A DNA stretch of 47,578 bases. It comes from Dictyobacter arantiisoli. GTDB taxonomy: Bacteria > Chloroflexota > Ktedonobacteria > Ktedonobacterales > Ktedonobacteraceae. Position numbers and translations under genes: made by a program. Each line of letters opens with the position of its first letter. Within the stretch, counting starts at the first letter, position 1. Under the pieces are notes generated by a model. That model was given only the letters and a program-made list of their open reading frames with translations. It had not been told where the DNA came from and ran no database searches. Of this stretch, positions 1 through 47,578 are shown one piece after another. The stretch lies in NCBI RefSeq assembly GCF_008326305.1, contig NZ_BIXY01000056.1:1-47578 (forward strand), read 5' to 3'.

Positions 1-323
1 CGGGGACATTTGAGATACCGGCGGTGCAAGGTGATTGCTTCTCCTCCAGTGGTTTGCAAGGTCCGAGCATGGTTTCCCCGAGCCTGCAATCGGTTTCCAC
101 ACTGTGGACAGCGTTGCTGGTCGTGTCGTGTTTCTTGCAGTGGTTCGCTGGCCTGGGCTGCCTGCTGCAACACAGCAGCACGAACGCGATTGAGATGCTC
201 ATCCATGACCGCCTCAATCTCTGCTAAGGTGGCCTCCTCATGATCCGCTCTCCACTGGGCAAACTGATCAAACTCTTTTTGGCTTTCTTGTTGCCAGAGA
301 TGACGCATCTCATCAGTATTCAT
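1..323 (-). CDS. Transposase-like protein, N-terminal part (cut by window edge)
   Basis: An open frame runs from an ATG at 323 to the left edge (107 codons, no stop), preceded on its own strand by AGGAGGGTCAC, a strong ribosome site. The translation begins MNTDEMRHLWQQESQ. It is rich in Gln/Glu helix-formers and then shows a CPQCGNRL zinc-ribbon half followed by a Thr-Gly-Gly / Leu-His-Arg-Arg-Tyr / Lys-Cys-Pro stretch. That layout (acidic helical N-terminus, CxxC, GG, RRYxxCP) resembles the N-terminal region of ISKra4-type transposases, which are common in Ktedonobacteria; family assignment is by resemblance only. The catalytic region is outside the window, so intactness cannot be judged. 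Confidence 0.55.
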   Translation of the reverse strand, partial: MNTDEMRHLWQQESQKEFDQFAQWRADHEEATLAEIEAVMDEHLNRVRAAVLQQAAQASEPLQETRHDQQRCPQCGNRLQARGNHARTLQTTGGEAITLHRRYLKCP

Positions 324-714
324 GTGACCCTCCTGCTTGCGTTTCTCCTTCGTCTTTTTCTTTAGCATACCATCAAAAAAAGGGTACGCAAAACAATGAG
401 ACACACCCCAATTGCGTCAACGCCTTGTTTTTGGCCTAAGAATTGGGTATCATTGTGTTCTTTCTCTGGAGCTGTTTCATTGAATGGGTAGGCTGGCTAC
501 AATCAGCGATTCAAGAGGTTCAATGTTTCCTGTGCACTCGGCGAGGAAAGCCAAGAAGAGAGAACACTTTGTGATGGTTTCTCGGCTCCCTCGAAAGTTA
601 CGTGCAATAGAGAACGTCTCACTCTAGTGGGAACAGGAGGCTGCGTGAGTACTTGTCCAGAAAAAGATGTAACACAGATACCACAAAGAAAATTTTGAAT
701 AGAGGAGAGTATCT
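324..714. other. Intergenic: probable insertion-sequence end and GNAT upstream region
   Basis: No convincing gene is seen. If the minus-strand gene at the left edge is a transposase, the element's terminus should lie in about 340-460, but no inverted-repeat partner is in the window. An imperfect pair of inverted segments (394-413 and 441-455) is present. The only other clear signal is the ribosome site AGAGGAGAG just before 715. Confidence 0.4.
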
Positions 715-1215
715 ATGAAAATCCGCATGCTCTGTGAACGTGATGCCGAGGCGTTTCTTCACTTAAGGAAACAGATCAATGAAGAAACATCCTTTATGTT
801 GCGTGAACCTGATGAAAACGCGACGCTTGCAAAACAACAGTTAGAACAGTTTCTCTGCCATTCCCCACAAGACCATCTTCTTCTTCTCGTGGCTGAACAC
901 GGTGAGCAATTGGTCGGATTTCTGATAGGAGAGCGAGGAGAGCGCCAGCGCAATAGACACCGCCTTGGTCTCGTGATTGGCATTTTGCAAGCCTTTACAG
1001 GACAAGGCATCGGAACCCAGTTCTTCATGATTATGGAAGACTGGGCCCGCCAACAAGGCATTCGCCGCTTAGAGTTGACAGTCATGACACACAATCAAGC
1101 CGCAGTCGCTCTCTACCAGAAGTGTGGCTTTGAAATCGAGGGCACGATGAGACGCACTATGTTGATCGATGGTGATTATATCGATGAGTATATGATGGCA
1201 AAACTCCTTTACTGA
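715..1215 (+). CDS. GNAT family N-acetyltransferase
   Basis: A 166-residue single-domain acetyltransferase. It would move an acetyl group from acetyl-CoA to an amine; the substrate is unknown. The GNAT fold is recognisable from the acetyl-CoA-binding segment GLVIGILQAFTGQGIGTQF (the Q/RxxGxG/A loop) and from the C-terminal LTVMTHNQAAVALYQKCGFE, the usual N-x-x-A-x-x-L-Y-x-K-x-G-F element. Overall it looks like the RimI/ribosomal-protein-alanine or YhhY-type group. The start is supported by AGAGGAGAG eight bases upstream. It stands alone, about 700 bp before the hydrogenase block, and there is no reason to tie it to that system. Confidence 0.85.
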   Translation: MKIRMLCERDAEAFLHLRKQINEETSFMLREPDENATLAKQQLEQFLCHSPQDHLLLLVAEHGEQLVGFLIGERGERQRNRHRLGLVIGILQAFTGQGIGTQFFMIMEDWARQQGIRRLELTVMTHNQAAVALYQKCGFEIEGTMRRTMLIDGDYIDEYMMAKLLY

Positions 1216-1915
1216 GGTTGAAGTTACACATTGGAGGGTGATTGAATCTCGTGGTTTGACACATATCCTCGCCGCTTTCTTCCTCTGACGCATATCACCC
1301 CCTTTTGGCGAATTGATGTGTCAAATTACAAAGGGCAAACGCGACGCATTTTCGAGCTCACGTTTTCAAAATTGTACAAAGTCGAGGAAAGGGAATGGGG
1401 AAAGGCACATTCTAAATCCAGCCTTTCCCTCCCAACAAGTTGGCACTATCTTTTTGACCGCTATCGTTTTACTGTTCACTTGAATAGCCCATACCTATAT
1501 GCTATACTGCTACTTCATAGGCTACTTGCTTAAGATGCTCTTCTAAAATAAGAGAGTTGTTGTGTTATGAAACTATGATTAGCATGTTAGTAACTCTGCA
1601 GTAGGGATTTCGTACAAACTATTTTACTGTGTTACGTATCAGAGTAGTAACGCAAGAAAACGCTCATAACAACACTTCTCGCTGTTATTTGAAAAGTGCA
1701 AGATGCTGCTTTTCCTTCTTTACTACCATCTACTTCATTCACAAGGTACACTCCTCTTGGAATCTGTTTTTACAAGAGATGGTTGTTTGCCTCAGCGTTT
1801 CCTCATTATTGTTACCTTAGTGCAACCGCAGTAGAGCACAATTGAAAACAATTGTATCTACGCTGGATGTGCCTGCTAACAACCCATGGGCGGATAACGC
1901 TCAAGGAGGAACATC
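1216..1915. other. 700-bp gap ahead of the hydrogenase operon
   Basis: Open frames here are short, AT-rich and lack ribosome sites or recognisable protein features, so I call none. The last 80 bp probably hold the operon promoter: a perfect inverted repeat (1838-1855) lies about 60 bp before the hhyS start. No clear TTGACA/TATAAT pair was found. Confidence 0.45.
1838..1855. promoter_or_regulatory. Inverted repeat upstream of the hydrogenase operon
   Basis: ACAATTG-AAAA-CAATTGT: two perfect 7-bp arms around four A's, centred about 70 bp before the hhyS start codon. Its position suits an operator or activator site for the long hydrogenase/hyp block. The protein that binds it is unknown and no regulator gene adjoins it. 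Confidence 0.4.
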
Positions 1916-2941
1916 ATGGCGACAAAAGTGGAAGATGTCCATATTATCTGGATTGTAGAGGGATTGGGATGTGAAGGGGATACGATCGCAGTTACTGCCG
2001 CGACCCAACCCAGCATCGAGGATGTTGTGTTGGGAGCCATTCCAGGGCTCCCCCGAGTTCATATCCACAATAAATGCATCGCTTATGAGTGGGGAAAAGA
2101 CTTTATGGATTGGTGGTATAAAGCGGAACGAGGCGAGCTCGATCCCTTTGTGCTTGTGTTTGAAGGCTCTGTGCCAAACGAGAAGATTAAATCCGAAGGC
2201 TACTGGGCAGCACTTGGCGTGGATGCTACTACCGGTCAGCCCATTCCTGTAAGTGATTGGATTGATCGTCTCGCCCCTAAAGCTTTGGCCGTAGTGGCAA
2301 TAGGAACCTGCGCCACCTATGGTGGCATCCATGCTATGCAAGGGAATCCGACCGGAGCCATGGGTGTCGCGGATTATCTCGGCTGGGACTGGAAATCCAG
2401 GGCTGGCATCCCCATTGTCAATGTTCCAGGCTGCCCCGTGCAACCTGATAACTTTATGGAAACCCTCCTCTATCTACTCTACCAGGTAGCTGGCATGGCC
2501 CCGATGATTCCTCTAGATGAGGAAGGGCGACCTACCTGGCTCTTCGGCAAAACAGTCCATGAAGGATGCGACCGCGGTAGCTACTATGAGCAGGGTATGT
2601 TCGCCTCCGAGTACGGCTCACCACAATGTCTGGTAAAACTGGGCTGCTGGGGGCCAGTAGTGAACTGCAATGTTCCTAAGCGCGGTTGGATGGCTGGCAT
2701 TGGTGGCTGCCCTAATGTGGGCGGCATCTGTATCGGCTGTACAATGCCAGGCTTCCCCGACAAATTTATGCCTTTTATGGATGAACCACCTGGCGCGAAA
2801 CTTTCGACGTCCGTTGTAAGCATCTGGGGTGGTGCCTTACGCGGCCTACGCAAAATAACAAATGATACGGTCAATAAGGAACCATCCTGGCGGCACAAAG
2901 GCAGGCAACTGACGACGGGCTACCCGCCTCCATGGCAATGA
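1916..2941 (+). CDS. hhyS: Group 1h [NiFe]-hydrogenase small subunit
   Basis: A 341-residue Fe-S subunit that would carry electrons from the NiFe site in HhyL. There is no twin-arginine signal, so a cytoplasmic-side enzyme is expected, as in other group 1h enzymes. The proximal-cluster region reads GLGCEGD: Cys19 is kept, but Asp22 sits where most [NiFe]-hydrogenases have the second Cys. Cys132 (GTCATYGG) and Cys173 (PGCPVQP) complete a 3Cys-1Asp ligand set, a hallmark known for the Ralstonia eutropha actinobacterial-type hydrogenase. The distal ligands look like His215, Cys218, Cys238 and Cys244. Cys251, Cys265, Cys272 and Cys275 could hold a medial [4Fe-4S] cluster (inference). The ribosome site AAGGAGGA fits the start; hhyL follows after 50 bp. 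Confidence 0.96.
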   Translation: MATKVEDVHIIWIVEGLGCEGDTIAVTAATQPSIEDVVLGAIPGLPRVHIHNKCIAYEWGKDFMDWWYKAERGELDPFVLVFEGSVPNEKIKSEGYWAALGVDATTGQPIPVSDWIDRLAPKALAVVAIGTCATYGGIHAMQGNPTGAMGVADYLGWDWKSRAGIPIVNVPGCPVQPDNFMETLLYLLYQVAGMAPMIPLDEEGRPTWLFGKTVHEGCDRGSYYEQGMFASEYGSPQCLVKLGCWGPVVNCNVPKRGWMAGIGGCPNVGGICIGCTMPGFPDKFMPFMDEPPGAKLSTSVVSIWGGALRGLRKITNDTVNKEPSWRHKGRQLTTGYPPPWQ

Positions 2942-2991
2942 TGGTGAACCAGAAGCAGTGGATAACGATTCGATAGAAGGAGTGTAGCAGT

Positions 2992-4788
2992 ATGTCTACG
3001 CAAGCGAAACGGGAAGGGTCTCCTCAGCAGCCACCACAGCTTGTAGAGATGTCGTGGGATCCCATGACACGTATTGTGGGTAGTCTGGGTATCTATACCA
3101 AGATCGACTTCAAGAACCGGCGGATAGCAGAAGCGTATAGCACTTCTCACATCTTCCGTGGCTATAGCCTCTTTATGCAGGGCAAGGATCCGCGTGATGC
3201 CCACTTCATCACGAGTCGCATCTGCGGCATCTGCGGTGATAACCATGCCACTTGCTCCGTCTATACGCAGAACATGGCCTATGGGGTCAAGCCACCAGCC
3301 CTGGGTGAGTGGATCATCAATCTGGGTGAGGCAGCGGAGTACATGTTCGACCACAATATCTTCCAGGAGAATCTGGTCGGCGTCGATTTCTGTGAGCAGA
3401 TGGTCAAAGAGACAAATCCCCATGTGCTTGAGCTCGCCAATAAAACTGCTGCCCCACATGCAGCAGAACATGGTTATAAAACCATTGGGGACATTATGCG
3501 CTCGCTTAATCCCTTCACCGGCGAGTTCTACCGCGAAGCATTACATGTGAGCCGCTATACGCGTGAGGCATTCTGCTTGATGGAAGGACGCCATGTTCAT
3601 CCCTCGACCCTTTATCCAGGCGGAACAGGCACTACCGCAACCATTCAAATCTTCACGGACTACCTCGTTCGACTGATGAAGTACGTTGAATGGATGAAGA
3701 AGGTCGTGCCTATGCATGATGACCTGTTCGACTTCTGGTACGAGGCTCTACCGGGCTATGAAATGGTGGGTCAACGGCGGATACTCCTCGGTTGCTGGGG
3801 TTCCTGGCAAAATCCTGACGTATGCGACTACGATTATCGCACGATGGACAAGTGGGGACGGGCCATGTATGTCACGCCTGGTGTGATTGTGGATGGAGAG
3901 TTGGTGACGACCAGTCTGGTGGATATTAACCTCGGTATTCGTATTCTATTGGGTAGTTCCTATTATGAAGATTGGCAGAATGAAAGAACGTTTGTTGACC
4001 GCGACCCGCTTGGTAATCCTATCGATAAGCGCCATCCCTGGAATCAAACAACCATCCCTAAGCCGCAAAAACGCGACTTCAGCGACAAATATAGCTGGAC
4101 GATGTCGCCGCGCTGGTATGATAAGCGTGCCGGTGATTATCTGGCCCTGGATACTGGCGGAGGTCCCATTGCCCGCCTGTGGTCAACAGCACTGGCCGGA
4201 CTGGTGAATATGGGAGGACTGATCGAAGCAACCGGACACAGTGTCAAAATTCGTCTGCCCAAGAGTGTCAGCAAACCCGAAGTAGAATTCGAGTGGAAGA
4301 TCCCAAAGTGGAGCAACGCAATCGAGCGTAACCGGGCACGCACATACTTCCAGGCTTACTCTGCCGCTGCTGCTCTCCACTTTATCGATAAAGCGCTTGC
4401 CGAACTCCATGCCGGTCACACCAAAACATGGAGCGATTTTACGGTACCAAAGGAGGCTATCGGCTGCGGCTTCCATGAGGCTGTCCGTGGCGTACTTTCC
4501 CATCACATGGTGATTGAGAATGGTAAGATCGCCAACTACCATCCCTATCCGCCAACACCCTGGAACGGCAGCGTGCGCGATATCTATGGTACTCCCGGCC
4601 CCTACGAGGACGCAGTACAGAACACCCCAATCTTTGAAGAAAATGGCCCGGAAGCCTTCAAAGGGATAGATATCATGCGAGCGGTTCGCAGCTTCGACCC
4701 TTGTTTACCATGTGGCGTCCATATGTACCTGGGCGAAGGCAAAGAACTTCAAACAGTTCTTTCACCAACCTTTGGCATCAACTCGTAG
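2992..4788 (+). CDS. hhyL: Group 1h [NiFe]-hydrogenase large (catalytic) subunit
   Basis: A 598-residue catalytic subunit that splits H2 at a NiFe(CN)2CO centre. The two metal-binding motifs are intact: N-terminal RICGICGDNH (Cys78, Cys81, His85) and C-terminal DPCLPCGVH (Cys571, Cys574, His577). The 21 residues after His577 form the peptide that the maturation protease removes once nickel is inserted; the matching protease gene is at 8610. Length and motif spacing fit the family. The ribosome site GAAGGAG stands 11 bases before the ATG. With HhyS it forms the heterodimer expected of a high-affinity, oxygen-tolerant group 1h enzyme; affinity is inferred from the family. Confidence 0.96.
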   Translation: MSTQAKREGSPQQPPQLVEMSWDPMTRIVGSLGIYTKIDFKNRRIAEAYSTSHIFRGYSLFMQGKDPRDAHFITSRICGICGDNHATCSVYTQNMAYGVKPPALGEWIINLGEAAEYMFDHNIFQENLVGVDFCEQMVKETNPHVLELANKTAAPHAAEHGYKTIGDIMRSLNPFTGEFYREALHVSRYTREAFCLMEGRHVHPSTLYPGGTGTTATIQIFTDYLVRLMKYVEWMKKVVPMHDDLFDFWYEALPGYEMVGQRRILLGCWGSWQNPDVCDYDYRTMDKWGRAMYVTPGVIVDGELVTTSLVDINLGIRILLGSSYYEDWQNERTFVDRDPLGNPIDKRHPWNQTTIPKPQKRDFSDKYSWTMSPRWYDKRAGDYLALDTGGGPIARLWSTALAGLVNMGGLIEATGHSVKIRLPKSVSKPEVEFEWKIPKWSNAIERNRARTYFQAYSAAAALHFIDKALAELHAGHTKTWSDFTVPKEAIGCGFHEAVRGVLSHHMVIENGKIANYHPYPPTPWNGSVRDIYGTPGPYEDAVQNTPIFEENGPEAFKGIDIMRAVRSFDPCLPCGVHMYLGEGKELQTVLSPTFGINS

Positions 4789-4836
4789 GAGCAGCAATCC
4801 CACAAGGAGACGAGCTCTGGTAAACACAGCTCAGTT

Positions 4837-5085
4837 ATGAAAGCAGGATACATGATGGAAGAACAGAAGGCAACCCCGACACCCAATCCTGAGCATATAG
4901 CAGGCACAGGTAAGGGCGAGGAAAAAATCAAAGCCGAGGGCAGAGAACCTGGTCGTCAGGATACCGGGACGACAGGAAAGGCAAAACGCCCAACTGGCAA
5001 GACAACAGGTCGGGCATCTACCGGTGTCAATGCAGCAAAAGAAAATCCAGTAGATCCCGAAAGTCCACATATACCAGCACCCTGA
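4837..5085 (+). CDS. Small hydrophilic, disordered-looking protein in the hydrogenase operon
   Basis: An 82-residue Lys/Glu/Thr/Pro/Gly-rich protein with no hydrophobic core, no Cys and no recognised domain; it looks intrinsically disordered. ATGs at 4837, 4852 and 4855 are possible. An AGCAGGA sits just before the later two, while AAGGAGA (about 4804) is too far from the first. It lies between hhyL (48 bp upstream) and the NifU-domain gene, on the same strand. Whether it is a real gene or a chance frame is not settled. Confidence 0.45.
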   Translation: MKAGYMMEEQKATPTPNPEHIAGTGKGEEKIKAEGREPGRQDTGTTGKAKRPTGKTTGRASTGVNAAKENPVDPESPHIPAP

Positions 5086-5196
5086 TGTTCGTACAAAAGG
5101 ATGAAAACAGGTATAGAATCCGATTTACGTTGATTATTAATGCAAGTACCCCGCCCCTCTAGCTTCGGATCAGGAGGGGTACAAGGAGGAAGAGGA

Positions 5197-5766
5197 ATGC
5201 AACAAGGCATACAAGAGCAACAGCGCCAGGCAACGCGGATTGAGACGCTCGTCCAGGAAGTTGCCTCGTTCCAGGATCCCCATGCGCGTGCAATCGCTGA
5301 GGAACTCATTCAGGCGTTGCTGGATATGTATGGCGAAGGGCTAGCTCGCTTGCTTGAAATCACTGCCGAGGCTGACACAACGGGGCTTGCATTAATCAAC
5401 ATCTTCGCGCGTGATGAACTGCTCAGTTCATTGTTTGTGCTCCATGGACTCCATCCGCTAGATATCGAGGCACGAGTCCTGCAAGCACTGGAACAGATAC
5501 GGCCAACGCTCAAGTCGCAAGGGGGCACTGTAGATTTTGTGAGGATTGAAGATGGCATAGTCTATCTGCGCCTCCAGGAAAAGGGCAGTTGCCATAGTTG
5601 TTCAGGCTCGTCCAGCGCCCTCAAATTGGCGCTTGAAGAGGCAATCTACCAGGCGGTTCCAGATCTGGATGGATTGGAGATAGAAGACAATAGTGGTCCG
5701 CCGCGTGCTGCTATCCCTATGACGTTTGTGCCTCCACGTCGGCACAAAACGCGTATATCTAAATGA
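5197..5766 (+). CDS. NifU C-terminal-domain protein
   Basis: A 189-residue protein whose C-terminal half (about 95-165) is a NifU-like Fe-S scaffold domain: LEQIRPTLKSQGGTVDFVRI followed by the cluster-binding CHSC (Cys132, Cys135). The N-terminal half is helical and specific to hydrogenase-cluster versions. NifU domains assemble or hand over Fe-S clusters, and this one probably serves the cluster-rich HhyS. An in-frame ATG at 5140 lacks a ribosome site; the ATG at 5197 has AAGGAGGAAGAGG directly before it and is preferred. The stop overlaps an upstream in-frame ATG (ATGA) of the next gene, showing tight coupling. Confidence 0.88.
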   Translation: MQQGIQEQQRQATRIETLVQEVASFQDPHARAIAEELIQALLDMYGEGLARLLEITAEADTTGLALINIFARDELLSSLFVLHGLHPLDIEARVLQALEQIRPTLKSQGGTVDFVRIEDGIVYLRLQEKGSCHSCSGSSSALKLALEEAIYQAVPDLDGLEIEDNSGPPRAAIPMTFVPPRRHKTRISK

Positions 5767-5777
5767 GGTGTATCACA

Positions 5778-6533
5778 ATGTCATCATCCAAACCTACCAG
5801 CAATGTTGATGATCGTTTCGCAATTCCTCTTGATATGCTACGTCAGTTTGCACACCAACGAGAAATACGTCCGCCTGCAGAGCTATGCGAGCTATGCAGC
5901 GTGGAGATTCCTGCGAAACACCGCCATTTGTTGGAACTCTCCAAACGCACATTGATTTGCGTCTGTCATCCTTGCTCTATTCTCTTTGGTGATCCTGTTG
6001 CCGGAGCGGGGAAGTATCGGCTTGTCCCCTCCCGCTATCTCCTGTTGTCTGATTTCTCTATGACGGATGAACAGTGGGATGACCTGATGCTTCCGGTGAA
6101 CATGGTCTCTATCTTTTACAATACTAATACCAGGCGTGTCACAGCCTTCTATCCCAGTCCCGCAGGAGCTATGGAATCCCTGCTCCCTCTGGAAGGGTGG
6201 GATACTCTGGTCAACAACAATCCCATCCTGCATGAGTTGGAATCTGATGTCGAGGCACTACTGATTAACCGCGTGCAGAACAGGGGCGGTCATAGCTATC
6301 GAGAACATTACATCGTTCCCATAGACACTTGCTACGAGCTTGTCGGCTTAATCCGCCTCAAGTGGAAAGGTCTGAGCGGCGGTGAAGAAGTCTGGAAAGC
6401 TATTGCAGAGTACTTTACAGCCCTGCGATTAAGAGCAACTCCTATCGAACAATCCACTGACGTTAGTAGAACAGGGAAGCAAAGTGATGTCAATCCGGCT
6501 CATAACCCCTATGCCGGGGAGAGGAGGGCCTGA
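5778..6533 (+). CDS. DUF5947 family protein
   Basis: About 251 residues. The pattern LCELCSVEIPAKHRHLLEL, then CVCHPCSILF, then FYPSPAGAMES, is the signature I associate with DUF5947, a family found next to group 1h hydrogenases in Actinobacteria and Chloroflexota. The two CxxC pairs (CELC and CHPC) with HRH between them look like a metal site, probably zinc or Fe-S. No function has been shown; a role as assembly factor or electron-transfer partner is inferred from position only. An ATG at 5763 is also in frame, but the one at 5778 has GAGGTG at proper spacing. The stop overlaps the next start (TGATG). Confidence 0.85.
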   Translation: MSSSKPTSNVDDRFAIPLDMLRQFAHQREIRPPAELCELCSVEIPAKHRHLLELSKRTLICVCHPCSILFGDPVAGAGKYRLVPSRYLLLSDFSMTDEQWDDLMLPVNMVSIFYNTNTRRVTAFYPSPAGAMESLLPLEGWDTLVNNNPILHELESDVEALLINRVQNRGGHSYREHYIVPIDTCYELVGLIRLKWKGLSGGEEVWKAIAEYFTALRLRATPIEQSTDVSRTGKQSDVNPAHNPYAGERRA

Positions 6534-7183
6534 TGCCAGACCTGAGCTTTGAGGTATTGGGTGCCGAAGCTGTGCCCTACAGTACGCTTCCAATGCTCAA
6601 CTTCAAACTGCGGATTGGCAACGCAAACCCGGAAGAGCTGATCCAAAATATCAATTTGAAGTGCCAGATTATGCTCTCAGTGACACAAAGACGTTATGCA
6701 CCCGAAGAAAAGGCCAAACTGTTTGAGCTTTTTGGTGAGCCTGAACGCTGGGGTAAAACTTTGCGTACGTTCCTGTGGACGCACGTGCCTACCGTGGTGC
6801 CACGCTTCTCAGGCAATACCACCGTCGATCTGCCTGTTCCATGTCTCTACGATTTTGAGGTAGTGAGTACCAGATACTTCAATGCACTGGAGGATGGTGA
6901 CGTACCGCTCACCTTCCTCTTCAGTGGCACTGTTTTCTACGCAGGCGCGGAAGATAATCTACAGATCAGTCAGATCTCCTGGTCCAAGGAAGCCACCTAT
7001 CGCCTCCCGGTTGCCGTTTGGAAAGAGGTAATCCACACACACTTTCCCAACACAGCCTGGATTCGCCTGCCAAAGGATGTTTTCGACGAATTGTATCAGT
7101 ATAAAATCGCGCATGGCCTCATCACCTGGGAGCAAGTTCTTACACGCCTGCTACAGGCAAGTGGAGAGGAAGTAAAGCCATGA
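6533..7183 (+). CDS. DUF6084 family protein
   Basis: A 216-residue protein with the opening MPDLSFEVLGAEAVPYSTLP and a later RFSGNTTVDLPVPCLYDFEV, which I recognise as DUF6084. Members sit beside DUF5947 in group 1h hydrogenase clusters. It appears soluble, beta-rich in the first two thirds, and lacks Cys motifs or a signal peptide. Its start overlaps the previous stop by one base, with GAGAGGAGG just upstream, and its own stop overlaps the next gene (ATGA), so expression is translationally coupled on both sides. Function unknown; a structural or assembly role for the hydrogenase is the reasonable inference. Confidence 0.85.
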   Translation: MPDLSFEVLGAEAVPYSTLPMLNFKLRIGNANPEELIQNINLKCQIMLSVTQRRYAPEEKAKLFELFGEPERWGKTLRTFLWTHVPTVVPRFSGNTTVDLPVPCLYDFEVVSTRYFNALEDGDVPLTFLFSGTVFYAGAEDNLQISQISWSKEATYRLPVAVWKEVIHTHFPNTAWIRLPKDVFDELYQYKIAHGLITWEQVLTRLLQASGEEVKP

Positions 7184-8223
7184 AGCTAGAGCAGGTAAAG
7201 GAAATCGCCAACGCGATCCTCTACGAGGGCTATCTCCTCTATCCATACCGCCAGTCCGCAATCAAAAATCGTACACGTTGGACGTTTGGCGGCATCTATC
7301 CACGCGAGTATAGCGAGGGGAATGGTGGCAGAGATCCCTGGACAATGCGCACAGAATGCCTGCTAGAAGGTCAGGCAGAGCATCTCTCACTCGATATAAC
7401 CATCAGGTTTCTGCACCTGCTTGTGCGTACAGTTGTGCCACCCGATGCGAGAAAAGATGAGCAAGTGGAAGAGCTTTCCGATACATGGGGACTGGCTAGC
7501 CGTTTTGCGGACGAACCATTACAGGAGGGGCGAGAGCGCGATTTGAGCATACTGGATCTTTCCTTGAAAGATGTGCTGTTTTCTCCTCGCTGTGTGGCAA
7601 TTGAATTTCCCGCCACATGTACCGTAGAATATCCACCCGATGCGCATGGAATAGAGATCATTCGAGAGCAACAAGCACTCTCTGGAGTCTGTACACTCTC
7701 AGCTGAACGCGTCGCTACGACCATCTTCAAGCTGAGTATCACCATCGAGAATACGACATCTGTGACCGGTGATGCCACAAACCGCCACGATGCCATACTA
7801 TTCCAATCTTTCATCTCTACACATACTATTCTACAGGTACATCGGGGTTCTTTCATCTCACTGTTAGAGCCTTTAAAAGAGCTACAACCGTTGGTCAGCG
7901 AATGTCATAATCTCCACACATGGCCGGTGCTGGTCGGTGAGCAGGGGGAACGAGATACACTGCTATCGTCACCCATTATCTTGTACGACTATCCACAGAT
8001 CGCTCCCGAAAGTCCGGGACCGCTCTTCGATGGCGGCGAGATTGATGAAATTCTCTCGTTGCGTATTCTGACACTGAGTGATGAGGAGAAAAAGCAAATG
8101 CGACAGGATGAACACACCCGCGAGATACTGGAGCGCACAGAGGCCCTCACGCCTGATCAATTCATGAAGATGCATGGTACCATTCGTGATCTACGTCCTA
8201 ACAGCAAAGGAGAAAAAGCATGA
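7180..8223 (+). CDS. Conserved hydrogenase-cluster protein of unknown function (347 aa)
   Basis: 347 residues, soluble, no signal or membrane segment. The N-terminus MKLEQVKEIANAILYEGYLL and the nearby PYRQSAIKNRTRWTFGG resemble proteins encoded in actinobacterial group 1h hydrogenase loci; I know of no assigned function. The C-terminal 60 residues are charged and helical (EEKKQMRQDEHTREILERTE). It begins by ATGA overlap with the DUF6084 gene. Its last 20 codons and stop are the first copy of a 61-bp tandem duplication (8163-8284), whose second copy now forms the spacer and ribosome site of the next gene. Confidence 0.82.
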   Translation: MKLEQVKEIANAILYEGYLLYPYRQSAIKNRTRWTFGGIYPREYSEGNGGRDPWTMRTECLLEGQAEHLSLDITIRFLHLLVRTVVPPDARKDEQVEELSDTWGLASRFADEPLQEGRERDLSILDLSLKDVLFSPRCVAIEFPATCTVEYPPDAHGIEIIREQQALSGVCTLSAERVATTIFKLSITIENTTSVTGDATNRHDAILFQSFISTHTILQVHRGSFISLLEPLKELQPLVSECHNLHTWPVLVGEQGERDTLLSSPIILYDYPQIAPESPGPLFDGGEIDEILSLRILTLSDEEKKQMRQDEHTREILERTEALTPDQFMKMHGTIRDLRPNSKGEKA

Positions 8224-8284
8224 CATGAAGATGCATGGTACCATTCGTGATCTACGTCCTGACAGCAAAGGAGAAAAAGCATGA
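8163..8284 (+). repeat. 61-bp tandem duplication at a gene junction
   Basis: Bases 8163-8223 and 8224-8284 are identical except for one A/G difference (8200 versus 8261). Each unit ends in AAAGGAGAAAAAGCATGA. In unit 1 the TGA is the stop of the 347-residue gene; in unit 2 the ATG is the start of the next gene. One unit alone would give an ATGA stop/start overlap, so the duplication has pulled two formerly overlapping genes 57 bp apart while keeping both intact. Confidence 0.97.
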
Positions 8285-8613
8285 TACGTCGTGGAGGTTG
8301 GGATTTCCCAGGATTTCCAGGCGAGGATTATCCACCGCCAGCATCTATCACAATTGCAGGCAAAGAGGTGAGCGTGGGAACGCGTGTACGCCTCTGTCCA
8401 CAAAAGAGACGTGCCGACGCTTTTGATGGCATCCTTGCTGGAAAAATCGGGACTGTTGAGGTCATTCATCAGGATTTCGAGAATCGTGTCTATCTGGTTG
8501 TCACAGTGGACGATGACCCAGCCCTGGAACAAATGCAGATGCAGAGTCGTGTTATGCCTGGTCATCTTTTTTTCTTCTTTCCAGAGGAGGTAGAACTGCT
8601 GGAGGGCTCGTGA
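8281..8613 (+). CDS. Small conserved hydrogenase-cluster protein (110 aa)
   Basis: 110 residues with a Pro-rich N-terminus (WDFPGFPGEDYPPP), then VGTRVRLCPQKRRADAFDGI, GKIGTVEVIHQDFENRVYL and VVTVDDDP, ending in FFFFPEEVELL. The central part reads like a small SH3-type beta barrel. I recall a similar segment in actinobacterial group 1h clusters, sometimes within a longer protein. No function is established. The ribosome site AAAGGAG comes from the second copy of the 61-bp duplication, and the stop overlaps the GTG of the protease gene (GTGA). A role in handling the large subunit before cleavage is only a guess. Confidence 0.75.
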   Translation: MIRRGGWDFPGFPGEDYPPPASITIAGKEVSVGTRVRLCPQKRRADAFDGILAGKIGTVEVIHQDFENRVYLVVTVDDDPALEQMQMQSRVMPGHLFFFFPEEVELLEGS

Positions 8614-9149
8614 GCAGTACACCATTATCAGAGCAGCCACTCAGGCGCATACTTATAGCCTGTATTGGCAATATCTTTTTAGGAGATGATGGCTTCGGCG
8701 TTGAAGTGGCAAGCAGACTTATGAACAGACAATATCCAGAGGGCGTACAAGTCGTCGATTTCGGTATTCGGGGCATGGATCTGGCCTATAGCTTGCTCGA
8801 TGAGTACGATGCTCTTGTGCTGGTTGACACGGTTGCTCGCGGTGGTCAACCCGGCACGCTCTATCTGATAGAACCGGATTTGACAGAGATGACTCCTGAG
8901 AAAGGAGGAGAAGCTGGCAGAATGGCACTGGATACGCATAGCATGGACCCGGTGAAGGTTCTGGCCTATGCCCGCACGCTGGGGGCGCAACCCATTCATA
9001 CATTGCTGATTGGCTGCGAACCTGCCTCGCTCGGCAGTGATGATCCCTGCACAGAGATGCAGATGGAATTGAGCGAACCAGTGCAAGCCGCTGTGGATGA
9101 AGCGCTAAAGATGATTGACTCCGTAGTGAAAAAGCTAGTTTTCTTGTAA
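8610..9149 (+). CDS. Hydrogenase maturation protease (peptidase M52)
   Basis: A 179-residue HupD/HyaD/HybD-type endopeptidase. It would cut the C-terminal peptide from HhyL after His577 once nickel is in place, which lets the subunit close. Seen in the sequence: CIGNIFLGDDGFG (GNxxxxDDGxG with Asp26), VDFGIRGMDL (Asp57) and DTHSMDP (His110). These match the three nickel-sensing ligands of HybD (Glu16, Asp62, His93) in order, with Asp replacing Glu at the first. The start is a GTG overlapping the previous stop, with GGAGG five bases before it. Confidence 0.92.
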   Translation: MSSTPLSEQPLRRILIACIGNIFLGDDGFGVEVASRLMNRQYPEGVQVVDFGIRGMDLAYSLLDEYDALVLVDTVARGGQPGTLYLIEPDLTEMTPEKGGEAGRMALDTHSMDPVKVLAYARTLGAQPIHTLLIGCEPASLGSDDPCTEMQMELSEPVQAAVDEALKMIDSVVKKLVFL

Positions 9150-9173
9150 AGGATAGGGAAAGGAACAATACTC

Positions 9174-9275
9174 ATGTTCAGACTCCTTCTCGTCGTTCTG
9201 GCCCTGGCTATCGGGTATTTCGTCCTTCAATCGATTCCCGATATCCGACGCTATCTTCGTATACGGGCGATGTAA
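9174..9275 (+). CDS. DUF6893-type single-span membrane peptide (33 aa)
   Basis: A 33-residue reading frame: a hydrophobic helix (MFRLLLVVLALAIGYFVL) followed by a basic, amphipathic tail containing SIPDIRRYLRIRAM. This hydrophobic-then-PDIRRYLRIR layout is what I know as DUF6893, tiny proteins encoded in group 1h hydrogenase clusters. AAAGGAA precedes the ATG and the gene fits neatly between the protease and hypA on the same strand. It could anchor or position the hydrogenase at the membrane, but this is inference from the single span and the location. Confidence 0.75.
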   Translation: MFRLLLVVLALAIGYFVLQSIPDIRRYLRIRAM

Positions 9276-9307
9276 CACACTGGATAGTGAAGAGAACGAG
9301 GTCACGT

Positions 9308-9673
9308 ATGCATGAACTCTCGATTGCTCAAAGTATCGTTGAGACCGTAGAGGCACGGGCGAACGAATATCAAGCCACGAAGGTGAAGAGTGTACATCTG
9401 CGTATTGGCGAGGCCAATTGCATCGTCACAGACTCTCTGACCTTCTGCTTTGAGATGCTTACCAGCCTTGAACCATTGTTATCCGGTGCACAACTACTGA
9501 TTGACACGGTGCCACATCGAGCGAAGTGCGACCGCTGTGACAGCGAATTTCCAGTTCAGAACTTTATCGCTCAGTGCCCCACCTGTGACGAGTGGAGCCA
9601 CCATATCGTTTCCGGCACAGAACTCCAAATCCTTGAAATGGAAATCGACACTGGAATATGTGTCGCAACCTGA
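9308..9673 (+). CDS. hypA: HypA, nickel-insertion metallochaperone
   Basis: A 121-residue nickel carrier that works with HypB to load nickel into the hydrogenase large subunit. The start is set by the family's invariant MHELSI with the nickel-binding His2; an in-frame start 21 bases upstream would bury it. The structural zinc site is complete: CDRC (Cys74, Cys77) and CPTC (Cys90, Cys93). It is followed after 43 bp by hypB, its normal partner. Confidence 0.95.
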   Translation: MHELSIAQSIVETVEARANEYQATKVKSVHLRIGEANCIVTDSLTFCFEMLTSLEPLLSGAQLLIDTVPHRAKCDRCDSEFPVQNFIAQCPTCDEWSHHIVSGTELQILEMEIDTGICVAT

Positions 9674-9716
9674 GTTAAAGAGAAACATAGATGGATGCCC
9701 TATCCTGGAGGCAACT

Positions 9717-10367
9717 ATGCCCAAAGTCACTATTGCGCAAAACATTTTAGCGGCCAACGATACGATTGCCGAGGATATTCAGCAGATGTTGAGGGCACAT
9801 AATGTACGTACACTCAATATCATGAGTTCTCCGGGAGCCGGTAAAACGACACTTCTGGAGCGAACGCTCCTACGGCTGCGTGGAGGCATTGCCGTTGGTG
9901 TAATCGAAGGCGATATCGAAACCACGGCCGATGCGGAACGCATTGAGGCGGCAGGCGCGGAGGCAGTACAGATCAATACGCGAGGGGCATGTCATCTGGA
10001 AGCTCATATGATCCGTGATGCACTAACGCAAATGGATACGTCGCGTATGCGTCTGCTCTTCATTGAAAACATTGGTAATCTGGTCTGTCCTTCGTCCTGG
10101 AATCTGGGCGAGGATCTACGAATCGTACTTACCAGCACGACCGAAGGCGACGACAAGCCAGCCAAGTATCCACAGATGTTCGCCGCCTCACAGGTCATGA
10201 TCATTAATAAGCTCGACTTACTACCCTATGTGGATTACGATCTGGCGAAAGTAAAACGGCAGGCATTGGCTATCAATCCACATTTACGCATCTTCGAGCT
10301 AAGTTGTCGCAGCGGTGAAGGGCTTGATATATGGTGTGATTGGCTGCTCGCATTCGTCCAGCAGTAA
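9717..10367 (+). CDS. hypB: HypB, GTPase for nickel insertion
   Basis: A 216-residue GTPase of the SIMIBI class. The P-loop SSPGAGKTT (about 38-45), GACHLEAHM with the metal-binding Cys-His pair, IENIGNLVCPSSWNLGEDL and the base-recognition NKLDLLPY are all present. The His-rich nickel-storage N-terminus of some HypB proteins is absent. The ATG at 9717 with GGAGG before it is chosen; the longer open frame upstream merely overlaps hypA in another phase. Confidence 0.95.
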   Translation: MPKVTIAQNILAANDTIAEDIQQMLRAHNVRTLNIMSSPGAGKTTLLERTLLRLRGGIAVGVIEGDIETTADAERIEAAGAEAVQINTRGACHLEAHMIRDALTQMDTSRMRLLFIENIGNLVCPSSWNLGEDLRIVLTSTTEGDDKPAKYPQMFAASQVMIINKLDLLPYVDYDLAKVKRQALAINPHLRIFELSCRSGEGLDIWCDWLLAFVQQ

Positions 10368-10411
10368 ATGTAGCCGTGACCAGCGTTAGTCGCCTGGAAA
10401 GAAGCATTTCT

Positions 10412-12781
10412 ATGGATTCCGTTACAGATCCGGTACTTCAACGGCAGAGGATTCTTATTCAAGGCATTGTCCAGGGGGTAGGCTTTCGGCCATTCATCTA
10501 TGGTCAGGCTCTCCACTATGGCCTGGTTGGTTTTGTGTTCAACGATAGTCAGGGCGTCACCATCGAGGTAGAAGGTTCGCTCCTGGCACTCGCTAGCTTT
10601 CAGCGCGCCTTGCGTGAAGAGCTTCCCCCTCTGGCCCGCATTGATTCCATTGCTACCGAGTCGGTACAACCATGTCACGAGACTACCTTCGTTATCGCCC
10701 ATAGTCAGGCCAGCAATCAGCGATACGCACTCATCTCACCCGATACAGCCACCTGTGACGATTGCCTGCGTGAACTCTTCGATCCCGCCGACCGGCGTTA
10801 TGGCTATCCCTTTATCAACTGTACCAATTGTGGTCCGCGCTTTACCATTGTACAGGATGTTCCCTATGATCGCGACAAGACCACCATGCGCACCTTCCCA
10901 ATGTGCCCTACCTGTCTGGTAGAGTATGAAGATTCACTCAACCGACGTTTTCACGCTCAACCCAACGCTTGCCCGCTATGTGGACCACAGGTGTCCTTTT
11001 ATGACGGCGGCACAACCATAAGTACGACCACGACAAATGATCTGATTATGAGGATAGTGCAACAACTGGCTGCTGGCGCTATACTGGCTATCAAAGGATT
11101 GGGTGGTTACCATCTGGCATGCGATGCTCTCAATACAGAGGCAGTGCAACAGCTACGACAGCGTAAACATCGTGAAGCAAAACCGTTCGCACTTATGGTG
11201 CCTGACCTCAACACCGCCCGCCAGCTTTGTGTCGTAAGCGCTGCCGAGGCAACACTCTTACAATCCCATCGCCGCCCTATTGTATTACTACGCCAGCTTC
11301 CCAACTGCCCGGTAGCATCTGGCGTTTCGCCTGCATATAACACACTGGGCATCATGTTGCCTTATACGCCCCTCCACCATCTCTTGTTACGCGCTTTTAC
11401 CACCGCACTTGCTCCTGGTAGTCTGGCTGTGCTCGTCATGACCAGTGGCAACCTGAGCGACGAACCCATTGCATACCAGGACGATGATGCTCGTACAAGG
11501 CTGGCCCCCATCGTCGATGGTATGCTCACCTCCAACCGCGACATTTATATGCGTTGCGACGATTCTGTCATGCATATCAGCGCGGGAAATGTTCAATTTC
11601 TACGCCGTTCACGAGGTTACGCGCCCGAACCCATTCCACTCTCTTTCGATCTTCCGCTCCCACTTTTAGCTTGCGGTGGGCATCTCAAAAATACCTTCTG
11701 CCTGGGTAAGGGACGGCGCGCCTTCGTAAGCCATCATATTGGTGATTTAGAGAACCTTGAAACACTCACCTCTTTTAAAGAAGGCATCAAACATTTCCAG
11801 AACCTTTTTGATATTGATCCACAGGCCATTGTCTATGATCTTCATCCAGAATATCTCGCCACAAAATATGCCCTGGATAGCGCTATCCCACAGAAAATCG
11901 GTATCCAGCATCATCATGCCCACATTGCCAGTGTCCTGGCAGAGCATGGATTGCAAGAGCCAGTCATTGGTGTAGCGGCCGATGGCACTGGCTATGGCAC
12001 AGATGGAGCTGTCTGGGGCTGCGAAATCATGACTGCCAATCTGCTGGGTTTTGAACGCCTGGCTTACCTGACATACATACCACTGATCGGCGGCGAACAA
12101 GCCATACGGCAGCCCTGGCGCATGGCCGCGGCTTACCTGGCTCACGTCTACGGCAGTGCTTTTCTGGAAGTAGCGATTCCTTTTACACAACAACTGGATC
12201 GCGCAAAGTGGCACATACTGGCGCAGATGATGAGCAGCCATCTCAATAGTCCCCCAACCTCCAGTCTGGGTCGATTATTCGATGCCGTGGCTGCACTGCT
12301 GGGTCTGCCTCAAGGGCTGGCGCAATCAAATGTACTATACGAAGGGCAAGCCGCTGTCGAACTGGAGATGCAGGCAACCTATGCTACCGATGCGATGCAA
12401 GAAGAAACAGAGCTCTATCCATTTCTTATGGATCGTATTGAAGGCCAGATGACAACGGTATTGAATGTGGCACCCCTTATTCGTGCCATTGTAAACGATA
12501 TCCAACAAGGCAGAACAGTTCCAAAGATTGCTTATCGTTTCCATTGCACCATTGCTGAATTGTTGGCACAAGCCTGTCATGAGATCCGCAAACAGACGGG
12601 ATTAAGCAGCGTTGCCCTTAGTGGCGGCGTTTTTCAGAACCGGCTGCTCCTTGAACAGTTGATCACCCGCCTGGAAGCATTCTCCTTTCAGGTCTATACC
12701 AATCGACGTGTACCACCCAATGATGGTGGCCTCAGTCTCGGTCAGCTAGCAATAGCTGCGGCACAGTTACGTGCCATATAA
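10412..12781 (+). CDS. hypF: HypF, carbamoyltransferase for cyanide-ligand synthesis
   Basis: A 789-residue enzyme that activates carbamoyl phosphate with ATP and passes the carbamoyl group to the C-terminal Cys of HypE, the first step to the iron-bound cyanides. Domains in order: acylphosphatase (GIVQGVGFRPFIYG), two zinc-finger repeats (CDDC, CTNC, CPTC, CPLC), a YrdC-like domain (KGLGGYHLACDA), and a Kae1-like domain with metal-binding HHHAH, GVAADGTGYGTDGAVWGCE and ALSGGVFQNRLLL. The length is normal. The ATG at 10412 lies 44 bp after hypB with GGAAAGAAG upstream; a TTG further upstream would overlap hypB. Confidence 0.95.
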   Translation: MDSVTDPVLQRQRILIQGIVQGVGFRPFIYGQALHYGLVGFVFNDSQGVTIEVEGSLLALASFQRALREELPPLARIDSIATESVQPCHETTFVIAHSQASNQRYALISPDTATCDDCLRELFDPADRRYGYPFINCTNCGPRFTIVQDVPYDRDKTTMRTFPMCPTCLVEYEDSLNRRFHAQPNACPLCGPQVSFYDGGTTISTTTTNDLIMRIVQQLAAGAILAIKGLGGYHLACDALNTEAVQQLRQRKHREAKPFALMVPDLNTARQLCVVSAAEATLLQSHRRPIVLLRQLPNCPVASGVSPAYNTLGIMLPYTPLHHLLLRAFTTALAPGSLAVLVMTSGNLSDEPIAYQDDDARTRLAPIVDGMLTSNRDIYMRCDDSVMHISAGNVQFLRRSRGYAPEPIPLSFDLPLPLLACGGHLKNTFCLGKGRRAFVSHHIGDLENLETLTSFKEGIKHFQNLFDIDPQAIVYDLHPEYLATKYALDSAIPQKIGIQHHHAHIASVLAEHGLQEPVIGVAADGTGYGTDGAVWGCEIMTANLLGFERLAYLTYIPLIGGEQAIRQPWRMAAAYLAHVYGSAFLEVAIPFTQQLDRAKWHILAQMMSSHLNSPPTSSLGRLFDAVAALLGLPQGLAQSNVLYEGQAAVELEMQATYATDAMQEETELYPFLMDRIEGQMTTVLNVAPLIRAIVNDIQQGRTVPKIAYRFHCTIAELLAQACHEIRKQTGLSSVALSGGVFQNRLLLEQLITRLEAFSFQVYTNRRVPPNDGGLSLGQLAIAAAQLRAI

Positions 12782-12793
12782 AGGAGTAAGAAT

Positions 12794-13066
12794 ATGTGTC
12801 TGGGTATTCCAGGTCAGATCTTAGAGATTGTCGATGACCCCAATTCTATTGCAAAAGTGGTCGTCTCGGGCGTCAAACGTCACATCAGTATCGCGCTCGT
12901 GCGTCCAGAGGGTATCGCACCAGGAGACTGGGTCTTGATTCACGTCGGTTTCGCCATGAGCAAAATCAACGAGAATGAGGCCCACGAAACGATGAAAGCT
13001 TTGTATACCATGGGCAACATCTTTTCTGATGAACTTCAAATGCTTCAAGAAAGCCAGATTGAATGA
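12794..13066 (+). CDS. hypC: HypC, hydrogenase assembly chaperone
   Basis: A 90-residue chaperone that, with HypD, holds the Fe(CN)2CO unit and delivers it to the large subunit. It has the required MCLGIPGQ start (Cys2 is the iron ligand) and GDWVLIHVGFAMSKI, the normal OB-barrel end. AAGGAG stands before the ATG, 12 bp after hypF. Its last codons overlap a tiny open frame at 13063. Confidence 0.95.
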   Translation: MCLGIPGQILEIVDDPNSIAKVVVSGVKRHISIALVRPEGIAPGDWVLIHVGFAMSKINENEAHETMKALYTMGNIFSDELQMLQESQIE

Positions 13067-13173
13067 AGCCCAATAAATCAGGGGACCGCTTTACTGGAAC
13101 TGATGATTCCCAACCGCCCATTGATCGGGCACCTTCAGATGTGCCAGTTCTATGCGGGCAATGCAAAGGTTGA
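13063..13173 (+). CDS. Possible 36-residue protein with a C-terminal CxxC
   Basis: An ATG overlaps the hypC stop (ATGA) and opens 36 codons ending in CGQCKG, nine bases before the next ATG at 13183. The product is hydrophilic with no hydrophobic segment. The ATGA coupling and the exact filling of the hypC-SIS gap argue for translation; the tiny size and weak ribosome site argue against. It may instead only maintain ribosome flow between hypC and the SIS gene. Confidence 0.35.
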   Translation: MKPNKSGDRFTGTDDSQPPIDRAPSDVPVLCGQCKG

Positions 13174-13182
13174 GCAAAACAC

Positions 13183-13806
13183 ATGACAACTGAAATGGAA
13201 AAGCGCGAACAATCTGACTTGCTAGCAGTAGTCACCGCGCGCTTTGCGCTGAGCGTGACGATACCAGACACATTTTTCAACGCGGAGGCCAAAAATATCG
13301 CCGAGGCATGCTGGGCTATGGCACGGCGCTTTCACCAGGGCGGACGGCTCCTGGCCTTCGGCAATGGAGCATGGGCCACCGATGCCCAGCATGTGGCGGT
13401 CGAATTTGTACATCCAGTAATTGTTGGCAAACGCGCGCTACCCGCCCTGGCTCTAACGAACGATAGTGCAACGATGAGCGGTTTGATGACTGGTGATGAT
13501 GCCACGAACTCCTTCGCCCGTCAACTGCGGATAGTAGCTCGACCGCAAGATATCGCACTGGGCTATTCGCCGGATGGACAGTGCAACAACGTGCGCTCAG
13601 CCCTGACTACAGCGCGAGAAATGGGCTTGCTCACATTGGGACTGGTCGGAGGAGATGGAGGAAGCATACAACAGAGCCAGCTTGATTTCTGTTTCGTCGT
13701 CCCATCTTGCGATCCGTTGGCGATACAGGAAACGCACGAGACCCTCTATCATGTTCTCTGGGAACTGGTACATATCTACTTTGAGAATGAAGGGCTACTC
13801 CAATGA
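13183..13806 (+). CDS. SIS-domain protein 1 (GmhA-like, altered sugar-phosphate site)
   Basis: A 207-residue sugar-isomerase (SIS) domain protein of the GmhA/phosphoheptose isomerase type. The fold is recognisable from LLAFGNGAWATDAQHVAVEF (59-67 core), ALPALALTND and IQETHETLYHVLWE. However, the usual phosphate-binding FGNGGSSTD is FGNGAWATD here, and the second loop, normally ISTSGNS, reads GYSPDGQCN. Both loops that grip the sugar phosphate have therefore changed. It sits inside the hyp operon and overlaps the HypC-like gene by ATGA. It may pair with SIS protein 2 as a non-catalytic or differently specific partner; this is inference. Confidence 0.85.
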   Translation: MTTEMEKREQSDLLAVVTARFALSVTIPDTFFNAEAKNIAEACWAMARRFHQGGRLLAFGNGAWATDAQHVAVEFVHPVIVGKRALPALALTNDSATMSGLMTGDDATNSFARQLRIVARPQDIALGYSPDGQCNNVRSALTTAREMGLLTLGLVGGDGGSIQQSQLDFCFVVPSCDPLAIQETHETLYHVLWELVHIYFENEGLLQ

Positions 13807-14093
13807 ACGATGCTGAACAAAAGGACATACTTGCTCTTTTCCCGGCTCATCCGGGCATTCCATGCTGTGTTCCCACGGCAGATGGACAATGTATAACGTG
13901 TTCCGATGAGGCACTATCAGCTACCGTGTTGCGTGTCGATCAGGAAAACGGGGTGGCTCTGGTCTCCGTGCGAGAAATAGCGGAAGAGATTGACATTACC
14001 CTGGTGGACGCACTTGTACCAGGCGACCAGATCCTGGTACATGGTGGTGTTGCGATAGCTCTATTAATTGATTCAGAGGCCAGCCATGAATAA
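13803..14093 (+). CDS. Divergent HypC/HupF-like protein
   Basis: 96 residues. The second half (TVLRVDQENGVALVSVREIA ... GDQILVHGGVAIALL) is a HypC-type OB barrel, but the protein does not begin Met-Cys, so it lacks the N-terminal iron ligand of HypC. It carries a Cys-rich segment of its own: PCCVP and CITCSDEA (Cys21, Cys22, Cys30, Cys33). Similar CITCSDEA-bearing HypC relatives occur in actinobacterial hydrogenase loci as I recall. It overlaps SIS protein 1 (ATGA) and SIS protein 2. A scaffold or metal-handling role in Fe(CN)2CO assembly fits but is unproven. Confidence 0.82.
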   Translation: MNDAEQKDILALFPAHPGIPCCVPTADGQCITCSDEALSATVLRVDQENGVALVSVREIAEEIDITLVDALVPGDQILVHGGVAIALLIDSEASHE

Positions 14094-14769
14094 TAACGAA
14101 GGATCGGAGTACGATCGACTTTTTTATCCATTTCTCTTTGAAGGTGGCAAAGCCAGCCTGGAGGATGTATTGGCGCAGGTACAACACTCCACGCTCGAGA
14201 AGTGCCGCGAGATCATAGCCTTACGCCAGGCAACACTTGAGCACGCCGACGCCGGTATACAGATTGTAGCCGCCGGTCAGGCTATGGCACGCGCTTTCGC
14301 TCATGGAGCAACGCTACTGGCCTTCGGCAATGGTGGCAGTAGTACCGATGCACAGGATCTGGTGACGGAACTCTTGAACCCACCATTCGCACACTGGTCA
14401 CCCCTTCCAGCCCTGGCGTTGACTAACGATATCGCGGTGATTACAGCGGTAGGAAACGATGTTGGCTTCGACAACGTTTTTTCCCGCCAGGTCATCGCCT
14501 TTGGGCACAAAGGTGACATCGCCGTAGGCATCTCAACCAGCGGCAATTCAAAGAATTTGCTGGTTGCCCTTGAACAGGCCCATAAACAGGGGCTCCTCAC
14601 CATTGGACTGACTGGCTACGATGGTGGCAAGATGCTGCAATCAGGCAACATCGACATATGTATTAACGCACCCAGCGATCACATTCCACGCATCCAGGAA
14701 GCCCAGGCGACCGTCTATCATGCCCTCCTGGAGGTTATTCATACAGCATTAGAAAAAGGAATCTCATAG
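14086..14769 (+). CDS. SIS-domain protein 2 (GmhA-like, conserved site)
   Basis: A 227-residue SIS protein related to D-sedoheptulose-7-phosphate isomerase. The sugar-phosphate loops are canonical: FGNGGSSTD (80-88) and ISTSGNSKN (149-157), with RIQEAQATVYHALLEVIH at the end. No other gene of heptose synthesis is nearby, and the protein is embedded between a HypC-like gene and hypD, so a lipopolysaccharide role is unlikely. The ATG at 14086 overlaps the previous gene and has AGAGG upstream. Its substrate in hydrogenase maturation, if any, is unknown. Confidence 0.87.
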   Translation: MNNNEGSEYDRLFYPFLFEGGKASLEDVLAQVQHSTLEKCREIIALRQATLEHADAGIQIVAAGQAMARAFAHGATLLAFGNGGSSTDAQDLVTELLNPPFAHWSPLPALALTNDIAVITAVGNDVGFDNVFSRQVIAFGHKGDIAVGISTSGNSKNLLVALEQAHKQGLLTIGLTGYDGGKMLQSGNIDICINAPSDHIPRIQEAQATVYHALLEVIHTALEKGIS

Positions 14770-14832
14770 GATTCATCCCTATTGGGCCTATCATATGGGG
14801 CGGGTGAGTTAAAATAAAGAAGGAGCAAGCAG

Positions 14833-15978
14833 ATGAGTATGAAATTTGTGGACGAATATCGTGATCCCGAACTGGCGAAGCATGTCTCGGCAGAAATCGC
14901 CAGATTAAGTGGCGATCAACCACTTAAATTTATGGAGGTCTGTGGTGGACATACTCACACCATTTACAAACACGGCATTGAGGATGTGCTACCACCCAAC
15001 ATCGATCTGATCCATGGGCCAGGATGTCCCGTCTGCGTTCTCCCAATGGGCCGCATCGACGATGCCATTGCCATCGCTCGTAAAGAGGGCATCATCTTTA
15101 CCACCTTTGGGGATATGATGCGTGTGCCAGGCTCTCATGGAAGCCTGCTTGATGCCAAAGCGAATGGTGCTGATGTCCGTTTCGTTTATTCTCCACTCGA
15201 TGCCTACAAGCTGGCTCGCCAGAATCCTGATCGTCAGGTGGTTTTCTTCGCCATCGGATTTGAGACGACCGCCCCCTCAACAGCTGTGACGCTCCTGCGA
15301 GCAAAAGCCGAAGGCATCAAAAATTTCTCGATCTTTTGCAATCACGTCACCATCATTCCCGCAATGAAAGCTATCCTCGACTCGCCAGACCTGCGCTTAG
15401 ATGGCTTCATCGGCGCGGGACATGTTAGCATGGTCATTGGTATGCGCCCTTACAATTTTGTAGCTCGCGACCATCAGAAACCAGTCGTCATTGCAGGTTT
15501 TGAACCACTTGACATCATTCAGTCTATCTATATGCTCGTCAAACAACTTAACGAGGGACGAACAGAGATCGAGAATCAGTATGCGCGAGTGGTGCGACCA
15601 GAGGGCAATGTGAAGGCGTTACAGGCCATGGCTCAGACGATGGAACTGCGCCCCTTCTTTGAATGGCGTGGCCTCGGCTTTATTACGCACAGCGCCCTGA
15701 AACTACGCTCGGATTTCGCGGATTGGGATGCCGAGTTGCGCTTTGAAGTGCCGGGATTGCGCGTAGCCGATCCCAAAGCCTGCCAATGCGGTGAAGTTTT
15801 GAAGGGTGTTATTAAACCCTGGGAATGCAAGGTCTTTGGCACTGCCTGCACACCAGAGACACCTATTGGGACCTGTATGGTTTCGCCAGAAGGAGCCTGC
15901 GCCGCCTACTATAGTTACGGCCGATTCTCGATGGCCTCCGAGCGCAACCGTCTGCACGTTTTGCCCATCACCCAATAA
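14833..15978 (+). CDS. hypD: HypD, Fe-S protein of Fe(CN)2CO assembly
   Basis: A 381-residue scaffold that, with HypC, carries the iron while cyanide and CO are attached. Signature segments: FMEVCGGHTHTIYKHG (thiol redox and iron site), HGPGCPVCVLP, GDMMRVPGS, AIGFETTAPSTA and GAGHVSMVIG. The C-terminal [4Fe-4S] region has CQCGEV, WECKVFGTAC and GTCMV. The length is normal. AAGAAGGAG precedes the ATG, 63 bp after SIS protein 2. Confidence 0.96.
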   Translation: MSMKFVDEYRDPELAKHVSAEIARLSGDQPLKFMEVCGGHTHTIYKHGIEDVLPPNIDLIHGPGCPVCVLPMGRIDDAIAIARKEGIIFTTFGDMMRVPGSHGSLLDAKANGADVRFVYSPLDAYKLARQNPDRQVVFFAIGFETTAPSTAVTLLRAKAEGIKNFSIFCNHVTIIPAMKAILDSPDLRLDGFIGAGHVSMVIGMRPYNFVARDHQKPVVIAGFEPLDIIQSIYMLVKQLNEGRTEIENQYARVVRPEGNVKALQAMAQTMELRPFFEWRGLGFITHSALKLRSDFADWDAELRFEVPGLRVADPKACQCGEVLKGVIKPWECKVFGTACTPETPIGTCMVSPEGACAAYYSYGRFSMASERNRLHVLPITQ

Positions 15979-16003
15979 AGAGCCAGAAAGCAGAGGGAAT
16001 ATT

Positions 16004-17122
16004 ATGGATGCGGATACATCAAATGCCGGACGTGTTGACTCAGTATTACAGAAGATCGAGCGCACGCGTCAGGCGCGTCGCCACAAATTCTACTTACATG
16101 ATGAGAAAATTACGCTCAGTCATGGCAGTGGTGGCAAATCCACTCACAATCTAATTGAGGGGGTCTTTGCTCCAGCCTTCTCAAATCCCTTGCTGGATGC
16201 CATGGATGATGCCGCAACATTTCGTGTGGATGGTACAGATGATATAGACCATCGGCTAGCCTTTACAACCGACACTTATGTCGTTAGCCCATTATTCTTT
16301 CCAGGAGGAGATATTGGTAAGCTCGCGGTGCACGGCACTATCAACGACCTTGCTATGGCTGGCGCCACACCCTTATACCTCTCAGTCGGCTTTATCCTGG
16401 AGGAAGGTTTCCCCATCGTTGATCTGCGCCGTATTGTTGCATCGATGGCACAGGCAGCAAAGGAGGCAGGTGTCGCCATCGTTACGGGCGATACAAAGGT
16501 GGTACAGCATGGGAAGGCCGATGGTGTCTTTATCAACACAGCGGGTATTGGTCTGGTTCGTGCCTCCTGGTTAATGGGACAGGCTCAATTGGAGCCAGGA
16601 GATAAAGTCTTGTTGAGCGGCCCTGTTGGCGATCACGGTATCGCAATTATGTTTGCTCGTGAAGCACTTGATATCGAAAGCGACGTACAAAGCGACACGG
16701 CCCCGCTACACACCCTGGTGGCCTCCCTTATTGAGGCCGCTGGTGAGGGTATACACTGTCTGAAAGATCCTACACGTGGAGGTGTTGCCACTTCCCTCAA
16801 TGAGATGGCACTGGGATCGGAGGTTTCGGTTGCCCTTGATGAACAAAGCATCCCTGTCCATCCCGAAGTACGAGGGGCCTGCGAAATCCTCGGGCTCGAT
16901 CCTCTCACGATTGCCAACGAGGGCAAATTGTTAGCAATCGTCGCGCCCGGCGTAGCCGATACTACACTGCAAGCAATGCACAATCACCCACTGGGCCGTG
17001 ATGCTGCGATTATTGGCACCATCCAGGCCGAACCGCCGGGCATGGTCTTTTTGCGCACTGATATCGGCGGTCTGCGTGTTCTGGATATGCTGGTAGGTGA
17101 TCCTTTGCCACGTATTTGCTAA
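16004..17122 (+). CDS. hypE: HypE, carbamoyl dehydratase making the cyanide ligand
   Basis: A 372-residue PurM/ThiL-fold enzyme. It receives the carbamoyl group from HypF on its last residue and dehydrates it with ATP to a thiocyanate. Seen: LSHGSGGKSTHNLI, AMDDAATF, TDTYVVSPLFFPGGDIGKLA, KDPTRGGVATSLNEMA and the C-terminal PRIC, whose Cys372 is the carrier residue. The ATG at 16004 follows AGAGGGA, 25 bp after hypD. This closes the 15-kb hydrogenase block. Confidence 0.96.
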   Translation: MDADTSNAGRVDSVLQKIERTRQARRHKFYLHDEKITLSHGSGGKSTHNLIEGVFAPAFSNPLLDAMDDAATFRVDGTDDIDHRLAFTTDTYVVSPLFFPGGDIGKLAVHGTINDLAMAGATPLYLSVGFILEEGFPIVDLRRIVASMAQAAKEAGVAIVTGDTKVVQHGKADGVFINTAGIGLVRASWLMGQAQLEPGDKVLLSGPVGDHGIAIMFAREALDIESDVQSDTAPLHTLVASLIEAAGEGIHCLKDPTRGGVATSLNEMALGSEVSVALDEQSIPVHPEVRGACEILGLDPLTIANEGKLLAIVAPGVADTTLQAMHNHPLGRDAAIIGTIQAEPPGMVFLRTDIGGLRVLDMLVGDPLPRIC

Positions 17123-17208
17123 AATCCATTCCACCCGGTGCATAGTGATGGGGAAGCAAATATCTCAACCAGACAGCCAGAACTAAGCTCCTGGTTTGAT
17201 CTCAGCAT

Positions 17209-17242
17209 GGACACAGCATCCACTTCATCAGGTGCTGTGTCC
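17209..17242. terminator. Hairpin after the hydrogenase operon
   Basis: GGACACAGCA and TGCTGTGTCC form a perfect 10-bp stem with a 14-base loop, between hypE (plus) and the convergent minus-strand gene ending at 17256. There is no T run on the plus strand, so it may act as an mRNA end-protecting hairpin rather than a classic terminator. Confidence 0.45.
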
Positions 17243-17255
17243 ATCCATCCATTCA

Positions 17256-17531
17256 TCATTTCGAGCCGACAAACTCCATAGCTTCTTGTGCGAGCGGCAA
17301 CCACTCCACCTGCGAGGCGCGATCAAGCACAATCCACTCCTTCATCAAGCGACCATCATGACGAGGATCATAGCGTACGCCTGCGCCTGAGTCCACAAGG
17401 GCATCGACGCGCTTCTTCGGCAGTTTAAGCACAAGACTGCCACGCACAAGCATCGCGAAAATCTTCTGCCGCACCTTCAGGCCCGACGATCCAAACGCCG
17501 CTCCCCTGGATGGCGCTTTTAAATGTCTCAA
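17256..17531 (-). CDS. MmcQ/YjbR-like protein, short N-terminus
   Basis: 91 residues with GLKVRQKIFAMLVRGSLVLK, LPKKRVDALV, YDPRHDGRLMKEWIVL and LAQEAMEFV, the order found in MmcQ/YjbR-type (CyaY-like fold) proteins of unclear function. Full-length relatives have about 20-30 more N-terminal residues. Here the only usable start is a TTG at 17531 with no good ribosome site, and an in-frame TAG lies just upstream. The gene may be N-terminally truncated. It lies 36 bp after the next minus-strand gene. Confidence 0.55.
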   Translation of the reverse strand: MRHLKAPSRGAAFGSSGLKVRQKIFAMLVRGSLVLKLPKKRVDALVDSGAGVRYDPRHDGRLMKEWIVLDRASQVEWLPLAQEAMEFVGSK

Positions 17532-17567
17532 AGAAAGCCTGGCATGACAAGAACCGATGAGATCGCC

Positions 17568-18284
17568 CTAGTAGAGATAGCGTTGAATTTCCTTCAAATG
17601 TTTCTGCTCTGCCTCCTCGACGCAGGCACTGCCTAATCTGATGAATTCCAGAAAAAACGCTCTATATCTGCCTGTCAAAGGGACAGGCCATATGTCAAAA
17701 CGATGCGTGCGATACCTATCGGTGACGATTCCACGCGCTGTTATGCCATCTCGCGCATACTGAGGCTCCGGCACCAGAATACCCAACTCAAAAGGTTGAA
17801 TCTCCTGCATTTTTTGCTCGAAATACTGAAGAGTTTCTAATGGGACAGCTGTCATTTGAACGTTTCTTAAATAGACTGACTCTTCATCAGGGAATGATGA
17901 AAATACATATTTTTCTCTCAAGGCTTCCATTTGAATGTTCTTTAAATAGACAAATGCATCATCTGATAGCATTGGAAATTCCTGCATTTCCCTGATCGCG
18001 GATAAAATTTCAAGGTACCTTTTCCATTCCCAGATGTGTGCGAGGTAGCCAAATGTCAAGATCGCATCGGTATCAGTAGGCGTGATATGCAATGAGAGAA
18101 AGCAATGCCGATGGAAAGTGGGCTGAAAAATGGCATGATAGATCCGTTCTTCTCGAAGATTCTCTGACTCTGGACAATAGCCATATGTGGTTAATATGTA
18201 TTCCCAAAGAGTATTTGCTTCATTCAACCTGTTTTCTCTCAAGCTTATCCCAGTCTTCTTGGAGAGGAACACATGCACAGACAT
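17568..18284 (-). CDS. Hypothetical protein with an internal repeat (238 aa)
   Basis: Not recognised. 238 residues, soluble, rich in aromatic residues. It contains a doubled segment near the middle: DDAFVYLKNIQMEALREKY and, about 29 residues on, DEESVYLRNVQMTAVPLETL. The ATG has GGAGAG just before it. Composition is more AT-rich than the flanking genes, which may mean recent acquisition. No partner genes suggest a role. Confidence 0.6.
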   Translation of the reverse strand: MSVHVFLSKKTGISLRENRLNEANTLWEYILTTYGYCPESENLREERIYHAIFQPTFHRHCFLSLHITPTDTDAILTFGYLAHIWEWKRYLEILSAIREMQEFPMLSDDAFVYLKNIQMEALREKYVFSSFPDEESVYLRNVQMTAVPLETLQYFEQKMQEIQPFELGILVPEPQYARDGITARGIVTDRYRTHRFDIWPVPLTGRYRAFFLEFIRLGSACVEEAEQKHLKEIQRYLY

Positions 18285-18444
18285 ACTCTCTCCATCCCAG
18301 TATACTATACACCTCAGCTCTACTGAAAGACAACTTCTTAGCGTGGCATAAGTACCGATAACGATACAAAGAGGAAACTCTTGGCCCCCAAAAAAGTGTC
18401 AGGGAGTGAGCCGTTCTACGGGGGTTCTCTCTCCCGCATGTTGT

Positions 18445-19653
18445 TTAGAACTGTACAGGGAGTGCTTTCAGGCCGCGCAGATAGGGAAAAGGATTCCATT
18501 CTAGTTGCTCTGGCTGACAGGCGAGATGGAGATGAGGGAAGCGTCGCAGCAATGTCCCTAGCGCTATCTGACCTTCCAGGCGCGCCAATGGTGCCCCCAG
18601 GCAGTAATGAATCCCTCTGCCAAAGGCCAGATGTTGATTAACCTGACGCGTGATGTCGAGCACGGTTGGATCAGAGAACTGTTGGGGATCAGTGTTGGCT
18701 GCGCACAATGAAATGCGCACCATCTCTCCTTTGCGAATCACCTGACCATGCAGTGGGATATCTTCGCTGGCCCAACGCACAGCCGCGAAAAGCACGGGAG
18801 CAGTATGGCGGAGCAGTTCTTCAACCGTAGAGGAGAGCAAGTCAGGATTGTGCTGTAGCAGGCTCATCTGTTCTGGATGTTGGAGCAAGGCCAGCATACC
18901 ATCGCCAAGTAGATTGACGGTGGTCTCATGTCCTCCCACGACCAACTGCCAGATCATCGTGATAAGCTCGTTCTCGCTCAGCATGTCCCCCTGTTCCTCT
19001 GCGCGCAATAGATCGCTGGTCAGGTCAGCACCGGGATGCCTGCGCTTGCTCGCTAGCAGCGTGTTGATAGAAGAGATAAATGCCTCCGCCGCAGCCACAC
19101 CGGCCTCCTCATGCTGTGGAGAGGTGAGAGAGGCGAGCAGCGCTTGAGTCCATGCCCGGAATTGCTGACGCTCCGAGATGGGAATTCCTAACATTTCTGC
19201 GATAACTGTCAGGGGAAGCGGAAAGGCAAAGTCCGCAATCAGATCCATGGTGCCTGTTTCCTGAACGGCGTCCAACAGTTCATCGGTGATTTGCTGAATA
19301 CGTGGGCGCAGTTGTTCGATCATATGCGGTGTGAAAGCTTTGGAGACCAGTTTGCGTAAACGCGTATGGTCGGGTGGATCGACTCCCAACAGATTCTGAC
19401 TAAAAGCTGCCAGTGCCCTTCCCACTACAGGTGGTGGTGTCCCAGGAACTGCTATCCTGCTTCTATCATTGATCAAGCGCGCATCCTTTAGCAATTCAAT
19501 CGACTCGGCATACGTCGTTGCGATAATCCAGACACCCGTTTCACCTGTGGTAAAATGGGAGAGCACCTCTTGTTCACGCAACCTGCCATAGAAGGCAATA
19601 GGATCGCGCAGTGTCTCTTGTAAGAACAAATCATTCAAACTGATCGGTGTCAT
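18445..19653 (-). CDS. Cytochrome P450
   Basis: About 402 residues, a soluble bacterial P450 that would insert oxygen into an unknown substrate using electrons from a ferredoxin system not encoded nearby. Hallmarks: I-helix GGHETT, EELLR (ExxR), and the heme loop FGRGIHYCLG with the Cys thiolate, then APLARLEGQIAL. It looks closest to the CYP107 kind. A TTG at 19662 overlapping the TetR stop is an alternative start; the ATG at 19653 gives a normal N-terminus. It is cotranscribed with and just after the TetR gene, which probably controls it. Confidence 0.92.
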   Translation of the reverse strand: MTPISLNDLFLQETLRDPIAFYGRLREQEVLSHFTTGETGVWIIATTYAESIELLKDARLINDRSRIAVPGTPPPVVGRALAAFSQNLLGVDPPDHTRLRKLVSKAFTPHMIEQLRPRIQQITDELLDAVQETGTMDLIADFAFPLPLTVIAEMLGIPISERQQFRAWTQALLASLTSPQHEEAGVAAAEAFISSINTLLASKRRHPGADLTSDLLRAEEQGDMLSENELITMIWQLVVGGHETTVNLLGDGMLALLQHPEQMSLLQHNPDLLSSTVEELLRHTAPVLFAAVRWASEDIPLHGQVIRKGEMVRISLCAANTDPQQFSDPTVLDITRQVNQHLAFGRGIHYCLGAPLARLEGQIALGTLLRRFPHLHLACQPEQLEWNPFPYLRGLKALPVQF

Positions 19654-19658
19654 AGGGC

Positions 19659-20372
19659 TCAAGCATCTTTCTCGGTCTTCGTTCCAGAAGGACCGCTCAT
19701 CATCCCGGCAACAACAAAATCAACAAGGTATTCCCGTGTGCGCACAAGCTCGCTTGCGGAAGAAAGATCCTCATCTGGGAGGAGTCGCTGATACAGGGGA
19801 AGATAGGAGAGATAGACCTGGCAGATTGGCACCATCAGCGTGAGCTGGATCATCGCCACGAAATCCGAACGGAGTAGCCCGGCCTGACGTGCCTTGCGAA
19901 AGAACGGCTCAAGCTGAACCATATCGGTAGGTGGAAATTGTGAGGCAATCTGCGCGAAGGTCTGCCAGCCCTCGGCCATTTCCCAGTTCAATATGCGCAT
20001 CAGACGGGGATGCTCAAACAGATAATCAAACAAGGCTTGCACCATCGCAGTGAGAAAAGACTTCAATTGATGAGCCTGAAGGACCACGGCATCATCATTC
20101 ACCGCCAGCAAGGATGCGAACAGACGCGTCAGGAGATCGCTCATCTCCCCATCCGCACGCTTGAGCACCTGGGTATAAAGACCAAGCTTGTCGCCAAAGT
20201 ACTGAAAGAGAAGGCTTTTGTTATAGCCCGCCTGCGTGGCGATAGCATCAACCGATGTCCCATCAAATCCATGCTCGGCGAACACGGCTTCAGCCGCGCT
20301 CAATATCATTCCCCGTGTCCTCTCCGCATCATAGACTCTTTCTCGCCCGCGTTTCCTTTTTGGCTCCGTCAT
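19659..20372 (-). CDS. TetR/AcrR family repressor of the P450 operon
   Basis: 237 residues. The N-terminal helix-turn-helix is typical: ILSAAEAVFAEHGFDGTSVD, then IATQAGYNKSLLFQYFGDK. The basic N-terminus (KRKRGRERV) is common in the family. The C-terminal ligand domain is unspecific. A 44-bp palindromic region starts 12 bp upstream of the ATG and is the evident autoregulatory operator. The stop overlaps a TTG of the P450 frame. Most likely it represses both genes until a hydrophobic inducer binds. Confidence 0.92.
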   Translation of the reverse strand: MTEPKRKRGRERVYDAERTRGMILSAAEAVFAEHGFDGTSVDAIATQAGYNKSLLFQYFGDKLGLYTQVLKRADGEMSDLLTRLFASLLAVNDDAVVLQAHQLKSFLTAMVQALFDYLFEHPRLMRILNWEMAEGWQTFAQIASQFPPTDMVQLEPFFRKARQAGLLRSDFVAMIQLTLMVPICQVYLSYLPLYQRLLPDEDLSSASELVRTREYLVDFVVAGMMSGPSGTKTEKDA

Positions 20373-20383
20373 ACCTTTTCCAT

Positions 20384-20427
20384 CCTCCCTATTTATAAAC
20401 TAACCAGTTAGATTATAAATAGGGAGG
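20384..20427. promoter_or_regulatory. TetR operator (15-bp perfect arms)
   Basis: CCTCCCTATTTATAA (20384-20398) and its exact reverse complement (20413-20427) flank a core CTAACCAGTTAG, itself nearly palindromic and like the TAAC..GTTA half-sites bound by many TetR proteins. It lies just before the TetR gene and overlaps where its ribosome site and promoter should be. Confidence 0.75.
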
Positions 20428-20695
20428 GCCTGGAATGTCAAGGGGCAATGGCTGAATGCGGTGGTTGAGCTAAGAATGGGCTGGATTTTTGGAATAATCC
20501 ACATGTATCGCGGGGCAAACGTGTCTCTTAACAGGAGGATAGAAATATTTTTCGTTCCGTAAATGTTCTGCAATGGTGTAGTGATGTAGTGGTGTACGCT
20601 GATGTATATATTGGGGTACAGCCTATCCTGACAATGACCGTCTTCTCTTGCCAGGACAGCCAGTAGCTAAAACAGGATTAAAGGAAATAAATAGT

Positions 20696-21376
20696 ATGAA
20701 CGATCAAAAGAATCAAGCGCAGGGACCGCATCAGGGACAGCCGGTGTTGACCGCCGGTGTCCCGCTGGAGCAGGCGAAAGCGGCAATGATCATGCTGCAT
20801 GGGCGTGGCAGTTCGGCGGAAGATATTCTTGGCCTCACCACGGTCTTCGATCAAACAGAGTTCGCGTATCTGGCACCGCAGGCCGCCGGGCATAGCTGGT
20901 ATCCCTATAGCTTTCTGGTTCCGCTCGCCAAAAATGAGCCGGGACTCTCTTCGGGGCTGGCTGTGATCGGTTCGCTGCTGGCCCGGGTCCAGGCCAGTGG
21001 AATACCTACGGAGCGTATTATGCTGCTCGGCTTCTCGCAAGGTGCCTGCCTGACACTTGAGTTTACGGCCCGCAATGCACAACGCTATGGCGGGATCGCG
21101 GGATTAAGCGGCGGCTTGATCGGTCCCGATAGCCTCCCACGTGACTATGCAGGATCGCTGGCTGGGACCCCTGTTTTTCTGGGCTGTAGCGATCATGATA
21201 TGCACATCCCGGCGGCCCGCGTCCGACTCTCGGATGAGGTCTTGCGAGGCATGGATGCCACGATGACGACACGGCTTTATCCAAATATGGGTCATACCGT
21301 CAACGAAGATGAGATAGCCATGGTCAACACCATGATGCAGAAGCTGGCAAATCCATCCATAGGAACAACAATGTAG
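20696..21376 (+). CDS. Phospholipase/carboxylesterase (alpha/beta hydrolase)
   Basis: 226 residues of the YpfH/carboxylesterase 2 group. The nucleophile elbow is GFSQGA; the acid is the Asp in GCSDHDMHIP; the base is His in MGHTV. AMIMLHGRGSSAEDI forms the oxyanion region. No signal peptide, so cytoplasmic. An in-frame TTG at 20648 exists, but AAAGGAAA before the ATG at 20696 decides the start. It would hydrolyse short esters or lysophospholipids. It is divergent from the TetR/P450 pair, but 268 bp separates them. Confidence 0.88.
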   Translation: MNDQKNQAQGPHQGQPVLTAGVPLEQAKAAMIMLHGRGSSAEDILGLTTVFDQTEFAYLAPQAAGHSWYPYSFLVPLAKNEPGLSSGLAVIGSLLARVQASGIPTERIMLLGFSQGACLTLEFTARNAQRYGGIAGLSGGLIGPDSLPRDYAGSLAGTPVFLGCSDHDMHIPAARVRLSDEVLRGMDATMTTRLYPNMGHTVNEDEIAMVNTMMQKLANPSIGTTM

Positions 21377-21592
21377 AAAGACGCAAGCACGGCACGGCAC
21401 GGAGTGCGGCAAAGGTCTGCATCCCCGTGCCTGCGCGACCCATCATCCCGTTGTGGGTTTGTGCCATCACCGGGGCTGCAGACAGACCCCATAGCCGCCC
21501 CCGTTCTACGGGGGAGTCGTACACACATCTCGCACCGCAGACGCACCAAAGGGCACTAGAGGCCCAATAACTGGCCGCTGATGAGCGCGGCG

Positions 21593-22066
21593 TCACGGCG
21601 CCTCGACCTCCGTTTCACTTCGTGTGATACCTGCTTTTCCCAGCATGCGTTTCAATCCATTAGAAGGCGTGGATGGCGACGGCGTATAGGTTTGCAGAAG
21701 ACGCTCTGGATGCCTGACTGCTGCCCTATCAATCTCCTTTTGCAGGAAGTAATTCAGCAGCGTTCGGATAGTTGCAATGGCGGCGAGTTGTCCAATTTCG
21801 CCCCAGGTCGGAGCAATTGCCGTGCGGAGAATGTCGGCGGCTAGCGCAAACTCCAAAGCCAGAGCCAGCCATCTACCGAGCCGCAGCCTGATATTCTCGG
21901 TCTCCAGTTCCGCTAAACCAGCATTCCGGCCCACCTTGCGTACAAACAGGATCAGCGCTCGTAATGTCGCTTGCAGGGCCGCCAGACCGATCAGAAGTCC
22001 CGCCACACCTTCGACACCTGACGCCAGATAGCTTGTCCAGAGCTTAAAAAAAGTTTCCACTGCCAC
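21593..22066 (-). CDS. DUF1622 membrane protein 1
   Basis: 157 residues with membrane helices GVAGLLIGLAALQATLRALI, LALALEFALAADILRTAI and an IGQLAAIATIRTLLNYFLQKE segment, the standard DUF1622 pattern. Function unknown. The start is GTG at 22066 with GAGGAG six bases before it. The C-terminal tail is Pro/Ser/Thr-rich. A second, shorter DUF1622-like gene lies immediately upstream on the same strand, so the two may form a hetero-oligomer. Confidence 0.85.
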   Translation of the reverse strand: MAVETFFKLWTSYLASGVEGVAGLLIGLAALQATLRALILFVRKVGRNAGLAELETENIRLRLGRWLALALEFALAADILRTAIAPTWGEIGQLAAIATIRTLLNYFLQKEIDRAAVRHPERLLQTYTPSPSTPSNGLKRMLGKAGITRSETEVEAP

Positions 22067-22188
22067 GCTTCTCCTCTTCTGGGATATTCATGATGTCCGC
22101 GCTCCAACACCTGCAATCAAAACCTATCAGAACGGTAGGCAGCATACAAACAATAGCCACATCGATAGTGGCAGAGAGCACCAATAGC

Positions 22189-22566
22189 TCACCCTATATC
22201 GCGCATACTCAAGCGATCACGTTGCAGTTGTATACGGGTGCGCTCCCAGGTAAACAAGCGTTTAAGAGCAATACGCAAAATAAAGATGACGGAAAACATC
22301 AGGATCTGTTGCCAGGTCTGCAATACAACCAGCTTCAAAAGGGTAGCAGCGAGTTTAAAACTCAGGCCAGCAATCACCCCATCCGTGACCAGCAAGCGGG
22401 CAAAAGTAACATCCCTCGTACGCAGGAGTGCCAGCAGAGCGGCAAGCGCATACGCCACAATCAGGAGAGCACCTATGAACTCGATGGCCGAGGCCCAGAG
22501 CGTAAAATTAAAGAACTGCAGCACTAATTCTGGTAGCTTCATTAATTTGATTATCCCTTTTTGCAT
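22189..22566 (-). CDS. DUF1622-like membrane protein 2
   Basis: 125 residues and three likely membrane helices. FIGALLIVAYALAALLALL and LSFKLAATLLKLVVLQTW, followed by ILMFSVIFILRIALKRLFTWE, parallel the DUF1622 layout of the neighbour at 21593, though sequence identity is low. The start may be the ATG at 22566 or the Met at residue 9. Function unknown. Confidence 0.7.
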   Translation of the reverse strand: MQKGIIKLMKLPELVLQFFNFTLWASAIEFIGALLIVAYALAALLALLRTRDVTFARLLVTDGVIAGLSFKLAATLLKLVVLQTWQQILMFSVIFILRIALKRLFTWERTRIQLQRDRLSMRDIG

Positions 22567-22665
22567 TGAGCAAGCATCTCATCCAGGCTTCACATATCCT
22601 ATTCTACACACGAATTTTTACTGCAGAAAAGTTTCCCTCAGATTAAAATACCCACAAAAAAAGAT

Positions 22666-22698
22666 GCCATCCCATGCTACGAGAAATCATGGGATGGC
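22666..22698. terminator. Bidirectional intrinsic terminator
   Basis: A perfect 11-bp stem (GCCATCCCATG / CATGGGATGGC) with an 11-base loop. It is flanked by an A run on the left and TTCTTTTTT on the right, so it works in both directions. It ends the minus-strand gene whose stop is at 22858. Confidence 0.85.
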
Positions 22699-22857
22699 GC
22701 TTCTTTTTTGTGTCAGACTTCTCCTACCATCGGAATCTTGCTGCTCACTTACTATAGAGATCGATGCCACGAAGAGAAGCGTATTTACCTGCTGTAATAT
22801 TCTTAGTATCCATACTATCTATATTTTCCATTTTTACACTACTGATACAGAAACACC

Positions 22858-23793
22858 CTATACTTGAAACACAGCTTTCTGTTTAATAGACGCTTCTAAA
22901 AAGCTCTTCAAAGCGAGCAATTTGGAATCAGCCACCTTACCCTTGCAGGGGGTATTATTGGCCTCCAGATCCATCACGTAGACGTGACCATCTTGTCGAT
23001 GGATCATAAATTGAAGATCCTTGCTCGTATATTTCTGCTCGATCATCGTATTCACATCTGCCAGCGTCTGTTGCCATTTTTCAGTCTCAAACTCTCGTGA
23101 AGTATTGCCAGGATTCAGTTCATGCAGCTTCATGATATTGCGCACCTGCGAGACAAGGCTATATCCCCTACCACCAATCGTATGCTGATCGCTAATCCAC
23201 TCCACAACTGCCCCGTGCGCGGTTTGCCCATAGAGCTCAGGAGTCCGAATTCCCCACGACTGTACCAGCCGATAGTTTCGATATTCCAGAGAACTCATGT
23301 GTGGATCAACCATAAACTGAGCTTGCGCTTTATCCCCTGTGCACTCCCCGGCTTGATCAAAGAGATAGACATGTTTTCCACGCGAGCCCTGCAATCGAAT
23401 ATTTGCTCCCTCAGCAAAATCATAACTATAAATTTTGTCCAGCGGACCAAATCGGGCCATCTGCTCAAGGTCGCTATTCAATGCAGACATTCTTTTTGAG
23501 GATTCCAAATGAGGAAAAACTGAACCCCGTTTCTCCTCAACTTTACCTAACTGTCTGCTACGTTCCGGCTGCGGAGGCACATCAAAATATATATGCAGCT
23601 TCTTGCTTCCCTCTAGCCCTTTGCTTCCCTCTAAAGGGGCTGCGGGAAGCTTTTCAGGGGCAGATTCTTGTGTGGCAACACGCTCTTGATAGAGCCAGCT
23701 AAGAGAAGGCATACTCTCGCTCAAACTCTGCTGCTCTCCTTCGCCACCTGTTTGATCAACTTGCTCTAATTTAACGTGCTCAAATCTTTCCAT
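22858..23793 (-). CDS. Unrecognised 311-residue protein with kinase-like hints
   Basis: Not recognised with confidence. The first 110 residues are polar and look disordered (Gln/Ser/Pro/Glu-rich). The rest looks globular: SLEYRNYRLVQSWGIRTPEL, AVVEWISDQHTIGG and DLQFMIHRQDGHVYVMDLEA. That order (helix, GI-TP strand, E-W hinge, then D..F.I and V-M-D-L-E) resembles the small-molecule/protein kinase fold, but no clean HxD or ATP-binding Lys motif is obvious, so it may be a pseudokinase-like or unrelated fold. It is a single gene with its own terminator. Confidence 0.6.
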   Translation of the reverse strand: MERFEHVKLEQVDQTGGEGEQQSLSESMPSLSWLYQERVATQESAPEKLPAAPLEGSKGLEGSKKLHIYFDVPPQPERSRQLGKVEEKRGSVFPHLESSKRMSALNSDLEQMARFGPLDKIYSYDFAEGANIRLQGSRGKHVYLFDQAGECTGDKAQAQFMVDPHMSSLEYRNYRLVQSWGIRTPELYGQTAHGAVVEWISDQHTIGGRGYSLVSQVRNIMKLHELNPGNTSREFETEKWQQTLADVNTMIEQKYTSKDLQFMIHRQDGHVYVMDLEANNTPCKGKVADSKLLALKSFLEASIKQKAVFQV

Positions 23794-23880
23794 TCACCTT
23801 ATCCTATTCGGTCCAAGCTGGAAACGCATCAAGCGTCATCAATGGCTCGGCCGAGCCTATCCGATGGGGTATGCTGGATC

Positions 23881-24366
23881 TTATGCGATGCGTTGGAGTG
23901 CTTGATCCAGCACTGCAATTACAAAGGGGCCGATATCCGGCTCGCTGGCAGCCCGTGGTCCGGCGATGTTGAGGATGTGGATGTTGTGCTGGCGCAGAAA
24001 TGTCAGGAGCAGGTCAGCTGGATGCTCGCAAGCTTGATGGATATGCAGTGCTGGTTTCTGATACTGTTGCGCCAATTGCAGGGTAAGCGCCGAGCCGCCT
24101 GTCAGCGCGGACGCGTAAGTGAAAATGACGGTGCCATCCGAGTCGCGCACATTCCACTCGGTCCGTTGAGCATACTCGTCTGATGGCGTTTCACGCAAAT
24201 GATAGCGCATGTCGATAGGAGCAGCCTCATCTGCCCTGCGTCCTCGGGGACACCAGCCTCCGTGGGCTATTCCTTGCTGAATAGCCCAATCTAGCGCGGC
24301 CCGATCTGCTCCCGTCTGGCCGCCTGACACAATCTGTATCACCGTCGCTAAATGCTTACCCTGCAT
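23881..24366 (-). CDS. Putative molybdenum carrier / SLOG-type protein
   Basis: 161 residues, a Rossmann-like nucleotide-binding protein. It matches the family annotated as putative molybdenum carrier: VIQIVSGGQTGADRAALDWA, HGGWCPRGRRADEAAP, YPLRE-like YHLRETPS, and EYAQRTEWNVRDSDGTVIF, then LTGGSALTL. The GGQTGADRAALD loop is the typical phosphate-binding signature of SLOG proteins. The biochemical function is not established. A GrpB-family gene lies 26 bp upstream on the same strand, so they may be cotranscribed. Confidence 0.85.
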   Translation of the reverse strand: MQGKHLATVIQIVSGGQTGADRAALDWAIQQGIAHGGWCPRGRRADEAAPIDMRYHLRETPSDEYAQRTEWNVRDSDGTVIFTYASALTGGSALTLQLAQQYQKPALHIHQACEHPADLLLTFLRQHNIHILNIAGPRAASEPDIGPFVIAVLDQALQRIA

Positions 24367-24392
24367 AACAGGTTCATCCCTTTATCTCTTCT

Positions 24393-24971
24393 CTACTCAG
24401 GAATGCGCAACTCCATCTGCCAGCCGGTGTTCCTGGCCCAATCCTCGGCGGCATCGATCACAATATCGCAGAGCGGATCTTTGATATCATAATAGAACTC
24501 AATATCCTCGGGATGACGGCGGGCAAGATTGGTTTTGATCAGTGCATACGCCGCGCTCGCCACGGGATGGACACGCAGATAATCCCGAAAGAGGATAGGA
24601 TAGCGCTGATTGGGCCGCTCCAACGCACGGATATGCAGATGGGTGGGACGCTGACTGGTCGGCGGCCGGAAATAACGCTTCTCCCAATCCGTCTCCGGCC
24701 CCTGATAGAGCGGCGGCAGATGATCGCGGGTAATCTCTGGCACAAAGGTATAATCCAGCGAACCAAGCGCGGCCACCAGGTGAGGCGTAGAGCTAAAATC
24801 CCTCACCGTTACCTGTACATCAATGATATCCTTCGCCGCCAATCCAGGTACAGAAGTTGATCCAATATGATCGATACGCACAGCCAGATCGCCCAACACC
24901 GCCCGCAGCGGTCGCGCCACAGCATCAAACTCAGCGGGCCAGTCCGCATGATAGGGAACAATAGTAATCAT
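24393..24971 (-). CDS. GrpB family protein (UPF0157, nucleotidyltransferase fold)
   Basis: 192 residues with the family's IDHIGSTSVPGLAAKDIIDV, the GS..(x)n..D nucleotidyltransferase-like core, and THLHIRALERPN / ILFRDYLRVHP further on. Members are annotated as GrpB or dephospho-CoA-kinase-linked proteins; the true substrate is not known. GAGG lies before the ATG. It is probably cotranscribed with the molybdenum-carrier-like gene that follows. Confidence 0.88.
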   Translation of the reverse strand: MITIVPYHADWPAEFDAVARPLRAVLGDLAVRIDHIGSTSVPGLAAKDIIDVQVTVRDFSSTPHLVAALGSLDYTFVPEITRDHLPPLYQGPETDWEKRYFRPPTSQRPTHLHIRALERPNQRYPILFRDYLRVHPVASAAYALIKTNLARRHPEDIEFYYDIKDPLCDIVIDAAEDWARNTGWQMELRIPE

Positions 24972-25179
24972 AAAATACCTCGCGGAAAGCCTTCTTATTC
25001 ATGACGATCATCGCGCTCAGAGCTCAGGCTCACCGCTGCTAATTGCGCTCCCGCGATTTTATCACGAAATAGCCTCATGCACAACATTATTTTTGAGATA
25101 CCTGTCAATATCGCCAAATGTGGAAAACATCATAAATGTAGGTATCACACGGCGCGCCTGCGCTATTCTGCATTTTATG

Positions 25180-25214
25180 ACGGTAACCCTTGCCTGTATG
25201 GGAAGGGTTACCGT
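25180..25214. terminator. Hairpin after the expansin gene
   Basis: ACGGTAACCCTT and AAGGGTTACCGT form a perfect 12-bp stem with an 11-base loop, eight bases past the stop of the minus-strand gene at 25222. No long T run follows on that strand. Confidence 0.55.
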
Positions 25215-25221
25215 TCGGTTG

Positions 25222-26619
25222 TTATTGAGTGGTGTAGGGGATGGCGAGGTAGGGCGCGGAACAGGATGTGCCGCAACTGGTGGGATAGGAGAAGCTGTAG
25301 ATGCGGCCGTTGTTGATCAGTTGATCGGAGGCGTCGCGCACCCGAATCTGATAGCTACTGCTCCCCGCAGTGGTGGGCAGAATGACATAGTCGTCTCCCA
25401 TGTCGCTATCCATCGGCGCTTTGACCCAGGCTCCGTTCTGATAATACTCAATACCATGGATACCATTGGCGAGATGAGTAACAGAAATCGCCGACCAGTA
25501 GGCATTGGCTCCTTGCAGGAAACCAATCTGAATATCCCCCGTGTAATTGGGCGCGGCAATGAAGTGCCAGTTGATGTGCCGATTGTTCCAATAATTGGGA
25601 TACATGTTGCCAACCGGCTGTCCATTGAGCACGAAGGAATTCAACGAATTCTGGGATAGATCCAGATGATAGGGATCGTCGCGGCACCAGGCATTCCCAT
25701 CCTGACAGCTATCAGCCACCACCATATTGAGGGTGGCTCCATTATATTTGTCTGCGACCCAGCTTCCATTGCGGCAGAAGGGCTGATTTGGCGCTCCATC
25801 ATTGATCCCCGTACAGTAATCGCTAATGCTGACCTGTACCCAGCGCCCACAGTTCAGACCATTATCAAATAGACCAATCTCGCTGGCGTACTGCGCCGAG
25901 ATGGGACGCGCCAGATTGGTGCTGTAATTGCCAGGGGTATTCTGGACATTGAGTGCCACAAAGTTCTGTGAATCCAGATTCGCCTGCGGGACCCCACAAC
26001 CACCATAGGAACTCCCTCCAATCCCAGAAAACCACGTCGCATTGCCAGTATGCACGTCACCCGTCACCGGCGTCGGCGTGCTCACCGGCGTAGAGGTAGG
26101 CGTCAGCGTGGATACAGGCGTAGGTGTGGAGGTCGAGGTGGGCGTGCTCACCGGTGTGGGTGTTGTGCCCGCTGTAGGCGTTGTACCCGGGACGGTCGTT
26201 CCGCTACAGACATTCCCATTCACACTGAAGCTGGTTGGGATGGGATTGCTGCCCGTCTGCGCGCCATTGAAGCCGGGATTGATCGATCCATTGACCGCGA
26301 CATTGCCATTCCAGGCGACATTTGTCACGGTGACATTCTGGCCGGACTGGGTAAATGTCCCATTCCACCCCTGCGTCACCGCCTGACCGCTGGCCGGGAA
26401 GGTAAATGTCAGACTCCAGCTTGTCCATGCTGAAGCACTGGTATTCTGGACGGCGATATTGGCGCCGAAGCCACCTGACCACTGATTGGTTACCGTGTAA
26501 CTTACCTGACAGTAGGAAGCTGCATGCGTAGCCGTGGTCCCAAAGAAGAAACTACTGCCACAGATCAAGAACAGTGATACAGTGACAGCCCATAAACGAA
26601 AGCGTCCATTGCTTTTCAT
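25222..26619 (-). CDS. Secreted CBM2-expansin-like protein
   Basis: 465 residues: a signal peptide (about 1-34, ending ATHAA), a CBM2-type cellulose-binding domain (SYCQVSYTVTNQWSGGFGAN to about 140), a Thr/Pro linker (about 145-195), a double-psi beta-barrel domain (TGNATWFSGIGGSSYGGCG ... NMVVADSCQDG ... YHLDLSQNSLNSF), and a C-terminal expansin-type beta-sandwich (INWHFIAAPNYTGDIQIGF). Expansins loosen plant cell walls without hydrolysis; this one should act outside the cell on cellulose. The start at 26619 is set by AAGGAGAGGCGA; an upstream in-frame start would precede the signal peptide with 20 unlikely residues. Confidence 0.88.
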   Translation of the reverse strand: MKSNGRFRLWAVTVSLFLICGSSFFFGTTATHAASYCQVSYTVTNQWSGGFGANIAVQNTSASAWTSWSLTFTFPASGQAVTQGWNGTFTQSGQNVTVTNVAWNGNVAVNGSINPGFNGAQTGSNPIPTSFSVNGNVCSGTTVPGTTPTAGTTPTPVSTPTSTSTPTPVSTLTPTSTPVSTPTPVTGDVHTGNATWFSGIGGSSYGGCGVPQANLDSQNFVALNVQNTPGNYSTNLARPISAQYASEIGLFDNGLNCGRWVQVSISDYCTGINDGAPNQPFCRNGSWVADKYNGATLNMVVADSCQDGNAWCRDDPYHLDLSQNSLNSFVLNGQPVGNMYPNYWNNRHINWHFIAAPNYTGDIQIGFLQGANAYWSAISVTHLANGIHGIEYYQNGAWVKAPMDSDMGDDYVILPTTAGSSSYQIRVRDASDQLINNGRIYSFSYPTSCGTSCSAPYLAIPYTTQ

Positions 26620-27020
26620 TCGCCTCTCCTTACTCGAAGGGATATCAATCATGAAGCACACATTTGTGCAGGATATCATTTATCCCATACCATCTTGTGC
26701 TGCGCCTGTCAACACAAGCAAGGCAACTGACAAAAATGTGACACTTTTCCCGGGAAACGGTTCCCTCTGCCTGGACCGACAAAAAAGCATTTTGCCTCAT
26801 AGCTATCTTTTTCGGGATCAGCCAGGTCAACACAGCATAGCATTATCATCGAAAAGCAGCAGTAAGAACTTCAGAAAAGCGGCAAAGGAAGACATAATTG
26901 ACATACTGCCCTTTTATCGAGCCAATACGCAAGGGCCGGGAGACTGGATCGAGGTGTTCCTTAAAGTGGGATTTATCAGTGATCAGCGCATAGTAAAAAT
27001 ACGCTTTGCAGCGAATTGAG
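26620..27020. other. Intergenic, 400 bp, nothing convincing
   Basis: Between two minus-strand genes. A plus-strand open frame across it lacks a ribosome site and protein-like composition. The part nearest 26620 should hold the promoter of the expansin gene, but no clear -35/-10 pair was seen. Confidence 0.4.
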
Positions 27021-27263
27021 CTAAACAGCGCGAATAATCTCGTGAGCAGCCATCTCAAATGGAAAACCAGAAGAATCTTCGAGGATATAGATCAATCCAC
27101 GTCCCTGATCCACATATTTCCAGGCCACAATCCCCTTTGCCCGGCCATCGCCAAACGTCACCCGCTCATTAATCTGATACTCACCCTGCGGCGTCAACGC
27201 TCCATACGTGCGGCTATACTGACGATACATCTGTAAACGCAATGCGGGTGCATCTTTATACAT
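27021..27263 (-). CDS. Small protein of unknown function (80 aa)
   Basis: 80 residues, one small beta-rich domain (ALTPQGEYQINERVTFGDGR, IVAWKYVDQGRGLIYILED, SSGFPFEMAAHEII). It reads like a stand-alone SH3-type regulator or binding domain, but I cannot name a family. AGGGAG stands eight bases before the ATG, supporting translation. No partner gene is adjacent. Confidence 0.6.
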   Translation of the reverse strand: MYKDAPALRLQMYRQYSRTYGALTPQGEYQINERVTFGDGRAKGIVAWKYVDQGRGLIYILEDSSGFPFEMAAHEIIRAV

Positions 27264-27578
27264 CTAAATACTCCCTGACAGAAATTGACTCATCCATATA
27301 GTATGCCAGAGCTTTCCCTTTTCCGCAACCGAGTATTACCACTATCGCCCCACGCTCCATCCCTGGTTCCATCTTCTTGCCTGGTCCTGACTGGCCTGCT
27401 TTTGTGAATGCAGAGGAATTTTGCTAGAATACGATCAAGCAAGAAATCGCCTGTTTGTTTGAAAATAGTAAGAAGAGCAAACGACGAATAGCAAGCTATT
27501 TCGGTATCTCTGATAGTGCACTGAGTGAATAGTCAAACAATTTTATGAATATAAGAAATAAGATAGAAGGAGACACAT
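27264..27578. other. Intergenic between divergent genes
   Basis: 315 bp, AT-rich in its right half, carrying the divergent control regions of the 80-residue gene and the dehydrogenase. No open frame with a ribosome site and no strong palindrome were noticed. Confidence 0.4.
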
Positions 27579-28349
27579 ATGGCCGTCTGGAATAAAGAAA
27601 AGATATCCGGATCCATCATCGTAACCGGAGCAAGTCGTGGGATTGGTGCCGCCGTTGCCAGACTCGTTGGTGCACATGGTTTTCCCGTTGCAGTGAACTT
27701 TACTAGCGCAGAGGCCGCTGCCCAAGAAGTCGTTTCTCAGATCGTTGCGAGTGGCGGTCGGGCCATTGCCGTTCAAGCAGATGTTGCTCGTGAAAAGGAT
27801 GTTATTCGCCTCTTTGAAACAACCACGCGAGAGTTGGGACCACTTCAAGGACTCGTCAACAATGCCGGGATCACCGGTGGCTTTGCGCGCGTCGAGGCAG
27901 TGGATGCAAAAGCCCTCACACGGATGCTGGCCGTCAATGTCATAGGGACAATTCTGTGCTCACGCGAGGCCGTTCGGAGGATGTCCCTGTGCCACGGTGG
28001 CACGGGTGGAGCAATTGTCAATATTTCCTCTCTTGCTGCGCGTACTGGTGGCGCAGGAGAATGGGTCCACTATGCCGCATCCAAAGGCGCAATTGATAGC
28101 TTCACGATCGGACTGGCACGCGAGGTGGCCCATGAAGGCATTCGTGTCAATGCTGTCGCACCTGGACTGATTGAAACTGATCTACATGCCGCGAATGGCG
28201 CTCCTGATCGTGTTGAGCGATTAAGACCGTCCATTCCTATGCAGCGGGCCGGGACCGCAAACGAAGTAGCAGAAGGAGTACTGTGGCTTCTTTCTTCAGC
28301 AGCCTCCTATACAACAGGAACCATCCTGGAGATTGGAGGTGGGCGATGA
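27579..28349 (+). CDS. Short-chain dehydrogenase/reductase
   Basis: A 256-residue classical SDR that would oxidise or reduce a hydroxyl/keto group with NAD(P)H. Visible: TGASRGIG (nucleotide loop), QADVA, NNAG, catalytic Ser in NISSLAA, YAASK (Tyr and Lys), VNAVAPGLIETDL and the C-terminal GTILEIGGGR. It resembles FabG-like/glucose-dehydrogenase-like SDRs; the substrate cannot be told. AGAAGGAGAC precedes the ATG. It is a single gene. Confidence 0.93.
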   Translation: MAVWNKEKISGSIIVTGASRGIGAAVARLVGAHGFPVAVNFTSAEAAAQEVVSQIVASGGRAIAVQADVAREKDVIRLFETTTRELGPLQGLVNNAGITGGFARVEAVDAKALTRMLAVNVIGTILCSREAVRRMSLCHGGTGGAIVNISSLAARTGGAGEWVHYAASKGAIDSFTIGLAREVAHEGIRVNAVAPGLIETDLHAANGAPDRVERLRPSIPMQRAGTANEVAEGVLWLLSSAASYTTGTILEIGGGR

Positions 28350-28406
28350 GAAGGGAGCAAGGCATGCCATGCTCGGTCGCCGCTTCCTCATGAAAGACGG
28401 CTCGGC

Positions 28407-29075
28407 TCAGTGCTTCCCTGAATCTGAATGGATCAACTGCACCTGGACCCGATAGACTCGTCCTAGCACTGGCAAGAGGGTAAGAGGCAGCATTGCTGAG
28501 TTGGTGGCATCCTTTAACAACGTTGCCGCTGACTCATTTTTTGTTTGCAGGATCAGCAAGCCAGGTGTTTCCTGCATCTCCACGCGCTGTGGCTTACAAC
28601 GCTTCAAAGCCGAGCCCAGAGCGCTTCCGTGCGGTTGATAACAAACTGCCTGCACGATCTCTTCCCATTCGGTAAAGATCTCAGCTCGGCTCAAAATATG
28701 CTCGAAGCGATGCTTTTTGTGCTCCTGAGGAGGGTCGGATTGATGGCTCATCTCTGATGCGAGCTTTCCAGCATGTGGGCGTAGGGGTGGGCGTGGGCGT
28801 GGAGGATCGATGCGCAACTGACATGGCTGGCCCACCACATCTATAATCACCTTCGTCACAATCCCCTGTTCCACATAGGGCTGCAAGTTTTTAAAATGGA
28901 AATCCGCCATAGCTTGAAGTACCAGACACGGCGGCTTTGCCTCCTGCTCTATCATCACAGGCACACAGCCTGACAACAAGGCTGAAACCTTCGCCCCATC
29001 CCGCACAGTTCTGATGCGCCTTCGGATGCGTTCCCACTGATCCCTGATCACCTCAACCGTTAGATCCTCTTGCAT
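28407..29075 (-). CDS. Protein with two DnaX-domain-like repeats
   Basis: 222 residues built of two similar halves joined by a Pro/Arg/His-rich linker. Half 1: QWERIRRRIRTVRDGAKVSA, then ALLSG, CLVLQA, FHFKNLQPYVEQG and VVGQPCQLRI. Half 2: EWEEIVQAVC, then SALKRCKPQRVEM, LLILQTKNE and PVLGRVYRVQVQL. This pattern (W-x-x-I, AL-L, a beta hairpin, an F/K helix, GxP) resembles the region after the ATPase in the DNA polymerase III tau subunit. There is no ATPase part. It may bind DNA polymerase subunits or be an unrelated fold. AAGGATAGAG before 29075 sets the start over an upstream GTG. Confidence 0.6.
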   Translation of the reverse strand: MQEDLTVEVIRDQWERIRRRIRTVRDGAKVSALLSGCVPVMIEQEAKPPCLVLQAMADFHFKNLQPYVEQGIVTKVIIDVVGQPCQLRIDPPRPRPPLRPHAGKLASEMSHQSDPPQEHKKHRFEHILSRAEIFTEWEEIVQAVCYQPHGSALGSALKRCKPQRVEMQETPGLLILQTKNESAATLLKDATNSAMLPLTLLPVLGRVYRVQVQLIHSDSGKH

Positions 29076-29273
29076 ATCTCTATCCTTTTCCACCCTGCAC
29101 ACTCACTCACTGATCTGAGTTTGTTTCCACTGTATTCCATGCCTTCCATCCAGGGTTGCCCTTATACTAATATCATCCATCAATTATAATATAAAATTCG
29201 AATTTTGTCAATAATGCCGAAAGTGTGCGTCTCCATCCTTGAGGAAGAATGGAGACCCTGGACAGAAAGACCC

Positions 29274-29302
29274 TTGACAACGTCTCGCTCAAGATATATC
29301 AT
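29274..29302 (+). promoter_or_regulatory. Sigma70-type promoter of the NAD-binding dehydrogenase
   Basis: TTGACA (29274-29279), a 17-bp spacer, and TATCAT (29297-29302), directly followed by a perfect 22-bp palindrome. The -35 is consensus and spacing is ideal, so basal strength should be high and repression is needed. Confidence 0.75.
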
Positions 29303-29305
29303 ATC

Positions 29306-29327
29306 AACATGACGTTAACGTCATGTT
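29306..29327. promoter_or_regulatory. 22-bp perfect palindrome at the transcription start
   Basis: Eleven-base arms without spacer, core TGACGTTAACGTCA, beginning three bases after the -10 box and covering the expected transcription start. This is the standard position for a repressor operator. No regulator gene adjoins. Confidence 0.75.
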
Positions 29328-29361
29328 TTTGAGGGTAACTCATTCAGGAGGATTGAGAAAT

Positions 29362-30195
29362 ATGAGTGAAACGATTGGATTTATTGGACTCGGCAATCTG
29401 GGTCTGCCACTGGCGAGCAATCTACTCAATGCCGGGTATGCTCTCCGGGTGTACAACCGCACGGCGAGCAAAGCGGAACCTCTGGTTGCTCAGGGTGCGC
29501 AACAGGTGAACCGACCAGTTGATGCTGTGACGAGCGGAGGAATTGTTGTGACCATTTTGTGGGGTGATGCGTCTGTGGAAAGCATCGTCACGAGTGATGA
29601 TTTTTTAGAGCAATTGGGACCAGGTGGTATCCATCTTGCGATGAGTACGATATCGCCTGAAAGGGCAAAGAAGCTTGCGGCAATGCATGCACAACATGGC
29701 AGTGTCTATGTTGAGGCTCCTATCTTTGGAGGATCTGAGGCCGCTGTCGCCCAACAACTCTGGATGCCTTTTGCTGGCCCACAAATAGCCAAAGAACGCG
29801 TCCGACCACTCCTGAAGGCGATGGGGGGACAGGGCATTGTTGATTTTGGCGAAGAGGTCGGCGCGGCAACGCTTGTCAAACTTGTGGGCAACTTCCTGAT
29901 TGTTTCAGCAGGACAATCTCTGAGAGAAGCACTCTCGATGGCCGAGAACAATGGAGTCGATCCAAAAGCAGTACTCGATATGCTGACGACGGCACCTACG
30001 TTATTCCCCACTCCCATCTATCAGAGGCATGGCAAGAGGATTGTCGAGGACACCAAAGCTGCGCCATTCAGGCAGAATAAGATCCCGCTGAAGGATGTTG
30101 ATCTCTTCAAAACGACTGCACAACAGGTGGAGTCATCCACACCCATTGCAAATCTTTTGTCTGATCTCTTGAGAAGCGATGAAGCAAGAGCGTAG
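29362..30195 (+). CDS. NAD(P)-binding beta-hydroxyacid dehydrogenase family protein
   Basis: 277 residues of the 6-phosphogluconate/3-hydroxyisobutyrate dehydrogenase group. The Rossmann motif GFIGLGNLGLPLASNLLNAG opens the protein; the second domain has GAATLVKLVGNFLIVSAGQS, where the Lys is the family's catalytic residue. The typical substrate loop (DAPVSGG) reads EAPIFGGSE, so this is a divergent, possibly imine-reductase-like member. AGGAGG before the ATG at 29362 sets the start. A consensus promoter and palindromic operator lie just upstream. Confidence 0.9.
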   Translation: MSETIGFIGLGNLGLPLASNLLNAGYALRVYNRTASKAEPLVAQGAQQVNRPVDAVTSGGIVVTILWGDASVESIVTSDDFLEQLGPGGIHLAMSTISPERAKKLAAMHAQHGSVYVEAPIFGGSEAAVAQQLWMPFAGPQIAKERVRPLLKAMGGQGIVDFGEEVGAATLVKLVGNFLIVSAGQSLREALSMAENNGVDPKAVLDMLTTAPTLFPTPIYQRHGKRIVEDTKAAPFRQNKIPLKDVDLFKTTAQQVESSTPIANLLSDLLRSDEARA

Positions 30196-30206
30196 GCTCT
30201 TGCTTC
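30181..30206 (+). terminator. Hairpin overlapping the dehydrogenase stop codon
   Basis: GAAGCAAGAGC and GCTCTTGCTTC form an 11-bp perfect stem with a four-base loop that contains the stop codon. The following bases are only moderately T-rich. Confidence 0.55.
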
Positions 30207-30276
30207 AGCCAATTCCTCAATTTCTCATCATGCCTCTTCTTTTAGCGCTATTGCATATTTACGGATGGGTACAGAT

Positions 30277-31143
30277 TTATACTGGTGTTTTGCCCCAGGC
30301 AGTCAGGCCAAAGCTACAGCAGATAAAATCTTCGCTCCTCATTTCGATCTGCATTTGCAAGAAGAGCGTTTCATACTCTGCTTCAGATATATCATGGGAT
30401 TTCAGAAGATAAGGCTTTATCAGCCGATAGGTGAGTTCGGTATCTCTCAAAAGACCTTGATAGGTGGCACTGCTATATTCGGTATCCAGGATAAAGGAAC
30501 AGCGCTCTACATCCACATATCCGGCCTGTTTTAACAGGGAGGGCAATATATAGCCTATTCCGTAGGTTTGACCATCAACGGAGAAGGAACGTTTTTGCCG
30601 GGCCATGGCCTGACTGATCATACCATTCAAGCGTTGCAGTGCCGAACTATTGGTAATGGTTACCTCTATCTCTGAAAGACGAAGAATTCCGCCAGGCTTG
30701 AGAATCCTGCGGCATTCTTGCAAGAGGGGAGGCCAGGTGGTGGTATTCATAAACGCGAGGATAGTGCGGGCGTTGACCAGATCGAATGAAGCATCCTGAA
30801 AGTTAAGTGGGGCAAGGGCATCCATGAGCTCAAAGGTCACGTTCTCGATTCCACGTCCACGCGCACTGGTGAAGGCATGGGTGATCATCATCTGATTAAT
30901 ATCGATGCCGATGACCCCTATATTGGGATGTTGGTGGGCAATCTCGATGGCCCATTCGCCAGGGCCACACCCAATATCCAGGACATTTTCGGCATGGAGA
31001 AGGACCTCAGGTTGCTCTGCCAGCAATCCGCCCATACTTTGTGTCATCAGGCGATCCTGTTCCACCAGGCGAACGGTTTCAGCGACCTCTTCCACATCGA
31101 TGACATAGCCACCATCCTCAAATGAATGCTCTGATGCTGACAT
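30277..31143 (-). CDS. Class I SAM-dependent methyltransferase
   Basis: About 288 residues. Motif I VLDIGCGPGEWAIEIA, motif II IGVIGIDINQMMI, motif III region FELMDALAPLNFQDASFDLV and post-III ILKPGGILRL are all clear. The substrate is unknown; the C-terminal half is typical of small-molecule methyltransferases. AAAGGA lies before the ATG at 31143, which is preferred to upstream in-frame ATGs. It is convergent with the dehydrogenase. Confidence 0.9.
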   Translation of the reverse strand: MSASEHSFEDGGYVIDVEEVAETVRLVEQDRLMTQSMGGLLAEQPEVLLHAENVLDIGCGPGEWAIEIAHQHPNIGVIGIDINQMMITHAFTSARGRGIENVTFELMDALAPLNFQDASFDLVNARTILAFMNTTTWPPLLQECRRILKPGGILRLSEIEVTITNSSALQRLNGMISQAMARQKRSFSVDGQTYGIGYILPSLLKQAGYVDVERCSFILDTEYSSATYQGLLRDTELTYRLIKPYLLKSHDISEAEYETLFLQMQIEMRSEDFICCSFGLTAWGKTPV

Positions 31144-31345
31144 AGGATGCATCCTTTCATCTTCATGAAACATCTTCTATTCGGCACACACCATAGTATA
31201 GTATTTATCTATATTACCACACCTTCTACCGCTCTCCTACAAAAGGGGCAAAAAGTACAGGCAAAAATGCTCTTAGATTCTTCCTTTTCATATCCGAGCT
31301 TCACCCCGCCTCTTGCAACAAGTTAAAATAAAAGCACATGCAAAA

Positions 31346-31385
31346 ACGCCCAGATCCCAGCACGTCTTCGGTGGGACTTGGGCGT
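31346..31385 (-). terminator. Intrinsic terminator for the minus strand
   Basis: A 14-bp stem with two mismatches (ACGCCCAGATCCCA / TGGGACTTGGGCGT), followed on the minus strand by five T's. It belongs to the gene remnant that ends at 31433. Confidence 0.6.
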
Positions 31386-31432
31386 CAGCCTCTCCCCTTC
31401 ACCGGAGGAGCTATGGGTTCGCGGCGCTCCTA

Positions 31433-31540
31433 TTAGTTATAGGAGATGGAATAGCTGTTATCGGTGAAGTTTTCGCCACTACTTGATGAGGTGATTTCAA
31501 AACCGAACTGCACCGTAACTTCTATCGTTGCAATACCTAT
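31433..31540 (-). pseudogene. C-terminal gene remnant
   Basis: A 35-codon open stretch ending in a proper stop, with beta-strand-like text (TIEVTVQFGFEITSSSSGEN ... YSISYN), and an intrinsic terminator just downstream. An in-frame stop lies directly upstream and no start is present. It looks like the end of a lost gene, perhaps a secreted carbohydrate-binding protein. Confidence 0.35.
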
Positions 31541-31647
31541 TTACAGGTAGGCATTATCTTTCTTCTTGTACGCCCGGGCTCAGGAACGTATCTATCGACC
31601 CCTCATTCAACGTGTTCTCTTATAGAACATCTTTAGGAGAAGAAACC

Positions 31648-34008
31648 ATGATTGAACATCCCGCCTTTACAGTTGATGAATGGAGTATCATCGAAAAAAC
31701 CTTTCGCCTTGATCTGTTAGCCCAAACAGAATCACTATTTGCCCTTTCAAATGGACATATTGGCTTGCGGGGTAATCTCGATGAAGGTGAGCCCTATGGC
31801 CTTCCCGGTACCTATCTTAATTCGGTCTATGAGCTGCATCCTTTACCCTATGCTGAAGCGCAATATGGTTCGCCTGAGTCAGCACAAACCATGATTAATG
31901 TCACAAATGGGAAACTGATTCGCCTGCTTGTTGATGATGAACCATTCGATATTCGCTATGGAGAGCTTAAGATCCATAAGCGTGAGCTCGATATGCGCAA
32001 TGGAGTGTTGCAACGCCAGGTGCGCTGGACCTCACCAGTGGGCCGAACCGTGAAAATTTCATCGACACGTATGGTCTCATTTACCCTGCGCAATACGGCT
32101 GCCATCTGCTATGAAGTGGAGGTTGAAGATGCCCCGGCCCATATTGTGATTCAGTCAGAGCTGGTCGCCAATGAAGAACATTCTGGCTCAAGTGATGATC
32201 CTCGTTCCTCAACTGTAGCGACTCCTCCTTTGATCTCAGAAGAACATCAAGCGCACAAAATGATGGGACTCCTGGTTCATCGCACCCAGCAAAGCAATTT
32301 ACGCATTGCAGCAGCGATGGATCATGTGGTTGAGGGCCTGGATACGGCAAACGTGACAAGTGAAAGTACGCTTGATGTGGCACGTTTCTCTGTCACCACA
32401 GAGATTAAGCCTGGTGAGCGTATTCGTATCATAAAGTTCTTATCCTACGGATGGTCAGCTGAGCGTTCACGCTCAGCCCTTCATGACCAGGTTATGGCTG
32501 GAATTTCATCCGCCAGACAGCTTGGCTGGGATGGTTTGCTGGCTCAGCAGCGGGCCTATTTGGATAAATTTTGGGAATCAGCTGTGGTTGAGGTGGAAGG
32601 AGATCCAGAGATACAACAAGCAGTGCGCTTCGCGCTCTTTCATATCCTACAAGCGGGAAGCCGAAGCGAGCGGCGTGCGATACCTGCGAAAGGCTTGACA
32701 GGCAGTGGCTATGAAGGCCATGCCTTCTGGGATACAGAAATTTTTGTCTTGCCGGTGTTATCTTTCATCCTGCCGCAGGCTACGGCCGATGCGTTGCACT
32801 GGCGTTATTCAACACTGGATCTGGCGAAGAAGCGCGCCCGCCAGTTGGATCTGCAAGGTGCTGCGTTTCCCTGGCGTACTATTGTGGGAGAAGAGTGTTC
32901 GGGCTATTGGCCTGCAAGTACAGCGGCATTCCATATCAACGCAGATATTGCCCACGCGGTTCTCAGGTATGTTGAGGCCACTGGTGATACTGACTTTGAA
33001 GAGAAGATCGGACTTGAGCTGCTGGTAGAGACGGCGCGCTTATGGCAATCTCTCGGTCACTACGATAGCGCGGGCCGTTTCCGCATTGATGGCGTGACCG
33101 GTCCTGATGAATATAGCGCAATTTCAAATAACAATGCCTATACGAATTTGATGGCACAGCAGAATTTACAAGCAGCGGCTGATGCGGCTCAACGTCATCA
33201 TGCCCGGGCGCGAACACTTGGAGTAAAAAGCAATGAAATCAAGGATTGGGAGAACGCGGCCAAAAAGATGTTGTTGCCCTATGACGAACGCCTGAAAGTG
33301 ATCCCGCAATCCGAATCCTTTACCGAACTTCAGGTATGGGATTTTGATGCAACGACACCTGAACAGTATCCGCTGTTTTTACACTTCCCCTACTTCGATC
33401 TCTATCGTAAGCAAGTCATCAAACAGGCTGACCTGCTATTAGCCATGCAGTTACGCAACAATATCTTCACGCTAGAGGAGAAGGAACGCAACTTCGCCTA
33501 TTATGAACCCCTCACGGTGCGCGACTCATCACTATCCGCCTGTACCCAGGCCATTATCGCGGCCGAAGTAGGTCATATCTCATTAGCATACGACTATCTC
33601 GGTGAGGCGGCATTGATGGATCTGGATAATCTAGAACACAATGCACAGGATGGCGTGCATATCGCCTCTCTTGGCGGATCATGGCTGGCTTTAGTCATGG
33701 GACTCGGCGGCCTGCGTTATAACACAAAAGGTCTCTATTTTAAACCTTGTTTGCCAGAACAGATCACCCGTCTGAATTTCCGCATGCTGTATCGCGATCG
33801 CCGTTTGCTTGTTGAGGTGCGACCAACCGAAGCAACCTATCATCTCCTGGCCGGGAAGGATCTTCCCCTGTCACATTACGATAAGGAGTTTATACTATCT
33901 ACACATAAGTCGGTAACACACAAAATAGTCCCTCATACGGATGGCCCGCGCCCCAGCCAGCCGCGAGGACGTGCCCCTATGGAAAGAGGAAAACGTCGCC
34001 GCTCATAG
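31648..34008 (+). CDS. GH65 disaccharide phosphorylase (maltose/trehalose/kojibiose type)
   Basis: A 786-residue glycoside hydrolase family 65 enzyme that cleaves a glucose disaccharide with phosphate to give beta-glucose-1-phosphate and glucose. Seen: HIGLRGNLDEGEPYGLPGTY in the N-terminal beta-sandwich, GYEGHAFWDTEIFVLP at the start of the (alpha/alpha)6 barrel, VTGPDEYS with the general-acid Glu, and KQADLLL of the phosphate site. Which disaccharide cannot be told. There is no signal peptide, so it acts on imported sugar. AGGAG before 31648 sets the start. A beta-phosphoglucomutase, its usual partner, is not in the window; a sugar importer lies 5 kb further on. Confidence 0.92.
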   Translation: MIEHPAFTVDEWSIIEKTFRLDLLAQTESLFALSNGHIGLRGNLDEGEPYGLPGTYLNSVYELHPLPYAEAQYGSPESAQTMINVTNGKLIRLLVDDEPFDIRYGELKIHKRELDMRNGVLQRQVRWTSPVGRTVKISSTRMVSFTLRNTAAICYEVEVEDAPAHIVIQSELVANEEHSGSSDDPRSSTVATPPLISEEHQAHKMMGLLVHRTQQSNLRIAAAMDHVVEGLDTANVTSESTLDVARFSVTTEIKPGERIRIIKFLSYGWSAERSRSALHDQVMAGISSARQLGWDGLLAQQRAYLDKFWESAVVEVEGDPEIQQAVRFALFHILQAGSRSERRAIPAKGLTGSGYEGHAFWDTEIFVLPVLSFILPQATADALHWRYSTLDLAKKRARQLDLQGAAFPWRTIVGEECSGYWPASTAAFHINADIAHAVLRYVEATGDTDFEEKIGLELLVETARLWQSLGHYDSAGRFRIDGVTGPDEYSAISNNNAYTNLMAQQNLQAAADAAQRHHARARTLGVKSNEIKDWENAAKKMLLPYDERLKVIPQSESFTELQVWDFDATTPEQYPLFLHFPYFDLYRKQVIKQADLLLAMQLRNNIFTLEEKERNFAYYEPLTVRDSSLSACTQAIIAAEVGHISLAYDYLGEAALMDLDNLEHNAQDGVHIASLGGSWLALVMGLGGLRYNTKGLYFKPCLPEQITRLNFRMLYRDRRLLVEVRPTEATYHLLAGKDLPLSHYDKEFILSTHKSVTHKIVPHTDGPRPSQPRGRAPMERGKRRRS

Positions 34009-34056
34009 CGCATCAATGTGAGGCGCTTCCAGAATCTGGGCAACAGTCCTCCTCTG

Positions 34057-34293
34057 TCATCTTCTCAAGGCAATCAATAAACACAGATAGACCTTCCAGG
34101 TTCCCAATACCTCTGGAGCTGTTACCGAGAACGAGGTCGCGCCCGTCTGGGTGAAGGTCGCGTTACTTAAACCAGTACTTTGATTGATATACTTACTACT
34201 GAACATCAAGTGATAGCGCAATGGATCACCATTTGGATCAGTAACGTTCGCGTTGACAGTGAAAACGATCATCATGCCATCAGTGTCTATCAT
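34057..34293 (-). pseudogene. Remnant of a secreted beta-sandwich domain
   Basis: 78 codons with VTDPNGDPLRYHLMFSSKYI, ATFTQTGATSFSVTAPEVLG and TWKVYL, the pattern of a cadherin/Ig-like domain of a secreted protein. The text loses protein character after TWKVY, as if frame-shifted, and there is no ribosome site or signal peptide. It is probably a leftover of a larger exported protein. Confidence 0.4.
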
Positions 34294-34406
34294 GCTCTGT
34301 ATGAACTGCAGAAGGAGATTATTGTCCTATGTGTATCCGGTAATTAAACGGGGACACACTTATTCATTTCCTTGAATGTCTATACTGATAGTAGATACTT
34401 GTAGTG

Positions 34407-34420
34407 TCGCTTATAAGCGA
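34407..34420. promoter_or_regulatory. 14-bp perfect palindrome before the chagasin-like gene
   Basis: TCGCTTATAAGCGA, 20 bp before the GTG start at 34441 and inside an AT-rich stretch. It is a possible operator for that gene. Confidence 0.4.
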
Positions 34421-34440
34421 TAATTTACTAGAAAGATTGA

Positions 34441-34932
34441 GTGAAATACATTATGATACAGACAAAAGCTTGCCTGAGGAGCATACAACGGTTCTTCCGC
34501 ATGCGGAATATCCACCGCTATATCAGCCTTTGCTGTTTACTTCTCATCCTCTGTGCATTCCGAAGTGTCGGCCCGCCCGCTGTCCTGACTGGCGTGAATA
34601 ATGGAAGCAGCATAACAGTCACGCCTGGGACACAGATTATCGTTCGTCTCATCGATAACCCAAGCACGGGTTATGACTGGCGCATTATTCCCTCGTACAA
34701 TCATGTACTCCAGTTTCAGGGCAAGCAGTATTTTCCCTGGGTAAATCCTCCTGGGAAACCACCCATAGTTGGTGCGCCTGGCATCGTTGCGTTCACGTTT
34801 ATCGCTCAAAGTAGTGGTACCACACTATTACAATTTGCCTATCAGCGACCCTGGGAAAAAGTGAGTCCGGACGTTACCTATTTCAGGGTCACAATCCATG
34901 TCAGATATCACCCAGGCATCTTTACGCTATAG
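34441..34932 (+). CDS. Chagasin-like (I42) protease inhibitor, exported
   Basis: Up to 163 residues: a basic N-terminus, a hydrophobic export segment (YISLCCLLLILCAF), then an Ig-like chagasin domain. The three inhibitory loops are visible: NPSTGYDW, GAPGIVAFTFIAQSSG (BC/DE loop region) and AYQRPWE. Such proteins block papain-like cysteine proteases. The start may be the GTG at 34441 (AGAAAG six bases before) or the ATG at 34453. It probably protects the cell from its own or from competitors' proteases; this is inference. Confidence 0.8.
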   Translation: MKYIMIQTKACLRSIQRFFRMRNIHRYISLCCLLLILCAFRSVGPPAVLTGVNNGSSITVTPGTQIIVRLIDNPSTGYDWRIIPSYNHVLQFQGKQYFPWVNPPGKPPIVGAPGIVAFTFIAQSSGTTLLQFAYQRPWEKVSPDVTYFRVTIHVRYHPGIFTL

Positions 34933-34967
34933 ATGCTAAAGGAACTTTTCTGCAAAAAGAAGATCTT

Positions 34968-35225
34968 TCAGTTCAACAGACAAAAATTTCCATTTGCCAG
35001 GCTGGCCTGCACATATTTCAAATGTTGAATTCCTGCTTCTAACATGACACGACGCATCTCCATGCTTTGCGTCTGAATCTCAAGCTGCTTATGTACCTCT
35101 TCTAACTGACTCAACGCCTGCGCCTGGCTTTTCAATAAATACTGATTCTCCCTTGCTGTCAGCATTTGACGCAAAATGAGGATACAGAAGATACTGAAGG
35201 TCAGGCTACAAAGGACTGGAAGCAA
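34968..35225 (-). CDS. Small membrane-anchored coiled-coil protein
   Basis: About 85 residues from a TTG: a hydrophobic span (PVLCSLTFSIFCILIL) and then a helical, Gln/Glu-rich coiled coil (QAQALSQLEEVHKQLEIQTQ). No family recognised. The open frame continues about 20 codons upstream of the TTG without an ATG, partly into a 52-bp palindrome, so the true start is uncertain and the gene may be degraded. Confidence 0.4.
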   Translation of the reverse strand: MLPVLCSLTFSIFCILILRQMLTARENQYLLKSQAQALSQLEEVHKQLEIQTQSMEMRRVMLEAGIQHLKYVQASLANGNFCLLN

Positions 35226-35259
35226 TGCTCCACTTTCGCGCCATTGGTATTCAAAAATG

Positions 35260-35311
35260 TTTATGGCAGATTGCAGAAATTGTCATGACAATTTCTGCAA
35301 TCTGCCATAAA
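35260..35311. repeat. 52-bp perfect palindrome without spacer
   Basis: Both 26-base halves match exactly, centred on TGTCATGACA. On the minus strand it is followed by CATTTTTG, so it could terminate transcription of the chitinase gene ending at 35378. Its length and lack of a loop are far beyond what a terminator needs. Confidence 0.95.
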
Positions 35312-35377
35312 ACAGGGTTCAGGCACATCGTCAGCACCTGCATATAAGCGAGCAACAAGATTCCGATAGGATAGGAA

Positions 35378-36616
35378 TTAACAATTGCCTAATTGCGTCC
35401 AGACTCCTGCTGCCCCACCTGGCACATCGGCTTCTGTCCACCACTTTGCCTGCCAGAGTGAACCATGATAGGTAACCTTATTGCCACCCACGTAGGCAAT
35501 ACTGGAATTCCATGCCGCGATACCAGCGCATGCACCACCGCTGCCAGGCGTCGGGGTCGCTGTTTGTCCGGGTGTCGGAGTGGAGATTGGAGGAGTTGCG
35601 CCACTGAATTGTGCAATAATTTTTGTGAAATCCCAGTCATTCTGCGGCACGCTACTGCATGTCCCGGAAAGGGTGCCATTGTTGTCCGGTGGAGTGCATT
35701 GACGATCCCGGTTCACCGACCAATAGGTGAACCGCGCCAGGTGATTGTTTTCAACAAAGCTCAACACCGTTTGAAAATCGGATTGATAGAAATATTCCGC
35801 ACTATCGGTACGGCCATTCATGGATGAGATGCCTTCATGCGCATAAGCGGTTGCACTACTCCATCCAAATGTATTCATCAATATAGTGTTGAAACTCTGA
35901 AGTGCATTGATCTGACTACTTGCTCCACTGAAACCACCGTCGAATGGCATGATGGCATAATTGTTCGGGATATATCCCAGGGATTTCGCGTTGTTGAGCA
36001 ATTGCTGTCCAAAGTAGCCGGTACCGCTGGTTGTGCCAGGGATAGTGATCGACTCATAGAGACCAGGATTGTTATTCTGCAAAATTTGTGCTGCCCCAAG
36101 CTCATTATTGATCGCCGTAGCATTCTCATACTCCGGTTCTTCGAGATCAAAGTCGAGCGCATGCAGACTATATTTATTGATGATTGCTTGTTCAGCAGCG
36201 GCGGTTGCCTGGGGTGTCCCGCAACTTTCTCCCAGTTTTGTGCCTCCATATCCCCCAAAGGAAACTACCACATCCCCACCAGCGGCACGAATGGCGTTGA
36301 TGATGGGTCCCATCTGTGTATCGCTCGAGACGTTATCCAGGCCACTGTCTGTTTCCCAGGCAGGGGTACAGCCACCATTGGCGACAACAAATGCCAGAGT
36401 AAAGGCTTTAACACCACTGGCGGACATTACCGTCGTCAGATTGGGTGGATTGTTGGCCAGCGGCATGACATATGGAGCCGCATTATACCAGTTGGTGCTG
36501 CTAAGGGCGGCTGCGTTCGTAGTCGATGGCTTGCTAGCTGTCATAGCGATAAGAGAGACAAGGAGTAGCAAAGCGATAACTGCTATCCGCAAACTGATAT
36601 GTTTGTTTACTGACAT
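35378..36616 (-). CDS. Secreted GH18 chitinase with C-terminal CBM5/12
   Basis: 412 residues: signal peptide (about 1-34), a GH18 barrel, a Thr/Pro linker (PTPGQTATPTPGSGG) and a chitin-binding CBM5/12 (AAWNSSIAYVGGNKVTYHGS ... AKWWTEADVPG). The catalytic strand reads ALDFDLEE: the D-x-D-x-E core with the general-acid Glu is present, the first Asp of the usual DxxDxDxE is replaced by His. VVVSFGGYGG is the second GH18 signature. It hydrolyses chitin outside the cell. GGGGGG before the ATG at 36616 sets the start. It lies 126 bp after a second GH18 gene on the same strand. Confidence 0.93.
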   Translation of the reverse strand: MSVNKHISLRIAVIALLLLVSLIAMTASKPSTTNAAALSSTNWYNAAPYVMPLANNPPNLTTVMSASGVKAFTLAFVVANGGCTPAWETDSGLDNVSSDTQMGPIINAIRAAGGDVVVSFGGYGGTKLGESCGTPQATAAAEQAIINKYSLHALDFDLEEPEYENATAINNELGAAQILQNNNPGLYESITIPGTTSGTGYFGQQLLNNAKSLGYIPNNYAIMPFDGGFSGASSQINALQSFNTILMNTFGWSSATAYAHEGISSMNGRTDSAEYFYQSDFQTVLSFVENNHLARFTYWSVNRDRQCTPPDNNGTLSGTCSSVPQNDWDFTKIIAQFSGATPPISTPTPGQTATPTPGSGGACAGIAAWNSSIAYVGGNKVTYHGSLWQAKWWTEADVPGGAAGVWTQLGNC

Positions 36617-36707
36617 GAAGACCCCCCGTTTGTAATGAAGCGTCGATAGATAATCAGGATAGTTGACATATATGTCTATACCCGAATTCAAGGTGATAGC
36701 AGGAAGA

Positions 36708-36731
36708 GGCGAGGAGTTTCTACTCCTCGCC
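36708..36731 (-). terminator. Hairpin between the two chitinase genes
   Basis: GGCGAGGAG and CTCCTCGCC form a 9-bp perfect stem with a six-base loop, 12 bp past the stop of the upstream chitinase gene. No strong T run follows, so partial read-through into the second chitinase gene is likely. Confidence 0.5.
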
Positions 36732-36742
36732 GAGATCCGCAA

Positions 36743-38260
36743 TTAACTTAAAGAAACGTCGTCTACATAGACATTGCCCTGGGCATACCAGCCATGGATA
36801 TAGATGGTGAGGCTGGTTTGTGAGGCTCCTGTGGTCAAAGAAACATTCAATTTGCTGTAGCTACTATTGCTTGTCCAGGTGCTCGCGCCGTTCTGGGCAC
36901 CAATATAGGCATATTGACCAGACACATACGCGGACAGCGTATAGGTGTGATTGGCTTGCACTGAAATGGTTTGATCACATTCCCCTGTGCTTGAAGAGGT
37001 TGGGGTAAGTTGCAGGGCATATGATCCACTATGTATCGGTGCGTTGACAACCGTATCGCCAGAGGCTGTGCAGGACCAACTGGAGAGATTTCCCGTCTCA
37101 AAACCAGGATTTTTGACCAAATTACCGCCAGTGGGAGGTGTTGGGGTAGGAGTAATGATTGGGGTAGGCGTTGCGGGAGGAGTACTGGTAGGTGTCGTGG
37201 TGGAAACTGGTGTTGGGGTAGAGCCACCGCCGCTACTTCCACCCGAGAAAGATTTCCAGGCATTGGTAAAAGCATAGGTGCTTTGAGAAAGACCACTACA
37301 GGTGTCTGAAGCGGACGTTGAACCAGCACAGTTACCATTATCACGGGAAGTTTCCCAGAATGCGAGCTCTCCTATCTTATGCTGCTGGGCAAAGGACAGA
37401 ACTTGTTGGGCGTTGCTCAGGCTGAAGATTTCCCCACCTGAGTCGTTCTGGCCAATCATCGGGGTAATGCCAACCATCGACCATAATTGACTGGAAGACT
37501 TTGAGGGGAAGATCGCCTGCAACTCAGAGTAGAGACCATTGGCAGCGTTAAGCGCCTCCTGACCCATCGCGCTGTCCGCCGAACCATAATCCATGGTCAT
37601 AAGATTGACGACATTAAAATTGACACCGTGAGAGACCGCGTTCCTGAGCAACCCAAGACTATCATTGAGTAAGCCAGTGGTGGCTGACGGTAGCGTAAAA
37701 GAAATCGTCAGGCCGGGATTGGCTGCCTGCAATGCTGACAGTGCAATATTGCGACGATCATAAGTTGTCGCATCACCCTGCTCTCCACCTTCGATATCAA
37801 AATCAAGGTGACGGGCGGCATATTTGGTAACGACTGCCTGATATTGCGCTTGTAAGCTACTAGCACTGCTACACGTCTGCGCCAGTTCCTGACCAGCCTG
37901 ACCACCAAAAGAAATAATAACGTCGCCGCCCTGAGAGCGCACATAACTGATATCACTATCCAGATGAGGTAAATAGGTACCGGTTTGATTGAGCAAAATC
38001 GTTCCAGCCCATGCTGCATTACAACCATTGCCAGTGATAAATGCCAGGGTGTAATACTTTTGACCGGTACTTTGCGTCACTGATTGCAAACTGGGATCTA
38101 TAGTGACATCACTATAGGGGGCAAAATAGGAGCCGGGTAACGCTGACGCCGCATGCGCCGAGAAGACCTTCCCTAAAACGAGTGTACCAGCAGTCATACC
38201 ACTGAAGAGAATTAGTAAACAGGCCGTGAGTATCGTTGGGACACGCCCAATTCTTTTCAT
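36743..38260 (-). CDS. Secreted GH18 chitinase with C-terminal CBM4/9/16-like domain
   Basis: 505 residues: signal peptide (about 1-38, FSAHAASA), GH18 barrel with VIISFGGQAGQ and HLDFDIEGGEQ (D-x-D-x-E intact), a long Ser/Thr/Pro linker, and a C-terminal carbohydrate-binding jelly roll (NLVKNPGFETGNLSSWSC ... NVYVDDVSLS). Substrate-assisted chitin hydrolysis outside the cell is expected. It differs from its neighbour in the binding module, so the pair probably attacks different forms of chitin. AGAAGG precedes the ATG. The two genes may have arisen by duplication. Confidence 0.93.
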   Translation of the reverse strand: MKRIGRVPTILTACLLILFSGMTAGTLVLGKVFSAHAASALPGSYFAPYSDVTIDPSLQSVTQSTGQKYYTLAFITGNGCNAAWAGTILLNQTGTYLPHLDSDISYVRSQGGDVIISFGGQAGQELAQTCSSASSLQAQYQAVVTKYAARHLDFDIEGGEQGDATTYDRRNIALSALQAANPGLTISFTLPSATTGLLNDSLGLLRNAVSHGVNFNVVNLMTMDYGSADSAMGQEALNAANGLYSELQAIFPSKSSSQLWSMVGITPMIGQNDSGGEIFSLSNAQQVLSFAQQHKIGELAFWETSRDNGNCAGSTSASDTCSGLSQSTYAFTNAWKSFSGGSSGGGSTPTPVSTTTPTSTPPATPTPIITPTPTPPTGGNLVKNPGFETGNLSSWSCTASGDTVVNAPIHSGSYALQLTPTSSSTGECDQTISVQANHTYTLSAYVSGQYAYIGAQNGASTWTSNSSYSKLNVSLTTGASQTSLTIYIHGWYAQGNVYVDDVSLS

Positions 38261-38700
38261 AGCAACCTTCTTCCCTGATAGATTTCAATGAAACTTCTCT
38301 GCTAGTGTGCTTCTCATCCAAAAAGCATTCTACAGATACATTCTGCTGGGAATAGTCGCTCGGCTCATGTATCCTGCTTTCAGATGAGCTACTTAAAAAC
38401 TGTACCCTATTAGTCTATATAAAGTCAAGTCATCTAGACCACTATACATAGCAATTTTGCAGATATCAATTTATTCTTCATGTGAAGGCTCCCTAACCAT
38501 CTACTGCCAGCTGTTCGTTTTTAGACCGAAAGGCCCGGAGAGGGTGAAGCATCGGGATAGGCAAAAAAGAGGATTTTCTCCTTATCAGGATTTTTCGATA
38601 AACTTTCTTCATTGAGTATAGGGTAGTTAACAGTTGACCAAAAAGTAGGACTATATTAGACTTACCAGGACATCATAGAGGGGGTAGGTACGCAGGCTTC
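38261..38700. other. Divergent intergenic region, AT-rich
   Basis: 440 bp between the chitinase start and a small plus-strand HTH frame. It should hold the chitinase promoter. A TTGACC at about 38634 with TAGACT downstream may serve the HTH frame. No gene seen. Confidence 0.4.
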
Positions 38701-38850
38701 ATGAAGCAAGAGCAACCAAAACTGTTCCGTATCAGTAAAGCAGCCCACGAATTGGGACTCAGTTCAAAAACAGTACGAAGATGGATCAAGCAAGAAAAGC
38801 ACCATAGAGGATGGAAATCTTTTCATCTCTATGGTGCTCACTTTTTATGA
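38701..38850 (+). pseudogene. Truncated MerR/IS607-like helix-turn-helix gene
   Basis: 49 codons: LFRISKAAHELGLSSKTVRR followed by WIKQEK, the N-terminal helix-turn-helix found in MerR-type excisionases and IS607-type resolvases. The frame then runs into a terminator hairpin (38798-38838), the text losing protein character (HHRGWKSFHLYGAHFL). It is probably the front of a lost gene, although a short functional DNA-binding peptide cannot be excluded. Confidence 0.5.
38798..38838. terminator. Bidirectional terminator after the ABC operon
   Basis: A 12-bp perfect stem (AGCACCATAGAG / CTCTATGGTGCT), extended by three more pairs past a bulge, with a T-rich tail on both strands. It ends the minus-strand sugar ABC operon (stop at 38878) and the small plus-strand frame. 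Confidence 0.8.
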
Positions 38851-38877
38851 AACCTCATCCTGGTTATGCGATGCCCA

Positions 38878-39795
38878 TTATTTGCTGAAACCAGCTACCA
38901 GGCCACCGAGCAATTGGCGTCTACCAAAGATGTACAACAGGATAATAGGGGTAGCTGACAGGAAGACAGCTGCCATGATCGCTGGTACATTGGTAGTAAA
39001 TTGTCCCTGGAAATTCATCAGGGAGAGAGGAAGTACCTGGACTTCCTGGCTCTGCGTCAGGACAAGTGGGAACAGAAAGCTGTTCCAGACCTGGATCGTT
39101 TCGTAGATGATAACAGTGATGATCGCTGGCCGCGCCAATGGCAACACCAGAGTGCACAAAATGCGGAAATGTTTCGCGCCATCCAGCATCATAGACTCAT
39201 GCAGTTCATTGGGAATGTCTCTAATGTAGGTGACCAATACGAGGATCGACAATGGAATGCCGAAAGCGATAGAGGGCAGAATCAAGGCAAACAGTGTGTC
39301 ATAGAGATGCAAGTCAGAAACAATGGCATAAATGGGGATAATCGTGGCCTGCAACGGGATAGCCAGGCCAAGCAGGAAGAGATTAAAGACGCTCTGAGTA
39401 AATCTATTACGTACCTGCGAGATGGCATAGGCCGCCAGCAGCGATACGGCCAGAATTATCAAAACGCTCAGAACTGTGACAAAGACAGTATTAGCAAAAT
39501 AGGTCCCGAAATCATTCGATAGGACGGTTGTGTAGTTGTCCAATGTCGGATGACTTGGAAAAGACCATGCGATATCTTTGTAAATGTCTGCTTGCGGGCG
39601 TAGACTCGTAAACAACATATAAACAATTGGATAACAGGCAAACACGAGCCAGATTAAACCAAGTATGGCAGGAAAAATTTCTCCCAGACCGATTCTGCGG
39701 GATCGTGGTTTCTGTCCTGGCTGTTTATTCACAGTAGTTCCAGACAATGTCCTTCCACGCCTGTTTTGTTCTATTTTATCTTGTTGTATTGTCAT
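38878..39795 (-). CDS. ABC sugar importer permease, MalG type
   Basis: 305 residues, six membrane helices, with the EAA loop LHESMMLDGAKHFRILCTLV that contacts the ATPase, and the C-terminal FGRRQLLGGLVAGFSK typical of the CUT1 family. It pairs with the MalF-type permease two bases upstream to form the membrane channel for an oligosaccharide. GAGGGA inside the end of the upstream gene is its ribosome site. Confidence 0.92.
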   Translation of the reverse strand: MTIQQDKIEQNRRGRTLSGTTVNKQPGQKPRSRRIGLGEIFPAILGLIWLVFACYPIVYMLFTSLRPQADIYKDIAWSFPSHPTLDNYTTVLSNDFGTYFANTVFVTVLSVLIILAVSLLAAYAISQVRNRFTQSVFNLFLLGLAIPLQATIIPIYAIVSDLHLYDTLFALILPSIAFGIPLSILVLVTYIRDIPNELHESMMLDGAKHFRILCTLVLPLARPAIITVIIYETIQVWNSFLFPLVLTQSQEVQVLPLSLMNFQGQFTTNVPAIMAAVFLSATPIILLYIFGRRQLLGGLVAGFSK

Positions 39796-39797
39796 AA

Positions 39798-40715
39798 TTA
39801 TAATCCCTCAAGCTGGCTGGACATTTTGCTAAAACCGGTGAAACGTAGCAAAATAAAGGAGAGTACAATACCGAAGGCTGCCAGCACTACAGCGATCATG
39901 CTGCCATAACCCACCTGTTCATTTTTGAAAGCTGTGATATACATTTGAAGAGGGAGGACGTTGGTAGCATAGCCAGGGCCGCCACGTGTTGTCACCCAGA
40001 AAAGATCAAAATAGGTGAGTGCGCCAGTGAGGATCAGTGTTGTAGAAGTAATAATCGTATATTTCAGTTGTGGCAGGGTAATGGCGAAGAAATTCTGGAT
40101 GCGCCCACCACCATCAATTGTAGCTGCCTCGTATAATTCTTTCGGTATCTGACGTGCACCGCCCAGATAGAGGAGGGCATGGAAGGGGATGAATTCCCAG
40201 GAAATAATCACGAGGACAACGTAAAATGCCAGGCTCGGATTGCCCAACCAGTCTTGCGCCACTGCTGAAAGTCCAATTGACTTCAACAAGCTGTCGATGA
40301 GACCAAAGTTGGGATCCAGCAGCGATTGCCAGGTGATCGCGATGGCAACAGCTGAAAAGAGCAATGGGAGGAAGTATAAGACGCTCAGTACAGAACGGTA
40401 GCGTTGTGAACCGGCCATAAAGACACCAATTAAAATACTTAACGGTGTTTGCACAATCCAGCAGATGCACATTTCCTCGATGGTCAGTAACAACGACTGA
40501 CCGGTAACGGCATCAGAAAAAAGGGCAATCCAGTTCTTTAAGCCAACCCATACTGCGGGTGAGAGACCATTCCATTGTGTAAAGCTCAAGTAGACTGCAA
40601 CGAAGAGAGGAATGATCGCGAAAGCGATATAAAAGAATAATGCAGGCACGGTCCAGAGCAAGACGATCCTATTTGACCGTTGCAAAGATTTGGGTGTTTT
40701 TATCGATGCGCTCAT
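39798..40715 (-). CDS. ABC sugar importer permease, MalF type
   Basis: 305 residues, six membrane helices; EAA loop ELYEAATIDGGGRIQNFFAI. The CUT1 layout (FLLPAL-like ALFFYIAFAIIPLFVAVYLS, WNGLSPAVWVGLKNW) is clear. It is part of the three-gene importer with the binding protein at 40953 and the MalG-type permease. TAGGAGAG precedes the ATG, and a perfect palindrome lies just upstream (40732). Confidence 0.92.
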   Translation of the reverse strand: MSASIKTPKSLQRSNRIVLLWTVPALFFYIAFAIIPLFVAVYLSFTQWNGLSPAVWVGLKNWIALFSDAVTGQSLLLTIEEMCICWIVQTPLSILIGVFMAGSQRYRSVLSVLYFLPLLFSAVAIAITWQSLLDPNFGLIDSLLKSIGLSAVAQDWLGNPSLAFYVVLVIISWEFIPFHALLYLGGARQIPKELYEAATIDGGGRIQNFFAITLPQLKYTIITSTTLILTGALTYFDLFWVTTRGGPGYATNVLPLQMYITAFKNEQVGYGSMIAVVLAAFGIVLSFILLRFTGFSKMSSQLEGL

Positions 40716-40731
40716 AGCGCTCTCCTATCTC

Positions 40732-40745
40732 AGGAATTAATTCCT
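40732..40745. promoter_or_regulatory. 14-bp palindrome before the MalF-type gene
   Basis: AGGAATTAATTCCT, 17 bp before the malF-type start, just upstream of its ribosome site. It may be a protein site or a small mRNA hairpin. A similar GGAATA...TATTCC pair lies before the lacI gene (43562-43580). Confidence 0.4.
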
Positions 40746-40818
40746 ACTGCATGTGAAAGATTGTCCAACGCGAGCGAGTATGGGGATGAGGCCAGGGCAC
40801 ACAACCCTGAAATCCGGT

Positions 40819-40839
40819 CAAGGGGCAGCGAACCCCTTG
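40819..40839 (-). promoter_or_regulatory. Hairpin between binding-protein and permease genes
   Basis: CAAGGGG and CCCCTTG pair around a seven-base loop within the 237-bp gap. Such hairpins commonly protect the binding-protein mRNA and lower permease expression, as in the malE-malF gap of enterobacteria; the same is inferred here. Confidence 0.45.
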
Positions 40840-40952
40840 TATCCCCGCTTGAACGCCGAGTACCCCGCATTGCATTGCAAAGTCGCCACCGACGGCATCT
40901 CTACTTAAGCGCGACGTACCCGGCTTTTCACATACAGAGGGACAGAGTGCTG

Positions 40953-42284
40953 CTATGCACCCAGGGTTTTATTCATGTTATCCGAGAACTGCTTGGGGGT
41001 AATCTGCTTCAAGAATATTTGACTCAGATTGGTCAGGACGGCCTGTGCAGCGCTTGGTGCTAAGATCTGGTCATAAGACAACTGGAAATTGGTGGCATTC
41101 TTCGCCATATTGTAGTTGTATTGCAACCACTCACCATTTGCTGAACTCGCCAGTTGGGACTCAATGCCTTGCACGGGCGGCACATCACCCACACTGATGA
41201 ATCCTTTGACCATCTCGTCAGTTAAGACACCATTTTTTAGATAGCTAACGGCGTCCTGCTTCGATTTAGCAGTGCTGGAAATGGAGTAGAAATTACATGG
41301 ATTACCGTACACATCGGTAGGATTACCTTTCCCACCCTCAACTTGTGGGAAGGGGAACCAGCCGAGCTTGCCGCTGGTTATAAAATCGGGATTGTTGCTC
41401 TGAATGGTAGAGAAATTCCAGTTTCCCTGCAACAGCATACCGGCTTTCTCCGTATACAGCAGCGCGACATCCTGGTTGGTATCAGTGGTCGTCGAAGCGA
41501 ACGAGGAACCAAATGCACCCATCGTTACCAGATCCTGGATGAGGGTGTTTGCCTTGATAAAGGCGTCCTGCGACCAGGCGTTTGCTTGTTTGGAGAGAAC
41601 TGCATTAAAGGCATCTGGTCCGCCTATCCGATCGACGAGGTACTCAATGTACATGAGATAAGGCCATTGGCTGGCACCGGCCAGAGCAAGCGGAATAATT
41701 CCCTGGTTCTTCAAGGTAGTAATGACATGAAGAAACTCACTCCAGGTCTGGGGGGCATTCAGATGATATTTTTTGAAGATATCCTTATTATAAAAAATGA
41801 GCTCTGGTTGCATGCCAGCATTGGGTGTGCCATACAGTTTACCGTTGAAGGTAGCACCTGCCAAAACGGATGGGAGAAATCTATTCTTCCAGGTCGCATC
41901 ACCATTGAAATCAGCTGTCAAGTCATAAACATCATTGGCATCAATATAGGACTTGAGGACACCACCACCCCAGCCAAAAAAGATATCTGGTGGATTGTGG
42001 GCGCCCATAGCAACCTGTAATTTTTGCTTGTAGGGATCATTTGACAGATAGGTGACATTGGCATGGATTTTTGGATATTTCGCATTAAAGGCCGCCGCTG
42101 CCTTTTTCACCACAGCCTGCTCATTACCTGTACGAATATCCCAGATCGTGACGGTCCCGGTACTGCTACTGCTACTGGTGGTCGTTGTGCTTCCACCAAC
42201 ACCAAAACATCCCACGAGTGACGTAGCCAGTGCAGTTCCGCCTGCAATCTCTAGAAAAGTGCGCCGTGATACTTTTGCTTGCAT
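40953..42284 (-). CDS. Sugar-binding lipoprotein of the ABC importer
   Basis: 443 residues of the CUT1 solute-binding family. The N-terminus has SRRTFLEIAGG (twin-arginine-like) and the lipobox LVGC, so it is a lipoprotein, likely exported folded. Ser/Thr spacer, then TVTIWDIRTGNEQAVVKKAA and FNAKYPKIHANVTYLS, typical of the family. It would capture an oligosaccharide for the MalF/MalG-type permeases. The sugar is unknown; the nearby LacI regulator and GH65 phosphorylase suggest an alpha-glucoside, by inference only. Confidence 0.92.
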   Translation of the reverse strand: MQAKVSRRTFLEIAGGTALATSLVGCFGVGGSTTTTSSSSSTGTVTIWDIRTGNEQAVVKKAAAAFNAKYPKIHANVTYLSNDPYKQKLQVAMGAHNPPDIFFGWGGGVLKSYIDANDVYDLTADFNGDATWKNRFLPSVLAGATFNGKLYGTPNAGMQPELIFYNKDIFKKYHLNAPQTWSEFLHVITTLKNQGIIPLALAGASQWPYLMYIEYLVDRIGGPDAFNAVLSKQANAWSQDAFIKANTLIQDLVTMGAFGSSFASTTTDTNQDVALLYTEKAGMLLQGNWNFSTIQSNNPDFITSGKLGWFPFPQVEGGKGNPTDVYGNPCNFYSISSTAKSKQDAVSYLKNGVLTDEMVKGFISVGDVPPVQGIESQLASSANGEWLQYNYNMAKNATNFQLSYDQILAPSAAQAVLTNLSQIFLKQITPKQFSDNMNKTLGA

Positions 42285-42489
42285 TCTTCTGGTCTCCCTG
42301 GCATCTCTGCCAACCAGGCTTTTAGCCGAGCCCGGTGTAAAATAAAGCCAAATAAATACGACTTAATAAAAAAAAGTATGGGCATCTGCTGTCAGATTCT
42401 TCTTACTGCAAACTTCCTTCATTGAAGTTCGCCAATATTGCGCTTGGGTGCGCTCTGTACTCCTTTCGTGTCTCCTCGTAGAAGAGAAA

Positions 42490-43533
42490 CTATCTCTCTA
42501 GCACGGTCGATTGCACCGGGGCGCATGAATCGCGAATGATCAGGGTGGTTGTCAACTCGACACGCACACTATCCAGTGGTTCGCCAGCAATCAGACGTAA
42601 TAACATCGACGTTGCGACACGACCCATCTCGATCAGAGGTTGACGCACGGTTGTCAATGGAGGGGTGGCAATTGATGCGATAGCAACATCATCAAAACCA
42701 ACCACGCTCATCGCGTCAGGCACGCTCAAACCCCGAGCATGCAAGGCACTATAGACCCCCATGGCCTGATAATCATTGCCAGCAAAAACAGCAGTTGGTG
42801 CTTCTGGTAATGCTAACAATTCACAGGTCTGCTCATAGCCTGTTTGTTGCGTGAATGCTCCAAAACGAATCAAATCTGGATCTATCGGTATATGTGCGTC
42901 TTCCAGTGCCGCCCGATAGCCCGCGATGCGATCCCGGCTGCAGCGATGCTCCGCAGGACCAGCGATCATGGCAATGCGCCGATGGCCGAGTGAAAGAAGA
43001 TACTCAGCAGCTGTGCGCCCACCAAGCCAATTCGTTGCCCCAACAGAAGGTACGTCTGTACCAAGTTCGCCACGGTGATCAACAACCACAAAGGGAATGC
43101 GGTGGTTCCGTAATGCCTCAAGCTCCTGTGATTGCCCATGGGCAAGCACAAGAATAGCGCCATCAGTCGAACCGTTGAGCACCTTGGCCAGCCATTCTTG
43201 CTCAAGCTGGAGAAACTCTCCCGTCACCGAAAGAGCCAATCGTAGCTTTGTCCGCTGCAACGCTTCCTCAACACCACACACAATCTCAACTGAGTACAGA
43301 TTTGTAAGCGTAGGCACGGTCATATCGATAATGCCAGCGCTTTCTTTGTGCAAGGCGCGTCTTGCACGGCCCCCAACGAATCCATTATCTTCAATCACCT
43401 TTTCCACACGCCGACGCGTTTCAGGGGCCACATCAGGTCGATTGTGTAAGACACGCGAAACAGTGGGGACAGAAACACCAGCCTTCGTTGCTATATCAGC
43501 AATGGTGCTGCGTTTCGACAATGATTGCTCCAT
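42490..43533 (-). CDS. LacI family transcriptional regulator
   Basis: 347 residues. HTH: TIADIATKAGVSVPTVSRVL, hinge helix RVEKVIEDNGFVGG, then the periplasmic-binding-protein-like core (GIIDMTVPTL ... FAGNDYQAMGVYSALHARGL ... VVGFDDVAIASIATPPLTTV). It directly precedes the ABC sugar importer and should control it in response to its sugar. The ribosome site AAGGAGAGG is about 20 bases from the ATG, longer than usual. CCGGAAA-type motifs upstream may be its operators. Confidence 0.93.
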   Translation of the reverse strand: MEQSLSKRSTIADIATKAGVSVPTVSRVLHNRPDVAPETRRRVEKVIEDNGFVGGRARRALHKESAGIIDMTVPTLTNLYSVEIVCGVEEALQRTKLRLALSVTGEFLQLEQEWLAKVLNGSTDGAILVLAHGQSQELEALRNHRIPFVVVDHRGELGTDVPSVGATNWLGGRTAAEYLLSLGHRRIAMIAGPAEHRCSRDRIAGYRAALEDAHIPIDPDLIRFGAFTQQTGYEQTCELLALPEAPTAVFAGNDYQAMGVYSALHARGLSVPDAMSVVGFDDVAIASIATPPLTTVRQPLIEMGRVATSMLLRLIAGEPLDSVRVELTTTLIIRDSCAPVQSTVLER

Positions 43534-43623
43534 GTTTGAAAGATAACCAACCTCTCCTTATGGAATACTTTAATTATTCCTGAATTTTTCCGGTTTGTCA
43601 AGGGTGTGAAAGGACAATAAAAA

Positions 43624-43637
43624 CCGGAAATTTCCGG
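43624..43637. promoter_or_regulatory. CCGGAAATTTCCGG palindrome upstream of lacI
   Basis: A perfect 14-bp palindrome about 90 bp before the lacI start. Half-site matches TTTCCGG (43587-43593) and CCGGAAATT (43752-43760) lie on either side. A repeated symmetrical motif before a LacI gene suggests autoregulation. Confidence 0.5.
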
Positions 43638-44003
43638 AAAGAACTCGTTCTACAGAAAAATAACCCGAATAGAAACCAATAAGGCAGGCATTTCTGTCCG
43701 AAGTAAACCTCTTCTATAGAAGTTGATCGATTATCTAGCCATACAAATTCCCGGAAATTATCGAGATGCGTGATAATTGATGCACTCATCAGCATAGTCA
43801 TTATATAAGTGTTGCTAGCAGTGGTAATACTTTTATCCTTGATAGGGAAATACTGCTCGGGTCGTTGTATACAGAAGCAGAAGCTAATGAACTCCCCTAT
43901 GATCCACCCAATCAGGCAGCCCAATAGCTATGCGGCCTACAAGGTGACAAACTCAGTTACCAGCTATGAGGTCTGGGAATTGGAAAGAAGTGGAAAAGAT
44001 GGC

Positions 44004-44056
44004 TTGACAAAATTGGCCTAAACATTTATATTAATTGATAGATCAACCAATTAATA
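44004..44056 (+). promoter_or_regulatory. Promoter and operator of the TetR gene at 44072
   Basis: TTGACA (44004-44009), 17-bp spacer, TATATT (44027-44032). A 9-bp inverted repeat TATTAATTG (44029-44037) / CAATTAATA (44048-44056) overlaps the -10 box and contains an inner TTGATAGATCAA. Classic autorepression layout. Confidence 0.75.
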
Positions 44057-44071
44057 GAGGAGCAAGGCGAC

Positions 44072-44779
44072 ATGCGCAAACCAGCACCGGTCGATGGAGA
44101 TCGACGACAACATATCTTAGAGGCTGCTCTCGATGTTTTTGCAGAGTATGGCTTTGAGAAGGCAACGACGAAGGAGATCGCAACCCGCGTTGGCGTCGCA
44201 CAAGGGCTGGTTTACTTCTATTTTGATCATAAGAGGGATCTGCTCTTTGCTGCCTGCAAGCATCAAACCACGCTGGCCCTCGCACAGTTAGGAGCAAACG
44301 AAAAAGATAATGTGCCTGGTTCACCTCAGGCAGAGTTGCGTAAGGTGATCACACGTTTTATGCAAGTCCTGGACGAACCACGGAATGCGAAACTCCTGCG
44401 TGTGATTGCGCTGGTGGAGCTTCCTGAAGATCATCCTGCTATCGAGCGCGCTACAGGTGAAGCACAAAGGGGACAGGAAAACAACTCATTTGAGCATAAA
44501 AAGCAGTTGGGTATGCTTGTAACACGCTTGAATGCTGAGCTGCTGGCACATCTCCAGCAATGTTTGCCAGAGTATCCACGTCCAGATGAAATTCTTTTTG
44601 AGGCCGAATTCTTGAGCTCGGCTATCACCAGTATGCTGATCAAGCGCGCAGTCAATAGTCCAGATCAGACCATCAGTACACAGTTCGCTCAGAAGCAGAT
44701 GATAGAAGGCGTGCTGAGCAATGTATTCGCCTGGCTGGCTGTAAAACAGGCGCTTATCGCTGGTGAGATGCCATGCTAG
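44072..44779 (+). CDS. TetR/AcrR family regulator
   Basis: 235 residues. HTH: ILEAALDVFAEYGFEKATTK, then EIATRVGVAQGLVYFYFDHK. The C-terminal domain is typical of efflux or lipid-responsive regulators but not specific. AGAGGAG before the ATG. It is preceded by its own promoter with an overlapping operator and followed by a small HxlR-like gene. No efflux pump is next to it, so the target may be elsewhere. Confidence 0.9.
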   Translation: MRKPAPVDGDRRQHILEAALDVFAEYGFEKATTKEIATRVGVAQGLVYFYFDHKRDLLFAACKHQTTLALAQLGANEKDNVPGSPQAELRKVITRFMQVLDEPRNAKLLRVIALVELPEDHPAIERATGEAQRGQENNSFEHKKQLGMLVTRLNAELLAHLQQCLPEYPRPDEILFEAEFLSSAITSMLIKRAVNSPDQTISTQFAQKQMIEGVLSNVFAWLAVKQALIAGEMPC

Positions 44780-44857
44780 GTCATACTGCATAGCTATGCA
44801 AACTACATACGACGAGGATAGTTTTCTCGTCAGGTGCTCCAACAAAAAGTTTTAAAA

Positions 44858-44879
44858 TGTTTGGTTGATTAACCAAACA
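44858..44879. promoter_or_regulatory. 22-bp inverted repeat before the HxlR-like gene
   Basis: TGTTTGGTT-GATT-AACCAAACA: 9-bp perfect arms, ending seven bases before the TTG start. Its TTGATTAACCAA part resembles the TTGATAGATCAACCAA of the preceding TetR operator, so the same TetR protein may bind both. Confidence 0.6.
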
Positions 44880-44886
44880 ATACTCG

Positions 44887-45207
44887 TTGGCAAGAACAAG
44901 AAACGGAATCCTTCCTGCTAGCGATCTGCTCCTGCATCACCTGTTCAATGGCGTCAAACGTTTTGGAGAATTGCGTCGGATGTTGCACCCGATTAGTCCA
45001 AAAACTCTCACTGATCGATTACGTCTCTTAGAAGAGCGAGGCATCGTGACACGAACGATTTACTCGGAAGTGCCTCTCCACGTGGAATATCAATTGACCG
45101 AACGGGGACGACGTCTTGAGCCTGTTTTTATTGCCATGGGGGTATGGCTTCAGTCGGAAGATTCCGGTCAAAAAAACGAATTGGTGAGCAAGTCTCTTTC
45201 ATCGTAA
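44887..45207 (+). CDS. HxlR-type winged-helix regulator, short N-terminus
   Basis: 106 residues. LFNGVKRFGELRRMLHPISP, TLTDRLRLLEERGIVTRTIY and EVPLHVEYQLTERGRRL are the HxlR/MarR-like winged helix. Normal members begin with Cys...GGKW..L about 20 residues earlier; that part is missing or out of frame here, and the start is a TTG without a good ribosome site. It may be a decayed gene or a shortened regulator. Confidence 0.6.
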   Translation: MARTRNGILPASDLLLHHLFNGVKRFGELRRMLHPISPKTLTDRLRLLEERGIVTRTIYSEVPLHVEYQLTERGRRLEPVFIAMGVWLQSEDSGQKNELVSKSLSS

Positions 45208-45523
45208 AATGCCTTACCCGACTTTGGAGTTGGGACTCCACAGGTTGATACTGTGTCTGTAAGTGTAAATCCTAACATGAAACTGGTGGAGTAGTAGAAT
45301 TATCCTGGTCAACTCAGAGATGCTTTTTGAGGAAACAAAATAGCTCGTTTAGCCCGCGATCTGCGCGATGAGCAGAAAATAAAGAGCACAGAAGAGCTAA
45401 GAGCCACCAGAATAATTGTACTCCCTCGCCAGTTTTATGTTGGGATTTACAATTACCGCCTGAAACAAGTATTCTTAGAAACATCAATTTTCTAGCATGA
45501 TGAACGTAAATACGCAGGTCAAC
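45208..45523. other. Intergenic, nothing clear
   Basis: 316 bp between convergent genes. A small TGGAGT/ACTCCA hairpin follows the HxlR-like gene. No gene or strong terminator was seen. Confidence 0.4.
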
Positions 45524-46984
45524 TTAAGAAACTTGCACCAGGGTCCACTGCTGATTGCTGCCACCATTGCTGGTCCACTGATCCACATTGCCGCCATCCG
45601 CTGTGGAGTAGCCCGAGACCTCGAGATCTTTGCCACTGTTGCGATTGACCAGTGTGATATAGCCTCCGGAGTTCACTTCGCTCCATTGCTGATTGGTCCC
45701 ACCATTGTCGGTCCACTGATCCACATTGCCGCCATCTGCTGTGGAAGCACTTGCAACATCAAGAACTTTGCCACTGCCGCGATTGACCAGTTTATAATAG
45801 CTACCCGTTGATACAAGGCTCCATTGCTGGTTGGCACCACCATTATCGGCCCACTGATCCACATTCGCTCCATCCGCTGTGGAAGCACCAACCACATCAA
45901 GAACCTTGCCGCTGTTGCGATTGACTAATTTGTAGTATGTAGTACCACCTGGCGAAGAGATCAGACCAAAAGCGTACTTAAGACGAACCACACCTGAAGC
46001 ATTATTGTCGCTGAGCGAGAGATTGGTTCCGCTGCCATTGAGCGTTTCCATACTATAGGTATCTCCAGTGCGCAGTCCCGGCCAGTAGACCGAACCCAGG
46101 CCCAGTGAGCGGAAAGTATCAGTATCGGCCTGCACATAGGCAATAAAGTAGTTACCATTGATCGCGCCATTATAGTCTAATCCCGTTGTCATGGGAGCGC
46201 CCCACTCGTCAACAACGGTACGGGAGGCACAGGAGCCAATACGGTTCTCAAGATCGCTGACCCAACCGGAGTAGCTTGTCTGGCTGGTATTCCAGAAACC
46301 GTAGTGATGGAGAGAGAGATAGGTTCCATTCAGGCGACTGTCCGCACAGACAGAGGTAACATTATCGTTCCAGCCGGTGCCACTGACGAAAATACGGTTT
46401 TTAGGGATGGAAGGATAAGTACTGATCCACTGGGCGGCGAGGTTAGCCCAGGCGCTCTGACTGTAGCCATATGGTTCATTCATCGGCTCGAAGTAGACCT
46501 GACTGTTGTTCGCATACTTCGTCGTCACCGTCGACCACATAGCCCAGAAACTCGTCATGTTGTCGACATAGCCATCCTTGGAGGAACCGGTGCCTTCCCA
46601 GTAACCCAGAATTACCTTGAAACCCTTGTTCGTGGCGACATCAATTGCCCCGGTATACGAGTTCCAGAAAGAGCCATTCACGGTATAAGGATTGATGGGC
46701 AGTCTGACGGTGTTCGCGCCCAGATTGTTGGCGAAGCCGCTGATAATCGTGCTGGCTTTCGCATAAGTTGTGGAGTAGCTATCTGAGGTTGAAAGGCCCG
46801 ACGGCACCACTGGATCATTCGCATAGTTATCTCGTGGGTCCGCCCAGTTCACACCCCGGAACTGGCTGGTATTGGTAGCAGCGTGCACAGTCGCTGTGCT
46901 TACAACCTGCGTCGCAACGACTGTTACGAGCAAAAGAAAGGCGCTTACAGCGCAAAGAAGTTGCATCCTGCGATGATGAAACAT
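45524..46984 (-). CDS. Secreted GH5 glycanase with ricin-type (CBM13) lectin
   Basis: 486 residues: signal peptide (about 1-35), a GH5 barrel with FRGVNWADPRDNY, VYFEPMNEPYGYS (acid/base Glu in NEP) and VVDEWGAP (nucleophile Glu), then a beta-trefoil lectin of three near-identical repeats (YYKLVNRNSGKVLDVVGAST ... DQWADNGGANQQWSLV). It cleaves a beta-1,4-linked glucan or mannan; specificity cannot be told. Two ATGs nine bases apart are possible; AAGGAGG is directly against the first and well spaced for the second (46984). Confidence 0.92.
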   Translation of the reverse strand: MFHHRRMQLLCAVSAFLLLVTVVATQVVSTATVHAATNTSQFRGVNWADPRDNYANDPVVPSGLSTSDSYSTTYAKASTIISGFANNLGANTVRLPINPYTVNGSFWNSYTGAIDVATNKGFKVILGYWEGTGSSKDGYVDNMTSFWAMWSTVTTKYANNSQVYFEPMNEPYGYSQSAWANLAAQWISTYPSIPKNRIFVSGTGWNDNVTSVCADSRLNGTYLSLHHYGFWNTSQTSYSGWVSDLENRIGSCASRTVVDEWGAPMTTGLDYNGAINGNYFIAYVQADTDTFRSLGLGSVYWPGLRTGDTYSMETLNGSGTNLSLSDNNASGVVRLKYAFGLISSPGGTTYYKLVNRNSGKVLDVVGASTADGANVDQWADNGGANQQWSLVSTGSYYKLVNRGSGKVLDVASASTADGGNVDQWTDNGGTNQQWSEVNSGGYITLVNRNSGKDLEVSGYSTADGGNVDQWTSNGGSNQQWTLVQVS

Positions 46985-47276
46985 CCTGTTCATCCTCCTT
47001 ATTACCAGACACGATCGCAGTGTCCTTAAAACCGAAGATAGTTATGCTATCTTCATTCTTCCCTGAAATCAGTCTATCTATTGCTCAACAGAGAGCAATC
47101 CTAAAGATGAGTTACCGCATCCTCACGGCAACCATTCCACGCCCTTGATAAACAGAAAAAACTGGAAAATCGATTGCATGAGGGTATTGTTCAATAGAGT
47201 ACACTGGAATAACAATTCTGTCAACTTGTGACAAAGTGTCAGCCTCCCAATACCAGCGGGATCTTGCTACTCCCTG

Positions 47277-47305
47277 GCAGGCGCTTGCGCGCCTGCGCCC
47301 TTTTT
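47277..47305 (+). terminator. Terminator-like hairpin
   Basis: GCAGGCGC-TTGC-GCGCCTGC: 8-bp perfect stem, followed after four bases by TTTTT. No plus-strand gene ends nearby. Confidence 0.5.
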
Positions 47306-47360
47306 AGTATGTGATGGAGAAAGGGTTCTTCGAATCTTTTCTCCATCACATACTAAAAAG
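47300..47360. repeat. Long inverted repeat (23-bp perfect arms)
   Basis: Arms 47300-47322 and 47338-47360 match exactly, beginning CTTTTTAGTATGTGATGG, around a 15-base loop. It could be a strong mRNA hairpin, a MITE-like element or a mobile-element end. Confidence 0.9.
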
Positions 47361-47578
47361 AAGTTTGAGCACCATTGGTGCGAAAACTCATGCACAGAGA
47401 TCGTGGAGACCACGGGAATCAGGGTCTTACTGCTCACCTGCTGGCAGGCGCTTGCGCCTAAGTTTGGTCCAAATTAAGAGCCAGATGCAATGGTGCAAGG
47501 AGTGACCGCAATGCGTGAAGCAAGGCCCCAGCTGCAGGCGCGCGGCAATTTAAGGTGAGCGCCTGCACGTGACCATCG

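Follow-up and report, generated by a model that had tools for sequence, protein, structure and literature searches.

High-affinity hydrogenases in soil constitute the principal sink for atmospheric H2. The genes accompanying the structural subunits of group 1h [NiFe]-hydrogenases (Hhy) have been described in C. necator H16, where the four ORFs PHG066-PHG069 were listed as having no known function (PMC4377017), and in M. smegmatis, where Hhy activity depends on HhyE, also when assayed with an artificial acceptor (PMC6883350). The requirement of HhyE for H2 oxidation has been demonstrated only in M. smegmatis, and truncated forms of the protein are known (PMC6883350). According to work cited in PMC6883350, native gels show HhyE co-localising with both HhyL and HhyS, and PHG067, whose homologue is MSMEG_2717, was proposed earlier as an electron acceptor. 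For Methylacidiphilum the absence of HhyE has already been published (PMC6688271; PMC6883350), and strain SolV was stated to lack homologues of the hypothetical proteins of the operon (PMC7174314).

The window analysed here, a stretch of 47,578 nucleotides that forms a single contig in the 7.2 Mb assembly of a Ktedonobacteria-type member of the Chloroflexota, carries a locus of this type, with all features on the + strand. It comprises hhyS (1916..2941), encoding the small subunit, with Pfam matches to NiFe_hyd_SSU_C and Oxidored_q6 and 72% identity to C. necator HofK, and hhyL (2992..4788), encoding the large subunit, 78% identical to C. necator HofG; the HhyL match to HofG in the PDB (5AA5; phmmer, 5aa5_C, 1125 bits) assigns the hydrogenase to group 1h. 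They are followed by an HhyE-like NifU-domain ORF (5140..5766; PF01106, E 5e-15), a DUF5947 protein of PHG067 type (5778..6533; PF19372, E 1e-67), a DUF6084 protein of PHG068 type (6533..7183; PF19562, E 4e-89), two ORFs of 347 aa (7180..8223) and 110 aa (8281..8613), a hydrogenase maturation protease (8610..9149; PF01750, and TIGR00072 above its cut-off) and a 33-aa DUF6893 microprotein (9174..9275) with one predicted transmembrane helix, seen as a hydrophobic stretch. DUF5947 and DUF6084 score 227 and 298 bits, respectively, passing the curated Pfam cut-off of 25 bits in both cases, the 347-aa and 110-aa ORFs have no match in Pfam or NCBIfam, and none of the profiles of the four gave a significant sequence match in the PDB. 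An earlier, sequence-only reading of the window had placed these four ORFs, linked by stop/start overlaps, between hhySL (1916-4788) and the protease (8610-9149), where they are indeed found. Such overlaps join DUF5947 to DUF6084 (TGATG), DUF6084 to the 347-aa ORF (ATGA) and the 110-aa ORF to the protease (GTGA), leaving the 347/110 junction, with a gap of 57 nt, as the exception. The gene immediately 5' of DUF5947 is the NifU-domain ORF (5140-5766) and not hhyL, and DUF5947, starting at 5778, follows it with a spacing of 11 nt; an earlier DUF5947 start, the ATG at 5763, finds no support in the closest relative (L028), which has a stop in frame there. The order from hhyL through the NifU-type, DUF5947, DUF6084 and PHG069-type genes to the protease is that of the PHG066-PHG069-type block, and the locus is a member of the already known accessory set of group 1h operons, not a new kind.

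HhyL was used as the query for finding related loci in genome contigs. The proposal that the block is hydrogenase-specific came with a suggested count of co-occurrence with HhyL, which was run for DUF5947. Among 399 Chloroflexota and Actinomycetota genomes, both DUF5947 and a group 1h HhyL are present in 39, DUF5947 only in 1, HhyL only in 3 and neither in 356 (Fisher p about 2e-49, which is only indicative since the genomes are related). In the lone genome with DUF5947 and no HhyL, a contig end falls inside the DUF5947 gene. Frequent occurrence of DUF5947 without a group 1h hydrogenase, the finding named beforehand as speaking against specificity, was thus looked for and not encountered, neither in these 399 genomes nor in 349 Pseudomonadota genomes, which have DUF5947 only in the 1h-bearing centre. 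For the 201 Chloroflexota genomes, DUF5947 (over the cut-off) and DUF6084 occur in the same 17 and HhyL (at least 72% identity) in 18; for the 198 Actinomycetota genomes, DUF5947 occurs in 23, HhyL (at least 66%) in 24, with 22 common to both, and the PHG069-type protein in exactly the same 23 as DUF5947. Genomes whose sole hydrogenase match lies at 36-46% to HhyL are without DUF5947. The block is syntenic across several phyla, and the 80 named HhyL loci show it whole wherever the contig suffices, with a few rearrangements, a conservation far beyond chance. The identity and hydrogenase specificity of the block can therefore be taken as practically certain. Its three families, plus the HhyE-like protein and DUF6893, make up the accessory set.

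That the families are three, and not the four genes first counted, follows from the 347-aa and 110-aa ORFs. The former matches the N-terminal part of C. necator PHG069 (L019, 8645-9703), whose 476 aa contain the 347 and 110 parts in order and in one frame. The two likewise form one ORF in M. intracellulare, Mycobacterium, Streptomyces, Methylocystis, Paraburkholderia and some Chloroflexota. With fusion scored by a shared open frame, so that a few assignments may be wrong, the fused form is found in most loci of Actinobacteria and Proteobacteria, and separate ORFs, typically with a 4-nt ATGA overlap, in most Ktedonobacteria and Acidobacteria. The junction in the window, with neither fusion nor overlap, is explained by a 61-bp tandem duplication (about 8163..8284, two copies with one mismatch), which holds the 3' end of the 347 gene, a Shine-Dalgarno-like AAAGGAG and the ATGA, and which accounts for the 57-nt gap. 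Independent genes, amounting to four separate factors in the window, would agree with the separate ORFs of most Ktedonobacteria and Acidobacteria, but the single, ordered ORF of C. necator and the other fused lineages, the ATGA overlap of most split forms and the origin of the gap by duplication make this highly improbable. Hence, as judged from relatives, the two ORFs should be considered the N-terminal and the C-terminal, SH3-like part of one PHG069-type protein. In a model of the fused protein of locus L044 (pLDDT 83), the 110 part is predicted as an SH3-like barrel near PetP of cytochrome b6f (TM 0.77 by target, Z about 8) and also close to PsaE, KOW and nitrile hydratase beta domains; since SH3 barrels are common, this fold reveals no function. 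For the N-terminal part, a single match, DrmA, stands above the others, not interpretable at Z 9.6 and rmsd 4.7 over 197 residues, and Foldseek returned herpesvirus gB matches with very low TM-scores.

Concerning electron transfer, the first reading saw no candidate at the locus besides DUF5947. This does not hold, given that DUF5947 has an HhyE relative as its neighbour and the gene of a membrane microprotein comes after that of the protease. The ORF at 5140-5766 encodes 208 aa, keeps the NifU CxxC (CHSC motif) and is without the C-terminal Rieske-fold domain (two CxxC) of full HhyE, which is present in its nearest relative, L028 (334 aa, Rieske match), and in L023 and L020. Going by this sequence comparison, it is a truncated HhyE homologue. 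A regular expression finds the NifU CxxC in 46 of 98 HhyE homologues and the two-motif tail in 23 of the 98; with the former in fewer than half, HhyE is not a CxxC cluster carrier everywhere.

The two CxxC pairs noticed in DUF5947 are there, in the form of CxxC (C37xxC40) and CxCxxC, and belong to a C2-H2-C3 set, C37 C40 H48 H50 C61 C63 C66, that shows no variation among 95 sequences drawn from several phyla; C185 is kept in 92 of the 95. In the AlphaFold2 model (mean pLDDT 87), C63xxC66 lies at helix 64-71, and residues 32-84 align weakly (range Z 2-3.5) to L24e (Z 3.5), B-box (Z 3.2) and KDM6 zinc modules. The C-terminal part compares with GAF domains at Z only about 3 or less, and Foldseek gave nothing at E<=0.001. 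What stands of the suggested metal binding is thus the invariant Cys/His site itself; the model makes a structural zinc site (treble clef) plus further ligands no less likely than a redox centre. The idea that this family accepts electrons is already published, for PHG067. In its direct form DUF5947 itself would take electrons from the distal HhyS cluster through an Fe-S or mononuclear Fe centre bound at the C2-H2-C3 site. Consistent with this are the invariance of the site, the loss of the NifU cysteines from the C. necator HhyE and from roughly half of the remaining homologues, the standing of DUF5947 as the best conserved Cys-rich protein of the operon apart from HhySL, and the proposal as relayed in PMC6883350. 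However, the predicted N-terminal domain resembles, if weakly, zinc treble clefs, DUF5947 matches no Fe-S or rubredoxin family in Pfam or NCBIfam, and SolV, whose hhy region holds no DUF5947, is able to oxidise H2 at sub-atmospheric levels (PMC7174314). A direct acceptor role is rather unlikely. The origin of DUF5947 as a split-off C-terminal half of HhyE was also considered and rejected, as Mycobacterium, L023 and L028 have a full-length HhyE and a separate DUF5947.

Genomes that hold only part of the block show that its components are inherited partly separately. In M. fumariolicum SolV and M. kamchatkense Kam1, DUF6084 (in SolV, PF19562 E 3.5e-59), a fused PHG069-type gene and the protease form a separate unit on the opposite strand, facing hhySL, and the statement on SolV in PMC7174314 apparently has to be amended as regards DUF6084 and the PHG069-type family, both of them divergent. 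No DUF5947 or HhyE match appears in Kam1 even at E<=5, for 2.02 of 2.20 Mb screened. Genome G145 has HhyL, a divergent PHG069-type ORF beside hhySL and DUF6390 upstream, and is without DUF6084. DUF5947 is missing where HhyE is missing, i.e. in Methylacidiphilum (as far as screened) and in G145. In the HhyL tree these two fall in a clade whose sister (L156/L161/L162) has the full block, a position that favours loss rather than late gain, albeit with long branches involved. Genome G254 has HhyE and DUF6084 and no DUF5947 match, on a contig that ends in DUF6084. In Kibdelosporangium, the PHG069-type gene and the protease have been relocated and inverted together. Taken together, these patterns point to an assembly module and a redox/docking module.

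The border between the two is not sharp. G145 indicates that the former is not strictly a unit, G254 that HhyE and DUF5947 are separable, and in Kibdelosporangium DUF6084 remains with HhyE-DUF5947 and not with the protease, which counts against the border. The DUF5947/DUF6084 overlap is as tight as that of DUF6084/PHG069, so translational coupling gives no separation of modules either.

Regarding mechanism, the block is the accessory set dedicated to the group 1h hydrogenase. DUF6084 and the PHG069-type protein (347 + 110) would work alongside the protease on HhySL, either ahead of or in the course of large-subunit processing, and the truncated HhyE and DUF5947 would bind the matured HhySL and either pass its electrons on or shape the complex for it, DUF5947 supplying a Cys/His metal site. 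The pairing in this second module is suggested because DUF5947 is missing together with HhyE, HhyE is essential in M. smegmatis (PMC6883350), and the DUF5947 ligands are present in 95/95 sequences as against 46/98 for the HhyE CxxC. We infer each of these molecular roles, and the two-module mechanism as a whole is a tentative reading that falls slightly short of an even chance. Alternatively, every protein of the block, counting HhyE and DUF5947, would be an assembly factor absent from the final enzyme, HhyE and DUF5947 building or protecting the HhyS clusters in air and DUF6084 and PHG069 helping HhyL. The loss of artificial-acceptor zymogram activity without HhyE (PMC6883350), which fits a missing enzyme over a missing acceptor, argues for this, as do the NifU-like nature of HhyE, the Zn-finger-like appearance of DUF5947 and the adjacency of the block to the protease. 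It is countered by the native-gel co-localisation of HhyE with both hydrogenase subunits, taken from work that PMC6883350 cites, and by the about half of HhyE proteins without a cluster-carrying CxxC; on balance, a pure assembly role for the block is rather improbable.

The last component, DUF6893, consists of a single hydrophobic helix and then PDIRRYLRIRAM-stop, with the C-terminal pattern PDI(K/R)RYLRIRxM. The window copy passes the curated PF21833 cut-off (48.9 against 24.6 bits). With a profile built from 16 seed copies, DUF6893 is found in 84 group 1h loci, against 0 matches to the reversed sequence; R-8, Y-7 and M-1 of the tail are kept in 82, 81 and 81 of the 84, respectively. It lies within 1.5 kb downstream of 74 of the 94 proteases with room for it, other positions being between the 110 part and the protease or beside hhyS. 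The C. necator copy, missing from the gene table, scores 38.9 bits by Pfam's independent model, and the Methylacidiphilum copy 14.9 bits, under the PF21833 cut-off; the single match in 2.02 Mb of Kam1 is at hhyS, and a plasmid search gave only two matches, both 2-3 kb downstream of a DUF6084 start. No mention of DUF6893 was found in the literature searched.

Hyd-1h is membrane-associated though without a helix of its own (PMC7174314), which makes a tether the obvious guess, and DUF6893 could be a candidate membrane anchor. It would be embedded in the membrane, its basic C-terminus facing the cytoplasmic enzyme, and would hold the latter near the quinone pool. The simple tether idea is weakened by C. 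necator AH, which, as related in PMC7174314, was purified from the cytoplasm, yet whose locus encodes the peptide. A joint reading is that the tail of DUF6893, a near-universal, mostly unnoticed microprotein, docks the soluble enzyme at the membrane, while DUF5947 and HhyE provide a removable connection with the quinone pool and assembly falls to DUF6084/PHG069; this is possible, albeit doubtful. If true, it would explain how a helix-less enzyme passes electrons from atmospheric H2 into respiration. The question of group 1h assembly and wiring is hereby narrowed to three soluble families and one membrane microprotein, for which Methylacidiphilum, G145 and G254 offer a natural dissection of the block.

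Compared with known systems, the locus has the same order as the AH operon on the C. necator H16 megaplasmid pHG1, i.e. hofK, hofG, PHG066 (NifU), PHG067 (DUF5947), PHG068 (DUF6084), PHG069 and PHG070 (protease), with the PHG numbers given by gene order from PMC4377017. Identities between the two are 42% for DUF5947, 50% for DUF6084, 40% for the 347 part and 46% for the 110 part; C. necator differs in having PHG069 as a single ORF, PHG066 without the NifU CxxC, and no duplication. In M. smegmatis, HhyE (MSMEG_2718) and then MSMEG_2717 lie downstream of hhySL (PMC6883350), as in the window, although the M. smegmatis HhyE has the C-terminal double-CxxC domain that the window ORF is without. An M. 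intracellulare plasmid shows the same order of a NifU-domain protein and then a DUF5947-type gene. The Hyd-1h loci of SolV and Kam1 share DUF6084, the PHG069-type protein and the protease with the window, and differ from it by having no HhyE or DUF5947 found and by carrying their accessory genes on the other strand, facing hhySL.

The large subunit HhyL encoded in the window (2992-4788) shares 88% identity with that of a genome of a different genus (G108), whereas identity to HhyL of a genome of the same genus (G116), which clusters with Dictyobacter aurantiacus, is only about 80%. Because HhyL is thus closer to its other-genus counterpart, hhy operons have probably been exchanged among Ktedonobacteria.

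Downstream of hhyL, the HhyE homologue (5140-5766) is shortened and lacks the C-terminal Rieske-fold domain, which is present in its nearest relative (locus L028). Between both genes lies an 82-residue, low-complexity, hydrophilic ORF (4837-5085) whose position is not conserved and which is probably not a gene. The 347- and 110-residue ORFs of the PHG069-type protein, joined by an ATGA overlap in relatives, are here separated and uncoupled by a 61-bp tandem duplication with one mismatch (8163-8284).

Concerning the accessory genes elsewhere, the group 1h operon of genome G145 (locus L149, 7783-12286) is devoid of HhyE, DUF5947 and DUF6084; its hhyS is preceded by a DUF6390 gene, and its hhyL is directly followed by a divergent PHG069-type ORF. 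Methylacidiphilum SolV (L166, 9759-11632) and Kam1 (L167) encode DUF6084 and PHG069-type proteins, in conflict with a statement in PMC7174314. A separate observation is that genome G190 (locus L158, 8711-10718) retains the C-terminal half of a PHG069-type gene, the protease and hyp genes, adjoining an integrase-like ORF; hydrogenase genes are absent at this locus.

The DUF6893 microprotein (9174-9275), a single helix with a strictly conserved C-terminus, was found in 84 group 1h loci from several phyla, its gene frequently being unannotated, and is a candidate membrane tether. Within the hyp cluster, two HypC-like ORFs flank a SIS-domain (GmhA-like) gene (13183-13806); C. necator (on pHG1) and Methylocystis parvus likewise have a SIS-domain gene in their hyp clusters.

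Follow-up and report, generated by a model that had tools for sequence, protein, structure and literature searches.

Two GmhA-class SIS proteins, encoded between hypC and hypD in a hydrogenase maturation operon of Dictyobacter arantiisoli, show complementary losses: each has lost the opposite half of one GmhA active site. Our best explanation, to which we give a probability of about one half on sequence comparison, is that the two proteins (SIS1 and SIS2) form a heteromer with a composite active site and a role in [NiFe]-hydrogenase maturation, plausibly in connection with the CO ligand. SIS1 and SIS2 would be duplicates of a single GmhA-like gene, probably already present in the hyp operon before the duplication, and would now form an obligate heteromer. 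The His, Glu and His of the metal/catalytic half would come from SIS1, and the phosphate pocket with a Gln from SIS2, each SIS1-SIS2 pair having one full GmhA-type active site and one dead one. The HypC-like protein encoded between them, HypC2, would belong to the same complex and dock the SIS pair on the HypC/HypD scaffold. The SIS enzyme would act on a phosphorylated carbonyl compound during assembly of Fe(CN)2CO in oxygen-exposed hydrogenases (group 1h and its relatives). Most plausibly it would provide or modify the CO-ligand precursor, the job done by HypX wherever the same hydrogenase is matured by a hyp set of the HypX type.

The SIS1-HypC2-SIS2 cassette and its distribution

The window, the whole stretch of 47,578 nucleotides analysed here, is a single contig from a genome of 7.2 Mb; the hydrogenase-subunit, hyp and cassette genes described below lie on its + strand. 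It encodes the small subunit (1916..2941; Pfam Oxidored_q6 and NiFe_hyd_SSU_C) and the large subunit (2992..4788; Pfam NiFeSe_Hases) of a group 1h [NiFe]-hydrogenase. The group 1h label follows from comparison with the C. necator AH enzyme, against which the large subunit scores 1152 bits (phmmer) and with which it shares a clade in a tree. The group 1h enzyme oxidises atmospheric hydrogen and works in air. The large subunit is the client of the maturation operon. A Pfam search at E 0.01 gave no match for the hydrogenase-operon proteins at 7180-8223 and 8281-8613.

The maturation operon starts with hypA (9287..9673 from the first listed start; TIGR00100, 99 bits, above the cut-off), hypB (9501..10367 as listed, the true start being probably more internal; TIGR00073, 260 bits) and hypF (10340..12781 as listed, with the match from residue 38; TIGR00143, 792 bits). 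A normal hypC with the N-terminal sequence MCLGIPG follows (12794..13066; TIGR00074, 84 bits). Then come SIS1 (13183..13806, 207 aa; Pfam SIS_2, 50 bits), HypC2 (13803..14093, 96 aa) and SIS2 (14086..14769, 227 aa; Pfam SIS_2, 72 bits), the two SIS assignments being based also on residues and clade. SIS1 overlaps HypC2 by 4 bases and HypC2 overlaps SIS2 by 8 bases; for SIS2 the start is at about 14086, and an alternative TTG start at 14068 likewise lies in the open frame. Downstream are hypD (14833..15978; TIGR00075, 525 bits), which falls in a clade with SIS-associated HypDs, and hypE (16019..17122, in a frame open from 15806 and with homology from about 16106; TIGR02124, 450 bits). Reading frames, overlaps and Pfam scores all bear out the cassette between hypC and hypD that a sequence-only reading had described.

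HypC2 scores 36.1 bits against the Pfam HupF_HypC gathering threshold of 28.5, and 32.9 against the TIGR00074 cut-off of 48. In the alignment, the N-terminal Met-Cys motif is absent from 19 of 19 HypC2 rows, and the window protein has three Cys (C22, C30, C33), D35 and the barrel His (H80). HypC2 can occur apart from SIS: it also lies between hypC and a hypD of the SIS type at three loci (L065, L076 and L077, in G286, G068 and G076), where no SIS genes were seen and no HypX match was obtained. One of these genomes, G286, is a member of the window's family and has another hydrogenase with HypC2; SIS and HypX were not found in it.

Relatives of the cassette were found at hyp operons in Chloroflexota, Actinobacteriota, Thermus, Sulfobacillus and Proteobacteria. 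Since the same genes recur at hyp operons across these phyla, the cassette is not a chance arrangement. The window SIS2 and its counterpart in Ktedonobacteria bacterium brp13 share 88% identity. Among 80 hypD-positive Chloroflexota genomes all 21 strong SIS1 matches lie within about 2.5 kb of hypD. For Actinobacteriota 22 of 25 strong matches are on a contig with hyp or hydrogenase genes, and no such shared contig was seen for the other three, which are in draft genomes. Genomes with hydrogenases 40-45% identical to group 1h can have SIS as well, and SIS-bearing loci with NHL-repeat and NifU-family genes are presumably of group 2a. Of 385 alphaproteobacterial genomes surveyed for group 1h, the centre genome alone gave a match (42% identity), too little to be informative; when viral contigs were scanned, no SIS1 relative turned up. 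A linear 28.5 kb plasmid, the F plasmid of Sphingopyxis alaskensis (L124), combines hypA-F with hydrogenase accessory genes and one SIS gene; its annotated genes, as far as shown, do not include hypX.

The cassette genes occur in several arrangements: as three separate genes; as SIS1 and SIS2 genes that are separate and without a detected HypC2 in between (L019, L097); as SIS1-SIS2 fusions of about 400 aa, several of these loci having HypC2 adjoining hypC; as SIS1-HypC2 fusions adjoining SIS2 (L023, L095, L098); and as one SIS1-HypC2-SIS2 frame of 478 aa (G036, L073). A single SIS with no HypC2 detected is found in proteobacterial plasmid loci and in G038 and G073. Because separate, pairwise-fused and triple-fused forms occur, SIS1, HypC2 and SIS2 are probably parts of one complex. 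In one subgroup a small Uxx-star/glutaredoxin-like protein is encoded near the SIS1-SIS2 fusion (L025:9575-9832; likewise L066, L100 and L112).

The complex might also have a structural task, as a chaperone by which Fe(CN)2CO is protected or stored during assembly in air, with a role like that of HoxL/HoxV (HupF/HupK) and with the SIS fold as a binding platform, as in DiaA. HypC2 resembles an Fe-carrying chaperone and keeps the barrel His and three Cys, HypC2-SIS fusions exist, and ancillary proteins proposed to shield assembly from oxygen are known (PMC12134894). However, the positions of E65 and H180 are taken by Ser and Asn, respectively, in E. coli DiaA, while SIS1 and SIS2 jointly keep the whole set of residues, and HypC2 is found without SIS as well. 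We consider such a purely structural role improbable.

Complementary active-site losses in SIS1 and SIS2

In a tree made by a quick method and containing some long branches, SIS1 and SIS2 each occupy one side of a branch (value 97), and the hyp-linked SIS proteins stand apart from GmhA/DiaA (value 96). Both proteins score below the GmhA equivalog cut-offs of 276 and 209.45 (SIS2, 157.5 and 144.3; SIS1, 101.4 and 97.1) and below the DiaA cut-off of 352 (SIS2, 106.3; SIS1, 57.6). The best database matches of both are nevertheless GmhA, as one would expect of ordinary heptose-pathway genes that entered the operon by chance. These scores, the separate clade, the hyp linkage across phyla and the finding that neither protein alone has the full site make that origin highly improbable. 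The genome also has a GmhA-like gene of its own beside GmhB-like and heptose-kinase-like genes (contig C11, L003), and on the same contig another SIS protein is encoded beside an HddA-like kinase (L005). The earlier statement that no heptose pathway is present thus holds for the window and fails for the genome, where C11 has a heptose-type locus. We rejected a heptose role for SIS1 and SIS2 because of their clade, their scores below the cut-offs and the GmhA-like locus elsewhere in the genome.

Residues were counted in a single alignment of SIS1, SIS2 and nine single SIS proteins, using E. coli GmhA numbering. SIS1 rows retain H61 (46/46), E65 (46/46) and H180 (43/43), and rarely have S55 (1/43), T120 (3/41), S121 (3/42) or S124 (5/43). 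Among SIS2 rows N52, S55, S119, S121 and S124 are each present in 46/46 and Q172 in 45/45, while H61 is found in 0/46 and E65 in 8/46. The asymmetry is weak at two positions, Q172 being kept in 35/43 SIS1 and H180 in 41/45 SIS2. In the window, SIS1 keeps the metal ligands H70, E74 and H190 and the Gln and has lost the phosphate-binding Ser/Thr; SIS2 keeps all phosphate-binding residues and the Gln and has Asp for a zinc-ligand His. The nine hyp-linked single SIS proteins have the full GmhA site in one chain, apart from S124 in one of them. L126, at first grouped with the single SIS proteins, clusters with GmhA and lies outside these counts.

The sequence-only reading had seen one canonical and one degenerate protein. 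The phosphate loops of SIS1 are indeed both lost, as it quoted them, but SIS1 retains its metal ligands and SIS2, with its Asp, is not fully canonical, and the losses of the pair are complementary. In published GmhA structures H61, E65 and H183 of a monomer bind the zinc together with a Gln from its neighbour (PMC5387315), and every active site takes residues from three chains (PMC11056994); in a model of M. tuberculosis GmhA one monomer contributes the phosphate loops and Gln, a different one the Glu (PMC7705670). Because GmhA sites span chains, SIS1 and SIS2 together could restore one complete active site, the reciprocal site being dead. We think it probable that the pair has such a composite site and that it binds or converts a phosphorylated ligand. 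The earlier idea of a SIS heteromer gains strong support from the architectures, including the fusions, from the parallel clades and from the complementary active-site loss, and we think it very probable that SIS1 and SIS2 make up a dedicated hyp-linked heteromer.

An AlphaFold model of a natural SIS1-SIS2 fusion (L013) had a pLDDT of 88.7 and a pTM of 0.90. Both of its halves align with the tandem-SIS isomerase domain of GlmS (Z 28) and with glucokinase regulatory protein (Z 27). The second match fits an alternative in which the SIS pair, as a pseudoenzyme, would bind some phosphorylated metabolite, such as a sugar phosphate, and, via HypC2, tune maturation to the carbon or energy state, like the tandem-SIS glucokinase regulatory protein. 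A sensor of this kind would be compatible with the fully kept phosphate pocket of SIS2, the dead reciprocal half-site and the fusion to a HypC-like protein. It would have no need of the metal-site His, Glu and His, yet these are invariant in SIS1; the single SIS proteins keep the entire GmhA site, and near-exclusion with HypX is not predicted by it. We regard a sensor or gate as unlikely.

SIS, HypX and the CO ligand in group 1h genomes

HypX is the known aerobic CO-making enzyme of hydrogenase maturation and uses formyl-THF and CoA. The cassette proteins have no formyl transferase or enoyl-CoA hydratase-like domain by Pfam. We searched for HypX with the C. necator protein (L030:13681-15474) and, in 60 genomes, with a second, actinobacterial query; the window genome gave no match with the two queries. 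Among the 80 hypD-positive Chloroflexota genomes, the window's own included, SIS1 was strong in 21 and HypX was found in one (G204), which stands outside the tally as its hypD contig ends beside hypD. HypX in G204 (C127, L063:580-3243) is fused in one 888-aa frame to a FolD-like THF dehydrogenase/cyclohydrolase, a fusion that could couple formyl-THF supply to CO synthesis.

A group 1h large subunit (above 1000 bits) was present in 17 of 72 Chloroflexota genomes tested, and 16 of the 17 have SIS1, the seventeenth being G204. The Actinobacteriota sample comprised 80 hypD-positive genomes, mostly of at least 2.3 Mb and excluding those known from the SIS scan. Nineteen of them had a 1h large subunit: 13 with SIS only, three with HypX only, one with both and two with neither. 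For both phyla together the 35 testable 1h genomes divide into 29 with SIS only, three with HypX only, one with both and two with neither (Fisher p 0.006, relatedness ignored). HypX was likewise missing from all 15 genomes of the SIS2 scan. The sequence-only reading had asked whether the cassette is absent from most group 1h loci without hypX; it is present in 29 of 31 testable HypX-less 1h genomes. Most sampled hypD-positive genomes have neither SIS nor HypX.

In the Actinobacteriota sample the five 1h genomes that lack SIS all have HypDs of one separate clade (value 99 in the tree). In five pairs that set a non-SIS against a SIS-type hyp set, the large subunits are 77-89% identical and the HypDs 49-52%. 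On the hydrogenase tree the five genomes sit at three places, and the SIS/HypX label changes more than once. This scatter over the actinobacterial tree suggests repeated exchange of the hyp set.

The suggestion that the cassette provides a CO precursor where HypX is lacking is consistent with the 29 of 31 genomes, but it does not cover every case. SIS and HypX were not found in two group 1h genomes with the other HypD clade (G494, L083; G353, L084), both occur together in C. necator pHG1, a B. guangxiense plasmid and G399, and G286 has HypC2 without either. Since genomes with neither or both exist, a strict swap of SIS for HypX is argued against. To our knowledge no chemistry gives CO from such an isomerase. 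A part for the SIS module in making or shaping the CO precursor is a reasonable proposal, weakened by the genomes with neither or both. That the pair supplies the CO ligand specifically is possible but rather doubtful. More tentative still is the idea that SIS1-HypC2-SIS2 might be a second way, independent of HypX, in which the CO ligand or its immediate precursor is made aerobically, through a composite-site heteromeric metal isomerase of the GmhA type. Anaerobic hydrogenases receive CO that is made without HypX (reviewed in PMC12134894).

Relation to known systems

A table entry for M. smegmatis places MSMEG_2706, annotated as the phosphoheptose isomerase gmhA, near hydrogenase genes (PMC5445863), and judged from gene order this protein probably belongs to the same SIS family. 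A table of a hydrogenase neighbourhood survey has an entry for a SIS_2 cluster that recurs near hydrogenase genes (PMC12727194). Our search of the literature, mostly of open-access papers, found no paper discussing a role of SIS in maturation. This result, and the location of nearly every strong SIS1 match in the sampled phyla at a hyp or hydrogenase locus, agree with the earlier view of the cassette as an undescribed maturation component. A dedicated heteromeric maturation module appears well supported by these comparisons. Most sampled group 1h hydrogenases occur without HypX, for which a conserved hyp-linked SIS module offers a concrete candidate, and the SIS pair is a good candidate for the missing assembly step. 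Heterologous expression of such hydrogenases could be affected. The pair also illustrates clearly how complementary loss can split a single active site between two paralogues.

GmhA, the D-sedoheptulose 7-phosphate isomerase of the SIS_2 family, shares with the cassette its fold, the phosphate loops (in SIS2) and the zinc ligands (in SIS1). The cassette differs in dividing the halves of the site between two paralogues, in being hyp-linked and in scoring below the equivalog cut-offs. The GlmS isomerase domain and glucokinase regulatory protein carry two SIS domains per chain, like the modelled SIS1-SIS2 fusion, with about 10% identity and with different families, partners and ligands. HypC2 has the HypC core and His of the HypC/HybG/HupF chaperones, but it lacks the N-terminal Met-Cys, has an extra three-Cys motif and falls below the TIGR00074 cut-off. 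HypX resembles the cassette as an accessory maturation gene of oxygen-exposed [NiFe]-hydrogenases, and the two have a near-complementary distribution in the sampled 1h genomes. In contrast to the formyl transferase and enoyl-CoA hydratase-like domains of HypX, the SIS site suggests a phosphorylated carbonyl compound.
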